Origin: Acidobacteriota bacterium
Lineage (GTDB): Bacteria > Acidobacteriota > Terriglobia > Terriglobales > Acidobacteriaceae
Assembly (NCBI GenBank): GCA_021792795.1
Contig: JAJYUB010000026.1
Span: 1 to 50,745 of the forward strand
Direction: 5' to 3'
DNA: 50,745 nt
Every line of letters starts with the position of its first letter. Position 1 is the stretch's first letter. This document shows, piece by piece, positions 1-50,745 of the stretch. The notes beneath the pieces are model-generated. The model ran no database searches. It was not told the origin of the DNA and saw nothing but the letters and a program-made list of their open reading frames with translations. The translations under genes were made by a program, and so were the position numbers.

Positions 1-52
1 GGGGAAACAGCAGCGTCTGGTTGACCGTGTCAGCAATGAAGTTCTGGCCCAT
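1..52 (-). CDS. Partial transposase N-terminus (IS1182-like)
   Basis: Only the first 17 codons lie in the window; the gene runs off the left edge. Reading leftward from the ATG at 52, the peptide begins MGQNFIADTVNQTLLFP. This resembles the start of IS1182-type transposases, which open with a short MGxxFI/L segment before an LLPPSLxxWLP motif that would lie outside the window. The assignment rests on this short stretch only, so it is tentative. A transposase here would fit the transposase fragment at the other edge and the IS debris at 3344-4042. Confidence 0.45.
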   Translation of the reverse strand, partial: MGQNFIADTVNQTLLFP

Positions 53-200
53 GCTTCGAACTTAAAACAGAACCTGCTGCCCACGCTATACCCTCCGTCG
101 CAAATCTATGCCCGACACACACCTAGACATGCAAACGGGGATGCAACCCTATTCCGGAGCGACGACCCTGCCGTTCGGTGCCCCGGGCGCACCGTTCTGA

Positions 201-216
201 TGTGACCGGGGCCACA
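201..216. promoter_or_regulatory. CRP/FNR-family-like operator upstream of fumarase
   Basis: The sequence TGTGA-N6-CCACA is one base away from the CRP-type dyad TGTGA-N6-TCACA. It lies 83 bases upstream of the fumarase start. A perfect TGTGA-N6-TCACA copy lies upstream of the 2-oxoacid:ferredoxin oxidoreductase genes at 16197. Binding by a CRP/FNR-family regulator is an inference. Confidence 0.35.
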
Positions 217-298
217 TGGGCGGTCAGTCTCGACGGGCTAAAATAGTAGGTTCGTCGAACTTATGTTCGTCCATCCCCCGAGGAAAAGACTCAACATC

Positions 299-1813
299 AT
301 GGCCACGATTCGCCAACAGGATTTTATCCAGAGCGTCGCCGACGCGTTGCAGCACATCTCCTATTACCACCCGATCGATTACATTACGAACCTGGCGCGC
401 GCGTATGAGCTGGAACAGTCGCCCGCCGCCAAGGATGCCATCGCGCAGATCCTCATCAACTCCCGCATGTGCGCGGAGGGCCATCGCCCGATTTGCCAGG
501 ACACCGGGATCGTGACTGCGTTTGTGAAGGTGGGCATGGATGCGCGGTGGGATTCGACCGACATGACCGTGGAGGAGATGGTGAATGAGGGCGTGCGGCG
601 CGCGTATCTGAATCCGGACAACGTGCTGCGGGCCTCCGTGCTGGCCGACCCGGCGGGCGCGCGCAAGAACACGAAAGACAATACACCGGCGGTGGTGAGC
701 CTTTCGATGGTGCATGGCGGGAATGTCGATGTGACGGTGGCGGCGAAGGGCGGCGGGTCGGAGGCGAAGTCGAAATTCGTGATGCTGAACCCGTCGGACT
801 CGATTGTGGAGTGGGTTCTGAAGACGGTGCCGACGATGGGAGCGGGATGGTGTCCGCCGGGGATGTTGGGAATCGGCATTGGTGGTACAGCAGAGAAAGC
901 GATGCTGCTGGCGAAGGAAGCGCTGATGGAGCCGATCGATATGCAGGACCTGATGGCGCGCGGACCAAAGAACCGGCTGGAAGAGTTGCGGCTGGAGATC
1001 TACGACAAGGTGAACCGGCTGGGCATCGGCGCGCAGGGGCTGGGCGGACTGACTACGGTGCTGGACGTGAAGATTCTCGATTATCCGACCCATGCCGCGA
1101 ACTTGCCGGTGGCGATGATTCCAAACTGCGCGGCGACGCGCCATGCGCATTTTGTATTGGATGGCAGCGGAGTTGCGACGCTGGAACCGCCATCGCTGGA
1201 ACACTGGCCGAAGCTGACGCAGGATGTGTCGAAGGCGCGGCGGGTGAGTCTGGACACAGTGACGCGGACTGAGGTGGCGACCTGGAAGCCGGGCGAAGTA
1301 CTGTTGCTGACCGGCAAGCTGCTGACCGGGCGCGATGCCGCGCACAAGCGCATGACGGACATGCTGAATCGCGGCGAGAAGCTGCCGGTCGACTTTACGG
1401 GCCGCTTCATCTACTACGTTGGGCCGGTCGATCCGGTGCGGGATGAAGTGGTGGGGCCAGCGGGACCGACGACCTCGACACGCATGGACCGGTTTACGCG
1501 GCAGATGCTGGAGCAGACGGGACTGCTGGGCATGGTGGGCAAGGCGGAGCGTGGCCCGGCTGCGATTGAAGCGATTCGCGACTTCAAGGCTGTCTATCTG
1601 ATGGCGGTGGGCGGCGCGGCGTATCTGGTGTCGAAGGCGATTCGCGGCAGCCGGGTGCTGGCGTTTGAAGATTTAGGCATGGAAGCGATTTATGAGTTCG
1701 ACGTGAAGGACATGCCGGTGACAGTTGCAGTGGATAGCCAGGGAACGTCCGTCCACGAGACCGGACCGAAGGAATGGCAAGCCAGGATTGCCGGGATACC
1801 GGTGTTGCAATAG
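299..1813 (+). CDS. Class I (iron-sulfur) fumarate hydratase
   Basis: Catalyses the reversible hydration of fumarate to malate in the citric acid cycle, in the cytoplasm. The 504-residue product has the single-chain class I layout: an N-terminal alpha-type half followed by the beta-type C-terminal half. Cysteines expected to hold the oxygen-sensitive 4Fe-4S cluster sit in RMCAEGHRPICQDTG, in GAGWCPPGMLGIGIGG and in PNCAATRHAHF. The C-terminal half carries KGGGSEAKSKF-type and VGPAGPTTSTRMD motifs typical of the family. The ATG at 299 was chosen over an in-frame ATG at 263 because GAGGAAAAG lies just upstream of 299. A CRP-like dyad lies at 201. It appears monocistronic; the next gene starts 420 bases later. 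Length is normal for the family. Confidence 0.93.
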   Translation: MATIRQQDFIQSVADALQHISYYHPIDYITNLARAYELEQSPAAKDAIAQILINSRMCAEGHRPICQDTGIVTAFVKVGMDARWDSTDMTVEEMVNEGVRRAYLNPDNVLRASVLADPAGARKNTKDNTPAVVSLSMVHGGNVDVTVAAKGGGSEAKSKFVMLNPSDSIVEWVLKTVPTMGAGWCPPGMLGIGIGGTAEKAMLLAKEALMEPIDMQDLMARGPKNRLEELRLEIYDKVNRLGIGAQGLGGLTTVLDVKILDYPTHAANLPVAMIPNCAATRHAHFVLDGSGVATLEPPSLEHWPKLTQDVSKARRVSLDTVTRTEVATWKPGEVLLLTGKLLTGRDAAHKRMTDMLNRGEKLPVDFTGRFIYYVGPVDPVRDEVVGPAGPTTSTRMDRFTRQMLEQTGLLGMVGKAERGPAAIEAIRDFKAVYLMAVGGAAYLVSKAIRGSRVLAFEDLGMEAIYEFDVKDMPVTVAVDSQGTSVHETGPKEWQARIAGIPVLQ

Positions 1814-1833
1814 GAAGCTGCGATGCAAATGGA

Positions 1834-1951
1834 GTCATTCTGAGCGAACGTCCTTGCGCATTGTGGCAGCGACAAGTGAAGAGTCCAGAGAACATTTGCT
1901 TCAGTTATGTGGCGATTACCGTCTGGATTCTTCGCTTCGATCAGAATGACA
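1834..1951. repeat. Imperfect inverted repeat in intergenic region
   Basis: Arms GTCATTCTGAGCGAACG (1834-1850) and its imperfect complement TCGCTTCGATCAGAATGAC (1933-1951) face each other about 80 bases apart downstream of the fumarase. The motif resembles the dispersed 'CATTCTGAGCGAAGCGAAG' palindromes common between genes in Acidobacteriota. A run of nine T at 1958-1966 follows the right arm, so it may also help end fumarase transcription. I see no gene in the rest of 1814-2235. Confidence 0.5.
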
Positions 1952-2235
1952 ACTCGTTTTTTTTTCGACTGCGGAATTGACCCATACATCAAAACCAAGC
2001 TGTGCTATGGGCTTGTCAAAGTGACGTAGCAGAAGAACGGTCGGCTCGCACCCAAGGTCGCTTACAAACGCGCCGAATTGACCATGGAATTGGGAGCGTG
2101 ATGTCATCCCTCACTTGTCGCCGCGCGGACACACGGCGAGCGCGAACTATGCGGCACCCGGCAGTGACTCTTGGCCCTCGATCACCGTCTTGGTGAACTT
2201 CACAGCCATTCCCCGCACTCTGCTTAAATAGAGGG

Positions 2236-3246
2236 ATGAGAGATGCAGGGGGGACGGCTGTCGATGTACTGGTGATTGGGGCGGGACCGACGGGGCTGGC
2301 GTGCGCCATCGATGCGCAGAACGCGGGCTTCCGCACGTTACTGGTCGATAAGGGCTGTCTGTGCAACTCGCTGTTTCATTACCCTTCCGGCATGACGTTT
2401 TTCACCACGCCGGAGTTGCTGGAGATTGGCAACATTCCCTTCAGCAGCCCAAACCAGAAGCCGAATCGGCAGGAGGCGCTGGAATATTACCGCAAGGTGG
2501 CGCAGCATTTTCATCTGAAGCTGCACCAGTATCAGCAGGTAGATCGCGTCGAGGGAAAGGCCGGAGACTTCACGCTCCACTGCACTGACGCGGCTGCGCG
2601 ACCGCATGTCTATCGGGCGCAGGCACTGATCCTCGCCACGGGATATTACGACCGCGCCAACTACCTCGGCGTCCCGGGCGAGGACCTGCCCAAGGTCTTC
2701 CACTATTACCAAGACCCGCATCCCTACTTCGATCAGGATGTGCTGGTGATCGGCGGGAAGAATTCCGCTGCCATAGCCGCGCTGGATCTGTGGCGGCACG
2801 GAGCGCGGGTCACGCTGGCGCATCGCGGACCGGCCATGCACAAGCATGTGAAGTACTGGATCCTGCCGGACATCGAAAACCGCATCGCGCACGATGAGAT
2901 CCATGGCCACTTCAACACCACGGTCGAGGAAATCTCGCTGGATTCCGTGCGCCTTCACACTCCGGAGGGGCCGGTCACGCTGAAGAACGATTTTGTGTTC
3001 GCCATGACGGGCTATCACCCGGACTTCAACTTTCTGGAAGCGCTGGGCATTCGGCTGAACGGCGCCGACCGCACCCCGGCCTTCGACCCGAAGACATTGG
3101 AAAGCAATGTCCCCGGAATTTATCTGGCGGGGGTTGTGGTCGCGGGAAAACGCACCAACGAAATTTTCATTGAAAATGGACGCTTTCACGGCGCTCAGAT
3201 CGCTGCGGGACTGCGCCAGAAACTTCGGTCAATCCATCCGGTCTAG
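2236..3246 (+). CDS. YpdA-family FAD/NAD(P)H oxidoreductase (putative bacillithiol disulfide reductase)
   Basis: A 336-residue flavoprotein of the YpdA family, whose characterised members reduce oxidised bacillithiol using NADPH. The FAD-binding Rossmann motif is at residues 12-20 (VIGAGPTGLAC), followed by CLCNSLFHYPSGMTFFTTPE, a stretch highly typical of YpdA. The NAD(P)H-binding motif VIGGKNSAAIAALDLWRHGA is near residue 172, and ATGYYD and the C-terminal GIYLAGVV...NGRFHG segment complete the fold. Some Acidobacteriota make bacillithiol, so the role is plausible, but no bsh biosynthesis gene is in the window. The start has only a weak ribosome site (AGAGGG immediately upstream). It stands alone between the fumarase and a patch of broken insertion sequences. 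Confidence 0.88.
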   Translation: MRDAGGTAVDVLVIGAGPTGLACAIDAQNAGFRTLLVDKGCLCNSLFHYPSGMTFFTTPELLEIGNIPFSSPNQKPNRQEALEYYRKVAQHFHLKLHQYQQVDRVEGKAGDFTLHCTDAAARPHVYRAQALILATGYYDRANYLGVPGEDLPKVFHYYQDPHPYFDQDVLVIGGKNSAAIAALDLWRHGARVTLAHRGPAMHKHVKYWILPDIENRIAHDEIHGHFNTTVEEISLDSVRLHTPEGPVTLKNDFVFAMTGYHPDFNFLEALGIRLNGADRTPAFDPKTLESNVPGIYLAGVVVAGKRTNEIFIENGRFHGAQIAAGLRQKLRSIHPV

Positions 3247-3343
3247 GCATCATGGAGTGACCGCTCCAATGCGCTGGCTGCGGGTTAGGCCGTGAATTGG
3301 AAACGAATCACGGCGCAGAGCCACAAGCGGAGAGGGACCGGTC

Positions 3344-3640
3344 ATGAAGGAAAAGGCACGATTTTTGGGATTGGATGTCCATGCCGAGACGATTGCCGTC
3401 GCGGTTGCCGAGTCGAATGGGGAAGTGCGCAGCCTGGGAACGATCGCCAACCGTGCGGAGCCGATCCCAAGCTGGTGAAGAAGCTGGGCGCGGTGGAGCA
3501 ACCGCGTGCCTGCTACAGGCCGGACCGACGGGCTACGTTCTCTACTGGCAGTTGGCCGAGCTGGGAGTCGAGTGCGCGGTGATCGCGCCGACGCTGGCGC
3601 CGAGGAAGGCGGGCGACCGGGTGAAGACGGGCCGACGGGC
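3344..3640 (+). pseudogene. Frameshifted IS110-family transposase N-terminal fragment
   Basis: From the ATG at 3344 the peptide reads KARFLGLDVHAETIAVAVAE, the first acidic block of the IS110-type DEDD domain. It stops at about 3475. Homology continues in a second frame (PKLVKKLGAVEQPRACY) and then in a third (AGPTGYVLYWQLAELGVECA, IAPTLAPRKAGDRVKTGRR) to about 3635. At least two frameshifts therefore disable it. The 3' two thirds of the gene are absent; the sequence instead joins an IS630 C-terminal piece at about 3646. Confidence 0.8.
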
Positions 3641-3645
3641 TGCTG

Positions 3646-3888
3646 GCGCACGCCAGCGCCTCCAGCAGTGCGGGGGCCGAACGGCTCTACCTGCCGCCCT
3701 ATTGGCCCGACCTGAGCCCCATCGAAAAAGCCTGGGCCAAGCTCAATCTTCTGCTCCGTGCCGCCAAAGCCTCCACCGTCCCGGCCCTCGACCAAGCCAT
3801 CGCCGATCTGCTGTCCCAGATCGCCACCGGAAACGCCGGCGCATGGTTCAGACTCCGCGTCGGCCCTATACAAAAATAGGAGAAATGC
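3646..3888 (+). pseudogene. IS630-family transposase C-terminal remnant, copy 1
   Basis: Encodes the end of an IS630/DDE transposase: AGAERLYLPPYWPDLSPIEK followed by AWAKLNLLLRAAKAS and a stop at 3877-3879. The LPPYxPDLSPIE block carries the last acidic residue of the DDE triad. Everything upstream of this block is missing, replaced by an IS110 fragment. A close copy lies inverted at 12495-12743, and both copies begin homology at the same GGCGC(A/G)CGCCAGCGCCTCC breakpoint and end at ATAGGAGAAATGC. Confidence 0.85.
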
Positions 3889-3949
3889 TCTCGATACGGG
3901 CGATCTCTGGATATCCAACATTCTGCCGCGGCATCCAGGAGAGTCGCAC

Positions 3950-4042
3950 GGCCAACTTCCTGGCCGCCACTGCGCCGGTCTCCGCATCGAAAACCGCCGC
4001 CTGTTGCCAACTGGGATGAGAATCGCATCCGGGTAGAATCAT
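3950..4042 (-). pseudogene. Possible second IS110-like transposase N-terminal scrap
   Basis: Reading leftward from the ATG at 4042 the frame gives MILPGCDSHPSWQQAAVFDA followed by ETGAVAARKL. This resembles the first strand region (GxDxHPxxQQVAVFDxxTGE) of a different group of IS110-family transposases. Similarity fades after about 30 codons, so this is a scrap at best. The remaining sequence up to 4205 shows nothing recognisable. Confidence 0.4.
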
Positions 4043-4205
4043 CTTGGGCGCCTTCCTCGCGCTCGGCTTCGGTCTCCAAACTAACCAAAGTCTACGCGCT
4101 CGGCTGGAGCCTTCGTCCTTATCCAATCAATCCTTGCCGCTTTGTTTGCGGCCAGAGTGGGAGGAAATGGGTCCATTCCAAGGCCGAACCAATAATACAA
4201 CTCGT

Positions 4206-6269
4206 TCAAGAATCTGCGGTGACAGGCTCCAGGAATGGCGCCGTCAGCGACGTCGTGGATTCCTCGCCTGCCGCTAGTCGCGTCAGGGTCAGCACGGTGA
4301 TGTCGTCTTCCTGCCCAAAGGCAACCGCTGCCTGAGTGGCCTGCTGTGCGGTTGGCCGCGACGCAAATAACGCATGCAGCCGCTCAAATCCATAGATCTC
4401 TCCTGTTGCGCTTCTTGCCTCGACCAGTCCGTCCGTATAGAGGCTGAGCTGGTCGCCTGGATGCAGCCGTATCCGCACCTCGCCGTATTCCGCCGCGGAA
4501 ACCAGCCCCAGGGGCAGCGATCCCTCAATCTCAAGCTCTCGCTGGTTGAGAAATGGCGGCAGATGTCCCGCGTTTGCCAGGATGACCGCGCCATTGGGCA
4601 GAAGGCGCATAACGATCGCTGTGACAAAGCCGCCCTGGAGCCGTCCGCACAAACAACGGTTCAAGCTTTCCAGCATTTGAAGCGGACTGGACTTCTCGCC
4701 CGACAAGGAACGCAGGATCCCCACGATCAGCGACACGCTCATCGCGGCCTTCAATCCCTTGCCGCTCACATCCCCGAGCGCGACAATCGTCGATCCTTCT
4801 TCTTCACGGATAATTTGGAAGAAGTCTCCGCCCACCTCCTGTGCGGGTTGGTACGCACTCGACATGGCGAACCCTTCCAGCGACGGCAGCGTTTCTGGAA
4901 TCAGCACCCGCTGGATCTCTCGGGCGCTTTGCATCTCCTGCTCCAGCGCGCTCTGGCGCGCCTGTTGTTCCATGCTGTACCGGTAGACGGCATACAGAAT
5001 CGAAAGGAACAATCCAATTCCGGCCAGGTCCGCGGCGGTGAAGTGCACGCCAAAAATCATAAACAGCGGAGTCGTGACCTTGTAGTACAGGGTCCAGTGC
5101 GTGAATCGCTGTCCCGCGGAGCTGGCATCGGCGATGGTATTGATCATTTGCGAGACGAAGGCGCTAATCGCCAGCCACCAGCGCGACGGCCCCAACCGCT
5201 GCCGGATGCCGATCCCGATGATGACGAATGGAAATATCTCAACCACCAGAATCACTGTGGTCAGGACGGCGTCCAGGCCCAGCATTCCAGCGCCGGCGCT
5301 CCCCCAGAAAAACGCCAACGCGCCATCTAGAACCCCTGCGGCTACTGTGACGATCGCCAATGCACGCGTCCACCGGACGAGCGTCTGATTTTCGTCCAAC
5401 CGCAGCAAATAGAGCAGCAGGAACCACAGAGAAACGTGGTTCAGCGCATAAATCGGCTGGTTGAACCCTCTGCCCAGCCCATAGTAAATCGGGATCAGCA
5501 GCACACCCTGGATCACAAACAGAAACACCGGCGTCGCCGTAAAGATGGCAAGCCACAAAAAGAGCTTGACTTTGCGGTTCCGGCTCCACAGCAGCAGGCT
5601 CAGCAGGGTAACGAATCCATATAGAATCACAAGCGTGTAATCGTATAAGTTCTGGCGCATCGTCTCGGCGTTCGTCGCCGCCAACTGTGCCGCAATCGTA
5701 TCGGCATCCCCCAGAAGCGGCGGTCCATACAGGCCGCCCAGAGAGTCTGGGTCGACGAATAGCAGTGGCGACTTCCAGACCCGCACCGCAATCGTTCCCG
5801 ACTCAGGGGAGGACACGTCGAAGCTGCGAATTAACGAGGAGTAGTACCAGCGCGGTCGCGGCGGCAGCTTGCCGGAGCGCCCGATCAGTTTTCCATTCCA
5901 ATAAACTTCATACGCGTCGTCGACCAGCGGCATCAGCAGGGCATACTTCGACTGGCTACCGCCAACGGTATGGATCTGCACATGGCGACGGTACCAGGCG
6001 TAGCCGGTGTAACCGGGATGGCTTTGGCTGCCCCACGAGCCGGTGACCTGGATCGGTTCCCACCCGGAGTCATCGAACGATGGCGACGCCCATCTGGGAT
6101 TGTCGCCCGCGTGAAACTGCCATGGACCATCCAAAGGGACTGCACCCTGCCCCAACCCTTCCACGGCGAAGACCGGCGAAGTCGCTGGCGCCTTTGCCGA
6201 TTGTTGTTGAGCGAATACGGCCCCAGCAAGAAGAAAAGCCAACACCGCCGCCTTCGCGCCACGAAACAT
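4206..6269 (-). CDS. Membrane sensor with 7TM region and SpoIIE/PP2C phosphatase domain
   Basis: A 687-residue membrane-bound serine phosphatase, likely sensing a ligand outside the cell and dephosphorylating an anti-sigma antagonist inside. A signal peptide covers about residues 1-20. A jelly-roll, sugar-binding-like domain follows (about 45-180; GPWQFHAGDNPRWASPSFDD). About seven transmembrane segments lie between about 205 and 430, then a short coiled stretch (EQQARQSALEQEMQSAREIQ). The SpoIIE-type PP2C domain covers about 455-670, with metal-binding acidic motifs EVGGDFFQI, LGDVSGKG and EDDITVLTL. The layout resembles 7TMR-DISM sensors. It is divergent from the second phosphatase gene at 6559, with 289 bases between them. 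The obvious cytoplasmic partners are the kinase and STAS proteins at 7779-8606. Confidence 0.88.
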   Translation of the reverse strand: MFRGAKAAVLAFLLAGAVFAQQQSAKAPATSPVFAVEGLGQGAVPLDGPWQFHAGDNPRWASPSFDDSGWEPIQVTGSWGSQSHPGYTGYAWYRRHVQIHTVGGSQSKYALLMPLVDDAYEVYWNGKLIGRSGKLPPRPRWYYSSLIRSFDVSSPESGTIAVRVWKSPLLFVDPDSLGGLYGPPLLGDADTIAAQLAATNAETMRQNLYDYTLVILYGFVTLLSLLLWSRNRKVKLFLWLAIFTATPVFLFVIQGVLLIPIYYGLGRGFNQPIYALNHVSLWFLLLYLLRLDENQTLVRWTRALAIVTVAAGVLDGALAFFWGSAGAGMLGLDAVLTTVILVVEIFPFVIIGIGIRQRLGPSRWWLAISAFVSQMINTIADASSAGQRFTHWTLYYKVTTPLFMIFGVHFTAADLAGIGLFLSILYAVYRYSMEQQARQSALEQEMQSAREIQRVLIPETLPSLEGFAMSSAYQPAQEVGGDFFQIIREEEGSTIVALGDVSGKGLKAAMSVSLIVGILRSLSGEKSSPLQMLESLNRCLCGRLQGGFVTAIVMRLLPNGAVILANAGHLPPFLNQRELEIEGSLPLGLVSAAEYGEVRIRLHPGDQLSLYTDGLVEARSATGEIYGFERLHALFASRPTAQQATQAAVAFGQEDDITVLTLTRLAAGEESTTSLTAPFLEPVTADS

Positions 6270-6558
6270 GCCACGAGAATATCACTCCACTCCCGCCAAT
6301 CTTTGGAAAGTATCGGAACCGGTCCGCAGCCCCGTGCCGCATCCTAGCCGCAGTCGCCGCTCAAGTTGAAGACGGTTTCCAGCCGTCCGGCCGAGTCTCG
6401 CGCTTCTTTGCAGTCGCCCCTCTGCCGAATTCACTTAGCTGCAACCTTGTCCTTCATGTATCTTGCTGTTCATGGAGTCATGCACCATCCTGGGAACACG
6501 GACGCCCAGGACTCTGTCGATTCATGCCCGCCGAAGCGGCGCAACAGAAGGAGCTGGG

Positions 6559-7704
6559 ATGGAACTCGAAAGCACCCTCCACCTGCAGCAGCAAATTGCC
6601 CGTCTGCAGGCGTTGCTGGAGGCCAGCCATAAAATTCACAGCACCATCGAGCTCGACAGCGTGCTGCGAGCCGTGCTGGAGTTGAGCGTCCGCGAACTTG
6701 AAATGGCTGGCGCGTTCTTCACCGCATTTCCGTTTTCCTATGGGGAGATCCAGCCCCGATTTTTGCTGCATCCGCCGACATCCGACCCCAAGCGGGGCTG
6801 CTTTCGTTTCCCCTTGCTCGATCGCAGCGGGGCCCTGCTGACTGAGATGATCGTCCTGACCCGCGACTGCGCGCCGCTGTCTTTATATGAACAGGACTTT
6901 CTGGAAAATCTGGCCACGCAGGCCGCTGTCGCCATTGAGAATGCACGCTATCACGAACGCACGCTCGACCTGGAAAGAGTGCAGCAGGACCTTGCCTCGG
7001 CGCGCGAAATCCAACGCAGCTTGTTGCCGCAATCCATGCCTGCCATCCCGGGATACAGCATTGCCGCGCGCTCCCAGACCTGCTATGAAGTGGGCGGGGA
7101 CTATCTGGACATCCTGCCCTTGCCCGGTGGCAGTTGGATGATGGTGGTCGCCGATGTTGCCGGCAAGGGATTGGCCTCCGCCCTGGTCGGGACCTCGTTC
7201 CGGTCGGCATTTCGCGCCATGGCTGCATCTGGCCTTCCGCTGGACGAGATGGCCGCGAGACTCAACCATGTCCAGGATGCGGATGGCGTGGAGACCCGCC
7301 GCCGATACGTGACCGCCATCTTTGCCCAGCTCAATCCGGCGGAACATACCCTGGAGGTGGTCAACGCGGGGCACAATCCAGGCTTTTTGGTGCATGGCAA
7401 GGCGGTCCAGGAGATCGGCGCCAGCGGGACCCCCGTCGGCATGTTGGCAGGCATGACCTACACCTCGGTGAGGTATCATTTAGAGCAAAACAGCCGATTC
7501 TTGTTGTATACGGATGGATTGACAGAGGTATTTCGCGGGGAAGAGGAGTTTGGGCCCGAACGCCTGGTCGAGGAGGTCCGTAGCTGGCGTGGTACACAGG
7601 CAGAACAATTGCTCAACAACGTCTGGTCCGCAGTAGAATCCTTCGATGGGGAAGTGGAACTGACGGATGATCGTACGGCCCTGGCATTGCTTCGAGTGCA
7701 GTAG
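6559..7704 (+). CDS. Cytoplasmic GAF-SpoIIE/PP2C serine phosphatase
   Basis: A 381-residue RsbU/RsbP-type phosphatase. An N-terminal coiled segment (residues 1-25) leads into a GAF-like sensor domain (about 20-150, ending FLENLATQAAVAIENARYHE). A linker helix (LERVQQDLASAREIQRSLLP) joins it to the PP2C domain at about 165-380. Metal-binding motifs are EVGGDYLDIL, VADVAGKGLAS and TDDRTALAL. It lacks transmembrane segments, so the input is probably intracellular. The ATG at 6559 is preceded by AGAAGGAG at a good distance; an in-frame ATG at 6463 has no such site. The stop is 75 bases before the kinase gene, suggesting an operon of phosphatase, kinase and antagonist. Confidence 0.9.
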   Translation: MELESTLHLQQQIARLQALLEASHKIHSTIELDSVLRAVLELSVRELEMAGAFFTAFPFSYGEIQPRFLLHPPTSDPKRGCFRFPLLDRSGALLTEMIVLTRDCAPLSLYEQDFLENLATQAAVAIENARYHERTLDLERVQQDLASAREIQRSLLPQSMPAIPGYSIAARSQTCYEVGGDYLDILPLPGGSWMMVVADVAGKGLASALVGTSFRSAFRAMAASGLPLDEMAARLNHVQDADGVETRRRYVTAIFAQLNPAEHTLEVVNAGHNPGFLVHGKAVQEIGASGTPVGMLAGMTYTSVRYHLEQNSRFLLYTDGLTEVFRGEEEFGPERLVEEVRSWRGTQAEQLLNNVWSAVESFDGEVELTDDRTALALLRVQ

Positions 7705-7778
7705 CTCCAGATATGTTTGTTTGAAGGCTTTGAAGCGTGCAGGCAAGTTGGAAGGATTGCTTCTGGAGGTTGAAGAAT

Positions 7779-8222
7779 ATGGTGCAGGAAATAGCATCCG
7801 CTGTTGAGTTGAGGCTTCCTTCCAAATTAGGATTTGAGAAGGTTGCGATGCAGACCGCTGCGGGCGTCGCCCGGTTAATGGGGTTTCCCGACGACCGGAT
7901 TGAAGACCTGAAGACGGCTGTCGCCGAGGCCTGCATCAACGCCATCGAACACGGCAACCGCTTCGATGAACGGTTGAGCATCGGAATCGTCCTATCGATG
8001 GAAGACGGCAAATTGGAAGTGAAAATCCTGGACTCCGGTTCGGGACTCCACAAGAAAATGAATCCACCGGACATCGACCGCAAAATGCACGGCGAAGAAC
8101 AGGCGCGCGGCATGGGCATGTTCCTGATGCAGGCCCTGGTGGATGAGGCCGAATGGACCCAGACTCCGCACGGCGGAAATTGCGTTCGCTTGATGATTCG
8201 TCTAGACAAGGAAGAGGAGTGA
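7779..8222 (+). CDS. RsbW-like anti-sigma factor serine/threonine kinase
   Basis: A 147-residue single-domain HATPase_c_2 protein. ATP-binding motifs are intact: N box EACINAIEHGN (about residues 49-59), G1 box DSGSG (about 86-90) and G2 box ARGMGMFLM (about 109-117). In partner-switching systems such kinases bind and hold a sigma factor and phosphorylate a STAS antagonist. The ATG at 7779 follows GGAGG at 7765-7769; an in-frame ATG at 7737 has no site. It lies between the soluble phosphatase and the STAS gene, which starts 9 bases after its stop. No sigma factor gene is nearby, so the final target is unknown. Confidence 0.9.
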   Translation: MVQEIASAVELRLPSKLGFEKVAMQTAAGVARLMGFPDDRIEDLKTAVAEACINAIEHGNRFDERLSIGIVLSMEDGKLEVKILDSGSGLHKKMNPPDIDRKMHGEEQARGMGMFLMQALVDEAEWTQTPHGGNCVRLMIRLDKEEE

Positions 8223-8231
8223 GTTAGCGAT

Positions 8232-8606
8232 ATGGCCATGCAACCGCAACTGAACACCCGCGCCCATGTGGATCAAGTCAAAGCGCCCGATGGCAGCCCT
8301 GTTGCCGTGCTTCGCTTTACCGGCGATATCACCAGCACCTCTCGCGATGTCGTCTTCGGCGCGTATCGCGAAGTGCCTGCGGCCGCCCGCAAGGTCGTCT
8401 TCGATTTCTCGAAGATGGAATATATGAACTCCAGCGGCATTGCGCTTATTATTGAACTGCTGATGGCGGCCAGCAAGGCCGATCGCTCGGTGCAGAGCTT
8501 TGGCCTTTCGCCGCATTTCCAGAAGGTCTTCATCATGGTAGGCCTGAATAAATATACACACCTGCATCCGGATGAGACGACCGCCTGCTCTGCTTTCGAC
8601 GACTGA
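8232..8606 (+). CDS. STAS-domain anti-sigma factor antagonist
   Basis: A 124-residue SpoIIAA/RsbV-like protein made of one STAS domain. The phosphorylatable serine lies in YMNSSGIALIIELL (about residues 66-79), at the usual strand-helix junction. The family more often has Asp before the Ser pair; here it is Asn. It should be phosphorylated by the kinase encoded just upstream and dephosphorylated by one or both phosphatases at 4206-7704. A second in-frame ATG two codons later (8238) is also possible. The gene begins 9 bases after the kinase stop, consistent with translational coupling. Confidence 0.88.
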   Translation: MAMQPQLNTRAHVDQVKAPDGSPVAVLRFTGDITSTSRDVVFGAYREVPAAARKVVFDFSKMEYMNSSGIALIIELLMAASKADRSVQSFGLSPHFQKVFIMVGLNKYTHLHPDETTACSAFDD

Positions 8607-8750
8607 TTTCTTCCGGCTTCGCGCAACATAAATTGCGTTTAAGATCGTGGTGAGACGTATTCGCGCGCCGGCGGATGTGCATGCGGGTGCGGATCGAGCT
8701 TGCGCCGGAAAAGCGTCCCCGCGCATGACTCGCGCATCTCAATGCGAAAC

Positions 8751-8769
8751 AGCAGATTGACAATCTGCT
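8751..8769. promoter_or_regulatory. Perfect 9-1-9 palindrome, candidate operator for formate dehydrogenase
   Basis: AGCAGATTG and CAATCTGCT are exact complements around one central A at 8760. The element ends 33 bases before the start codon of the formate dehydrogenase-like gene, and no other gene reads across it. Its position suits an operator or, if transcribed, a small leader hairpin. The binding protein is unknown. Confidence 0.4.
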
Positions 8770-8802
8770 GGCACGGCAAACCCTCTTCCGGGGTCATCCA
8801 CG

Positions 8803-11800
8803 ATGAACAATCATTCCATGGATCACGACGCTCCTCCTTCCGCCGCCTCCTGCACCCTCGAAATTGATGGCGTCGCCTGCGATGCCGCTCTAGGCGAGCA
8901 CCTGCTCGATGTTCTCAATCGAATCGACAGAATCATTCCGCAGGTCTGTTATCACCCCCAACTCGGCCCCATCCGGACCTGCGATACCTGCATGGTCATG
9001 GTCAACGGGTCCATGGCCCGCGCCTGCGGAACGCCCGTCGCCGACGGAATGATTGTCGTCACGAAGTCGGAACTGGTTGATATCGCCCAGCGCGAAGCCT
9101 TCGACCGCATTCTCGGCAATCACATGCTGTATTGCACGGTATGCGATAACAACAACGAAAACTGTACCGTGCATAACACCACGGCGCTGCTCGACGTGAA
9201 ACATCAGCGGCGTCCCTATCTGCCCAAGCCCTATCCGATCGACAATAGCAATCCCTTCTATCGCTACGATCCCGACCAGTGCATTTTGTGCGGTAGGTGC
9301 GTAGAAGCCTGCCAGAATGTGCAGGTGAATGAGACCCTGTCGATCGATTGGGAGTCGCAGCATCCCCGCGTCCTGTGGGACGGCGGAGAAACCATCGCCG
9401 GTTCCAGTTGCGTCTCCTGCGGCCACTGCGTCACCGTGTGCCCTTGCAACGCGCTCATGGAAAAATCGATGATTGGCCACGCCGGATACTTTACCGGCCT
9501 GCCCCGCAAAGCGCTCGACAACATGATCGATGTCGTCAAAGGTGTGGAACCGGAAACCGGCTATGGGCCGATTCTTGCCGTGTCTGAAGTCGAAGCCAGG
9601 ATGCGCGAGAAATGCGTCCGCCGGACAAAGACCGTTTGCACCTATTGCGGCGTTGGATGTTCCTTCGACATCTGGACCAAGGACCGTCACATCCTGAAAA
9701 TTGAACCCGCCGAGGGTCCTGCCAACGGCATTTCCACCTGCGTCAAGGGTAAATTCGGCTGGGATTACGTCAACGCAGAAGATCGCCTGACGAAGCCCCT
9801 GATTCGCGACGGAGAAACATTTCGCGAAGCCACCTGGCAGGAAGCGCTCGAACGGATCGCGAAAAAACTGTCTGCAATTAAGAGCGAACACGGCCCCGAT
9901 GCCATCGGCTTGATTGCTTCCTCAAAATGCACGAATGAGGAAAGCTTCCTGATGCAGAAGCTGGCGCGCGCTGTCATCGGCACCAACAACATCGATAACT
10001 GCTCCCGCTATTGCCAGACGCCCGCCACCATGGGTCTCTCTCGCACCGTAGGCTATGGCGGCGACAGCGGTTCCATTCGCGACATTGAGGCCGCGGGCCT
10101 GGTCGTGATCATCGGCAGCAACACTGCGGAGAGCCATCCGGTGTTGGCGACGCGGGTCAAACAGTCGCATAAATTGCGCGGTCAACGACTTATCGTCTCT
10201 GACCTGCGAGAGCACGAAATGGCCTGCCGGGCAGACATTCTCATTCGTCCACGGCCGGGCACGGACCTGGTATGGCTCTCTGCCGTCGCGAAATATATCC
10301 TCGACAACGGCCTCGCGAAGATGGACTTCATCGACCGCTGGGTAAACGGCTTCGCGGAGTATCGCGACAGCCTGGCTCCATTCACGTTGGAATATGCGGA
10401 GCAATTGACTGGAATTCCCGTCGCCACACTGCAGCAGGTCGCGCGGGAAATTGCTCAGGCAAGCAGCGTCTGCATCCTGTGGGCCATGGGAGTCACGCAA
10501 CACTGCGGCGGCTCGGACACGTCCACGGCAATTTCCAATTTGCTGCTGCTCACCGGCAACTATATGCGCACCGGTACCGGCGCTTACCCGCTGCGCGGCC
10601 ACAATAATGTGCAAGGCGCCAGCGACTTCGGTTCCATGCCGAACATTGTCTCGGGCTATCAAAAGGTGGACGATCCGGAGGTGATCGCCCGTTTCGAGCA
10701 GGCATGGAACGTGAAGATGCCGACCAACACGGGCCTCGACAATCACCAGATGATCGACGCCATCCATCGGGGGAAGCTGAAAGCGATGTACCTGAAGGGC
10801 GAAGACACCATCACCTCCGACGCCAACGAAAATGATGTCCGCGACGCTTTGGAGAAGATCGAGTTTCTGGTGGTGCAGGAGGTCATCCTCAGCGAAACCG
10901 CTCGCTATGCCGATGTCGTGTTGCCGGCCAGCCCGAGCCTGGAAAAAGATGGCACCTTCACCAGCACGGAGCGCCGCATTCAGCGGTTGTATCAAGTCTT
11001 CGAGCCGCTGGGAGAAAGCAAGCCAGACTGGCGCATAATTCAGGACATCGCTAACGCGCTAGGCGCGAATTGGAACTACAGCCATCCGTCTGAAGTTATG
11101 GACGAAGTGGCCTCGCTGACTCCGCTCTTTGCCGGGGTCAATTATCAGCGCCTCGAAGGCTACAAATCGCTGCAGTGGCCGGTGGCCGCCGACGGTTCCG
11201 ATCAGCCTCTCCTCTTCACGGAGAAATTTCCGTTCCCCGACGGCAAGGCGAAATTCTATCCGCTGGAATGGATCGAGCCCTGCGAGCAGGTCAGCGACGA
11301 ATTCGATCTGCATCTGAACAACGGTCGCCTGCTGGAGCATTTTGAAGCCGGCAACATGACCTTCCGTTCCAAAGGAATCATGGAAGAGACGCCAAATACA
11401 TGGGTGGAGATTTCTCCAGAGCTAGCTGCGGAGCGCGGCATCGAAACCGGCCGATGGGTCCGTCTGCGCTCGAAATATGGCCAGGTCAAGGTGCAGGTCC
11501 TGGTCACCGACCGCGTTCAAGGCAAACAAATCTACCTGCCGCTCAACTCAACCGAGCAGCCTGTCAATCGACTGACGGGTGCCGGCATCGACCGCGCCAC
11601 GCACACGCCCGCGTACAAAGAGACCACGGTGCAAATGATTCCATTGCCCGAGCAGGGAGAAAGTCCGCTGCCGAGAATCAATTTCCGCTTCGGCCATCCC
11701 ACGCCGCAAAATGGAGTCGAAGTGGAACGCAAATGGCAGCGCAAAGATTATCATTTGCCCGGCACCGCGCCGGACGACAAATTGGTGCAAATCGCCAACA

Positions 11801-11811
11801 CGCAGGTGTAG
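8803..11811 (+). CDS. Molybdenum formate dehydrogenase-like alpha subunit (Bacillus YjgC/YrhE type)
   Basis: A 1002-residue molybdopterin oxidoreductase with an iron-sulfur-rich N-terminus. It carries a 2Fe-2S domain (C49, C60, C63, C75), a His-Cys3 NuoG-type cluster (H107, C111, C114, C121) and two 4Fe-4S sites (C160/163/166/170 and C203/206/209/213). The 4Fe-4S motif of the molybdenum domain is at C279, C282, C286 and C313. The Sec/Cys molybdenum ligand of formate dehydrogenases is C404 (NCSRYCQTPATMGL); the histidine that usually follows is Gln here. GVTQHCGGSDTSTAISNLLL and YPLRGHNNVQGASDFG are typical of YjgC/YrhE proteins, as is the DUF1641 gene that follows. No NADH-binding beta subunit is present, so the electron acceptor is open. 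Likely cytoplasmic; no Tat signal is visible. Confidence 0.9.
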   Translation: MNNHSMDHDAPPSAASCTLEIDGVACDAALGEHLLDVLNRIDRIIPQVCYHPQLGPIRTCDTCMVMVNGSMARACGTPVADGMIVVTKSELVDIAQREAFDRILGNHMLYCTVCDNNNENCTVHNTTALLDVKHQRRPYLPKPYPIDNSNPFYRYDPDQCILCGRCVEACQNVQVNETLSIDWESQHPRVLWDGGETIAGSSCVSCGHCVTVCPCNALMEKSMIGHAGYFTGLPRKALDNMIDVVKGVEPETGYGPILAVSEVEARMREKCVRRTKTVCTYCGVGCSFDIWTKDRHILKIEPAEGPANGISTCVKGKFGWDYVNAEDRLTKPLIRDGETFREATWQEALERIAKKLSAIKSEHGPDAIGLIASSKCTNEESFLMQKLARAVIGTNNIDNCSRYCQTPATMGLSRTVGYGGDSGSIRDIEAAGLVVIIGSNTAESHPVLATRVKQSHKLRGQRLIVSDLREHEMACRADILIRPRPGTDLVWLSAVAKYILDNGLAKMDFIDRWVNGFAEYRDSLAPFTLEYAEQLTGIPVATLQQVAREIAQASSVCILWAMGVTQHCGGSDTSTAISNLLLLTGNYMRTGTGAYPLRGHNNVQGASDFGSMPNIVSGYQKVDDPEVIARFEQAWNVKMPTNTGLDNHQMIDAIHRGKLKAMYLKGEDTITSDANENDVRDALEKIEFLVVQEVILSETARYADVVLPASPSLEKDGTFTSTERRIQRLYQVFEPLGESKPDWRIIQDIANALGANWNYSHPSEVMDEVASLTPLFAGVNYQRLEGYKSLQWPVAADGSDQPLLFTEKFPFPDGKAKFYPLEWIEPCEQVSDEFDLHLNNGRLLEHFEAGNMTFRSKGIMEETPNTWVEISPELAAERGIETGRWVRLRSKYGQVKVQVLVTDRVQGKQIYLPLNSTEQPVNRLTGAGIDRATHTPAYKETTVQMIPLPEQGESPLPRINFRFGHPTPQNGVEVERKWQRKDYHLPGTAPDDKLVQIANTQV

Positions 11812-11824
11812 ACAGGAGAACGCC

Positions 11825-12403
11825 ATGGCCCAGCCGATTCGTACCTACACGCCGCATCGCAACGAGCAGGAAGAACTGCGCGCCAAAGTGGAGAATGCTC
11901 CAGTGCAACATGCGCAGGCCGTGCTGGCCGCCTACCAGTTGTTGCAGGAGGCGCAGGACCACGGGTTGCTCGATACGCTGAGAGGTGTGATCGGAGCGGG
12001 TGACGCCATCGTCGACAACGTCTCCGAATTTGCCAGCACACCCGAGGGCATTCGCGCCATGCGCAATTTTCTCGCATTGTCGCGTGTGTTCGCGAACCTC
12101 AATCCGGAAAAGATGGATGCCGTTGCCAACGCCATCACGGAAAACCAGTGCGGTGAAGCTGCACCGGGATGCGGGCCGCCGTCGATCTTGAAATCCATGC
12201 AACGCATGAGCAGTCGCAACAGCCGCCGAACCCTGGCCACCATCGCCGCCGTGACCGACGCGTTCGGCAAAGAACCCGATCTTCCTGCAGGCGACCCTCG
12301 ATTCGGCAGCGCTCCCGGCTGGGTCCCTCCCAAATCCGCGCTTCCTTTGTTGGCATTGGCACTGGCCGGGGTCGCCGGCTTCTGGATTGGCCGCCGCCGC
12401 TAG
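11825..12403 (+). CDS. DUF1641 family protein, formate dehydrogenase partner
   Basis: A 192-residue protein of the DUF1641 (YrhD/YjgD) type, which is regularly encoded next to YjgC/YrhE formate dehydrogenase-like proteins. The core (about residues 35-110) contains LLQEAQDHGLLDTLRGVIGA and a leucine-rich helical stretch ending in NLNPEKMDAVANAI. Unlike the short Bacillus versions it has a C-terminal hydrophobic helix (LPLLALALAGVAGFWIG, then RRR), which may tether the complex to the membrane. The ATG at 11825 follows ACAGGAGAA and is 13 bases after the dehydrogenase stop, so the two form an operon. Its molecular role is not established; membrane attachment is my inference. Confidence 0.8.
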   Translation: MAQPIRTYTPHRNEQEELRAKVENAPVQHAQAVLAAYQLLQEAQDHGLLDTLRGVIGAGDAIVDNVSEFASTPEGIRAMRNFLALSRVFANLNPEKMDAVANAITENQCGEAAPGCGPPSILKSMQRMSSRNSRRTLATIAAVTDAFGKEPDLPAGDPRFGSAPGWVPPKSALPLLALALAGVAGFWIGRRR

Positions 12404-12494
12404 CCTCTGCCGCCGCCGCCAATTTCGCCATCTATCGCACCCTCTTCGCCGACGCTTGAATCCTGGTTTCTGGAAGAAAATTTCGGAAGTCATG

Positions 12495-12811
12495 GCATTT
12501 CTCCTATTTCTATATAGGATAGGGCTGAGGCGGAGTCTGAACCCTGCGCCGGCGTTGCCGGCGGCGATCTGGGGCAGCAGATCGGCGATGGCTTGGTCGA
12601 GGGCCGGGGCGGTGGAGGCTTTGGCGGCACGAAGCAGGTGCTTGAGCTTGGCCCAGGCTTTTTCGATGGGGCTCAAGTCCGGCGAATAGGGCGGCAGGTA
12701 GGGCCGTTCGGCCCCCGCGCTGCTGGAGGCGCTGGCGCGCGCCTCCAAGAATTTCTGTCGCAAATCGTCCGAATATGCTACGCCCTCTCCAATCTTAAGC
12801 CCATCTGTTTT
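12495..12811 (-). pseudogene. IS630-family transposase remnant with internal deletion, copy 2
   Basis: Read leftward, the fragment begins with the N-terminal helix of an IS630 transposase (VAYSDDLRQKFLEA, about 12781-12740). It then jumps directly to the C-terminal block (AGAERPYLPPYSPDLSPIEK, then AWAKLKHLLRAAKAS), so the middle of the gene, including most of the catalytic domain, is deleted. The deletion joint (GGCGCGCGCCAGCGCC, at 12743) is the same point at which copy 1 at 3646 is joined to IS110 sequence. The end of homology with copy 1 is ATAGGAGAAATGC at 12507-12495. No intact terminal repeats were identified. Confidence 0.85.
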
Positions 12812-12827
12812 TGCGCCATGTACGGCA

Positions 12828-12849
12828 CCCTTCGGCTTCGCTCAGGGCA
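12828..12849. repeat. Dispersed-type CTTCGGCTTCGCTCAGG motif
   Basis: CCCTTCGGCTTCGCTCAGGG, flanked by CA-rich sequence, resembles one arm of the dispersed intergenic palindromes of Acidobacteriota. A degraded relative lies at 12998-13031 (CAGGTCCCTTCAC, then CGCTGCGTCTGGATGACAA). Apart from the IS630 remnant and a hairpin at 13106-13145 I see nothing else in 12404-13152. Confidence 0.35.
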
Positions 12850-13105
12850 AACTACGCGAAGAATCCAAAGGGTAATGGCGGCACGCAACCGGCGCACATT
12901 TTCTGGCTGCACAAACCATCGATCCGCGCTAGTGCGGTGAGTCGGAAATTCTTGTCAGAAATAAACCTGATGTTCGCGGCGCTACATTGTTGAAACGCAG
13001 GTCCCTTCACTCCGCTGCGTCTGGATGACAAATTTATACTGCAAATCAGAGACTAACCGATCTGGTCTCTCCGCCGGCATGAGAACATGCCAGGTTGAGC
13101 GATCA

Positions 13106-13145
13106 GGCAGGAGTGGCCGTTCTGCGTCAGTACGGCCACCCTGCC
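13106..13145 (-). terminator. Hairpin downstream of the Ig-repeat gene
   Basis: GGCAGGAGTGGCCG (13106-13119) pairs with CGGCCACCCTGCC (13133-13145) apart from one bulged base, with a 13-base loop. It begins 8 bases past the stop of the leftward gene ending at 13153. No T-run follows in the leftward direction, so termination would be atypical. Confidence 0.45.
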
Positions 13146-13152
13146 GGTCAAG

Positions 13153-15981
13153 CTAGGGAACTGCAACTGTAACTGTTACAGAATCGCTTCCCGAGGAGTA
13201 ATTGGGGCTCCCGCTGTAAGTCGCGGTAAATGTATGCCGACCATTCGACAGCGAGGATGCGGCCACCGTCGTAGCTGCGGTTCCTGTGGCACTGACCGGC
13301 ACTGTACCGAGCAATTGACTGCCATTGTAGAAGGAAACCGTGCCGAGCTGGTTGGGCGGCCCCGCGCTCCAGGATTGAATGGCAACACTGAAAGTTACAT
13401 TTCCTCCGGTGACGTACCAGATGGAGGGCGTCAGTTGCAGAATGACGGGCGCTTTGGCAACGGTGAAGGACACGGTACTAGGAGCGGCGGCGGCATAGTT
13501 CGTTTGGGCGGCATACCCCATCACGACCGAGTGCGTTCCCGCCTGCGGCTTGGGAATGACAAAATTTGCCGCGCCGTTTACCAGCGGCAAGGTAACGACT
13601 GCCCCGCCATCATACTGATACGTGACAACCCCCTGTGGAGCGCCCGCCGTGGAGCTGGTGTAGATGCCGCAATGGTAATCCGCACCGTATGGGAAGTTCC
13701 GGTTCCAGCAGGAAGTGCTGAGGCGCACTGGCACGGGATTGACGGTGAAGATCACCGGCGCGGACCTGCCGGCAGGGTTGAAAGAATCTCCTGAATACGA
13801 AGCACTGAGCGGATGGGCGCCGACATTTAGACCCTGGACGTAGAGATAGGCTGCGCCGTTGCCTCCCAAGGTTGACGTTTGCAGCAACGTTGCGCCGTCG
13901 TAGAGCTGGACGGTCCCAGAGGGAGTGTGACCGTTCGTGGAATCGACATCTATCACGACGTTTGTCCCCCGCGGGTAGGTGACGGTGGACTGGCGAAGCA
14001 TGACGTGGATTGAGGCGTCGTACGCGATCACGGTGTAGCCAATGGAGGCCGAGGACTTATTCCCGGCGGCGTCGACGGCGGTAACGGTGAAGGTCTTGGC
14101 GCCAGGCGAAGAGGTGTCGACAGGGCTGGTGAGCGGGCCAGTGCTCAACGGGGCCGATTCCGCCGAGAATGTGGAAGCGCCGCAGCTAACAATCCCGGAG
14201 CGATCATCCGTGCAGCTGTAAGTGGCCGTGACCGCCTGTCCCACAATGTAGCTGCCACTTGAAGGAGACAGCGTCGGGCCGGAATTCACCACGGGAGCGA
14301 CCGTATCCACATTGACAGGAACGGTGTAGAAGGAGGTGGACCAACTGCCGGTGGGGTCCTTGACGAAATGGAGTTCCTCGGTCCCGGCGCAGTCCTCGGC
14401 GTAGTAGTACAGCAGGTAATTGCCGTCAGCAGGAACGCTGACGGGCTGCGCGGACGGTGTAAAGGCCGGTGGCGCGCCGCCGGGAGGGATCGTCGTCGGG
14501 CAGGCGACCGGGTTTGCGATCGGGGTGCCGACGGAACCTGGCGCGCCTGGAGCCGGCACACTGTTCACAGGGGAAATACCGTAGGCAATGCTCTGGATCG
14601 GTGCCGGGGCGAAGGTGGAGACGCCCGGCAATTGCGTGTTGGTAAGTCCGCTGAGAACAGGCGGCTGGGTGGAGAAGGTCACATTGGGCGTCTGCGTGTT
14701 GACCCAGCCTCCAGGCTGCTGGCCGGCAACCGTGACTGTGGTCAGCGGTTCAGGCACTCCCGTCAGCGCAATAAAGGTTGAGTTGGGGTGCGAAGTGTAG
14801 CTCGACGAAATATACAAACCTGGCCCGCTGAAGTTGGCGAGCAGGTTCTGCGGGCACGGCAGATTCTCCAATCCCGAGGCGGGATCGAACGCGCATGGAC
14901 CGCCGTTCCACGGCTCGCTGGCCATCAGGAACCCTATGCCTTCATGAAACGTAGGGCCATTGGGAGTGGAAATGTCCTGCAGGGTGAAGCTGGGGCCGTC
15001 AAAGATATCTTGAAATAGCTCGTTCGGCGCGGACGAAATGGGGCAATTCGCGCCGCTTTCCGCCGGGTTTGTGCCCACCGTGCATTCCAGCGTGAAGAGC
15101 TTGCAGGCCGGCTGGCCGTTGGGAAGCTGCTCGCCGGTATGAATCAGGCAGTTGGATGTGGAAAATGGCGTATTCAGGCCGTAGACCGATTGGAAAGTAC
15201 TGGGATCGACGGCCGCATCTTCGACACCGGGAATCGTCCCGTTCTGAATCGCCAGGGTGTCGGCGGCCTGAGCGGTAGAAAGATCGTAGGTGAACTGGAC
15301 TTGCTGGCCCGTAGTCGGATTGAAGGCAAAGGATTGCGTCAACTGCGCCGGAGTTGGGTTCGTCTGCGGGATGGGGTTGCCGGTAATGCTTCCCCCGCCG
15401 ACGACGCCGCTCTGGGTGCAATTGGTATTCAAATAGATCGAGGAGCCGGTCAGATAGCCACCTGTGTCCACCAGACTGATGGTGATCTGATTCGACCCCT
15501 GCGCGAGGCTGCCGCTAATATTGATGGGCGGAACGCCGCCATTGGCCAGCGTGACGCCAGTCGAGCCAGCAAACGAATCGGGATCCTGGCCAGTCAGCCG
15601 GCCGGCGCTGGCAGCCGATTGGTAGGTGGTCGTGAAGCAGTCCGCCGATGGCCCATTGTCCGTGGAATCCGATGTCCCTCCAGCGCAGACATTGGTTGGG
15701 CCAGTGACGGATGGCGATGCAGTACTGACCTGGATATTGTTATCGACCAGCACATTTCCGCCATTCGCCGAAGCAATTAGGGCCGTGGGAGAGGCGGGGC
15801 AGGTCAGATTCAAGGTCGTGCTATTGAAGGTATTCGGGGATCTGTAGCTGGTGTTGGTATTGGAGGCGCGCACATTGACGGGGCCAAAGAGTTGAATGGG
15901 ATTCTGGGCGGAAAGCGCCGGAACAATCAAGGCCATCAGCGCGACGATTGGGCCACGATGCAAACACAATAAATCCTTCAT
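13153..15981 (-). CDS. Secreted Ig-like repeat protein
   Basis: A 942-residue exported protein. A Sec signal peptide (MKDLLCLHRGPIVALMALIV, then PALSA) is followed by a Thr/Ser/Asn/Gly-rich region of unknown fold (about 25-560). From about residue 570 come Ig-like modules: a Cys-containing PVVNSGPTLSPSSGSYIVG module with YSCTDDRSGIVSCG, then three Big_3-type repeats with the recurring pattern GTVQLYDGATLLQT...GAHPLSASYSGD...PAPV. The last repeat (GTVSFYNGSQLLGT...HTFTATYSGSPNYSSGS) is at the C-terminus. Such proteins are abundant in Acidobacteriota and are presumed to act at the cell surface; no enzyme motif is visible. The ATG at 15981 follows GAAAGGAGCAG; the longer upstream reading has no signal peptide. 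It is divergent from the ferredoxin gene at 16359. Confidence 0.82.
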   Translation of the reverse strand: MKDLLCLHRGPIVALMALIVPALSAQNPIQLFGPVNVRASNTNTSYRSPNTFNSTTLNLTCPASPTALIASANGGNVLVDNNIQVSTASPSVTGPTNVCAGGTSDSTDNGPSADCFTTTYQSAASAGRLTGQDPDSFAGSTGVTLANGGVPPINISGSLAQGSNQITISLVDTGGYLTGSSIYLNTNCTQSGVVGGGSITGNPIPQTNPTPAQLTQSFAFNPTTGQQVQFTYDLSTAQAADTLAIQNGTIPGVEDAAVDPSTFQSVYGLNTPFSTSNCLIHTGEQLPNGQPACKLFTLECTVGTNPAESGANCPISSAPNELFQDIFDGPSFTLQDISTPNGPTFHEGIGFLMASEPWNGGPCAFDPASGLENLPCPQNLLANFSGPGLYISSSYTSHPNSTFIALTGVPEPLTTVTVAGQQPGGWVNTQTPNVTFSTQPPVLSGLTNTQLPGVSTFAPAPIQSIAYGISPVNSVPAPGAPGSVGTPIANPVACPTTIPPGGAPPAFTPSAQPVSVPADGNYLLYYYAEDCAGTEELHFVKDPTGSWSTSFYTVPVNVDTVAPVVNSGPTLSPSSGSYIVGQAVTATYSCTDDRSGIVSCGASTFSAESAPLSTGPLTSPVDTSSPGAKTFTVTAVDAAGNKSSASIGYTVIAYDASIHVMLRQSTVTYPRGTNVVIDVDSTNGHTPSGTVQLYDGATLLQTSTLGGNGAAYLYVQGLNVGAHPLSASYSGDSFNPAGRSAPVIFTVNPVPVRLSTSCWNRNFPYGADYHCGIYTSSTAGAPQGVVTYQYDGGAVVTLPLVNGAANFVIPKPQAGTHSVVMGYAAQTNYAAAAPSTVSFTVAKAPVILQLTPSIWYVTGGNVTFSVAIQSWSAGPPNQLGTVSFYNGSQLLGTVPVSATGTAATTVAASSLSNGRHTFTATYSGSPNYSSGSDSVTVTVAVP

Positions 15982-16196
15982 AACGGATGCTGCTCCTTTC
16001 GCGGCCCGGTGAATCGCGTGGGGCGCGACTCGCCGCTGCGACGAATCCCTGAATGTGGTTGACTGCGTTTCCTGGAATTGAGAGCTATCACTGGGACCAA
16101 GAGGGGAGCCTGGCCATGGATTGAATCGGCACCAGTGACGGCAGACTGATCGTAGCGTTGAGTGGGAAGCCGTGTCAATGAAAAATTCGGGCTGGA

Positions 16197-16212
16197 TGTG
16201 ATGTGCCTCACA
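16197..16212. promoter_or_regulatory. Perfect CRP-type dyad TGTGA-N6-TCACA
   Basis: The exact CRP consensus half-sites lie in the 377-base divergent region between the Ig-repeat gene and the oxidoreductase operon, 147 bases before the start at 16359. A near-identical dyad (one mismatch) precedes the fumarase at 201. No regulator gene is in the window. Nothing else was recognised in 15982-16358. Confidence 0.45.
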
Positions 16213-16358
16213 CCTCCTGGTGCGCCCGATCACGGCCATTGGTGACCCAGGGGCCTCTAATGGAACCGGCGGCCGCTCGGGCCGCCGAAGCGACAGGAAT
16301 TGTGGCGACAGAGGCCCTGGGCAAGGGGAACACAGGCCCAGCGACAACGAGGTGAAGC

Positions 16359-16628
16359 ATGGCAGTCCAGCCGCGCGGGAAAGTTACGATCGATGTCGAG
16401 GAATGCAAGGGATGCGGGCTATGCGTTGAATCCTGTCCGCCGAGATGCCTGGAACTGGCGCCGGAATTGAATGCGAATGGGGTCCATCCGGCGCGGTGTA
16501 ACGGGCACGTCTGCACGGGCTGCGGCATCTGCTTTTACTGCTGCCCCGAACCGGGCGCGATTACCGTCTACCGCGTGAAGGCCAAGGCAACCCAGGTGCG
16601 GGAGGACGCAAATGCGGCAACTCTGTAA
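16359..16628 (+). CDS. 2-oxoacid:ferredoxin oxidoreductase, ferredoxin-like (delta) subunit
   Basis: An 89-residue 2x[4Fe-4S] ferredoxin-type subunit. The first cluster motif is [13 protein letters not shown] (about residues 16-28); the second is [13 protein letters not shown] (about 52-64), preceded by the spacer CNGHVC seen in KorD/VorD-type subunits. It passes electrons from the thiamine site of the complex to free ferredoxin. Its 3' end overlaps the alpha-subunit start by 17 bases, so the genes are one transcription unit. A GAGGTGAAG ribosome site precedes the ATG. A CRP-type dyad lies upstream. Confidence 0.9.
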
Positions 16629-17664
16629 GGGAAACGTGGCGCTGGTGAAGGGTGCGCTCCTCGCGGGATGCCGCGGATATTACGGATATCCCATCACGCC
16701 GGCCAGCGAGATTGCCGAGGCCGCAGCACTCTATTTTCCGCAGGTGGGCGGAACATTTCTGCAGGCGGAGAGCGAAACTGCCGCCATCAATATGGTGTAT
16801 GGGGCCGCGGCGACGGGGCTGCGGGTCATGTCCGCCTCCTCCGGGCCGGGGCTGAGCCTGATGCAGGAGGGAATCTCGTACCTGGCCGGCGCGGAACTGC
16901 CGTGCGTGATTGTGGATGTGATGCGGGGCGGACCGGGGCTGGGCAACATCGCGCCGGAACAAAGCGACTATTTCGCCATGGTGAAGGGCGGCGGGCACGG
17001 CAACTATCGCAATCTGGTGCTCGCCCCCGCATCGGTACAGGAGATGGCCGACCTGACCATTTTGGCATTTGAGCTGGCCGATAAATACCGCAACCCCGCA
17101 GTGGTGCTGGCCGACGGCTTTGTTGGCCAGATGATGGAGCCGCTCGACCTGGAATATCGCGAGGTTCCGCAGCCGGAAAAACCCTGGGCGGTGAAGGGCA
17201 CGCCGGAGACACGCGGCAATTTGATCAGTTCCATTTTCCTAGAGCCCGACGGATTGGAAGATCACGAACGCAAAATGGAGGCCAAGTACCTCCGCGCGCA
17301 AGAGGCGGAGCCGCGCTATGAGATGAGCTACACCGAGGACGCCGAGGTGTTGCTGGTGGGATATGGAATTGTGGCCCGCATCGTGCATTCCGCCGTCGAA
17401 GCGCTGCGCCGGCAAGGCGTAAAAGCGGGCCTGTTCCGACCGATCACGCTGTGGCCCTATCCATCGAAGGCCCTGGTGAAAGCGGCGGCGCATGTGGAAA
17501 AGGTCCTGGTCGTCGAACTGAGCAACGGACAAATGGTGGAGGATGTGCGGCTGGCGCTGAATGGCAAGGTGCCGGTGGAGTTTTACGGACGCGGCGGCGG
17601 CAATGTTCCTTCAGTGAAAGAAATCCAGGAACAAGTGTTGGGCCGCGTGGCGGCAGCGGTTTGA
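16612..17664 (+). CDS. 2-oxoacid:ferredoxin oxidoreductase, alpha subunit
   Basis: A 350-residue subunit with the pyrimidine-binding fold of thiamine enzymes. The N-terminus [27 protein letters not shown], with the motif [10 protein letters not shown] at about residues 24-33, is diagnostic. [19 protein letters not shown] and [18 protein letters not shown] carry the conserved interface residues, and [17 protein letters not shown] is the domain III signature. The closest type is the 2-oxoglutarate/2-oxoisovalerate group (KorA/VorB); the exact substrate cannot be told from sequence alone. GGAGG at 16601-16605 precedes the start, inside the ferredoxin gene. Confidence 0.9.
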
Positions 17665-17708
17665 AAGCTGGCGGAGAGGTCGGGAGCAAGTCCGAAGAGG
17701 GCGGGGAA

Positions 17709-19256
17709 ATGGCAAACGAGAGCGTGATCGGGATAACGGTTCCTGAAACTACAGCCAAAGTCGAAGCGGACATCGCACCGCAAACCGACGGCGAGGCCTA
17801 CGAAATCGTCCGCTCCAAATCGACCGTATTTTATGACCAGTACGATCGCAAGGCAGAGGGGAAAAAGCAGACCCACTACTGCCCGGGCTGCGGGCACGGT
17901 CTGGTGCACAAGCTGATCGCCGAAGCGCTGCAGGACCTAGGCGAGCAGGACAATACCATCTTCGTCAGTCCTGTCGGCTGCTCCGTCTTTGCCTATTACT
18001 ACTTCGATGTTGGCAATGTGCAGGTGGCGCATGGCCGCGCGCCGGCGTCGGCGTCGGCAATCAAGCGATCGTGTCCGGGTAGAATGGTAATTTCCTATCA
18101 AGGAGACGGCGATCTGGCGGCCATTGGCACCGCGGAAATTGTGCATGCCGCCAATCGGGGCGAAAAGATCACCGTCTTTTTTGTGAACAACGGAATCTAT
18201 GGCATGACCGGCGGGCAGATGGCGCCAACCACCCTGATCGGACAAAAGAGCACAACCTCCCCGTGGGGCCGGCGGCCGTCCAATGAAGGCTACCCGCTGC
18301 ACATGGCGGAACTGCTGGCCACGCTGGAAGCGCCGATTTACATTGAGCGCGTGGCGCTTTCCGATGGCAAAAACATTATGAAAGCGCGGCGAGCGATTCG
18401 CAAGGCGCTGGAAGTCCAACGGGATGACGCGGGATTTTCGTTCGTCGAAATCTTGTCGCCTTGCCCGACAATCTGGGGCAAAGGTCCGGTCGAGGCGCAG
18501 CGTTGGATTGCCGACAAAATTGTCCCTGCGTTCCCGCTGAACGTGTTTCGCGACCACAGCCCCGAACCGCTCGCAATCAAGGAAACCGAGCCGCCGCAAC
18601 GCTCCGTCGCCGACGTGCTCGGGATCGCGTCGAAAGACGTAGCGCGCGGTGTCGTCCGGCCGGAGCTCGCCCATCGCTTTCAGGGCGTCAAGATCAAGAT
18701 CGCAGGGCTGGGCGGGCAAGGGGTGCTGCTGCTGGGCCAACTCCTCACTGAAATGGGCATGCGCGAAGGGCTGGAAGTGAGCTGGCTGCCGTCGTATGGG
18801 CCGGAGATGCGGTCTGGCAGTGCGCACTGCCATGTATGTCTGTCGCAGGAACCTATCGGGTCGCCGGTGGTGTCGCATCCCGATGTGCTGGTGGCGATGA
18901 ATGAAGTCTCAATGCGGAAGTTTGCCCACGAAATTGTCCACGGTGGGACCATTCTGTATAACGGCGCCACCGTTCCTGCGGACTTTGCCGCGCCCGACGC
19001 GCAGGTCATCGCGATTCCAGCATCGGAGATCGCGGATAAACTCGGCTCGACCAAGGTGGCCAACATTGTGATGATGGGCGCGTTGCTGAAGGAGACCGAG
19101 TGTCTCGCCGCGGGCACCGCCTGGAGCGTGCTGCAGGACAAGGTGAAGAAGCTGGACCTGCTGGAGCTGGACCGCAAAGCGCTGAACGCAGGCCGTCTAT
19201 TTATCGACGAGCATGCGCATATCGGCGCGCTCGATCAACCGGATGGCTTCACTTAG
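17709..19256 (+). CDS. 2-oxoacid:ferredoxin oxidoreductase, fused beta and gamma subunits
   Basis: A 515-residue fusion. The beta part (about 45-300) binds thiamine diphosphate: HYCPGCGHGLVHKLIAEAL, GDGDLAAIGTAEIVHAANRG and the VNNGIYGMTGGQMAPTT loop. The gamma part (about 330-510) begins IKIAGLGGQGVLLLGQLLTE and contains PSYGPEMRSGSAHCHV, as in free-standing KorC/VorC proteins. About 45 N-terminal residues precede the beta domain and look poorly conserved. The start at 17709 follows GGGCGGGGA and lies 44 bases after the alpha-subunit stop. The complex interconverts a 2-oxoacid plus CoA with acyl-CoA, CO2 and reduced ferredoxin; with the fumarase at 299 it may serve the citric acid cycle. It converges on the next gene with only 26 bases between the stops. 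Confidence 0.9.
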   Translation: MANESVIGITVPETTAKVEADIAPQTDGEAYEIVRSKSTVFYDQYDRKAEGKKQTHYCPGCGHGLVHKLIAEALQDLGEQDNTIFVSPVGCSVFAYYYFDVGNVQVAHGRAPASASAIKRSCPGRMVISYQGDGDLAAIGTAEIVHAANRGEKITVFFVNNGIYGMTGGQMAPTTLIGQKSTTSPWGRRPSNEGYPLHMAELLATLEAPIYIERVALSDGKNIMKARRAIRKALEVQRDDAGFSFVEILSPCPTIWGKGPVEAQRWIADKIVPAFPLNVFRDHSPEPLAIKETEPPQRSVADVLGIASKDVARGVVRPELAHRFQGVKIKIAGLGGQGVLLLGQLLTEMGMREGLEVSWLPSYGPEMRSGSAHCHVCLSQEPIGSPVVSHPDVLVAMNEVSMRKFAHEIVHGGTILYNGATVPADFAAPDAQVIAIPASEIADKLGSTKVANIVMMGALLKETECLAAGTAWSVLQDKVKKLDLLELDRKALNAGRLFIDEHAHIGALDQPDGFT

Positions 19257-19282
19257 CGCGAGCGGTGTGACATTTTCGCGCG

Positions 19283-20014
19283 TCACTTCGCGGCGGCGGA
19301 GAGTTGGGCGTCCTTGGACCGCAGCCGGAACTGGGCGAAGTCGCCGGTTTCATCGAAGGAACCCAGGCCTACCTGGCCGCAGGTGAAGGTGCGGTCGATC
19401 ACAAAAAAATTTGGGCGCGTCTGCTTGTCCAGAAAAACCTGGATGGAGCCTGTGCGTGCATTGCGCACGATGCGCACATTGCGCCAGGAACGATCCGGCA
19501 GCGCCGGAGTTGCCTCCAAACCGGCAATCCGATATCGAGGCCCGCCGTTCACGATGAAGATGCCATTGTGTACGGAAATCTGGGTGCCGGGATTTTCGGA
19601 CAGATGAACATAATAGAAGTGAAGCGTGTCCACGTAGTTGAATACGATGATCATGGAGCCGCCGGCACGGCGCACGTTGACGTCGAGAGTAAAACTGCCC
19701 ACCTTGACGCCTTTAAGCCGCGCAAACTGCAGTGGGCGGCGAGGCACTCCCGGTTCCCGGTTGCGCTTCATGTGCAGGTAGTGGAGACCTCCCTGCTGAA
19801 GAATCTCCCAGTCTTCGGGAAACGGCATCTCCCAGGCTTTCAGACTGCCGCGGTCGAAGTTATGTTGGATGGAAATGGTCGCTGGATGCGGGCCGCCGCA
19901 CTGCGATTCCGCCGATTCGCTGACAGCGCAAAAAACAACTGGACAGACTGCGGCAAGAAACAAAATCTGGATACGCAGGTCGCGTAATTTTCCCATAAGC
20001 TTGCCTCGCTTCAT
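19283..20014 (-). CDS. Secreted concanavalin A-like (DUF1080-like) protein
   Basis: A 243-residue exported protein with a hydrophobic signal segment (IQILFLAAVCPVVFCAVS). The mature part reads as one jelly-roll domain: HNFDRGSLKAWEMPFPEDWE at the start, repeated strands, then RSWRNVRIVRNARTGSIQVF and TFTCGQVGLGSFDETGDFAQ at the end. This pattern matches lectin/glucanase folds and is reminiscent of the 3-keto-disaccharide hydrolase family (DUF1080), but I see no catalytic motif that proves it. An alternative start at 19996 also keeps the signal peptide. It lies beside a sugar-oxidation cluster. Confidence 0.6.
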   Translation of the reverse strand: MKRGKLMGKLRDLRIQILFLAAVCPVVFCAVSESAESQCGGPHPATISIQHNFDRGSLKAWEMPFPEDWEILQQGGLHYLHMKRNREPGVPRRPLQFARLKGVKVGSFTLDVNVRRAGGSMIIVFNYVDTLHFYYVHLSENPGTQISVHNGIFIVNGGPRYRIAGLEATPALPDRSWRNVRIVRNARTGSIQVFLDKQTRPNFFVIDRTFTCGQVGLGSFDETGDFAQFRLRSKDAQLSAAAK

Positions 20015-20282
20015 GCACCCCGCAAACTAAATTCGCGCGCGACATTTTCCACGTCCGTGAAAACCCGATAAATTTTGGGACTGCGGGTGCGTGTCTGCTG
20101 CAGAAGATGCACGGGCGTTCCAGACACTTCCATCCTAATATCAATCATTCTGTGCAATGCGCTGTCTAACATAGAAGTTTTGCTCCCGGTTGCAAACAGG
20201 CCAAAAACTGCCGCGAAGTCAGGCGCAGTTCTTTTAGCTGGTATCTTGAATTATCGAAATGCGGTCCGTGGAGGTCAGAGGA

Positions 20283-21482
20283 GTGAGCGATTCAAGTCAT
20301 GCGGTGCAACCGCTGCCGCAACGCAACGTTGCCGTGGACGCCTATCGCGGGCTGGTCATGCTGCTGATGATGGCCGAAGTTCTCCGCTTTGCAAAGGTGG
20401 CGCAATCCTTCCCGCAGAGCCTTCTCTGGCACATCCTGGCGTTCAACCAGACGCACGTCGAGTGGGTCGGGATGAGTCTCCACGATACGATTCAGCCGTC
20501 TTTTACGTTCCTGGTTGGCGTTGCGCTGCCATATTCATTGCGCAGCCGCCGCCGCAAAGGCGAGAGCTTTCCGCACATGCTGGCGCACACCGTTTGGCGC
20601 AGCTTTGTTCTGGTTGCCCTCGGAATTTTCTTGCGATCGGTTGACAGCACCTCCACCTACTTTACGTTCGAGGACACATTGACCCAGATCGGGCTTGGAT
20701 ATACGTTCGCGTTTCTGCTGACGTTCGTCCGCCCGCGCTGGCAATGGACCGCGCTGGGAGTCATTCTCTTCGGCTATTGGCTGGCTTGGGCCCTCTATCC
20801 CGCTCCGGGCCCGAATTTTCCGTATGCTTCCGTGGGTGTTCCCGCCGACTGGTATCCGCACCTGCTGCATGGCTTCGCGGCGCACTGGAACAAGAACAGC
20901 AATCTCGGCCAGGCCTTCGACGTATGGTTCCTCAACCTGTTTCCTCGCACCAGCCCCTTTGTCTTTAATGACGGCGGATACCTGACGCTGAGTTTTATTC
21001 CTACCCTGGGCACGATGCTGCTGGGACTGGCCGGCGGCCGCTGGTTGATTGCAAGCGCTCCAGGCATTCCCTTTCGCAAATTTCTCATCGCCGCTGCGGC
21101 ATTGATCGGTGGCGGGTTGTTGCTTCACTTCACGGGGATCTGCCCGATTGTGAAGCGGGTATGGACGCCAGCGTGGACCCTGTTCAGTGGCGGCGTGTGT
21201 TTTCTGTTCCTGACCGCCTTCTCCTGGGTTGTCGACGCAAAAAAACAGACGCGCCTGGCGTTTCCCTTGGTGGTCATTGGCATGAATTCCATCGCGGCCT
21301 ATGTCATTGCGGAACTCTCTCGAAACTTTGTGGAGAGCAGCCTCCGCATCCACCTGGGAGTGCGCGTGCTGAACATCTTTGGGAGCGCTCTGGAGCCGAT
21401 TGTGCTTGGGTCGCTGACGCTGGGAGTTTACTGGCTGGTCCTCTATTGGATGTACAAGAACAAGATCTTCGTTCGCATCTAG
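20283..21482 (+). CDS. COG4299 (HGSNAT/NagX-like) multipass membrane protein
   Basis: A 399-residue integral membrane protein with about ten to twelve hydrophobic segments. The N-terminal signature RNVAVDAYRGLVMLLMMAEV and the following HDTIQPSFTFLVGVALPYSL are typical of the family that includes heparan-alpha-glucosaminide N-acetyltransferase and bacterial NagX. The His of WVGMSLHDTIQP matches the region of the proposed active-site histidine. Members act on, or help move, amino sugars across the inner membrane. I chose the GTG at 20283 because GGAGG lies 8 bases before it; the in-frame ATG at 20259 lacks a site. A paralogue lies at 44887. Confidence 0.8.
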   Translation: MSDSSHAVQPLPQRNVAVDAYRGLVMLLMMAEVLRFAKVAQSFPQSLLWHILAFNQTHVEWVGMSLHDTIQPSFTFLVGVALPYSLRSRRRKGESFPHMLAHTVWRSFVLVALGIFLRSVDSTSTYFTFEDTLTQIGLGYTFAFLLTFVRPRWQWTALGVILFGYWLAWALYPAPGPNFPYASVGVPADWYPHLLHGFAAHWNKNSNLGQAFDVWFLNLFPRTSPFVFNDGGYLTLSFIPTLGTMLLGLAGGRWLIASAPGIPFRKFLIAAAALIGGGLLLHFTGICPIVKRVWTPAWTLFSGGVCFLFLTAFSWVVDAKKQTRLAFPLVVIGMNSIAAYVIAELSRNFVESSLRIHLGVRVLNIFGSALEPIVLGSLTLGVYWLVLYWMYKNKIFVRI

Positions 21483-21551
21483 CCATACGCTGCGACAGCC
21501 AACCGCAAACGAAAACAGCGCCGGAACGATCGACGATGGGGAATCGATTCG

Positions 21552-21581
21552 TTGACGAGCATATTGGGCACACGCTAGTCT
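21552..21581 (+). promoter_or_regulatory. Possible sigma-70 type promoter for the GMC dehydrogenase operon
   Basis: TTGACG at 21552 and TAGTCT at 21576 are separated by 18 bases, ending 7 bases before the start codon at 21589. The -10 match is only fair and the leader would be extremely short, so this is a weak candidate. Confidence 0.2.
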
Positions 21582-21588
21582 GAGTGCG

Positions 21589-22284
21589 ATGCGCAGACGA
21601 GATTTTGTCAAAGCCATTGTGGCTGTTCCGGTCACAGCGATGCCGATGTTCGGGCAGAACGCAACTCCGGCTACCGCAGAGAAAACTTCCGCCCCGCAAT
21701 CTGCTGCCGCTGCAGCCGCTTCACCCATGGCGGAAACTTCGCCCCATCTGATTGAACAACGGCGAGGTTTTGGCTTTCAGGGTCCGGCGATTCCAGCCAC
21801 GGTGCCCGATGCAGTGGCATTGACGGAGCAGCATTATTTTCGCGCCGAGCGCATGGCGACGCTTCGGAAGCTGGGCGACATATTGCTGCCCCCGCTGAAT
21901 GGATATCCAGGATCGACCCAGGCGTGCGCTCCGGAGTTCATTGACTTTCTAATCAGCATCTCGCCAGCAGAACGGCAGCATATGTACCGATCCGGTCTCG
22001 ACCGGCTGAACGCCGATGCACAGAAGCACTTCGGCGTCCCTTTTGCGGAAGTGAATGCGGAACAGGCAGAGACGCTGCTGCGGCCCTGGCTTCGGGTCTG
22101 GATGGGGGACCATCCGCCGACCGAGCCGTTTGCTGCTTTCATCAATGTGGCGCATGAAGATATTCGAACTGCGACGATGAACTCGCTGGCGTGGAGCATC
22201 GCAGCGACATCGGCCGGCGAGCGGGCGCCCGGGATTGACTGGTACTGGTCGCCGATCGATCCCGACATCCAAATGTACGTATAA
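21589..22284 (+). CDS. Gluconate 2-dehydrogenase subunit 3-like protein (small subunit of GMC dehydrogenase)
   Basis: A 231-residue protein with a twin-arginine-type signal (MRRRDFVKAIVAVPVTAMPM) and a low-complexity Ala/Ser linker. The Gluconate_2-dh3 domain (about 80-210) includes LRKLGDILLPPLNGYPGSTQ and APEFIDFLISISPAERQHMY. In gluconate, fructose and glucoside 3-dehydrogenases this subunit carries the folded flavoprotein through the Tat system. It starts an operon: GMC subunit 21 bases downstream, then two cytochromes and a sugar isomerase. Confidence 0.85.
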   Translation: MRRRDFVKAIVAVPVTAMPMFGQNATPATAEKTSAPQSAAAAAASPMAETSPHLIEQRRGFGFQGPAIPATVPDAVALTEQHYFRAERMATLRKLGDILLPPLNGYPGSTQACAPEFIDFLISISPAERQHMYRSGLDRLNADAQKHFGVPFAEVNAEQAETLLRPWLRVWMGDHPPTEPFAAFINVAHEDIRTATMNSLAWSIAATSAGERAPGIDWYWSPIDPDIQMYV

Positions 22285-22305
22285 AAAATAGAGGCTGGGA
22301 TCGGC

Positions 22306-23880
22306 ATGCCGGAGGAAAACGTTGATGTATTGATTGTTGGTTCAGGTCACTCCGGAGGCATGGTCGCCAAAGTTCTCACGGAAAAAGGCATATCCTGCCT
22401 GATGTTGAATGCCGGTCCGATCGTCAATTTCCAGAAGGACCGCGAACTGAAGCCGGCGTATGAGCTGCCGTATCGCGGCTTCAACATGCCGGGACGGCTG
22501 CCGCATGTCTTTCAAGCGAACGAGTTCAACGCCAACACCTGGGTGGATGAGAAGGAAGTCCCGTATACCTTCAATCGAGACGAACCGTACAACTGGGTAC
22601 GAGTGCGACTGTTCGGCGGCCGGTCGCTGTTCTGGGCGCGACAATCGTTTCGTCTCAGCGATTACGAATTCAAGGCGAAGGACCACGACGGCGTCGGCGA
22701 CAACTGGCCGATCAGCCTGGCCGATCTGGCTCCATACTACTCACGCGTGGAAGAGATTTTCAGGGTCAGCGGACATCCAGATGGACTGCCGCAATATCCG
22801 GATGGGAATTTTGTTGTTGACGACTCGCCGTGGTCCGGATCGATGCAGCGATTGATTGCGGCCGGGAAAAAGCTGAATGTTCCGGTGTGCAAAGCGCGCA
22901 GTGCGATGGGTCGCGGCGGACTGGCGAGTTCCATCAATCTTTTGCTGCCGGATGCCTTCGCCACCGGCAAGCTGACCGCCGTGCCTAATGTGGTGGTCCG
23001 CGAAATTACGGTCGATAAAAATACCGGGCTGGCGAATAGAGCCAACTTCGTCGATCGCCATTCGCGACGCGAGATGTCAGTAAAGGCCAGAATTGTAGTT
23101 TTAGCGGCCGGATGCCTGGAAAGTACGCGCCTGTTGTTGAATTCTAAACTGGCGAATTCCAGCGGCGTCCTGGGACATTACCTGATCGACAATATCTACG
23201 GCCCCGGAGTGGTCTGCTCGGTACCGGAGGCGCGCGATGGCAAAGCGACGCCGGAGCTGATGGGAGGCGCCGCGCTGATTCCGCGCTTCCGCAACATCGA
23301 CAGCAGAGCGAAAAACTTCCTTGGAGGTTACGCGTTAAACCTATGGAGCAGCGACCGTGCCATGGACGCGCGAAACTTTGCAGCCTATGGCGCGGAACTG
23401 CAAAAGAAACTGGACAGCTACTATGGCAGCGGCCTTTACATCAGCATGATGGGCCAGGTCCTCTCCCATTATGAGCACCAGGTCAGCATCGACAAGAACG
23501 TGGTGGACGCATGGGACATTCCAGTGCTGCACGTCGATACAAAATACACCGACAATGAGTTCAACATGTCGCGCGATGCGGTGGATACGGGCGTCGCGAT
23601 GGCGGAAGCCGCCGGCTTCGAGGTGCTTGTAAAGAATTACGCGCCCAACCCGCCGGGCTACAGTATTCACGAATTGGGCACGTGCCGGATGGGCGACAAT
23701 CCTAAAACAAGCGTGCTGAACAAGTGGAACCAAAGCCACGACATCAAGAACCTGTTCGTGGTGGATGGCAGCAGCTTCGTCGGCAGCGGATGGCAAAATC
23801 CGACGATGACAATCCTGGCGCTTTCCATGCGCGCAGCCGAGCACATGGCCGAGCAACTGCGACAAAGGGACATTGGATGA
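22306..23880 (+). CDS. GMC-family FAD sugar dehydrogenase, large subunit
   Basis: A 524-residue flavoprotein. The ADP-binding motif is at about residues 8-13 (IVGSGHSGG) and the second GMC segment is [20 protein letters not shown] (about 104-123). The catalytic His lies in [10 protein letters not shown] (about 455-464) and the paired Asn in [15 protein letters not shown] (about 488-502). It has no signal peptide of its own and probably leaves the cell bound to the Tat-bearing small subunit at 21589. Relatives oxidise gluconate, fructose or the C3 hydroxyl of glycosides and hand electrons to cytochromes, which follow at once here: the next gene overlaps its stop by 4 bases. The substrate cannot be read from sequence. 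Confidence 0.9.
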
Positions 23881-24506
23881 TGCAATCCTGGCGCCTAGTT
23901 TCGTTGCTCGCGTTATTCGCCTTTTGGATTCCGTCACTAGGCAGCACGCCCGCTGTGGCGGCGGCCTTCGCGCAAAACTCGACAGGGACGACAACAAATT
24001 CTCCGGCGCAAAACAATGCCGCCAGTTCCAGCAGTTCAACGGCGCAGGAGACCACATCGCCATTGCAGACCGAGCCGTTGCGCGGACCGGAGCAGCCAGT
24101 TCCCTTCAGTCATAAACAGCACGCGGGAACGCTGAAGATGCCGTGCGAATACTGCCATACGCCATCGCGTTCCGGCGAAACATTGACGATTCCGCGCGCC
24201 TCCTTCTGCATGCACTGCCACCTGACAATCGCCACAGACAATGCCGGCGTTGAGAAACTGGCAGCATACGCTAAATCGAATACAACGATTCCGTGGGTGC
24301 GGATCTACGAATTGCCTTCGTTTGTGGGCTTCAGTCATAAGGTCCATTTGCAGCATGGCGCGACCTGCGAGCAGTGCCACGGTGCGGTTGCGGAGCGAGT
24401 CCGGCTTTACAAAGAGTCCGACATCTCCATGGCAACCTGCGTCAACTGCCATCGCGCCAAGCAGGCGAGCATCGATTGCAACACTTGTCATATGCTGGAG
24501 CAGTGA
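23877..24506 (+). CDS. Five-haem class III-type cytochrome c
   Basis: A 209-residue exported multihaem protein. A signal peptide (about 1-32) precedes a Ser/Thr/Asn/Gln-rich linker to about residue 65. Five CxxCH haem sites follow: CEYCH, CMHCH, CEQCH, CVNCH and CNTCH. The segments [20 protein letters not shown] and [19 protein letters not shown], with a histidine before the haem motif, are typical of cytochrome c7/c3 modules and of the ActA-type subunit of alternative complex III. It overlaps the GMC stop (ATGA, 23877-23880) and is probably its electron acceptor. The usual GMC partner is a three-haem class I cytochrome, so this pairing is unusual. Confidence 0.88.
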
Positions 24507-24578
24507 TCCATGCGAGAAGGATTCTGGAATGAATGCCGGACGAGCAACAATTTTGAACTCAACCGATAAGGAGATGCT

Positions 24579-24902
24579 GTGAGGTCCATGATTCAATTGC
24601 TATCGGCGGCGGCGATCGTTTGCCTGTTGCCTGCCGCAGCCCATGCGCAAAACCAAGGCGCGACATTGTTCCAGTCCAACTGCCAGATGTGTCACGGCGC
24701 CGACGGAAAGGGCTCTACACCGACGGGCCAAGCGTTGAAGGTCGTGAATCTTCACGATCCAGCCGTTGTGAAGATGACGGACACAGATCTGGCCAACGTG
24801 ATCGGCAAAGGGAAACGGAACATGCCTGCCTTCGGTTCCCGGCTGACCCCGCCCCAGATTGAAAACCTGGTTTCTTTTATTCGTGCGCTGCAAAAGCAAT
24901 AA
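24579..24902 (+). CDS. Small periplasmic cytochrome c (class I)
   Basis: A 107-residue mono-haem cytochrome with a signal peptide (IQLLSAAAIVCLLPAAAHAQ). The haem site is CQMCH (about 31-35) and the likely methionine ligand is in KRNMPAFGSRL near residue 85. The GTG at 24579 follows AAGGAG at 24568-24573; an ATG three codons later is less well placed. It probably shuttles electrons from the five-haem cytochrome to a terminal oxidase. Same strand and tight spacing put it in the GMC operon. Confidence 0.9.
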   Translation: MRSMIQLLSAAAIVCLLPAAAHAQNQGATLFQSNCQMCHGADGKGSTPTGQALKVVNLHDPAVVKMTDTDLANVIGKGKRNMPAFGSRLTPPQIENLVSFIRALQKQ

Positions 24903-24951
24903 CTACCTGCGGAATAGGTCCGTGATTTCACCTACAGAATAGAAAGGGCGG

Positions 24952-25851
24952 ATGACCATGAAATCAAGAAGAGACTTTTTGAAAACCGGCAGTGCCGCGC
25001 TGCTGTACGGTTCAACCCTGCTGCGCAACTCCGCATTGAATGCGGCGGACAAGACGAAGTACCTGAACCTTCCGCTGGGCATTCAGTTGTACTCCGTTCG
25101 AAGGCAGCTACCTACCGATTATGAAGGCACGCTGAAGCAGATTGCGGCGCTTGGCTACCGCGAAGTGGAAGCGGCTGGGTTTTACAATCACAGCGCAAGC
25201 CAGGTAAAACAGGCTATGCAGCAAGCTGGCCTTCACTGCGTGAGCGCACACTATTCCTACGACGCTCTTAACGGGCACGTCGATGAAGTCGTCGAATTTA
25301 TGAAAGAGATCGGCAGCCGGTACATTATTTGTTCCTATCCCGGCCATCACGGCGGGCAGGGCCCCACCTTCACGCTGGATGAGTGGCGTTGGAATGCGGG
25401 CGAGTTCAACAAATTTGGCAAACAAATCGGCGCCGCCGGATTGAAATTCGGCTATCACAACCACACCATGGAATTTCACAAAGAGGACGGCGTTGTGCCG
25501 TACGACGAACTGATGCGGCTGACCGATCCAGAATACGTAACGATGGAGATGGACCTGGGCTGGGTCACGGTAGGCGGCGGCAACCCCATCGAGTTATTGC
25601 ATCGCTATGGAAACCGCATTTCCATGCTGCACGTCAAGGACTTCAAGCCCTTTACGGCGCCAGCAACCATCGAAAACCCTCCGACCGCAGCAGCCCTGGG
25701 CCAGGGCTCCATCGACTATCGTCCGATCTTCGCGGCGGCTGCGCGGACCGGACACATCCAACACTGCTTTGTCGAGCAGGAGGAATTCAACATGCCCGTC
25801 ATGCAGGAACTGAAAATTGACGCGGAGTACATGCGCAAGCTGCACGCTTGA
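24952..25851 (+). CDS. Tat-exported TIM-barrel sugar isomerase/epimerase-like protein
   Basis: A 299-residue AP_endonuc_2 (xylose isomerase-like) TIM barrel with a twin-arginine signal (MKSRRDFLKTGSAALLYGST). Typical strands are LGIQLYSVRRQLPTD, GYREVEAAGF, RYIICSYPGHH, KFGYHNHTMEFHK and MEMDLGWVTVGGGNPIELLH. Metal-ligand candidates are Glu in EVEAAG, His and Glu in the YHNHTMEF strand, and Asp/His in LHVKDFKP. Export suggests it acts on a free sugar or keto-sugar, not a phosphate. It ends the GMC operon; relatives act as epimerases or as lyases on 3-keto-glycosides. A second copy of this type lies at 27506. Confidence 0.85.
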   Translation: MTMKSRRDFLKTGSAALLYGSTLLRNSALNAADKTKYLNLPLGIQLYSVRRQLPTDYEGTLKQIAALGYREVEAAGFYNHSASQVKQAMQQAGLHCVSAHYSYDALNGHVDEVVEFMKEIGSRYIICSYPGHHGGQGPTFTLDEWRWNAGEFNKFGKQIGAAGLKFGYHNHTMEFHKEDGVVPYDELMRLTDPEYVTMEMDLGWVTVGGGNPIELLHRYGNRISMLHVKDFKPFTAPATIENPPTAAALGQGSIDYRPIFAAAARTGHIQHCFVEQEEFNMPVMQELKIDAEYMRKLHA

Positions 25852-25877
25852 GGCTATCGTTGAATTTCCCGTTGATT

Positions 25878-25913
25878 CCCAGGTCTCAACCGCCACAGCG
25901 GACAAGACCTGGG
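25878..25913. terminator. Hairpin after the isomerase gene
   Basis: CCCAGGTCT (25878-25886) and AGACCTGGG (25905-25913) form a 9-bp stem with an 18-base loop, 26 bases past the isomerase stop. There is no T-run, so it may be a processing or stabilising hairpin as easily as a terminator. Confidence 0.45.
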
Positions 25914-25954
25914 GCACCCCTGCAGATGCACCGTCAAGCGCTCCGTGACGCTAC

Positions 25955-26064
25955 AGCGGTTTCGCTTCTGCTGCTTACAGAAGCCACGCAGCCGAGCGGC
26001 TTTTTCCTCAAGAAAAAGCCGCCTTGCACGCTGCCCCGGTGTTGATATGTGAAGCGAAACCGCT
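25955..26064. repeat. Nested inverted-repeat element between convergent genes
   Basis: Outer arms AGCGGTTTCGCTTC (25955-25968) and GAAGCGAAACCGCT (26051-26064) are perfect 14-base complements. Inside lie a hairpin with arms GCTTCTG (25964-25970) and CAGAAGC (25978-25984) and a strong hairpin with arms GCGGCTTTTTC (25996-26006) and GAAAAAGCCGC (26012-26022) around CTCAA. The strong hairpin carries T-rich and A-rich strands, so it could act as a terminator for both converging genes. The outer repeat touches the stop codon of the leftward gene. The whole could also be a small non-autonomous mobile element. Confidence 0.65.
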
Positions 26065-27384
26065 CTAGATGTGCGGCGCCCAGCCCTTTTCGTATTCTCT
26101 TCCCCACATCTTCATGGCCTGCGGATCGTTCTGGATTTTTCCATCCGTGGTGTCGAGATGCAATTCGCGTTGCACTTCCCACGAGATATTGGAAAGTTGC
26201 AGCATGGTAACTGCAACATTTCCGACGGAGACCGGCGCATTGAGCTTCGCTCCGGTACGAATTCCCGCGATGAAGTTGGCAAAGTGCGCGTCCGTCATGG
26301 AATCGCGGCCGACCAAATCGGAGGATGACGCCGCCTTGCCGACCTTATATTCGCTGGTCTTCTTTCCTTCTAGATCGTAGATCTCATAACCTCCGCGATC
26401 GATCAGCACCGTTCCCTTTGTACCCATGATGGTCGAGCCGCGGTCCCGGTGATAGAACTTCATGCCCTGGCAGCTCTTCCCTTCCCAGTCAATCATCTTG
26501 TCGGGATATTCGAAGCTGGTGAGCAATGTGTCATAAAATTGCCAGTCATCTTTAAACTGATATCTGCCGCCGGAGGAACTTACGCGCTGCGGATAATCGA
26601 CACCCAGCGCCCATCGACAGACGTCAACTTCATGCGTTCCATTGTTGAGCGCCTCGCCGGTGCCGTAGATTTTGAACCAGTGCCAGTTGTACGGTTGCAC
26701 ATTATCTTTATAAGGGCGGCGCGGCGCTGGCCCCTGCCACAGGTCCCAATCCAGTTGCGGCGGCACGGGCACCACCTTTCCGATTCCGATCGATCCTCGT
26801 GTGTTGCTATACCAGGATTTACCATAGTAGGTTCGGCCAATTAGCCCGTTGTGGATTTTGTCGACAATCTCAATGGTGTAATCCGAGGAACGCTGTTGAG
26901 TCCCCATTTGCACCAGCTTGCCGTACTTTCGCTGGGCCTCCACCAGCAGCGCGCCTTCAGCAGGATTGTGGCTGCATGGCTTTTCTACGTAGACATTCTT
27001 GCCCGCCTGCAGGCCGGCGATGGCCATGGGAGTGTGCCAGTGGTCCGGAGCGGCAATCGTAATTGCATCGACATCCTTTTGGGCGAGGATTTCGCGGAAG
27101 TCCTTGTCGGTCGCGGCGGCATGGCCCATCTGTTGTTGCACGCTGTCGGCGAACTTCTTCAGTGTTTTGCTGTCCACATCGCAGACATGCGTGATGCGGG
27201 CTGCTTTGCTGTTGGCCTTGAGCGCCGAAAGGTGGGCGTAGGCGCGGCTGTGCAGACCGATCACGGCAAAGTTCAGTCGATCGTTCGCGCCCAGAATCTG
27301 CGCATAGCTTTTTGCAGTGGATCCAACAGCAAAGCCAGCCGCACCGATTGCAACCGTATCGAGAAATTCCCGTCGAGTGACCAT
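26065..27384 (-). CDS. Tat-exported Gfo/Idh/MocA-family oxidoreductase
   Basis: A 439-residue NAD(P)-dependent sugar oxidoreductase with a twin-arginine-type signal (MVTRREFLDTVAIGAAGFAV). The Rossmann fold starts RLNFAVIGLHSRAYAHLSAL; the glycine pattern is less canonical (GLHSRA) than GxGxxG. The family Lys-Pro motif is in AGKNVYVEKPCSHNPAEGAL, and the second domain contains NNGTHEVDVCRWALGVDYP, where the His is the likely catalytic residue. Export with bound cofactor is known for Zymomonas glucose-fructose oxidoreductase. It probably oxidises or reduces a hydroxyl of a sugar in the periplasm. It converges on the GMC operon and lies upstream-to-tail with the isomerase gene at 27506 on the same strand. 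Confidence 0.88.
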   Translation of the reverse strand: MVTRREFLDTVAIGAAGFAVGSTAKSYAQILGANDRLNFAVIGLHSRAYAHLSALKANSKAARITHVCDVDSKTLKKFADSVQQQMGHAAATDKDFREILAQKDVDAITIAAPDHWHTPMAIAGLQAGKNVYVEKPCSHNPAEGALLVEAQRKYGKLVQMGTQQRSSDYTIEIVDKIHNGLIGRTYYGKSWYSNTRGSIGIGKVVPVPPQLDWDLWQGPAPRRPYKDNVQPYNWHWFKIYGTGEALNNGTHEVDVCRWALGVDYPQRVSSSGGRYQFKDDWQFYDTLLTSFEYPDKMIDWEGKSCQGMKFYHRDRGSTIMGTKGTVLIDRGGYEIYDLEGKKTSEYKVGKAASSSDLVGRDSMTDAHFANFIAGIRTGAKLNAPVSVGNVAVTMLQLSNISWEVQRELHLDTTDGKIQNDPQAMKMWGREYEKGWAPHI

Positions 27385-27505
27385 TCGTCTCCTTTAGACG
27401 CATCTTGTTAGTTTCTCCAGCGTGGGCGAAAAAATCGGGCCGAACAAGTCCGCCGGATTCGACAGAGCTTGCTTCGCAATTGACGATGCGGAGAAGAAAT
27501 GAGTT

Positions 27506-28435
27506 TCATCCATTCGAGTATTTCCGGCAAAGATTTCGTATTTGCGCCACCAACTTCGGCACGCCCGTTTCTGAGTCTGGCCCTTCATACTCGGCCGACA
27601 TGTAACCCTTGAAGCCGGCCTGGGCGAAGAGCCGCCAGACGCGGTCCAAATCCACCGGACTGTGGTCGTACTCGAAACGGTCGCGAATATGAGTGTTGGT
27701 CGCATACGGGATGCATTCCGCGATTTGCGCGTAGACATCCTGCGCGGGCGTCGGAATAAAGTTGGTCACATCGAGATTGATGCCGGCGTACGGAGAATTC
27801 ACGCGGTGCATAATTTCCAGACACACGTCCGCGCGCTGTGTCACGCCGTTGTGGTCCTCCAGGCCAAGCGTGATGCCTTTTTTTCCGGAGTAGTCCACGG
27901 ACGCTTTTAAGGTTTCGACGGTCCAGTCAATGCCTTGTTGCAGCGTGGCGCCCGGCGGCAATTCGCCGGCAAAAACGCGAAGGTGAGACGCTCCCAGGCG
28001 GTCGGTGACGTCGACCCACTTTTGAATCTCAGTCAGACTCCCGGCGCGCCTGGCAGCGGTGGCCTGGACCATGCTGACTCCGCACGCGGAGCCTGAAAGA
28101 GGCATGGCATTCTTGTATGCCAGGCGGCGAAGGCCATCCAGATATTCCGGGTCCGTGGATTTGAGGTAATACGCGGTCATATCGACGCCGTCGACGCGCA
28201 GCTCCACGGCTTTGCGGATGAAGTCCTCCAGCGTCATCGTTCCTTTTCTCAATGCTTCGTTATACGAGTAGGCACAGCAGCCGGAAAACAGCCGCGGCAT
28301 TTTTGAAATGTCGGCACCGGCAGTGGCCGATGCTTCCGCGGCGCCGGTCGATCCAAGCAACTGCGCGCCCGCACCTGCCAACGCGCCTAATCCTACTGTC
28401 TTCAAGAATTTTCGGCGCGGTATTCTTGGATGCAT
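27506..28435 (-). CDS. Tat-exported TIM-barrel sugar isomerase/epimerase-like protein, second copy
   Basis: A 309-residue AP_endonuc_2 TIM barrel with a twin-arginine signal (RRKFLKTVGLGALAGAGAQL). Recognisable strands are VDGVDMTAYYLKSTDPEYLD, LRVFAGELPPG, ITLGLEDHNGVTQRADVCLE, YAGINLDVTNF and the end GYMSAEYEGPDSETG. Metal-ligand candidates are Glu in GLEDHNG, Asp in NLDVTNF, His in NTHIRD and Glu in SAEYEG. It is on the same strand and 121 bases upstream of the Gfo/Idh/MocA gene at 26065, and divergent from another such gene at 28607. This supports a joint role in periplasmic sugar conversion. It is clearly diverged from the copy at 24952. Confidence 0.85.
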   Translation of the reverse strand: MHPRIPRRKFLKTVGLGALAGAGAQLLGSTGAAEASATAGADISKMPRLFSGCCAYSYNEALRKGTMTLEDFIRKAVELRVDGVDMTAYYLKSTDPEYLDGLRRLAYKNAMPLSGSACGVSMVQATAARRAGSLTEIQKWVDVTDRLGASHLRVFAGELPPGATLQQGIDWTVETLKASVDYSGKKGITLGLEDHNGVTQRADVCLEIMHRVNSPYAGINLDVTNFIPTPAQDVYAQIAECIPYATNTHIRDRFEYDHSPVDLDRVWRLFAQAGFKGYMSAEYEGPDSETGVPKLVAQIRNLCRKYSNG

Positions 28436-28606
28436 TGTGCCTCCGATGACGACTCGTGGTTGAGATTTCTTTTCCGCTTCCGGCTGAATCGCGCCGACAG
28501 AAATTTTGTTGCGGGCGACCGCTCTTGCGAAAGAAATTATAATCCGGAGCTATGTGGCCTGGGCGAGCATGGTGGACAAATACGGCAACAAAGGAGAAAT
28601 ATCCAA

Positions 28607-29923
28607 GTGGAAGATGAGGGAAAGAAAGTCAATCGTCGCGAATTTATTGGGCAGGCCGGCCTGGGAGTTGCCGCCTTGGGGACTTTTTCCGGCAGCGGCT
28701 TGTTCGCCTTAAATAGAGTGATTGGCGCGAATGACCGGATTCGCATCGGCATCATCGGCGCGGGAGATCGCGGACAAGAAGATTTGAAGAGCGCGCTGAG
28801 ACAGCCGAACGTGGAGTGCGTCGCGGTGGCCGATGTCTATTCTCGCCGACGCGATCAAGTGAAGAGCTTCGTGCCGAATGTCGCTACCTATGACGACCCG
28901 ATGCGCTTGCTTGATCGAAACGACATCGACGCGGTGATTCAAGCCACGCCCCAGCATCTGCATGCAAAGTATTTTCTGGCCACGCTGGCTTCCGGAAAAG
29001 ACCTCTATTCTGAGAAGACGATGGCGTGGGACATCCCCGAAGCGAAGGCGTGTCGTGCCGCCGCCAAATCCTCCAAGCAGATTGTGCAAATTGGGATGCA
29101 GGACGAGAGTTCGGGCGAGTTGGCGGATGGGAAGAAGTGGATTCAAGACGGGTTGACGGGAAAGATCACCATGGTCGAATCATGGATGAGCCGCAACACG
29201 CGGCTAGGGCATGGACAGTGGGTCAGACCGGTGCCGAGCGACTGCAATCCCGCGCATGTCAACTGGGACCTGTTTCTCTCCGGACGGCCGAAGGTCCCGT
29301 TCGATGGATACAAATTCATCAACTGGCGACTCTTCTGGGAATTTTCCGGCGGCAACGTTACGGAAAACATGGTCCACCAGATTGGGTGGATCATCACCGC
29401 CATGAATCTGGAATTGCCGAAAGCGGCGACCATGATGGGCGGCGTGTATTCCGAGAAGGATGGACGGCAGGTGCCGGATACGATCAACGTCAGCTTCGAG
29501 TATCCGAACGATCTGCTGGTGGCGTGGCAATCCACCTTCAGCAATGAACGTTACGGACTGGGAGAGCGCTTCCTGGGCAGTAAGGGCACGGTTGCGCATG
29601 TCAGCGGTTCCAATGATATGGAAACGGGCGCCCATCGAACGGACAACCCCAACTGGGACGAACAAAACGCTCCTGGGCCGATCAATTACTATCCCGAGAA
29701 ATTGAACAATCCCGACGGTGTGGCGCTCGAAGGGCACAACCCTGGCGTCAATCACATGGCGAATTGGATAGCCTGCATTCGCGATCGCAAGCAGCCGAAC
29801 GGGACCGTGGAGATTGGCTACTTGTCGGCGGTCGCATGCCACATGGCGAACCTGGCGTATAAGCAGAAGCGCAGGATTACGCTGGAAGAAGCGATGGCGG
29901 CCAAGCCCGAGGCCTGGATGTAA
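28607..29923 (+). CDS. Tat-exported Gfo/Idh/MocA-family oxidoreductase, second copy
   Basis: A 438-residue protein with a twin-arginine signal (KKVNRREFIGQAGLGVAALG). The Rossmann motif is canonical: RIGIIGAGDRGQEDL. The Lys-containing segment is LASGKDLYSEKTMAWDIPEA, so EKP is replaced by EKT. The catalytic His is expected in NVTENMVHQIGWIITAMNLE, and an inserted WDLFLSGRPKVPFDGYKF-type segment is typical of this exported subgroup. The GTG at 28607 was chosen because AAGGAG lies 10 bases before it and it leaves a normal Tat signal. The gene is divergent from the isomerase gene at 27506 with about 170 bases between starts. Confidence 0.87.
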   Translation: MEDEGKKVNRREFIGQAGLGVAALGTFSGSGLFALNRVIGANDRIRIGIIGAGDRGQEDLKSALRQPNVECVAVADVYSRRRDQVKSFVPNVATYDDPMRLLDRNDIDAVIQATPQHLHAKYFLATLASGKDLYSEKTMAWDIPEAKACRAAAKSSKQIVQIGMQDESSGELADGKKWIQDGLTGKITMVESWMSRNTRLGHGQWVRPVPSDCNPAHVNWDLFLSGRPKVPFDGYKFINWRLFWEFSGGNVTENMVHQIGWIITAMNLELPKAATMMGGVYSEKDGRQVPDTINVSFEYPNDLLVAWQSTFSNERYGLGERFLGSKGTVAHVSGSNDMETGAHRTDNPNWDEQNAPGPINYYPEKLNNPDGVALEGHNPGVNHMANWIACIRDRKQPNGTVEIGYLSAVACHMANLAYKQKRRITLEEAMAAKPEAWM

Positions 29924-30146
29924 AGAGGATGGCGGGCAGGAGACAAATTCGATCCATCCCTCAACCGAACTCCGGCCCGGCGGCAACGAGCGAGGGAGAG
30001 CGCAGGGCAGCCGGGCAGCAAGGAGAGGCCGAGCGCCATTGCGTGTGAAGCAACGCTGCGGTCGAAAACCGTATAAGGTGAGCGTCGGAACCAGGCCGCG
30101 CCCATATCCAGGCCACGAAGGAAGCCCCGAGAAACGCGGACCGCAT

Positions 30147-32300
30147 TCAATGCGTCGCCGACGTTGCCGGATGGGAATCAGACTTCAGATATTGATCGAA
30201 AAATTTTGCGCCGGCTTCGTAAGCCGCGACCCAACTGCGATGCAGAAGGAAATCGTGGACCTCATCGGGAAAGATCAATTCCTGAACTGGGACCTGCTGT
30301 CGCCGAAGCGCTGCCGCCAACTGGACGGTCTGCAGAAACGGCACTTCGGGGTCGTCATCGCCCTGGATCAGAAGCACGGGCGAACGCCACTGCTTGATGG
30401 ACGACAGTGGCGATGACTCCCAGGCGAGACGCCACCTGGCGTTGGGATCGGCTGCAGTGTCTGAAATGAAAAAGTTCTCCGGGTGGTCGATATTCCAGTC
30501 ATGCACCCCGGACATATCGACGCCCGCGGCAAACAGGTCGGAGGCTCGAGAGAGAGCGAGCGCCGTCAAGAAGCCGCCCCAGCTCCCACCCCAAATACCG
30601 ATGTGAGCGGGTTCGACATCGCACCTGCTGCGCAGGTAGATCGCGGCCCCTTTAACATCGCGAAACTCGCTCGCTCCGGTTGGGCCATAGTCCATCGCCT
30701 CTCGGAAGTCTAGGCCGTAGCCGATCCCGCTGCGGTAATTGATCGAAAGAACAACGTATCCCCGGCTCGCGAGGTACTGGTTCATGGCATACGCGTTCGA
30801 ATAGTAGCCCATGTCATGCCAACCCAGCAGCATCTGGCGTTGGGAGCCACCATGGACAAAGACGACTGCGGGATGACGGACACAATTGGCGACGCCTGCG
30901 GGAAGAAACAACTGGCCATGAATTCGCATTCCGTCTGTCGCGTTGAAAATCGCGGGCTTTGGAGTGACCATGCTCGCCGCGGGAAAACTTGATGGGATGG
31001 TTTGCGGCGCAAGGTCGCGAACCTGCCCAGAGCTGGCGACAACGGCCGGACGGATGGGAATGCGCGTGTCCGAACGCAAGACGGCGACGGTGCGATTGTC
31101 ACTGGCGACAACCGGCGCGGTTTCGATGCCAGTACCGCGCGTTAGTTGCTCTGGACTGCCTCCTGTGACAGAAACCTTCCAGACGTGACGGCGGTCTGTG
31201 TCATTTTGATTGGAAGAATAGACGATGGTCTTGCGGTCGGGACTGAGCGAAACATCCTCCACAATAAAGTTGCCCGGAGTCAGCAGCGTGGCTGGCCCTG
31301 CCTGCAGGGGAACAGTGTAGAGATGGGTCCAGCCGTCTTTTTCCCAGGGGAAAACGAGGTGATCGCCCGCGCCCCAGAACACCTGATGGTCGCCAACAAT
31401 CTCGCGGAAGACACTGCCGGGTCCCGTGTTGGCCTTCCAGATTGAATGACCGTTGCCGGTGGCGACATCCGCAACCCGGATGGACCATGGCTGTCCAGTA
31501 CGATGCGGCCCGTCGAAATTTTCTTCCTTGAAATACGGAATCCGGATGAACGCGATCTGGCGGCCATCCGGCGACCACATGGGGTAGCGGTCATGATCGG
31601 AGCCGGGGTCGAGATACCGAAGCGTGTTGGTCGGAAACGAATAGACCCCGATAAAACTGTGGCTGGCGCGATCGCTGACGAAGGCAAGCTCTTTGCCATC
31701 CGGCGACCATCGCAGCGTGCCGCTGGCGCCGAGTGTGTGCAGCAATTGCGTTGGTTGGGCGCTGGGGCCCTTTAGATTCAGGAACCAGATCTGTCCATCC
31801 AGCACCCACGCGACAGCATCGCCTTGGGTAGAAAAAGCGGGAGAATTGCCTGGGCCGAGTTTGCGTGGAGCGCTGCCATTGAGCGAAACCACCCACACAT
31901 CCTGCTCCACGCCTTGCGGTATAAGCGCTGGATTCGCTGACATTTTTTCGGCGTTATCCGGATCGCTGCCACGGACGTAAACAATGAATTCCGCGCCGGG
32001 GGACCAATGCAAGTCTGTGATGTCCTGCCCATCGTCCTGCGCGTAGTTTGTGATTTGGCGCGATGCATAACCGCCGCTGCTGTTCGTTGGCACGGCGATC
32101 CAGATATTCCGCCTTCCTTCCGCGTTCGAAAGCCATGCGAATTTGTTCCCTGCGGGCGCCGCGAGCAGGTTGGAGTTGAACGGCGCGCTCATCGCCTGTT
32201 GCAGCGTGAATGCAGTTGGCATGGGTTGCGCAACGATAGCAAGCGAGAACGCCAGCGAGAAAACAATGGCAGCACAAGTAAAGCGCGCGATACTTGGCAT
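30147..32300 (-). CDS. S9-family (prolyl oligopeptidase/dipeptidyl peptidase) exported serine peptidase
   Basis: A 717-residue peptidase with an N-terminal signal segment (ARFTCAAIVFSLAFSLAIVA). A seven-bladed beta-propeller built of PD40-like repeats spans about 60-440 (LRWSPDGKELAFVSD, PMWSPDGRQIAFIR, LSPDRKTIVYSSNQND). The alpha/beta hydrolase domain spans about 455-710: nucleophile Ser in IGIWGGSWGGFLTALA, Asp in LIQGDDDPEVPF and His in FPDEVHDFLLHRSW. It cleaves short peptides in the periplasm. It is the third gene of a leftward set NlpC/P60 endopeptidase, decayed dipeptide epimerase, peptidase, so murein peptides are a likely substrate. Start 32300 is preceded by CGGAGCG; the frame stays open upstream into the epimerase remnant, but that extension is not a normal peptidase N-terminus. 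Confidence 0.88.
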   Translation of the reverse strand: MPSIARFTCAAIVFSLAFSLAIVAQPMPTAFTLQQAMSAPFNSNLLAAPAGNKFAWLSNAEGRRNIWIAVPTNSSGGYASRQITNYAQDDGQDITDLHWSPGAEFIVYVRGSDPDNAEKMSANPALIPQGVEQDVWVVSLNGSAPRKLGPGNSPAFSTQGDAVAWVLDGQIWFLNLKGPSAQPTQLLHTLGASGTLRWSPDGKELAFVSDRASHSFIGVYSFPTNTLRYLDPGSDHDRYPMWSPDGRQIAFIRIPYFKEENFDGPHRTGQPWSIRVADVATGNGHSIWKANTGPGSVFREIVGDHQVFWGAGDHLVFPWEKDGWTHLYTVPLQAGPATLLTPGNFIVEDVSLSPDRKTIVYSSNQNDTDRRHVWKVSVTGGSPEQLTRGTGIETAPVVASDNRTVAVLRSDTRIPIRPAVVASSGQVRDLAPQTIPSSFPAASMVTPKPAIFNATDGMRIHGQLFLPAGVANCVRHPAVVFVHGGSQRQMLLGWHDMGYYSNAYAMNQYLASRGYVVLSINYRSGIGYGLDFREAMDYGPTGASEFRDVKGAAIYLRSRCDVEPAHIGIWGGSWGGFLTALALSRASDLFAAGVDMSGVHDWNIDHPENFFISDTAADPNARWRLAWESSPLSSIKQWRSPVLLIQGDDDPEVPFLQTVQLAAALRRQQVPVQELIFPDEVHDFLLHRSWVAAYEAGAKFFDQYLKSDSHPATSATH

Positions 32301-32378
32301 AAGGACAACGCTCCGAAAGAGAGATGGCAATCCTAGTGGATGAAACATGATCCGCGCACCACACATGCACTCTGCTAT

Positions 32379-32584
32379 GCGGGCAGCAAGGCCGGGACGG
32401 TCCGGAAGGAGCAGCTTGCCCTCTTTTACCGTGACGCCCCGATAAGGACCGTTCGCGACAAGAAGGTTGCCGTCCAGATCGGCGTCGTCCGCCAGCGGAG
32501 AAAGATGGGCCGCCGCCGGAATGCTGCAGGAACTGGAAACCATGCAGCCCAGCCCGCGCTCTTCAATACACTGCGACGATTCAT
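32379..32584 (-). pseudogene. Deletion remnant of an L-Ala-D/L-Glu-type dipeptide epimerase
   Basis: The ATG at 32584 overlaps the stop of the NlpC/P60 gene (ATGA, 32581-32584) and opens with a twin-arginine start, MNRRSVLKSAG. After about ten codons the frame turns to nonsense and ends near 32430. In another frame the same stretch reads CIEERGLGCMVSSSCSIPAA, then AHLSPLADDADLDGNLLVAN and GPYRGVTVKEGKLLLPDRPG, the C-terminus of enolase-superfamily dipeptide epimerases (YkfB-like). So the start and the last 60 or so residues survive and about 300 codons between them, including the catalytic barrel, are gone. The remnant then reads without a stop into the peptidase gene. Neighbours match the ykf murein-peptide pathway. 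Confidence 0.8.
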
Positions 32585-33486
32585 GGTTTTACTCTCCGCT
32601 CGACCACCAGCAGCTTGCGCCAGTATGCATCCAATGGACTGATTTGAATCACTGGATGACCGTGCGTAGTTGCCTGGATAAATTTTCCGTCCCCGATGTA
32701 CATTCCGGTGTGCGTGATCTTGCCGTCGCCGCCAAAGAACAGAACGTCGCCGGCGCGCAGCGCGGACACCTTGACCGGCTCGAAGCCGCTCCATGCGGCC
32801 TGAACATCGGCATCTCGCGGAATCAGGTAGCCTCGCTGGCGCATCAGCATTTGCACAAAGCCGGAGCAATCATAGCCAAAACTGGAACTGCCGCCCCAGG
32901 TATAGGGAAGCCCCAGAAAGCGGCGGCTGAACTGCTCCATCTGCGGGACGCTCATGTGGGGCTTCAGATCGGCGCCTCCGTTGGCGCTGAGAGCGACATC
33001 GCCGCGTTGCACCCACGCCGTGCGTCCGTCGGGCAAGTCCACTTGCAGCCAGCGTCCACCAGGTTTTTCCTGCTCCACTTCCAGCCGCGCTTCAAACGGC
33101 AACGTCAGCAACGGCGCATGGGTGGTGACATCTGGATCGGGATAGAGATGAGCGCGCAGTTCCTCTACCTCGGCAACCTCGCCGGTGGTGGCATAGCCCG
33201 CGCCTCCGTGAAGTTTAATTAGGTCGGCGCTGGAAACCCAGCCGGTATATCCGTCCTCCGGGGTGCGGATTTTTACCCATCCCGGTTGCTCCGCCACTTC
33301 ATCGACGCTGGTTGAAAATATCGCTTGCGAAACCACATCGACATTGGCGAACGGGGCGGAGAACATATTGGCGACCGGCACGGCGACCACGAAGCGTGTT
33401 CCCTGCGCCAGCGCCGCCAAAGACGCCAGCAAGAACACCGGCAGCGCCAGGAATGACCATCGAACGCGTAATACAGTATTTCTCAT
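32581..33486 (-). CDS. NlpC/P60 murein endopeptidase with SH3-like domains (YkfC-like)
   Basis: A 301-residue exported cysteine peptidase with a signal peptide (RWSFLALPVFLLASLAALAQ). Two bacterial SH3-like domains follow (about 30-95 with GWVKIRTPEDGYTGWVSSAD; about 105-175 with GGRWLQVDLPDGRTAWVQRG). The NlpC/P60 domain spans about 185-295: catalytic Cys in GYDCSGFVQML, His in KITHTGMYIGDG, and a third polar residue in THGHPVIQIS. YxWGGSSSFGYDCSG is typical. Such enzymes cut gamma-D-Glu-diamino acid bonds in muropeptides. Start 33486 (ATG) gives a normal signal peptide; the frame is open to a TTG at 33558. Its last four bases overlap the start of the epimerase remnant. Confidence 0.9.
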   Translation of the reverse strand: MRNTVLRVRWSFLALPVFLLASLAALAQGTRFVVAVPVANMFSAPFANVDVVSQAIFSTSVDEVAEQPGWVKIRTPEDGYTGWVSSADLIKLHGGAGYATTGEVAEVEELRAHLYPDPDVTTHAPLLTLPFEARLEVEQEKPGGRWLQVDLPDGRTAWVQRGDVALSANGGADLKPHMSVPQMEQFSRRFLGLPYTWGGSSSFGYDCSGFVQMLMRQRGYLIPRDADVQAAWSGFEPVKVSALRAGDVLFFGGDGKITHTGMYIGDGKFIQATTHGHPVIQISPLDAYWRKLLVVERRVKP

Positions 33487-33749
33487 AGATTCCACGGATT
33501 TCCGGACTGCTTCCGCAATCCTTTCAACGACTGCGAATGCAACAGACGCTTCCTTCAAAGGTGCAAAAGTTCAACAAGCGAGAAAAACCCAGAGTAGCAC
33601 CAGAGCGGGGCGCACGACGAATACCTCACCCGCGAGCAACCGGGCCCAACACCCCGCTCGTCAGGCCCACCTGCCGCCGCCATGCCGGAGATCTACTACC
33701 TCAGCTTCCAGGAGAAAGAGTCGGTTCGCCAACATATCTAGAAGACTAG

Positions 33750-33778
33750 TTGACTCAAATTGTTTTCAATGGTACAAA
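33750..33778 (+). promoter_or_regulatory. Sigma-70 type promoter for the SIS-GH42-ROK-MFS operon
   Basis: TTGACT (33750-33755) and TACAAA (33773-33778) are separated by exactly 17 bases and lie 34 bases before the ATG at 33812. AGGAGG at 33798-33803 is the ribosome site. I see no other feature in the 325 bases 33487-33811 between the divergent genes. Confidence 0.55.
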
Positions 33779-33811
33779 TCTGATGCAACCTGGTCTTAGG
33801 AGGAAAGTGAA

Positions 33812-34561
33812 ATGTCTGCTGAAAAATACTTGATTTGCGCCGAAGAGACCATCGCGACGATCCGGCAAACACAAACTAAAAAGATAGAAGAAGCGTCCGC
33901 GGCATTTGCGCGCTCTATTCAGGCCGGCGGCAAAGTCTATCTTTTCGGCAGCGGACACTCCGTCATTCCCGTTCTGGACATTTTCCCTCGCTACGGCAGT
34001 TTTGTAGGATTTCAGCCGATCCTCGATCCGCGCCTGATGTGGTTTAACGTCGTCGGACCCGGCGGAGCAAGAGAACTGCTCTGGCTGGAGAGGACAGAGG
34101 GCTATGTTTCCGTGGTGCTGCAGAGTTATCAGTTGGAGGCCCGCGACTCCATCCTGATCTTTTCTCATGGCGGCATGAACGCCGCGCCGGTTGAGATGGC
34201 GATCGAGGCCAAGAAAAAAGGTTTGACCGTGGTTTCCGTGTCTTCCCATCAAAACCACCGGCAGGCGAAGCCCACGCATTCCAGCGGCAAAGACCTGGCC
34301 GATGCTTCGGACATTGCGATCGACAATTGCGTGCCGCCTGAAGACGCTTTAGTGAGCGTGGAAGGGATAAAGGAAAGGTTCGCCGCAGGGTCCACCGTCG
34401 CCGTCGTCTCCATTGCCATGGCGATAGTGGCGGAAACGGGCGTGCGACTCGTAAAGTCCGGAGCGAAGCCTTCCACCTTTGTCTCTCCCAACGTCGGGCT
34501 GCCTGCGGACCACAATCAAAACGTCTTCCGCGAGTATGAACGCTTCGTTCGGGGCCGCTAG
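33812..34561 (+). CDS. SIS-domain sugar isomerase-like protein (UPF0309 type)
   Basis: A 249-residue protein with one SIS (phosphosugar-binding) fold. Typical segments are GGKVYLFGSGHSVIPVLDIF (about 38-57), ARDSILIFSHGGMNAAPVEM (about 110-129) and TVVSVSSHQNHRQA (about 140-153). It belongs to the UPF0309 group, whose substrate is not firmly known; the wider family includes GlmS-type isomerases and the MurNAc-6-phosphate etherase MurQ. It is first in a rightward operon with a GH42 enzyme, a ROK kinase and an MFS permease, so a phosphorylated (amino) sugar is the likely substrate. An AGGAGG site supports the start. Confidence 0.82.
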   Translation: MSAEKYLICAEETIATIRQTQTKKIEEASAAFARSIQAGGKVYLFGSGHSVIPVLDIFPRYGSFVGFQPILDPRLMWFNVVGPGGARELLWLERTEGYVSVVLQSYQLEARDSILIFSHGGMNAAPVEMAIEAKKKGLTVVSVSSHQNHRQAKPTHSSGKDLADASDIAIDNCVPPEDALVSVEGIKERFAAGSTVAVVSIAMAIVAETGVRLVKSGAKPSTFVSPNVGLPADHNQNVFREYERFVRGR

Positions 34562-34640
34562 ATCTGACCGTATCATTCATGTGTAACGAATCGATGGCAA
34601 GGAACGAATCAAGTCCGCGGCTGGAAATCTGGGGACATCA

Positions 34641-36956
34641 ATGAAGCGTGTTTTCGCAGTATGTCTCGCACTGTCGCTCATGGCCGGCGTCATGCTCGCG
34701 CAATCCCACGCCCACGAAAGCGCGACGGTCCCAGCGGTCACGAACGCCGCTCTCGGTTCCAGCGCATTTTTTCCCATGGCAGTCTGGTATAGCGGAGGCA
34801 AGGCGCGCGCCCCCATGCTCGGCCCCGTGGACGCGAACTCCGCTCAGCAATGGGGCAAGGACCTGGATCAGATCAAGGCGATGGGTTTCAACACGGTTAA
34901 GACCTGGGTAGACTGGTCCACCGCGGAGCCAGCGCCCGGCGTTTTCGATTTTAAAAACCTGGATCTGCTGATGAAGCTGGCACATCGGCGCGGTCTGCGC
35001 GTGATTGTGCAGATTTATATGGACTCCGCGCCGGACTGGGTCGGTGCGCATTTTCCGGACGCGCGTTTTGTCGATAGAAGCGGAGCGGTGATCACGTCTC
35101 AATCCGCCCCCGGTTATTGCGTCGATGACCGGGCCGTGCGGGAGAAAATGGTGGAATTCTACGTGGCCCTTTCCAAGGACGCCAACCAGTTCCCCGCTCT
35201 GTATGGATGGGACGTGTGGAGCGAGCCCCACATTGTCAATTGGGCGGAAATTTCTTATTTGAAGGACCCGGAGTTCTGCTATTGCCGCTACAGCCAGCAG
35301 CGGTTTCGCGAATGGCTGCAGGCAAAATACAAGACACTAGATGCGTTAAATACCGCGTGGTATCGGCGATTTACAACCTGGGACCAGGTAACGCCGCCGC
35401 GATTTTCTACCATCCTTTCCTACGCGGATTATCTGGATTGGCGGGCCTTCATCGATGACAAGCTGGCGGAAGATTTGCACACGCGCGTGGCGGCCATTCG
35501 CAGCGCCGATCCCAGTCATCCCATTACCAGCCATGCAGACGCGCCAGGACTTTTCACTTCCCCAACCGACGGCTACGGCCAACCGGACGACTGGAAAATG
35601 TCGAAGGCGGCGGATTTCTTTGGCACTTCGATCTACCCCAACATGACGCACATGTGGCCGGACTGGATGCTGGCCTCCGGGTTGGACTTTATTCGTTCCG
35701 CGGGCCACAGCTATGGCAAGGGCTTCTGGATTGGCGAGCTGCAGGCCGGTCAGGGGGTCAGCGGCATGAGAATCGCCCAGCCTGTAACGGCACAGAACGA
35801 GCAGTTCTGGCTGTGGCAGGTCATCGCGCACGGTGCCCGGGAAGTTGCCGTATATGCGTGGTACCCGATGAGCTCCGGGTACGAATCGGGGGGCTATGGC
35901 CTGGTCAATCTCGACGGCTCGATTACCGATCGGGCCAAGACGGCGGGAGCAGTGGCACGCGTCATTGAACGGAACGCTGCGGGAATCGACCGCGCGCAAC
36001 CGGCCACAGCCCATGTCGCCATTCTCTATGATCGTCTTTCGTATATGGTGGGCGGCACAGAACCGTCCAACGCGACGCTTGCAAACGCCGAGCGCGATTC
36101 GCTGGTTGGGGTCTACCGCGCTTTCTGGAAGGACCAGGTTCCCGTCGATTTCCTGAATGCTCCCACGCTGACAAGCGAAGACATGCGCCCGTATAAAATC
36201 GTCTTTCTGCCCTACCCGGTGATGCTTTCCAGCCGCGTCGCCGATGCTGTGAGACAGTACGTTGCCAACGGAGGCACCGCGGTCGCAGAAGCACGCCTCG
36301 CCTGGAATGACGAGCGAGGATACGCGAGTTCGGTGATTCCCGGCTTCGGCATGGACCAGGTGTTTGGAGCTCATGAGACCTCGATGCAACCTGAAACCGA
36401 ACCACATTTGCTCCTTCAATCTTCCGCGGGTTTGCCGGGCATGAAGAACGGCGACACGATCGACGGCGCGTCTTTCGAGGAGGACCTGCAGCCGCTCGCG
36501 GGCGCGTCGGTGCTGGCGCGTTTTTCCGACGGGCAACCTGCCATCGTCGAAAACTCTTTTGGCCGGGGAAAGGCGGTCCTTGTCGGCTCCTTCGTTGGCC
36601 TGGCGCATCAAGAGAAACAGGACGCCATGACCGGGAAATTTTTCGTGTCGCTGGCCAGCGCAGCGGGGGTCGCACCGCATGTTCGCGTCTCCGGCCCTGG
36701 AACGTCGAAGGTGGAAGTTCGCCGGCTCACCAGCGAGGACGAAGAGTTCATTTTCGTTTTCAACCATGCCGATGGTCCCGCTAACGCCACGATTTCCCTA
36801 CGGCTACCATGGCAGGTGCAGAACGCGCGCGATCTGGTGAGCGACGAAAGGTTGTCTTCACCCGCAATCCAGGTTGCGGCCAACGGCGAAGAGACTGTAC
36901 TCCAGAAAAATCTCGCGCCCAACGCTATCTGGATCGTCCGATTGGACAGAAAATGA
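34641..36956 (+). CDS. Exported GH42-like beta-galactosidase family glycosidase
   Basis: A 771-residue glycoside hydrolase with a signal peptide (about 1-20). The TIM barrel (about 40-430) carries the two expected glutamates: E195 in WDVWSEPHIVNW as acid/base and E366 in GFWIGELQAGQG as nucleophile. WSEPH replaces the more usual NE-type motif of GH42, so substrate preference may differ from plain galactosides. A trimerisation-type domain follows (about 470-650; YKIVFLPYPVMLSSRVADAV), then a beta C-terminal domain. The end overlaps a possible ROK start (ATGA at 36953). It probably releases a monosaccharide in the periplasm for the permease and kinase encoded downstream. Confidence 0.85.
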   Translation: MKRVFAVCLALSLMAGVMLAQSHAHESATVPAVTNAALGSSAFFPMAVWYSGGKARAPMLGPVDANSAQQWGKDLDQIKAMGFNTVKTWVDWSTAEPAPGVFDFKNLDLLMKLAHRRGLRVIVQIYMDSAPDWVGAHFPDARFVDRSGAVITSQSAPGYCVDDRAVREKMVEFYVALSKDANQFPALYGWDVWSEPHIVNWAEISYLKDPEFCYCRYSQQRFREWLQAKYKTLDALNTAWYRRFTTWDQVTPPRFSTILSYADYLDWRAFIDDKLAEDLHTRVAAIRSADPSHPITSHADAPGLFTSPTDGYGQPDDWKMSKAADFFGTSIYPNMTHMWPDWMLASGLDFIRSAGHSYGKGFWIGELQAGQGVSGMRIAQPVTAQNEQFWLWQVIAHGAREVAVYAWYPMSSGYESGGYGLVNLDGSITDRAKTAGAVARVIERNAAGIDRAQPATAHVAILYDRLSYMVGGTEPSNATLANAERDSLVGVYRAFWKDQVPVDFLNAPTLTSEDMRPYKIVFLPYPVMLSSRVADAVRQYVANGGTAVAEARLAWNDERGYASSVIPGFGMDQVFGAHETSMQPETEPHLLLQSSAGLPGMKNGDTIDGASFEEDLQPLAGASVLARFSDGQPAIVENSFGRGKAVLVGSFVGLAHQEKQDAMTGKFFVSLASAAGVAPHVRVSGPGTSKVEVRRLTSEDEEFIFVFNHADGPANATISLRLPWQVQNARDLVSDERLSSPAIQVAANGEETVLQKNLAPNAIWIVRLDRK

Positions 36957-37006
36957 CACTTGTGGTCCGCGCTTCGAACCGGGCTGGCCATGGTGAAGGA
37001 GAAACT

Positions 37007-37903
37007 GTGGGACCATTCGCGCTGGCAGTCGATCTTGGAGGCACAAAGATTGCGGCGGCACGCGTGGACATTACAGGCAACATCACGCACCACCGCGTGG
37101 CCCCTACACCGCGCGACGGTGGCGAGAATGTCGTTGCCGCCGTCATCGACATTCTCCATCAACTCCCGCGACAAGGCGTCTGCGCGCTAGGGGTTGATGT
37201 GCCCGGCCTTGCCTATGCCGACGGCAGCGTGTGGGCACCCAATCTTCCCGGCTGGAAACGCATGCCCTTGGGCGCGCGCCTCAACGCGCATTTTGCGCTT
37301 CCAACTTTGGTCGAGAGCGACCGCAATGCATTTGTCATGGGCGAGGCGTGGCAAGGAGCAGCGCGAAACTGCCGCGACGTGATTTTTTTCGCCATCGGCA
37401 CCGGAATTGGCGCGGGCATCATCAGCGATGGACGCCTCGTTCGTGGGTCTCGTGAACTGGCCGGCTGCCTCGGATGGATGGCAACGGGTTCTCGGTTCCT
37501 TCACCGATATAAAGACATTGGCTGCCTGGAGTCGCACTTGGCAGGGCCTGCAATTGCCAGGAAAGCCAGTCGAATTCGAAAAACCGCGACCACCGCGCGC
37601 GAGCTGGTCCGCCTGGCCCGTCAGGGCGATCCCGTGGCAAAAAAACTGATCGCGCAAACGGGAGAATACCTCGGTCTCGCTCTTGCCAACATGGTCAGCA
37701 TCCTTGACCCGGAGATGATCGTAGTCGGCGGCGGTGTTGCGGCGGCTGGAAACCTCTTGTTGACCCCCGCGAGAGAAACCATGCGACAGTGGGCCCAGCC
37801 GCTGGCAGGCAAACAGGTGCGGATCGTCCGTTCCCGTCTGGGCGCGCGGGCGGCGCTGCTGGGTACAGCAAAGATGGCTTTCGGCATCGCTTGCCATTCG
37901 TAG
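37007..37903 (+). CDS. ROK-family sugar kinase
   Basis: A 298-residue ROK-family sugar kinase. The ATP-phosphate motif LAVDLGGTKIAAARVD is at the N-terminus; sugar-binding and catalytic segments are LGVDVPGLAYADG, ESDRNAFVMGEAWQGAA and FFAIGTGIGAGIISDG. The family zinc motif (CxCGxxGCxE) is degraded to GCLGWMATG ... DIGCLESH, losing the paired cysteines. The GTG at 37007 follows AAGGAG at 36996-37001; an ATG at 36953 overlapping the GH42 stop is the alternative start and adds 18 unusual residues. It should phosphorylate the sugar brought in by the following permease; which sugar (glucose, galactose, GlcNAc or MurNAc type) is not decided by the sequence. Confidence 0.85.
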   Translation: MGPFALAVDLGGTKIAAARVDITGNITHHRVAPTPRDGGENVVAAVIDILHQLPRQGVCALGVDVPGLAYADGSVWAPNLPGWKRMPLGARLNAHFALPTLVESDRNAFVMGEAWQGAARNCRDVIFFAIGTGIGAGIISDGRLVRGSRELAGCLGWMATGSRFLHRYKDIGCLESHLAGPAIARKASRIRKTATTARELVRLARQGDPVAKKLIAQTGEYLGLALANMVSILDPEMIVVGGGVAAAGNLLLTPARETMRQWAQPLAGKQVRIVRSRLGARAALLGTAKMAFGIACHS

Positions 37904-37931
37904 CTGGCTGCTGCGAGGAGAAGGGGCTTCC

Positions 37932-37955
37932 ATGAAACTACTGAGCGCGCCATGA
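37932..37955 (+). other. Seven-codon mini-ORF coupled to the MFS permease
   Basis: GAGGAGAAGGGG at 37915-37926 is the best ribosome site before the permease, but it serves the ATG at 37932. That frame encodes MKLLSAP and stops with TGA overlapping the permease start (ATGA at 37952). The permease itself has no good site, so its translation may depend on ribosomes finishing this mini-ORF. Confidence 0.4.
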
Positions 37956-39169
37956 TTTCACCAAGCGCGAAAGAAAAAACAATTCGGCGCGCCAGTCTCC
38001 TTGCGACGGTCAATGCCTGCATGTTTGTTTTCGGCATCGTCCTGCTGCTGATGGGGTCTCTTCTTCCTACCCTCAAGTTCGGCAACGGGCGCTCTGGAAG
38101 CCTCGGCTCGTTTCCACTGGTTGGAATCCTGATTGCCACGGCGCTGGTTGGCCCGGTCCTGGACAAACTCGGCGCGAAAGCTGCTTTGGTTGTAGCCCTG
38201 GCGCTCATCGCCTCCGCGCTCGCGGCCATTCCATCCCTTGGGAGTTATGCTGCGCTGGCGGTTGCCGCACTGATCTACGGCTTGGGAGCAGGCGTGCTGA
38301 ATGCATCGGCGAACGCTCTGGTTTCAGGCCTGAGTGCATCGGGACGCGGCGCGGCACTGAACCTGCTGGGGTTTTCCTTCAGCCTGGGCGCGGTGGCGGT
38401 GCCCCTTCTCTTGTCTCTGACAAAAGGGAGGTTTTCGCCCGCGACCGTCCTGTATATTTTGGCGGCGGCTTCTGCCGCGATTCTTGTATCCGTCCTGATG
38501 CAAGAATTTCCCGCCCCGACGCACGCAAGCACGCCGCTCGGAAGCCTGCTGAAGGTCCTCGATCAGCCCATCGTATGGCTTTTTGGCGCGCTGCTGTTCT
38601 TCGAGTCCTGCAATGAAAATTGCATGTTCGTGTGGGCAGCGAAGGTGGCGCAAGAACTGCTGCATACCTCCGCGCAGCGGGCGGAACTGGTGCTTCTCGG
38701 CTTGAGCGCCTCATTGGGCGCTGGAAGGCTGTGCGCCGTGTTCTGGCTCAAAGGGATCGGCGACCGCAATACCATCCTGCTCTCCGCCGGCATCGCCGTT
38801 ACAGGCGCGATCGTTGTGCTGAGTTCCGCAACGCTTGCCGGCGTGGCGACCGGTTTTTGCATCATCGGCTTGGGACTGTCTGCCATCTTCCCTACCATCC
38901 TGGGAATGGCGGGAGATCGCTTCCCTCGCGAAACCGGAACTGTGTTTGGCGCCATTATCGCCGTGGGACTGGTCGGCGGTATCGCGGGGCCAATGCTCGG
39001 TAGCTGGGCGGCCATGTTCAACCCGGCCAGGGTCCTTGTGGTTCCGCTGGTGGCGGCAATTGGCGTGGCGGCCCTTACCTGGATCGTCTCGCGCCTGAAG
39101 TTTGCTGTTGCAGCCAACTCTCCAATCACTGCTCCGAATACATCAGGTACGCCTTGCGACGTTCCTTGA
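37952..39169 (+). CDS. MFS sugar permease (FucP/NarK-like 12-helix transporter)
   Basis: A 405-residue inner membrane transporter with twelve predicted helices, two sets of six joined by a loop near residue 195. The loop GPVLDKLGAKAALVVALALI between helices 2 and 3 is the MFS signature, and NASANALVSGLSASGRGAAL resembles the helix 4-5 region of sugar:proton symporters. Position after the glycosidase and ROK kinase genes suggests uptake of the released sugar. The last 44 bases overlap the 3' end of the convergent gene at 39126. A short coupled ORF precedes it. Confidence 0.82.
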   Translation: MISPSAKEKTIRRASLLATVNACMFVFGIVLLLMGSLLPTLKFGNGRSGSLGSFPLVGILIATALVGPVLDKLGAKAALVVALALIASALAAIPSLGSYAALAVAALIYGLGAGVLNASANALVSGLSASGRGAALNLLGFSFSLGAVAVPLLLSLTKGRFSPATVLYILAAASAAILVSVLMQEFPAPTHASTPLGSLLKVLDQPIVWLFGALLFFESCNENCMFVWAAKVAQELLHTSAQRAELVLLGLSASLGAGRLCAVFWLKGIGDRNTILLSAGIAVTGAIVVLSSATLAGVATGFCIIGLGLSAIFPTILGMAGDRFPRETGTVFGAIIAVGLVGGIAGPMLGSWAAMFNPARVLVVPLVAAIGVAALTWIVSRLKFAVAANSPITAPNTSGTPCDVP

Positions 39170-41543
39170 ACTGTTCGATACCGTCTCGCCATGAATCGGC
39201 AATGGTTTGCGGGTCCACATGGTCTTCCAGCGCTTTCAGCGTTGCCTGATTCGCCAGCAGCGGCGCGATCGAATCCAGGTGGTACTGCGTTGGATACATT
39301 TTGTACAACATTGACGCGATCTCGATGCCGACTTCCGGAACATTCAACTCATTGCGGTTGGTGACGATGAACTGCACGCCCTGGCAGGCCTGGCCCGCGT
39401 AGAGATACGGCGCTTGTGGAATGAACTGAACAGGCATGAAGCGAATGCCTGGGACCATGCGACGATTCAGCGCGCTCGCGAATTGTGTCGCGTCGATCCA
39501 CGGAGCGCCAATCCACGCGAACGGCGTATCGGTGCCGCGACCCACGGAGATGTTGGACGACTCGATCGTTCCGAGCGCAGGATACATCGTAGCTTCGTCC
39601 AGAGTGCGCAGATTGGGCGATGGATTCACCCATAGCAGCGAGGTGGAATCGTACCAGTCCCCGCGTTGCCACCCCTTCATCGGGACCACAGTCAGCGACG
39701 CGCCCAGACGCCCTTCTCCGTTGAAGTACCGGGCCAATTCCCCCATCGTCATTCCATGCCGCACCGGCAGCGGCATAAACCCTGTGTAGCTGGAATGACC
39801 GGCGTCGGAGACCGGGCCCTGCACAAACGAGCCGGTGATTGGATCCGGCCGATCGAGAATCACAATGTCCGTTCCCGTGTGGGCCGCTGCCTGCAGGAAA
39901 TAGGCGACCGCCGTTTCGTACGTATAAAAACGCACCCCGGCATCGCGCAGATCGATGACAACCGCATCCAGATGGCGCAGTTTGTTTATCGGTGGATGAC
40001 GTTCAGCGGCTGTAGCTCCGTACATGCTGACGACAGGCAGTCCAGTCGCGGTGTCCGTGCTGCCGGAAATGTTTGTGGTATCCATTTTCCCGGTGATCCC
40101 ATGCTCCGGACTGAAGAGCATCGTCACTTTCAGGCCTGGCACCTTTGCGGAGGCATCGTGCACCAAGACATCGATCGTGCGCTTGCCGTGGCTATCCAAT
40201 CCAGTCTGGTTGCTGAGCACGCCCACGCGCAAGTGCCCGCCATGCTTCTTTTCCAACTCTGCCAGCGCGGAAAAATTCTCCCGCTCCAGAACGTCGATGC
40301 CTGTTTCCACCGAGCCGTTTCGGGCTGGCCATCGGCGCATGTCCGTCAACGACTCGTTATAGCCTGTGAGCCGCGAGATTTCCCTTCCCGACTCCGGAAC
40401 CTGAACATCGAGCGCCTCTGCGGCCGCGTTGGCAAGCTTTCCTTCCAGCGGAACGGTGTTCACGCCGCCATTCGGATGCACCCGGTTGCTGAGGAAGATC
40501 ACATACGTATCGCTCCATGGATCCATCCAGATATCTGTGCCGGTAAAGCCTGTATGTCCGAAGCTGCCCACCGGAAACAACTCCCCACGGTTCCCGGAGA
40601 ATGGACTTTCTATGTCCCAGCCCAGGCCACGCAGCGCCACGCCCGTGGCCGGCTGCTGCGGGGTAGTCATCTTCTCCGCCGTCAGCCGATTGAGTGGAAA
40701 TTTGCTCGGTCTTCCCGCCAGCAGGTCCAGCAGGTTCTGCGCGAAAATCGACAGGTCGCTGGCGGTGCTGAACAAACCGGCGTGCCCGGCAACGCCGCCC
40801 ATCCTTCTCGCTGTGGGATCGTGTACCACGCCCACCAGCATGTGGTGGTCCTCGTCATACTGCGTCGGCGCAATGTCGCTGCGCCAGGACTCGGGCGGCA
40901 GAAAGCGCGTGTGGCCCATCCCCATTGGAGCAAAAACATACTTGGCGGTATACGCATCGAGCGTCATGCCGCTCAGTTTCTCCACCAGCGCGCCCATCAT
41001 GATGAAGTTGATGTCGCTGTAGCGAAACGCAATCCCAGGCGGACGTTCCGGCTTCACTGCAAACGCCATCTCATAGGCCGTCTGTTTGCCGGACCACGGC
41101 GCTGTAAGATCAAGATCGGGTGGCAAACCGGAATAATGCGTCATGATCTGCCGGATGGTGATGTCTCTCTTCCCATTCGCCGCAAACTCAGGAAGGTATT
41201 TCGACAGCGGATCGTTTAGACGGAAGCGCCCCTGCTGGTAGAGCTGCATCGCCGCCGTCGTGGTAGCTAGCACCTTGGTCAGCGACGCCATGTCGAAGAC
41301 GGTGTCTTCTGTCATCGGCGCGCGGGTCGGCTCCAATGAACGCTCGCCGTACGCCTTGTGGAAGACAACCTGACCGTCATGTCCAATGACGATCGCCGCT
41401 CCCGGCACTTTGTGCGCCTCGATCGCCGAGGCCATGATGCGGTCAATACTGCTGAAATCCGGCGAGGGCTTCTGTTGCGCTTCTAACTGGCCGGCAAGCA
41501 GGAGAAACAACGCGGCGCAGAGCTTAAAAGTGATCTGAGTCAT
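39126..41543 (-). CDS. Fusion of YbbE-like serine hydrolase and NamZ-like exo-muramidase (DUF1343)
   Basis: An 805-residue exported two-domain enzyme. Signal peptide about 1-22. The N-terminal serine hydrolase (about 28-385) has the beta-lactamase/DD-peptidase fold: SxxK at S87-K90 (MASLTK), YSD at 175-177 and a GHTGFTGT segment. The C-terminal DUF1343 domain (about 400-800) is of the NamZ type: LRVGVLSNQTGLDSHGKRTI, MLFSPEHGITGKMD, VDLRDAGVRFYTYETAVAYF and YPALGTIESSNISVGRGTDT. In Bacillus the equivalents are separate neighbours: YbbE (AmiE, muramyl-peptide amidase) and YbbC (NamZ, releasing MurNAc from glycan ends). Joined here they could strip stem peptide and free MurNAc in the periplasm. 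The start at 41543 gives the signal peptide; the longer frame does not. Confidence 0.88.
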   Translation of the reverse strand: MTQITFKLCAALFLLLAGQLEAQQKPSPDFSSIDRIMASAIEAHKVPGAAIVIGHDGQVVFHKAYGERSLEPTRAPMTEDTVFDMASLTKVLATTTAAMQLYQQGRFRLNDPLSKYLPEFAANGKRDITIRQIMTHYSGLPPDLDLTAPWSGKQTAYEMAFAVKPERPPGIAFRYSDINFIMMGALVEKLSGMTLDAYTAKYVFAPMGMGHTRFLPPESWRSDIAPTQYDEDHHMLVGVVHDPTARRMGGVAGHAGLFSTASDLSIFAQNLLDLLAGRPSKFPLNRLTAEKMTTPQQPATGVALRGLGWDIESPFSGNRGELFPVGSFGHTGFTGTDIWMDPWSDTYVIFLSNRVHPNGGVNTVPLEGKLANAAAEALDVQVPESGREISRLTGYNESLTDMRRWPARNGSVETGIDVLERENFSALAELEKKHGGHLRVGVLSNQTGLDSHGKRTIDVLVHDASAKVPGLKVTMLFSPEHGITGKMDTTNISGSTDTATGLPVVSMYGATAAERHPPINKLRHLDAVVIDLRDAGVRFYTYETAVAYFLQAAAHTGTDIVILDRPDPITGSFVQGPVSDAGHSSYTGFMPLPVRHGMTMGELARYFNGEGRLGASLTVVPMKGWQRGDWYDSTSLLWVNPSPNLRTLDEATMYPALGTIESSNISVGRGTDTPFAWIGAPWIDATQFASALNRRMVPGIRFMPVQFIPQAPYLYAGQACQGVQFIVTNRNELNVPEVGIEIASMLYKMYPTQYHLDSIAPLLANQATLKALEDHVDPQTIADSWRDGIEQFKERRKAYLMYSEQ

Positions 41544-41713
41544 TCGTCTCGATTCCGGCACAAAGCGGGTGTTCGATCGCTGCGCCTTCGCATGAAAATA
41601 GTCGCCATTGTCTGACTTGTTCCGACTTTCAAAGCGGATTGCAAATAGGGGCGGCCTCAACGCTGACGCCCCAATGTCCTACTGCAAAACTTCCCAGACG
41701 GCTGCAGATTCGG

Positions 41714-43603
41714 CTAATCATGCGGCAGACTCACGGCATACAGGTACCAGGCCGCGTGGGGCAACCACTCCTCCGTCCAGCGCCAGTCTTCATCTTCGCC
41801 AGTCCTGGCAAAACCTTCGTTGAAGGCGATTCCATCCTCATTGTTAAAACCGGAGGTAATGCCATTGACAATCGCACCCGGAGCGCTGGTGTACTTGTAC
41901 GAACGAAAGAACATGTAAGGAGCGTTGCCATGACCGCTCCCCATTAGCATACTTGCATCGAACGGATTTCGCCCCATTATCCAGTGCAGCTGGTTCCATG
42001 CATAGATCTGCAAGTCGCGTTGAAATGCGGGGTCATCTTTGTAGAGTGGCGCGGCCATGCGCGCCGCAGCCGCCAGTGAAACCAGCCGAGCATCCTCACC
42101 TTGCCACCAGGGCGCGGCTTCCGTGTCGTGCGGAAAAAAATAGGCACTACGGTCAGTGCCGTTTCCCATGCGCACCAACTGCCGGGCATAGCCAAATGGG
42201 TTGTTCGTCTCGGACGTGATCCATAGCTCGAAATGCAAGGAGCGCGACACCGCATCGCGAACCAGTTTTTGCTGGGCGGGGCTCGCAACCTGCGCGTACT
42301 CCAGCAGGCTGACAACGGGCAGCCCCGCGTCGGATGGATGAAAAAACGGACGCGCGCCGTCATCGGCCCGCCAGTAATTATGGTATTTTCCGTTTGAAAT
42401 TAGGCGAGCCATCAAATGGTCCGCTCGTTGATCGGCTGCGTGAAGGTATTCGGGATTGTGGGTCGCTCGATACAGCTCCGTTGCCGCCATTAAAGCGCAA
42501 TAGTCGTCCAGAATATTTTCTTTGCCATCGTTCAGAAGTTCGCGATTGTGCGCGGAGAGAAAAGCAAATGCATCTTCGGCAGCCTTCAGGTACGCGGCAT
42601 GGCCCATGTCGCCGCCGATCGGCATGGTACTGGCGAGCGCCAGCGCAGCAATTGACATGCCGCCGCCCGCGCGAAAGCTGGCTTCATACGCGTGCGGGCC
42701 TTCCGCCGCGCCAATTTTTTCTGTGCTGTCAGAGACGCTCTTCTTAATCTGCGTGCGCGTATTGGGGTTCCCAATCATGCGGTCCTTGGCGAGCTTGTCT
42801 TTGCCGGGCGCGGAGATGGACTGAAAGAAAGATCCATTCGGCCGCTTCATCCGGACCAGGAAGTCCGCGCCGAACAGCCCTTCGTCCAGCAAGCGCCGCT
42901 CATACTCAGTGAAGTTATCGTTGTTTCGGCCTTCCAGCACACGATAGCTTTCAAGGCACGACCAGGCAACCAGCGGCGCCTGCTGCGGATTGAAATACGA
43001 CGTAGGGTTTTGATGGGAAAGATGGATGCCGTAGTCTCCGGTCGCGTCGTACCAGCCGCCTCGCATGTCGGCAAATCCGCTGCCGTCCGGTAAGCGCAGA
43101 TGCTCATCGGCGCGGTTCATGTCGCCGCTGGCCCGCTGTCCCTTAAAATAAAAAACGACGTTGGAGAGCGTGTTCCGTTCCAGCACATCCCGATTGATCG
43201 AGAATGCGCACGAGTTGATGGCGCCGGCTTTCGTGGTTGCGGCGATTTTGTAGTGACCCGGCGTCTCAACGGAGGAAAAGTCTGCCAGCCAGAAGCTGCG
43301 CCCCCATTGATCGACCTGGCCCACAGGCTTGAAGGGCCCTGTCAACATGACCTTGCCGGTATCCACATCCGTAAGCGTAAATTTCTGCGGCGCATCCTGG
43401 GTATCTTTGTTGCTGTCAGAGACAACCAGCGCCTGCTTCGGCGCTGTCGTTTCGTAACCTACTTGGTCCACCACAATATGCATTTGCGCCAGGCAGGTGG
43501 GTGCGATCAGCAGCAAACAGCAGCCGAAGAAAAATCGCGGGCATGAAGTTTCGTTCGTAGGACTCTCGCGCAGCAGAACATCTGAACGGATGAAAGATTG
43601 CAT
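41714..43603 (-). CDS. Exported GH9 glycoside hydrolase (endoglucanase-type)
   Basis: A 629-residue secreted enzyme. After a long N-region the hydrophobic core (FFFGCCLLLIAPTCLAQ) ends near residue 40. An N-terminal Ig-like CelD_N domain (about 42-125; IVVDQVGYETTAPKQALVVS) precedes the GH9 (alpha/alpha)6 barrel. The catalytic aspartates are in GGWYDATGDYGIHLSH and the acid Glu in WRWTEEWLPHAAWYLYAVSL at the C-terminus; NQLHWIMGRNPFDASMLMGS is the family's His/Arg substrate segment. It probably cuts beta-1,4-glucans or oligosaccharides. GGGAGGAAAA precedes the ATG at 43603. It is divergent from a GH18 gene with only 54 bases between starts. Confidence 0.88.
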   Translation of the reverse strand: MQSFIRSDVLLRESPTNETSCPRFFFGCCLLLIAPTCLAQMHIVVDQVGYETTAPKQALVVSDSNKDTQDAPQKFTLTDVDTGKVMLTGPFKPVGQVDQWGRSFWLADFSSVETPGHYKIAATTKAGAINSCAFSINRDVLERNTLSNVVFYFKGQRASGDMNRADEHLRLPDGSGFADMRGGWYDATGDYGIHLSHQNPTSYFNPQQAPLVAWSCLESYRVLEGRNNDNFTEYERRLLDEGLFGADFLVRMKRPNGSFFQSISAPGKDKLAKDRMIGNPNTRTQIKKSVSDSTEKIGAAEGPHAYEASFRAGGGMSIAALALASTMPIGGDMGHAAYLKAAEDAFAFLSAHNRELLNDGKENILDDYCALMAATELYRATHNPEYLHAADQRADHLMARLISNGKYHNYWRADDGARPFFHPSDAGLPVVSLLEYAQVASPAQQKLVRDAVSRSLHFELWITSETNNPFGYARQLVRMGNGTDRSAYFFPHDTEAAPWWQGEDARLVSLAAAARMAAPLYKDDPAFQRDLQIYAWNQLHWIMGRNPFDASMLMGSGHGNAPYMFFRSYKYTSAPGAIVNGITSGFNNEDGIAFNEGFARTGEDEDWRWTEEWLPHAAWYLYAVSLPHD

Positions 43604-43616
43604 GCGATTTTCCTCC

Positions 43617-43646
43617 CTGCATTTGTTAACAATGATTAGAATGCAG
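43617..43646. promoter_or_regulatory. Dyad in the 54-base divergent promoter of GH9 and GH18
   Basis: CTGCATT (43617-43623) and AATGCAG (43640-43646) are exact complements, extended outward by CCTCC and GGAGG, which are the ribosome sites of the two genes. A central TGTTAACA palindrome lies at 43624-43631. The whole space between the two start codons is symmetrical, suggesting joint control. Confidence 0.4.
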
Positions 43647-43657
43647 GAGGAGGACCT

Positions 43658-44890
43658 ATGAGCGCAACTGTTCCACCGCAGCTTCGGGGATTCCCTTTCC
43701 ATTCTTCCTATTGGGAATGCTGCATTGTGAAGCGTCCGGTGCGCCTTCTCCTGCCGCTGGCCCTCGCGCTTGGCGCATTGTCTTCCCCCGCGCAAGCGAA
43801 CAGCAGGAAGTTTGTAATTGCCGCCTACGTTTTCCCTCGCAATATGGTGCTCACCGCAGACCAGGTCGCCGCAAAAAAGCTGACGCGCATTAACTTCGCG
43901 TTTGCAAACATCGACAAGGGACGCATCGTGGAGGGTGACCCGTCCGACGCAGCCAACCTGGCGATGCTGGTTGGGTTGAAAAAAGAAAATCCTGAGTTGA
44001 CCGTACTTGTCTCCGTGGGCGGCTGGCTTTGGTCGGGCCGGTTCTCGGACGCTGCGTTGACCCCCGCCAGCCGGGCCAAGTTTATTGATAGCGTCGCCGA
44101 CTTTATCACTCGCTACAAGCTGGATGGACTGGACATCGATTGGGAATATCCAGCGATGGAGGGTGCCGCTGGAAATGTATTCCGTCCGGAAGACAAGCAG
44201 AATTACACCCTGCTGTTGAAGGAACTGCGCGAGCGCTTTAAGAAAATGCAGAAGCCGCTGCATCGCCGCCTCTACATCAGCATCGCGGCGGGCGCATCGA
44301 CGGAATTTCTCCAGCATACGGAGATGGCCAAGGTACAGAAGTATGTCGACACGGTCAACCTGATGGCCTATGACTACTACGAGCCTGGAGATGACAAAAT
44401 CACCGGCAATCATGCTCCCCTCTACGTCGATCCGGCGGACCCGAAAGGAATTTCAGCGGACAGGTCCGTGAAGGAATTTGAAACGGCTGGGGTTCCGGCT
44501 GAAAAAATCGTGCTTGGAGTTCCATTCTACGGACACGTTTGGGGGCATGTGGCTGCAACCAACCATGGACTCTTTCAAACGGGAGAGCCAGTTCCGAATG
44601 CCTACGCGAACTACGGCGCGCTCTCCACTACGATGCTGAGTCAGGGATACTACACGCGCTACTGGGACGCAAAGGCCTCGGTGCCTTACCTCTACAACTC
44701 TCAGAAGCAGATATTTGTTTCCTATGAGGATCAGGAATCGTTAGCGCTCAAATGCAAGTACGTCATCGACCATCATCTGGCGGGCATCATGTTCTGGGAA
44801 TATGGAAGCGACCCATCTGGAAAACTGCTGGACTCCATCGATCTTGGGTTGGTGGCGAACCGTCACGCCTCGGGACAGGCGGCACAATGA
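43658..44890 (+). CDS. Exported GH18 chitinase-like glycosidase
   Basis: A 410-residue GH18 enzyme. A signal peptide core (VRLLLPLALALGALSSPAQA) follows a 25-residue N-region; the ATG at 43658 is kept because GGAGGAGG lies just upstream, although a GTG at 43727 would give a shorter signal. The barrel carries the catalytic DxxDxDxE motif at D156-E163 (DGLDIDWEYP), the VSVGGWLWSGRFSD strand, and VNLMAYDYYEPGDDK with the family Met-Tyr-Asp trio. LAGIMFWEYGSDPSGKLLDS is the last strand. It should cleave beta-1,4-linked GlcNAc in chitin or related glycans. The stop overlaps the next gene's start (ATGA at 44887). Confidence 0.9.
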   Translation: MSATVPPQLRGFPFHSSYWECCIVKRPVRLLLPLALALGALSSPAQANSRKFVIAAYVFPRNMVLTADQVAAKKLTRINFAFANIDKGRIVEGDPSDAANLAMLVGLKKENPELTVLVSVGGWLWSGRFSDAALTPASRAKFIDSVADFITRYKLDGLDIDWEYPAMEGAAGNVFRPEDKQNYTLLLKELRERFKKMQKPLHRRLYISIAAGASTEFLQHTEMAKVQKYVDTVNLMAYDYYEPGDDKITGNHAPLYVDPADPKGISADRSVKEFETAGVPAEKIVLGVPFYGHVWGHVAATNHGLFQTGEPVPNAYANYGALSTTMLSQGYYTRYWDAKASVPYLYNSQKQIFVSYEDQESLALKCKYVIDHHLAGIMFWEYGSDPSGKLLDSIDLGLVANRHASGQAAQ

Positions 44891-46119
44891 GCGCCTCGCC
44901 TGCCTTGGTAGCCGCTTCTGCGACCGTCAAAGCACCTGCATCCCGCATTGCGTCGATCGATGTGTTTCGCGGCCTGACGATGATGGTCATGATTTTTGTC
45001 AACGATCTTTCCGGCGTTCGTGGACTTCCATGGTGGACCTATCACGCGCACATGCAACAAGACGCCATGACCTATGTGGACATGGTGTTTCCGTTTTTCC
45101 TCTTCATCGTTGGCATGTCGATGCCGATTGCGATTGCTGGGCGGCTCAGGCGCAACCCTTCCTACGCGTCTCTTTGGCTGCACATTCTCTCTCGTTCCGT
45201 CGGCCTGATCGTTCTGGGACTTGTCCTTGCGAATGCAGAAAAGGGCGATCCCGTCCGAATGGGGATATCGACAGCCGCGTGGGCCCTCATTGGACTGACA
45301 GGCGCCATTCTCTTTTGGCTGGTTCCGAGCCGCAACACCCGGCATGCCCGCATCTTTCTCGGTCTGCGCATCGCAGGTCTCGTGACGATCGTCGGCGTGT
45401 TCGCAATTTTCAGGCGAACCACGCACGGCACCGCTGCGTGGATTGATTTCTCCTACCCCGAAATCCTTGGCTTGATCGGCTTCGCCTATTTCTCCGTTGC
45501 CCTGCTCTATATCTCCACGCGGCGATGGTTGTGGGCCCCATTGGCCTGGTTCGTTGCGCTGACTGCTTTCTGCGCGCTGACCACGGCGTATATTGTTCAC
45601 CTTCAACGCCATTACCTGCTCTACTACTGGCCTTTCGGTGGGGGCGCTTCGGCCTCGATCGTCATGGCGGGCGTTGTGACGTCGATCGTCTTTCTCGGAA
45701 AACATCGCTGGCAAAGCGTTCCCCAAAAAATGTGGCTGGCCCTCGGCTTTGCCGTCATCACCCTCGCCGCCGCGTGGCTGCTGGCCCCGCTGGGCATTTC
45801 AAAAATTCGCGCCACGCCAACCTGGTGTCTGGCAAGCGTCGGCGCCAGCGTCCTCTGCTTCATGTTGCTCTACTGGGTCTGCGATGTAATGGGAAAAACT
45901 CGATGGGCGTTTTTTGTGAAACCGGCGGGCGAAAACACTTTGCTGACGTATTTGCTTCCCGATATCTACGGCTACCTTACGGCCTTCGTCGGATTCACGT
46001 ATCTGGATCGTCACTTCCAGACTGGCGCGTCCGGCGTTCTCGGCGCAGTTGTCTTCACGTTTGCAATCCTTGCTGTCTCCACCGTGCTGACTCGCATGAG
46101 AATTCGCCTGCAGCTTTAA
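44887..46119 (+). CDS. COG4299 (HGSNAT/NagX-like) membrane protein, second copy
   Basis: A 410-residue multipass membrane protein with about ten to twelve hydrophobic helices. The signature SIDVFRGLTMMVMIFVNDLS and FPFFLFIVGMSMPIAIAGRL matches the family of heparan-alpha-glucosaminide N-acetyltransferase and NagX. The His of WTYHAHMQQDAMTYVDMVFP lies at the proposed acetyl-transfer position. It overlaps the GH18 stop by 4 bases and is surely co-translated with it, which points to handling of GlcNAc or chito-oligosaccharides at the inner membrane. It is clearly diverged from the copy at 20283. Confidence 0.83.
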   Translation: MSASPALVAASATVKAPASRIASIDVFRGLTMMVMIFVNDLSGVRGLPWWTYHAHMQQDAMTYVDMVFPFFLFIVGMSMPIAIAGRLRRNPSYASLWLHILSRSVGLIVLGLVLANAEKGDPVRMGISTAAWALIGLTGAILFWLVPSRNTRHARIFLGLRIAGLVTIVGVFAIFRRTTHGTAAWIDFSYPEILGLIGFAYFSVALLYISTRRWLWAPLAWFVALTAFCALTTAYIVHLQRHYLLYYWPFGGGASASIVMAGVVTSIVFLGKHRWQSVPQKMWLALGFAVITLAAAWLLAPLGISKIRATPTWCLASVGASVLCFMLLYWVCDVMGKTRWAFFVKPAGENTLLTYLLPDIYGYLTAFVGFTYLDRHFQTGASGVLGAVVFTFAILAVSTVLTRMRIRLQL

Positions 46120-46181
46120 TGGCGACGCAATTGAACTTCGCTGCATGATGTAGAAAGTGCCGGTCTAGCGATCGGCCTCGT

Positions 46182-47723
46182 CTAGCGCATCCAGCCGTCC
46201 AATGTTCCGCGGAGGATCGCGGCGCGCAGGTTCGCGATGTCCGGGTGCAATGTGCGGTCGCGGTCGAGTCTGGCGACAACGCTGCGCACCTGGTTCCACG
46301 CGGCTTCCACGCGCAGCGCCGGCTTCAGCGGGCGGCGATATTCCAGACCCTCGGCGGCAGCCATCAATTCAATCGCCAGCACCGACTCCGCATTCTCGAC
46401 AATCTGTCTCAACTTCCACGCGGCCGTCATTCCCATCGACACGTGGTCTTCTTTTCCGCCGGAGGTGGGCACGCTGTCGACAGACGCCGGGTGAGCGAGC
46501 ACTCGGGCCTCCGCCAGCAAAGAAGCGGCGGCCACATGCGCGACCATGTAGCCGGAAGAAACTCCTGCGCGCGGAGTAAGAAAAGGCGGCAGGCCTTCAT
46601 TTAAGTCTGGATTCACCAGGCGATCGATGCGGCGTTCGCAAATGCTCATCAGGTCCACCATCACAATGGCCGCGTAGTCGAAAACGTACGCCAGCGGCGC
46701 GCCGTGAAAATTTCCGCCCGAAAGTATCTCGCTTTCGGCAGTGTCGGCGTTCGCGTCTGCGACAAAGACAAGCGGGTTGTCGGTCGCGGAGCCCATTTCG
46801 ATTTCAAGGACTCGCCTTCCCTGCGCCAATCCATCCAATACCGCGCCGTGGACCTGCGGCATGCACCGTAGGCAATAGGCATCCTGTACGCGCGGGTCAT
46901 GCTGGCGATGCGATTCGCGAATCTCACTCTCCGCCAACAAAGACCGCAGGTGCCGTGCTACTTCCAACTGGCCAGGATGGGGCCGCGCGGCCTGAATCCG
47001 TTCATCGAAAGCGGTCGGCGTTCCCTTCAACGCTTCCAGCGTCATGGCGCCGGCCAGGCTGGCCAGGCGGGCGACGCGTTCAGCGCGCAGCAGGGCCAGT
47101 CCGCCAACAGCAGCCATTGCCTGGGTGCCATTCAGCAAGGACAGGCCTTCCTTCGCCGCAAGCGTCAGGGGCCCCATGCCCGCGGCACGCAACGCATCTT
47201 TCGCTGCGACACGCTTACCTTGATAGAACGCTTCGCCCTCGCCAATCATTCCCAACGCTAGATGGGCCAACGGAGCCAAATCGCCGCTGGCGCCAACCGA
47301 GCCGCGAGCTGGTACCACCGGACACACATTCTTTTCGATCATGGCCAACAAGTGTTCCGCAACCGCAACGCGTGCGCCGCTGGTCCCCTTGGCCAGCACA
47401 TTCGCCCGCAAAAGAACCATGCCGCGAATCTCCGCTTCCGCCAGGGATTCGCCGACGCCGCAGGCATGGCTGCGCACCAGGTTCAGTTGCAGATCGGCCA
47501 GTCGATCGGGGGGTATCGTCACCTCAGACATTTTGCCGAATCCGGTATTGATGCCGTACACCGTCGCGCCTTCGGCGAGATAGCGCTCGACCACGGCGCG
47601 CGACGCCTCCATGCGCTGGCGGGCTTCCGGATGCAGCGCCACCCGCAGCCTCTCGTAGGCGACTGCCGCAAGCTCTTCCAGGGTCAGCGGCTGACCATTC
47701 AATGCCAGCGATGAGGAATTCAA
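46182..47723 (-). CDS. hutH: Histidine ammonia-lyase
   Basis: A 513-residue aromatic amino acid lyase that converts histidine to urocanate and ammonia. The self-made MIO cofactor comes from A145-S146-G147 (GSVGASGDLAPLAHLALG). The active-site Tyr loop is TVYGINTGFGKMSEV and NLVRSHACGVGE has the Ser-His pair typical of histidine, not tyrosine or phenylalanine, lyases. QDAYCLRCMPQVHGAVLDGL and GGNFHGAPLAYVFDYAAI are the other conserved blocks. The start appears to be TTG at 47723 with GAAGAGG a few bases upstream; no in-frame ATG would leave the N-terminus intact. It is last in an operon after an ATP-grasp gene and galT; no other hut gene is in the window. Confidence 0.92.
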   Translation of the reverse strand: MNSSSLALNGQPLTLEELAAVAYERLRVALHPEARQRMEASRAVVERYLAEGATVYGINTGFGKMSEVTIPPDRLADLQLNLVRSHACGVGESLAEAEIRGMVLLRANVLAKGTSGARVAVAEHLLAMIEKNVCPVVPARGSVGASGDLAPLAHLALGMIGEGEAFYQGKRVAAKDALRAAGMGPLTLAAKEGLSLLNGTQAMAAVGGLALLRAERVARLASLAGAMTLEALKGTPTAFDERIQAARPHPGQLEVARHLRSLLAESEIRESHRQHDPRVQDAYCLRCMPQVHGAVLDGLAQGRRVLEIEMGSATDNPLVFVADANADTAESEILSGGNFHGAPLAYVFDYAAIVMVDLMSICERRIDRLVNPDLNEGLPPFLTPRAGVSSGYMVAHVAAASLLAEARVLAHPASVDSVPTSGGKEDHVSMGMTAAWKLRQIVENAESVLAIELMAAAEGLEYRRPLKPALRVEAAWNQVRSVVARLDRDRTLHPDIANLRAAILRGTLDGWMR

Positions 47724-47737
47724 TTCGTTCGCCTCTT

Positions 47738-48790
47738 CTATTTTTTTAGCGTGTAGTGTAGATCGCTCAAAGCGCGCAATTTTTCGGCTGCGCTTTCCGG
47801 CGTGATGTCGCGCTGCGGCATTCCCAGCATTTCAAATCCAACCATGAATTTTCGTACCGTCGCAGACCGCAGCAGTGGCGGATAAAAATGCGCATGAAAA
47901 TGCCACTCCGGATGCGGTTTGGAATCCGTCGGGCTCTGGTGAAAGCCCATGGTGTAGGGAAAGCTGGTTTGAAATAGATTGTCGTAGCGCGTCGTCACTT
48001 GCTTCAAAATATCTGCCAGCCCAACCCTCTGTGCAACGTCCATTTCTACGAGTGACCCCAAATGGCGGCGGCCCAGCACCAGTGTTTCAAAAGGCCAGAC
48101 CGCCCAGAATGGCACCAGCGCGACGAACTCCGGGTTCTCGCAAACAATCCGTTCCGCCAATTGCATTTCGCGCTCGACGGTATCGCACAGCAGGCATCTG
48201 CCATGCGCGCGGCGATAGGCAAGCTGCGCGGCCTGCTCCGTCCGCGGCCCGTCCGGAACATGTTCGGTGGCCCACACCTGGCAATGCGGATGCGGATTGC
48301 TTGCGCCCATCATCGGGCCACGATTCTCAAAAATCTGCACGTACTTGATTTTCGACCGCCTGCCCAGGTCCTCATACTGCGCGGCCCAGGCTGCAACCAC
48401 GCGATCGATGTCCGGCGGCTGCATCCGTGCCAGGGTCAGATCGTGGTCAGGATGGAAACAGATCACGCGGCAGGCCCCAAGCTCCCGTTCGGCCCGAAAC
48501 AAGTCGTCATGGGGCGCGTCCGCTAGCGGAGCAACATCGGGAAGCAACGCCGCATAATCGTTATCGAAGACAAACACGTCTTTATACTGCGGATTTCGAT
48601 GTCCGCCAGCGCGCGTATTTCCCGGACATAAATAGCAGGTGGAATCGTAGTGGACCGCCGAGACGGACTCTGTCTTGGCAACTTCGCCTTGCCAAGGACG
48701 CTGGGTGCGGTGCGGAGATACCAACACCCACGTGCGGGTCAATGGATTGAAGCGGCGATGTGGAACTTGGAGCCAGGTCGATGGCGGCAT
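47738..48790 (-). CDS. galT: Galactose-1-phosphate uridylyltransferase
   Basis: A 350-residue HIT-superfamily enzyme of the Leloir pathway that exchanges UMP between UDP-glucose and galactose-1-phosphate. Zinc ligands are expected in STCYLCPGN (C52, C55). The active site is in [20 protein letters not shown], with the His-Pro-His nucleophile region. [20 protein letters not shown] is the second metal-binding block. The length is normal. It sits 28 bases after the ATP-grasp gene and 14 bases before hutH on the same strand. A supply of galactose could come from the GH42 enzyme at 34641; galK and galE are not in the window. Confidence 0.93.
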
Positions 48791-48818
48791 AGAAGATACG
48801 CGGCGGAAACGCCACTCC

Positions 48819-49859
48819 TCATGCTAATCGATGTTTGCCTTCGCCGCTCTTGCCAGATATTTTGCGGACAGTGCCGGTTGACGGAAGCGCATACCGCTCG
48901 CCGCGCATGGCCGCAACTTCCAGCCTCGCCCACTCTGCCCACAGATTCAGGCCGTGGGCCTGTTTCATCATGTCTGCAATGCAGCCATCCTCGACACTCG
49001 CCGAAGTTTCCACAAAATAGAAATCGCCCGTCGCATGGGAGCGCACAAATTCGGTATGCGTGACCCCGCGTACCAACCTCAGGCTCGACAATAGCGCAGT
49101 GTTCACGCGCCTGAGTCCCTCGTCGTCCGCGGCGCCGTATGTCATGGAGTGGTTCGGCAACAATGCACCCTCCTGCGCCGTGCCCGTGACTGCTCCGACA
49201 TAGGGATATACGGCGGCAAACACAACCGTCCCGTTCGCGGTGATGCTGTCCACGTGGAAACGATCTCCCACAACGAATTGCTCCATGAAAAAATGGCTTT
49301 GCCGGTCGCCCAATGCTTCAAGTGTGCGCCAAACCTGCTCAGAATCGTGGATCTCTCGGGTCGCGCAGCACGAAGCATCGCTTCGCGGCGTCAGCAGCCA
49401 GGGCGCGGGAACGTCTTGCATGTACGCGCGCAATGCATCGTAGTTTGCAACTGCGGTAAACGCGGGAACCCGCACTCCCAGGTGGGCCGCCTTGATGCGC
49501 GCGGCCAGCCTGTCGCTGAAATACCGAGTCGTCGTAACACCCATGCCTGGAACGCGCAAATGCTCCCGGAGCCCTGCCGCGACCTCCAGTGTGGTCCTGT
49601 CCAAAGCAACGATGCGCGCCAATTTCCGTGAACGGGCGAGATATGTCACCGTATTCGCGATCTGATCCAGCGTCATGCCGCCGGGCATGTTGTGCAATTC
49701 ATCGATACAATCCAGCGGCCAGCCGGCATCACGATGTTCGTCGAGCGTCAACAGAACGACCCGGCAACCAAGCTGCGCCAACTCATCGAGGAACCGATGG
49801 CCAGTGTTGCTGCCAGCCAGACATAAAATGATCTCCCCATCCGCACCGTTCATCTTCAT
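48819..49859 (-). CDS. ATP-grasp domain protein of unknown specificity
   Basis: A 346-residue protein resembling carbamoyl-phosphate synthase/biotin carboxylase-type ATP-grasp ligases. An N-terminal Rossmann-like part ([20 protein letters not shown], 9-28) precedes the ATP-grasp fold: [20 protein letters not shown], then [20 protein letters not shown], where the usual ATP-binding Lys appears replaced by Thr in LLTPRSDAS, and [20 protein letters not shown]. The metal-binding end is [20 protein letters not shown], then TSASVEDGC. The substrate is unknown. It is the first gene of an operon with galT and hutH and is divergent from the DUF4254 gene. A second in-frame ATG lies two codons in (49853). 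Confidence 0.72.
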
Positions 49860-49999
49860 ATGGCCGCAAGTATAGCTCCATTCGCAGGCTGGGACGAAGC
49901 GATTCTGTTTTGTCTACCTGCCCAATCGAGAGGAATTGCAGGGCCAGAGAAGAACGACAACATGCCGCATTGCCAAGGGTTGGATATACGGAGATCGGT

Positions 50000-50623
50000 A
50001 TGATATTGCCTATGGCATCTGTCCGTCTTCTCCGCGGAGAACACATCCTTCAGTTGTTCGATGAATGGATTGAACGTTGGCACCATCAGCCTTTCGTCTC
50101 GGAAACGGCCGACCAGTTCGACACTGCGCTGGAGGGCCTGCACCGCGCCAATTTCGAACTTTGGCATCAGGAAGACAAGGCCCGCGACCGTCGTGCCGAG
50201 GATGCGGCGATTGCCTCCGCCAAGCGCGCGATCGACGCGATCAATCAGCGTCGCAACGATCGCATGGAACGCTGCGACGAACTTTTGTTGGAAGAATTGT
50301 CCTTGGAAAAGTTGCCCAATTCCCAGGCGGAGTTGCATTCTGAAACGCTTGGCTTGATGCTGGATCGGCTGTCGATTCTCAGCCTGAAAATCTACCACAC
50401 GCGCGAGGAGACAGGGCGAATTCCATCTCCTCCTGGTCATCGCGAACGCAATCTGCGACGCTTGGCGATACTTGAGGACCAGCGTAATGATCTCGCGGCT
50501 TGCCTGGATCGCCTGTGGCAACGGGTGCTGCGGGGCGAGGCCCGTTTCCATGTCTATCGCCAGTTGAAGATGTACAACGATCCCGACCTGAACCCCGTTC
50601 TCTACGACAAGTCCGCTACCTAG
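50000..50623 (+). CDS. DUF4254 family protein
   Basis: A 207-residue, mostly helical cytoplasmic protein. The family pattern is clear: FELWHQEDKARDRRAEDAAI, AKRAIDAINQRRNDRMERCD and LMLDRLSILSLKIYHTREE. No enzymatic motif is known to me; in other genomes such genes tend to lie near glycosyltransferase genes of the envelope. The ATG at 50000 follows CGGAG at 49989-49993; an in-frame ATG at 49910 has a less conserved extension. It is alone on this strand, between the ATP-grasp operon and a transposase fragment. Confidence 0.78.
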   Translation: MILPMASVRLLRGEHILQLFDEWIERWHHQPFVSETADQFDTALEGLHRANFELWHQEDKARDRRAEDAAIASAKRAIDAINQRRNDRMERCDELLLEELSLEKLPNSQAELHSETLGLMLDRLSILSLKIYHTREETGRIPSPPGHRERNLRRLAILEDQRNDLAACLDRLWQRVLRGEARFHVYRQLKMYNDPDLNPVLYDKSAT

Positions 50624-50632
50624 TGTAGTGCG

Positions 50633-50745
50633 TCATGCAGATTGACCGTTATGCAGGGCCGCCCGAGCGCGCTTGACCTTCTCCAGGATGTCGGCGGCCT
50701 TGGCGGTCCAGATGAAGGGTTTGGGGCTTTCATTGTGATGGTCGA
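50633..50745 (-). CDS. Partial IS630-type transposase C-terminus
   Basis: The window's last 113 bases, read leftward, encode HHNESPKPFIWTAKAADILE, then KVKRARAALHNGQSA and a stop at 50633-50635. DxHNxxPKPFxWTxxAxxILxKxxRA is the typical tail of one IS630 transposase group. It differs from the remnants at 3646 and 12495, so it is another element. The gene begins outside the window; whether it is intact is unknown. Confidence 0.85.
   Translation of the reverse strand, partial: DHHNESPKPFIWTAKAADILEKVKRARAALHNGQSA

Follow-up and report, generated by a model that had tools for sequence, protein, structure and literature searches.

The locus considered here raises the question of whether a bacterium that keeps the enzymes on both sides of a dipeptide epimerase has lost the epimerase step itself. 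According to the published description of the Bacillus enzymes, the ykfB-ykfC pair encodes an L-Ala-D/L-Glu epimerase and a gamma-D-Glu-diamino acid endopeptidase, and the association of the two genes is noted there for Acidobacterium sp. and Solibacter usitatus as well (PMC2954226). The window, that is, the whole stretch of 50,745 nucleotides that was analysed, is contig C106 of genome G000 (4.04 Mb, 133 contigs, completeness 98.2, contamination 0.01). On its minus strand, an intact NlpC/P60 gene, an epimerase fossil and an S9 peptidase gene follow one another (Table 1). An earlier note on this DNA had proposed that the lineage lost the epimerase recently and was left with the flanking steps.

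Table 1. Features of the window at and around the epimerase fossil
Feature	Position	Strand	Basis or remark
Leader element of locus B, GGTGCTACTCTGGGTTTTTC	33582..33601	minus	95-115 nt before the nlpC start
nlpC, intact, YkfC-type NlpC/P60 and SH3 domains, 301 aa	32581..33486	minus	Pfam; nearest solved chain 3h41 (YkfC)
12-bp direct repeat TCTTTGGCGGCG, copy 1, within nlpC	33412..33423	minus	
12-bp direct repeat TCTTTGGCGGCG, copy 2	32727..32738	minus	685 bp from copy 1
Epimerase fossil, start (MNRRSVLKSAG)	32553..32584	minus	ATGA overlap with the nlpC stop
Epimerase fossil, C-terminal part	32373..32552	minus	other frame than the start; last ~57 codons
52-codon frame made by the deletion	32426..32584	minus	open in G000 and G006
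S9 peptidase	30147..32300	minus	Pfam PF00326, PF00930

The earlier note had placed the remnant at 32379-32584 and described an ATGA-coupled MNRRSVLKSAG start that passes out of frame into an epimerase C-terminus; the junction was found and the coordinates are correct. The nlpC stop TGA (32583-32581) overlaps the ATG of this start (32584-32582). After 32 nt counted from the ATG (to 32553), the frame switches to the epimerase C-terminus at 32552, and the deletion junction is thus 32552/32553. Compared with the intact copies, about 910 bp are absent (a hand count from distances in the copies of contig C6, G006, G008 and G007). The length is not a multiple of three. Codons about 12-313 of 374 are gone and the catalytic domain is absent, so that the window holds a remnant and not an enzyme.

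The frame that contains LLLPDRPG was checked for epimerase similarity against solved structures and profile collections. Its 62 residues match chain 3iji (also 3ijl and 3ijq) with E = 4.1e-14 over residues 2-57, and there are weaker matches to 3rit (E = 0.022), 4gfi (0.026) and 1jpd of E. coli (0.33). In NCBIfam, racemase_DgcA (E = 4.5e-6, 26.1 bits against a cut-off of 400) and PRK15129, an L-Ala-D/L-Glu epimerase (E = 0.0018, 17.4 bits against 343), match the fossil, in each case over the C-terminal end of the model; a Pfam search of the frame gave no match. The structural-chain and NCBIfam matches bear out the proposal of a deleted dipeptide-epimerase-like remnant inside a murein-peptide (ykfBC-like) operon. 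A Tat signal on the epimerase start is plausible, with scores below the cut-offs even in an intact relative (PF10518, 14.0 vs 22.7 bits; TIGR01409, 13.7 vs 16.7).

A search of the rest of the genome for another epimerase found an intact gene on contig C6, which carries a second nlpC-epimerase pair (locus A; the pair in the window is locus B). The fossil is 88-89% identical, depending on the boundaries chosen, to the C-terminus of the protein encoded there. At locus A it is the epimerase that is whole (374 aa, L005:5515-6639) and nlpC that is reduced to a fossil, in which the first ~25 codons are fused to the last ~50. The intact epimerase matches solved chains 3iji (E = 6.6e-89), 3jva (3.6e-41), 1jpd (7e-39) and 1jpm (4.2e-35) and the Pfam domains PF13378 (116.3 bits) and PF02746 (34.3). 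It scores below all NCBIfam equivalog cut-offs: racemase_DgcA, an N-acetyl-D-Glu racemase and the best model, gives 223.4 vs 400 bits, PRK15129 153.2 vs 343 and A_G_epim_Thtga 120.5 vs 500. The protein is therefore called epimerase-like here; by sequence it is closest to dipeptide epimerases, and its likely substrate is suggested by its NlpC partner. At E <= 1e-10, the C6 gene and the window remnant are the only matches to it in G000. More distant members of the superfamily are represented by five PF13378 matches at E <= 0.001, three of them above the cut-off, the C6 gene included. A Shine-Dalgarno-like GGAGAG stands seven bases before its ATG, so the epimerase of locus A presumably need not depend on coupling to nlpC.

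The gene was thus not lost from the lineage, as the earlier note had assumed; an intact copy stands beside a reciprocal nlpC fossil, and nlpC and the epimerase have become unlinked. A plain loss, with the epimerase step discarded and the enzymes around it retained, would explain the window taken alone, where the epimerase is indeed deleted, and such losses do occur, since 10 of the 30 NlpC-bearing genomes of the family sample described below have no close epimerase. With intact epimerases on C6 and on contig C139 of the related genome G006, plain loss is hardly credible here. A gene remnant seen on a single contig is poor ground for concluding that a pathway has lost a step.

The complementary enzyme is retained in the window. 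Its nlpC is the sole PF00877 match in G000 (Pfam, E <= 0.001), and NlpC/P60 matches number one per genome in G000, G006, G007 and G008. The Pfam scores are 88.1 bits for PF00877 (cut-off 23), 49.9 for PF08239 (27) and 35.5 for PF23795, SH3_YKFC_2nd (27.4). In the published account of YkfC, the free N-terminus of L-Ala is bound by Tyr118 of the SH3b domain and Asp256 of the catalytic domain, and Cys238, His291 and His303 are catalytic (PMC2954226). The window protein aligns both Tyr118 and Asp256 with 3h41 (phmmer), with an offset of 22, counted by hand, between the chain numbering and that of the paper, and the YkfC signature residues are thus present. The catalytic Cys and the first His align with 3h41 as well, and the third position is Gln. 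At this position, which corresponds to His303 of YkfC, Gln is found in G000, G006 and G008 and His in G007 and G025.

Beside nlpC, positions 33812-41660 encode SIS_2, GH42, ROK and MFS proteins and a fusion of a beta-lactamase-like domain with a NamZ exo-N-acetylmuramidase (39126-41660); this is likely a murein-sugar cluster. The neighbours of locus A are a GH20 gene and a symporter gene. The neighbours at both loci fit murein breakdown. The leader of locus B is also found upstream at locus A. Six copies, from both loci of G000 and G006 and from G007 and G008, lie 95-115 nt before nlpC and agree fully in the first 11 nt, and GGTGCTACTCT followed by a T run is read both at 33582-33601 of the window (minus strand) and at about 5183-5200 of L005 (plus strand), while the flanking DNA has diverged. 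It is possibly a promoter or leader element.

To the right of locus A, G000 has about 3.5 kb with an S8 peptidase gene, a truncated MFS gene and a membrane protein gene. G006 is without this stretch, and an oxidoreductase gene lies there ~340 bp from the epimerase (stretches concerned: L005 7039-10316 and L036 1-590). The end of the window (50620-50745) and the start of C6 (L005 6-131) have 126 bp in common at 99%, which places a repeat at the point where each contig breaks off. Its peptide is reminiscent of the C-terminus of an IS630-type transposase; 36 aa of it gave no Pfam or NCBIfam match.

Within the genus, the module was found in 4 of 10 genomes (G000, G006, G007 and G008). In G001-G005 and G009, neither nlpC nor the epimerase gave a match at E <= 1e-10, some of these six genomes being incomplete. 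The nlpC-epimerase module is patchy even within the genus. Two of the four genomes have a single, undivided locus in which nlpC and the epimerase are intact and overlapping: in G008, a divergent carboxylesterase gene is followed by nlpC, the epimerase and S9, and in G007, the symporter gene, the divergent carboxylesterase gene, nlpC and the epimerase extend to the contig end. Locus A retains the symporter neighbour as in G007, and locus B retains S9 as in G008, where the peptidase is also the right-hand neighbour of the epimerase and 84% identical. When locus A was searched with tblastn for traces of S9 or the carboxylesterase, all matches were weak and scattered; the best of them (E = 0.004, 25% identity) lies inside the intact epimerase.

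In G006, contig C225 carries intact nlpC with an epimerase remnant and contig C139 carries the intact epimerase with an nlpC remnant; its S9 gene is broken by a contig end (C225, C19). Both deletion junctions are the same as in G000. The deletion at locus B accordingly predates the split of G000 and G006. The shared junctions also bear on the possibility that two organisms, each with its own deletion, were binned together, one supplying C6 and the other the window. The assembly is indeed a draft of 133 contigs with the two loci on different ones. Against this, G006 is a different species and has the same pair of loci and the same junctions, the contamination estimate is 0.01, and the divergence between G000 and G006 and the G+C content agree between the loci. 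Such an artefact is very unlikely.

Complementary losses with visible remnants are thus found at two homologous loci of one genome, and the undivided single locus is found in G007 and G008. The window is very probably one half of an operon that was split by duplication and reciprocal loss. The split is known from two genomes, G000 and G006, both draft assemblies with the loci on different contigs.

The two deletions can be compared in sequence. In both G000 and G006, the intact nlpC of locus B contains two copies of the 12-mer TCTTTGGCGGCG at a distance of 685 bp. At the nlpC junction of locus A, one copy is left (12/12 in G006, 11/12 in G000) and the rest is absent. In the loci of G007 and G008, even the 10-nt core of the 12-mer is absent. 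The 685-bp deletion at locus A probably arose by slippage or recombination between the 12-bp repeats. For the epimerase deletion, comparison of B with A leaves a junction ambiguity of ~2 bp, judged by eye. Neither of the two deletions is in-frame. Their mechanism and order are inferred.

Substitutions between G000 and G006 set the remnants apart from their intact counterparts. Over 54 C-terminal codons, the intact epimerase of locus A has 6 synonymous and 0 nonsynonymous changes, and the equivalent codons of the remnant at locus B have 5 and 9 (Fisher p = 0.014 vs intact). The epimerase remnant of the window is decaying. For the last 50 codons of nlpC, the ratio is 12 : 1 in the intact gene (B) vs 8.5 : 4.5 in the remnant (A); this comparison shows no significant decay of the nlpC remnant (p = 0.16 or 0.32, depending on rounding). 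Over the full intact genes, nlpC has 44 synonymous and 14 nonsynonymous differences and the epimerase 51 and 12.

These counts also bear on whether the remnant could still work as a small gene, or could supply the S9 peptidase with a chimeric N-terminal extension, as the earlier note had thought conceivable. The 52-codon frame made by the deletion is open in both species, and a 5-bp deletion common to both B remnants puts the old stop out of frame. The old frame does read without a stop into the peptidase in G000, giving a 798-aa ORF, as had been noticed. In G006, however, a stop closes the equivalent frame before the peptidase begins. In the window, the peptidase starts independently at 32300 with a signal-peptide-like MPSIARFTCAAIVFSLAFS. 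No purifying selection was seen between G000 and G006 in the new frame (2.5 synonymous : 5.5 nonsynonymous) or in the old one (5 : 9). Either function for the remnant is thus extremely improbable. Of what would have counted against the fossil reading of the earlier note, only half is seen in a relative: the same short sequence is present in G006, but its changes are like those of a decaying remnant and not of a conserved small gene.

The history of the two copies was examined with a maximum-likelihood tree of eight rows and 343 columns, 162 of these columns being absent from G007. The tree groups the A and B copies with a bootstrap of 80 (A 74, B 93) and places G008 outside. Among four topologies, the AU test gave 0.981 for A with B, 0.068 for B with G008, 0.016 for A with G008 and 0.026 for separate duplications in each species; the SH test rejects none of the rival topologies, and the KH test rejects only the separate duplications. 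Most likely, the duplication took place after the split from G008. Values of synonymous divergence (pS) between G000 and G006 are 0.13-0.19 for two genes of locus A and 0.10-0.26 for five genes of locus B, as expected if A and B descended together, and the G+C content of the two loci is similar (58.3 and 58.6%). In the shared tails, pS between A and B within a genome (A0-B0 and A6-B6 pairs) is 0.19-0.30, which is similar to the values between the species. Duplication, losses and speciation would thus have been close in time.

An alternative is that one copy was acquired from a related species on the G008 side, with later losses as after duplication. The AU test leaves room for B as the sister of G008, and over full genes the epimerase of A has a shorter synonymous distance to G008 (0.33) than nlpC and S9 of B (0.50 and 0.50). 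Within each shared tail, however, the distance to G008 is about the same for A and B, so the uneven full-gene distances look like a difference between genes. As the best tree unites A and B, and A as the sister of G008 has the low AU value given above, transfer is unlikely.

The copies could also stem from an inversion with staggered breaks, one copy at each end, by which the stretch between the cuts was duplicated. The retention of the left neighbour of the ancestral operon at A and of the right one at B would be consistent with this. An inversion predicts, however, that the right neighbour of A (the oxidoreductase gene) adjoins the left neighbour of B (the SIS gene), and this is not so in G007, the only genome in which both sides were testable among those that supplied neighbours (G007, G008, G004, G005, G002 and G006). 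Such an origin is highly improbable.

With duplication as the preferred explanation, it can be asked which site is the older. The SIS gene beside locus B has no adjoining nlpC in G007 or G008, and on this ground B may be the new site. In G028, which belongs to another genus, the symporter, a homologue of the NamZ fusion of the window, nlpC and the epimerase stand together; this arrangement counts against B as the new site.

The course of events would be as follows. An ancestral unit of nlpC (ykfC-like), epimerase (ykfB-like) and S9 peptidase would have been duplicated in the ancestor of G000 and G006. Copy B, now in the window, would then have lost the inside of its epimerase gene, and copy A on C6 the inside of its nlpC, most simply via the 12-bp direct repeats; each copy would have lost a different gene before the two species separated. 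The two enzymes are separate proteins that act in sequence, so either copy of each could be lost and the pathway can run in trans. The NlpC of locus B would release L-Ala-gamma-D-Glu from murein peptides, the epimerase of locus A would convert this product to L-Ala-L-Glu, and peptidases would finish the degradation. Both loci are presumably expressed and still serve one pathway, and the split was presumably simply tolerated. There is a small chance that it was selected: nlpC is now found next to the murein-sugar cluster and the epimerase next to the symporter, both with a leader copy of their own, so that two steps once locked together would have become separately controllable. If the split was selected, a bacterial operon would have been dismantled with benefit by duplication and complementary degeneration.

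The generality of the pair was assessed in a family sample of 300 genomes drawn evenly from a larger group. Epimerase matches at E <= 1e-20 were found in 26 of the 300 genomes, 20 of them close (at least 57% identity), and all 20 genomes with a close epimerase also match NlpC at E <= 1e-12; NlpC matches occur in 30 genomes altogether. In the 20 genomes with both genes, these are adjacent on one contig in 16, at overlapping contig ends in two and apart in two, G000 and G006. The two with overlapping ends, G136 and G128, were considered as further splits and rejected: the ends of their nlpC and epimerase contigs share sequence (134 bp at 99.3%; 25 bp exact), and in each genome assembly has probably broken an undivided operon. 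Among the best 80 of 223 epimerase loci, 49 have nlpC or a remnant of it directly upstream (one being the G006 remnant), 22 lack it despite more than 1500 bp of upstream sequence, 8 lack it with less upstream sequence, and 1 has nlpC elsewhere, as judged with a profile built from 7 sequences of the relatives set. In a record titled Nitrososphaerales archaeon (L095), an epimerase is 65% identical to the acidobacterial one; this is probably a misbinned contig.

Duplication-degeneration-complementation, or reciprocal gene loss, is best known after eukaryotic genome doubling. The present case is like it in having two copies, complementary losses and one working copy of each gene. It differs in its setting, a two- to three-gene operon of a bacterium, in that both scars are still readable, and in that whole genes and not regulatory elements were divided. 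The likeness to the ykfB-ykfC pair lies in the same two gene types side by side and in an NlpC with the YkfC signature residues; here, however, the genes are on different contigs, each beside the remnant of the other, and the epimerase has a Tat-like start, unlike Bacillus YkfB, for which the published description gives no predicted signal peptide (PMC2954226). In heterocystous cyanobacteria, groESL operons were duplicated and the second operon was kept and diverged in function, so that a duplicated bicistronic bacterial operon likewise has copies with different fates; unlike in the operon studied here, no reciprocal deletion is apparent in that account (PMC5381637). A word search of open-access titles and abstracts gave no clear bacterial precedent in which duplication of an operon was followed by reciprocal, differential or complementary loss. 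The process itself is known in kind, and what stands out is how complete the record is: the two copies with their scars, the repeat pair of one deletion in the sister copy and the undivided operon in congeners are all preserved. The break-up of operons is mostly inferred from end states, and here the intermediate itself is preserved.
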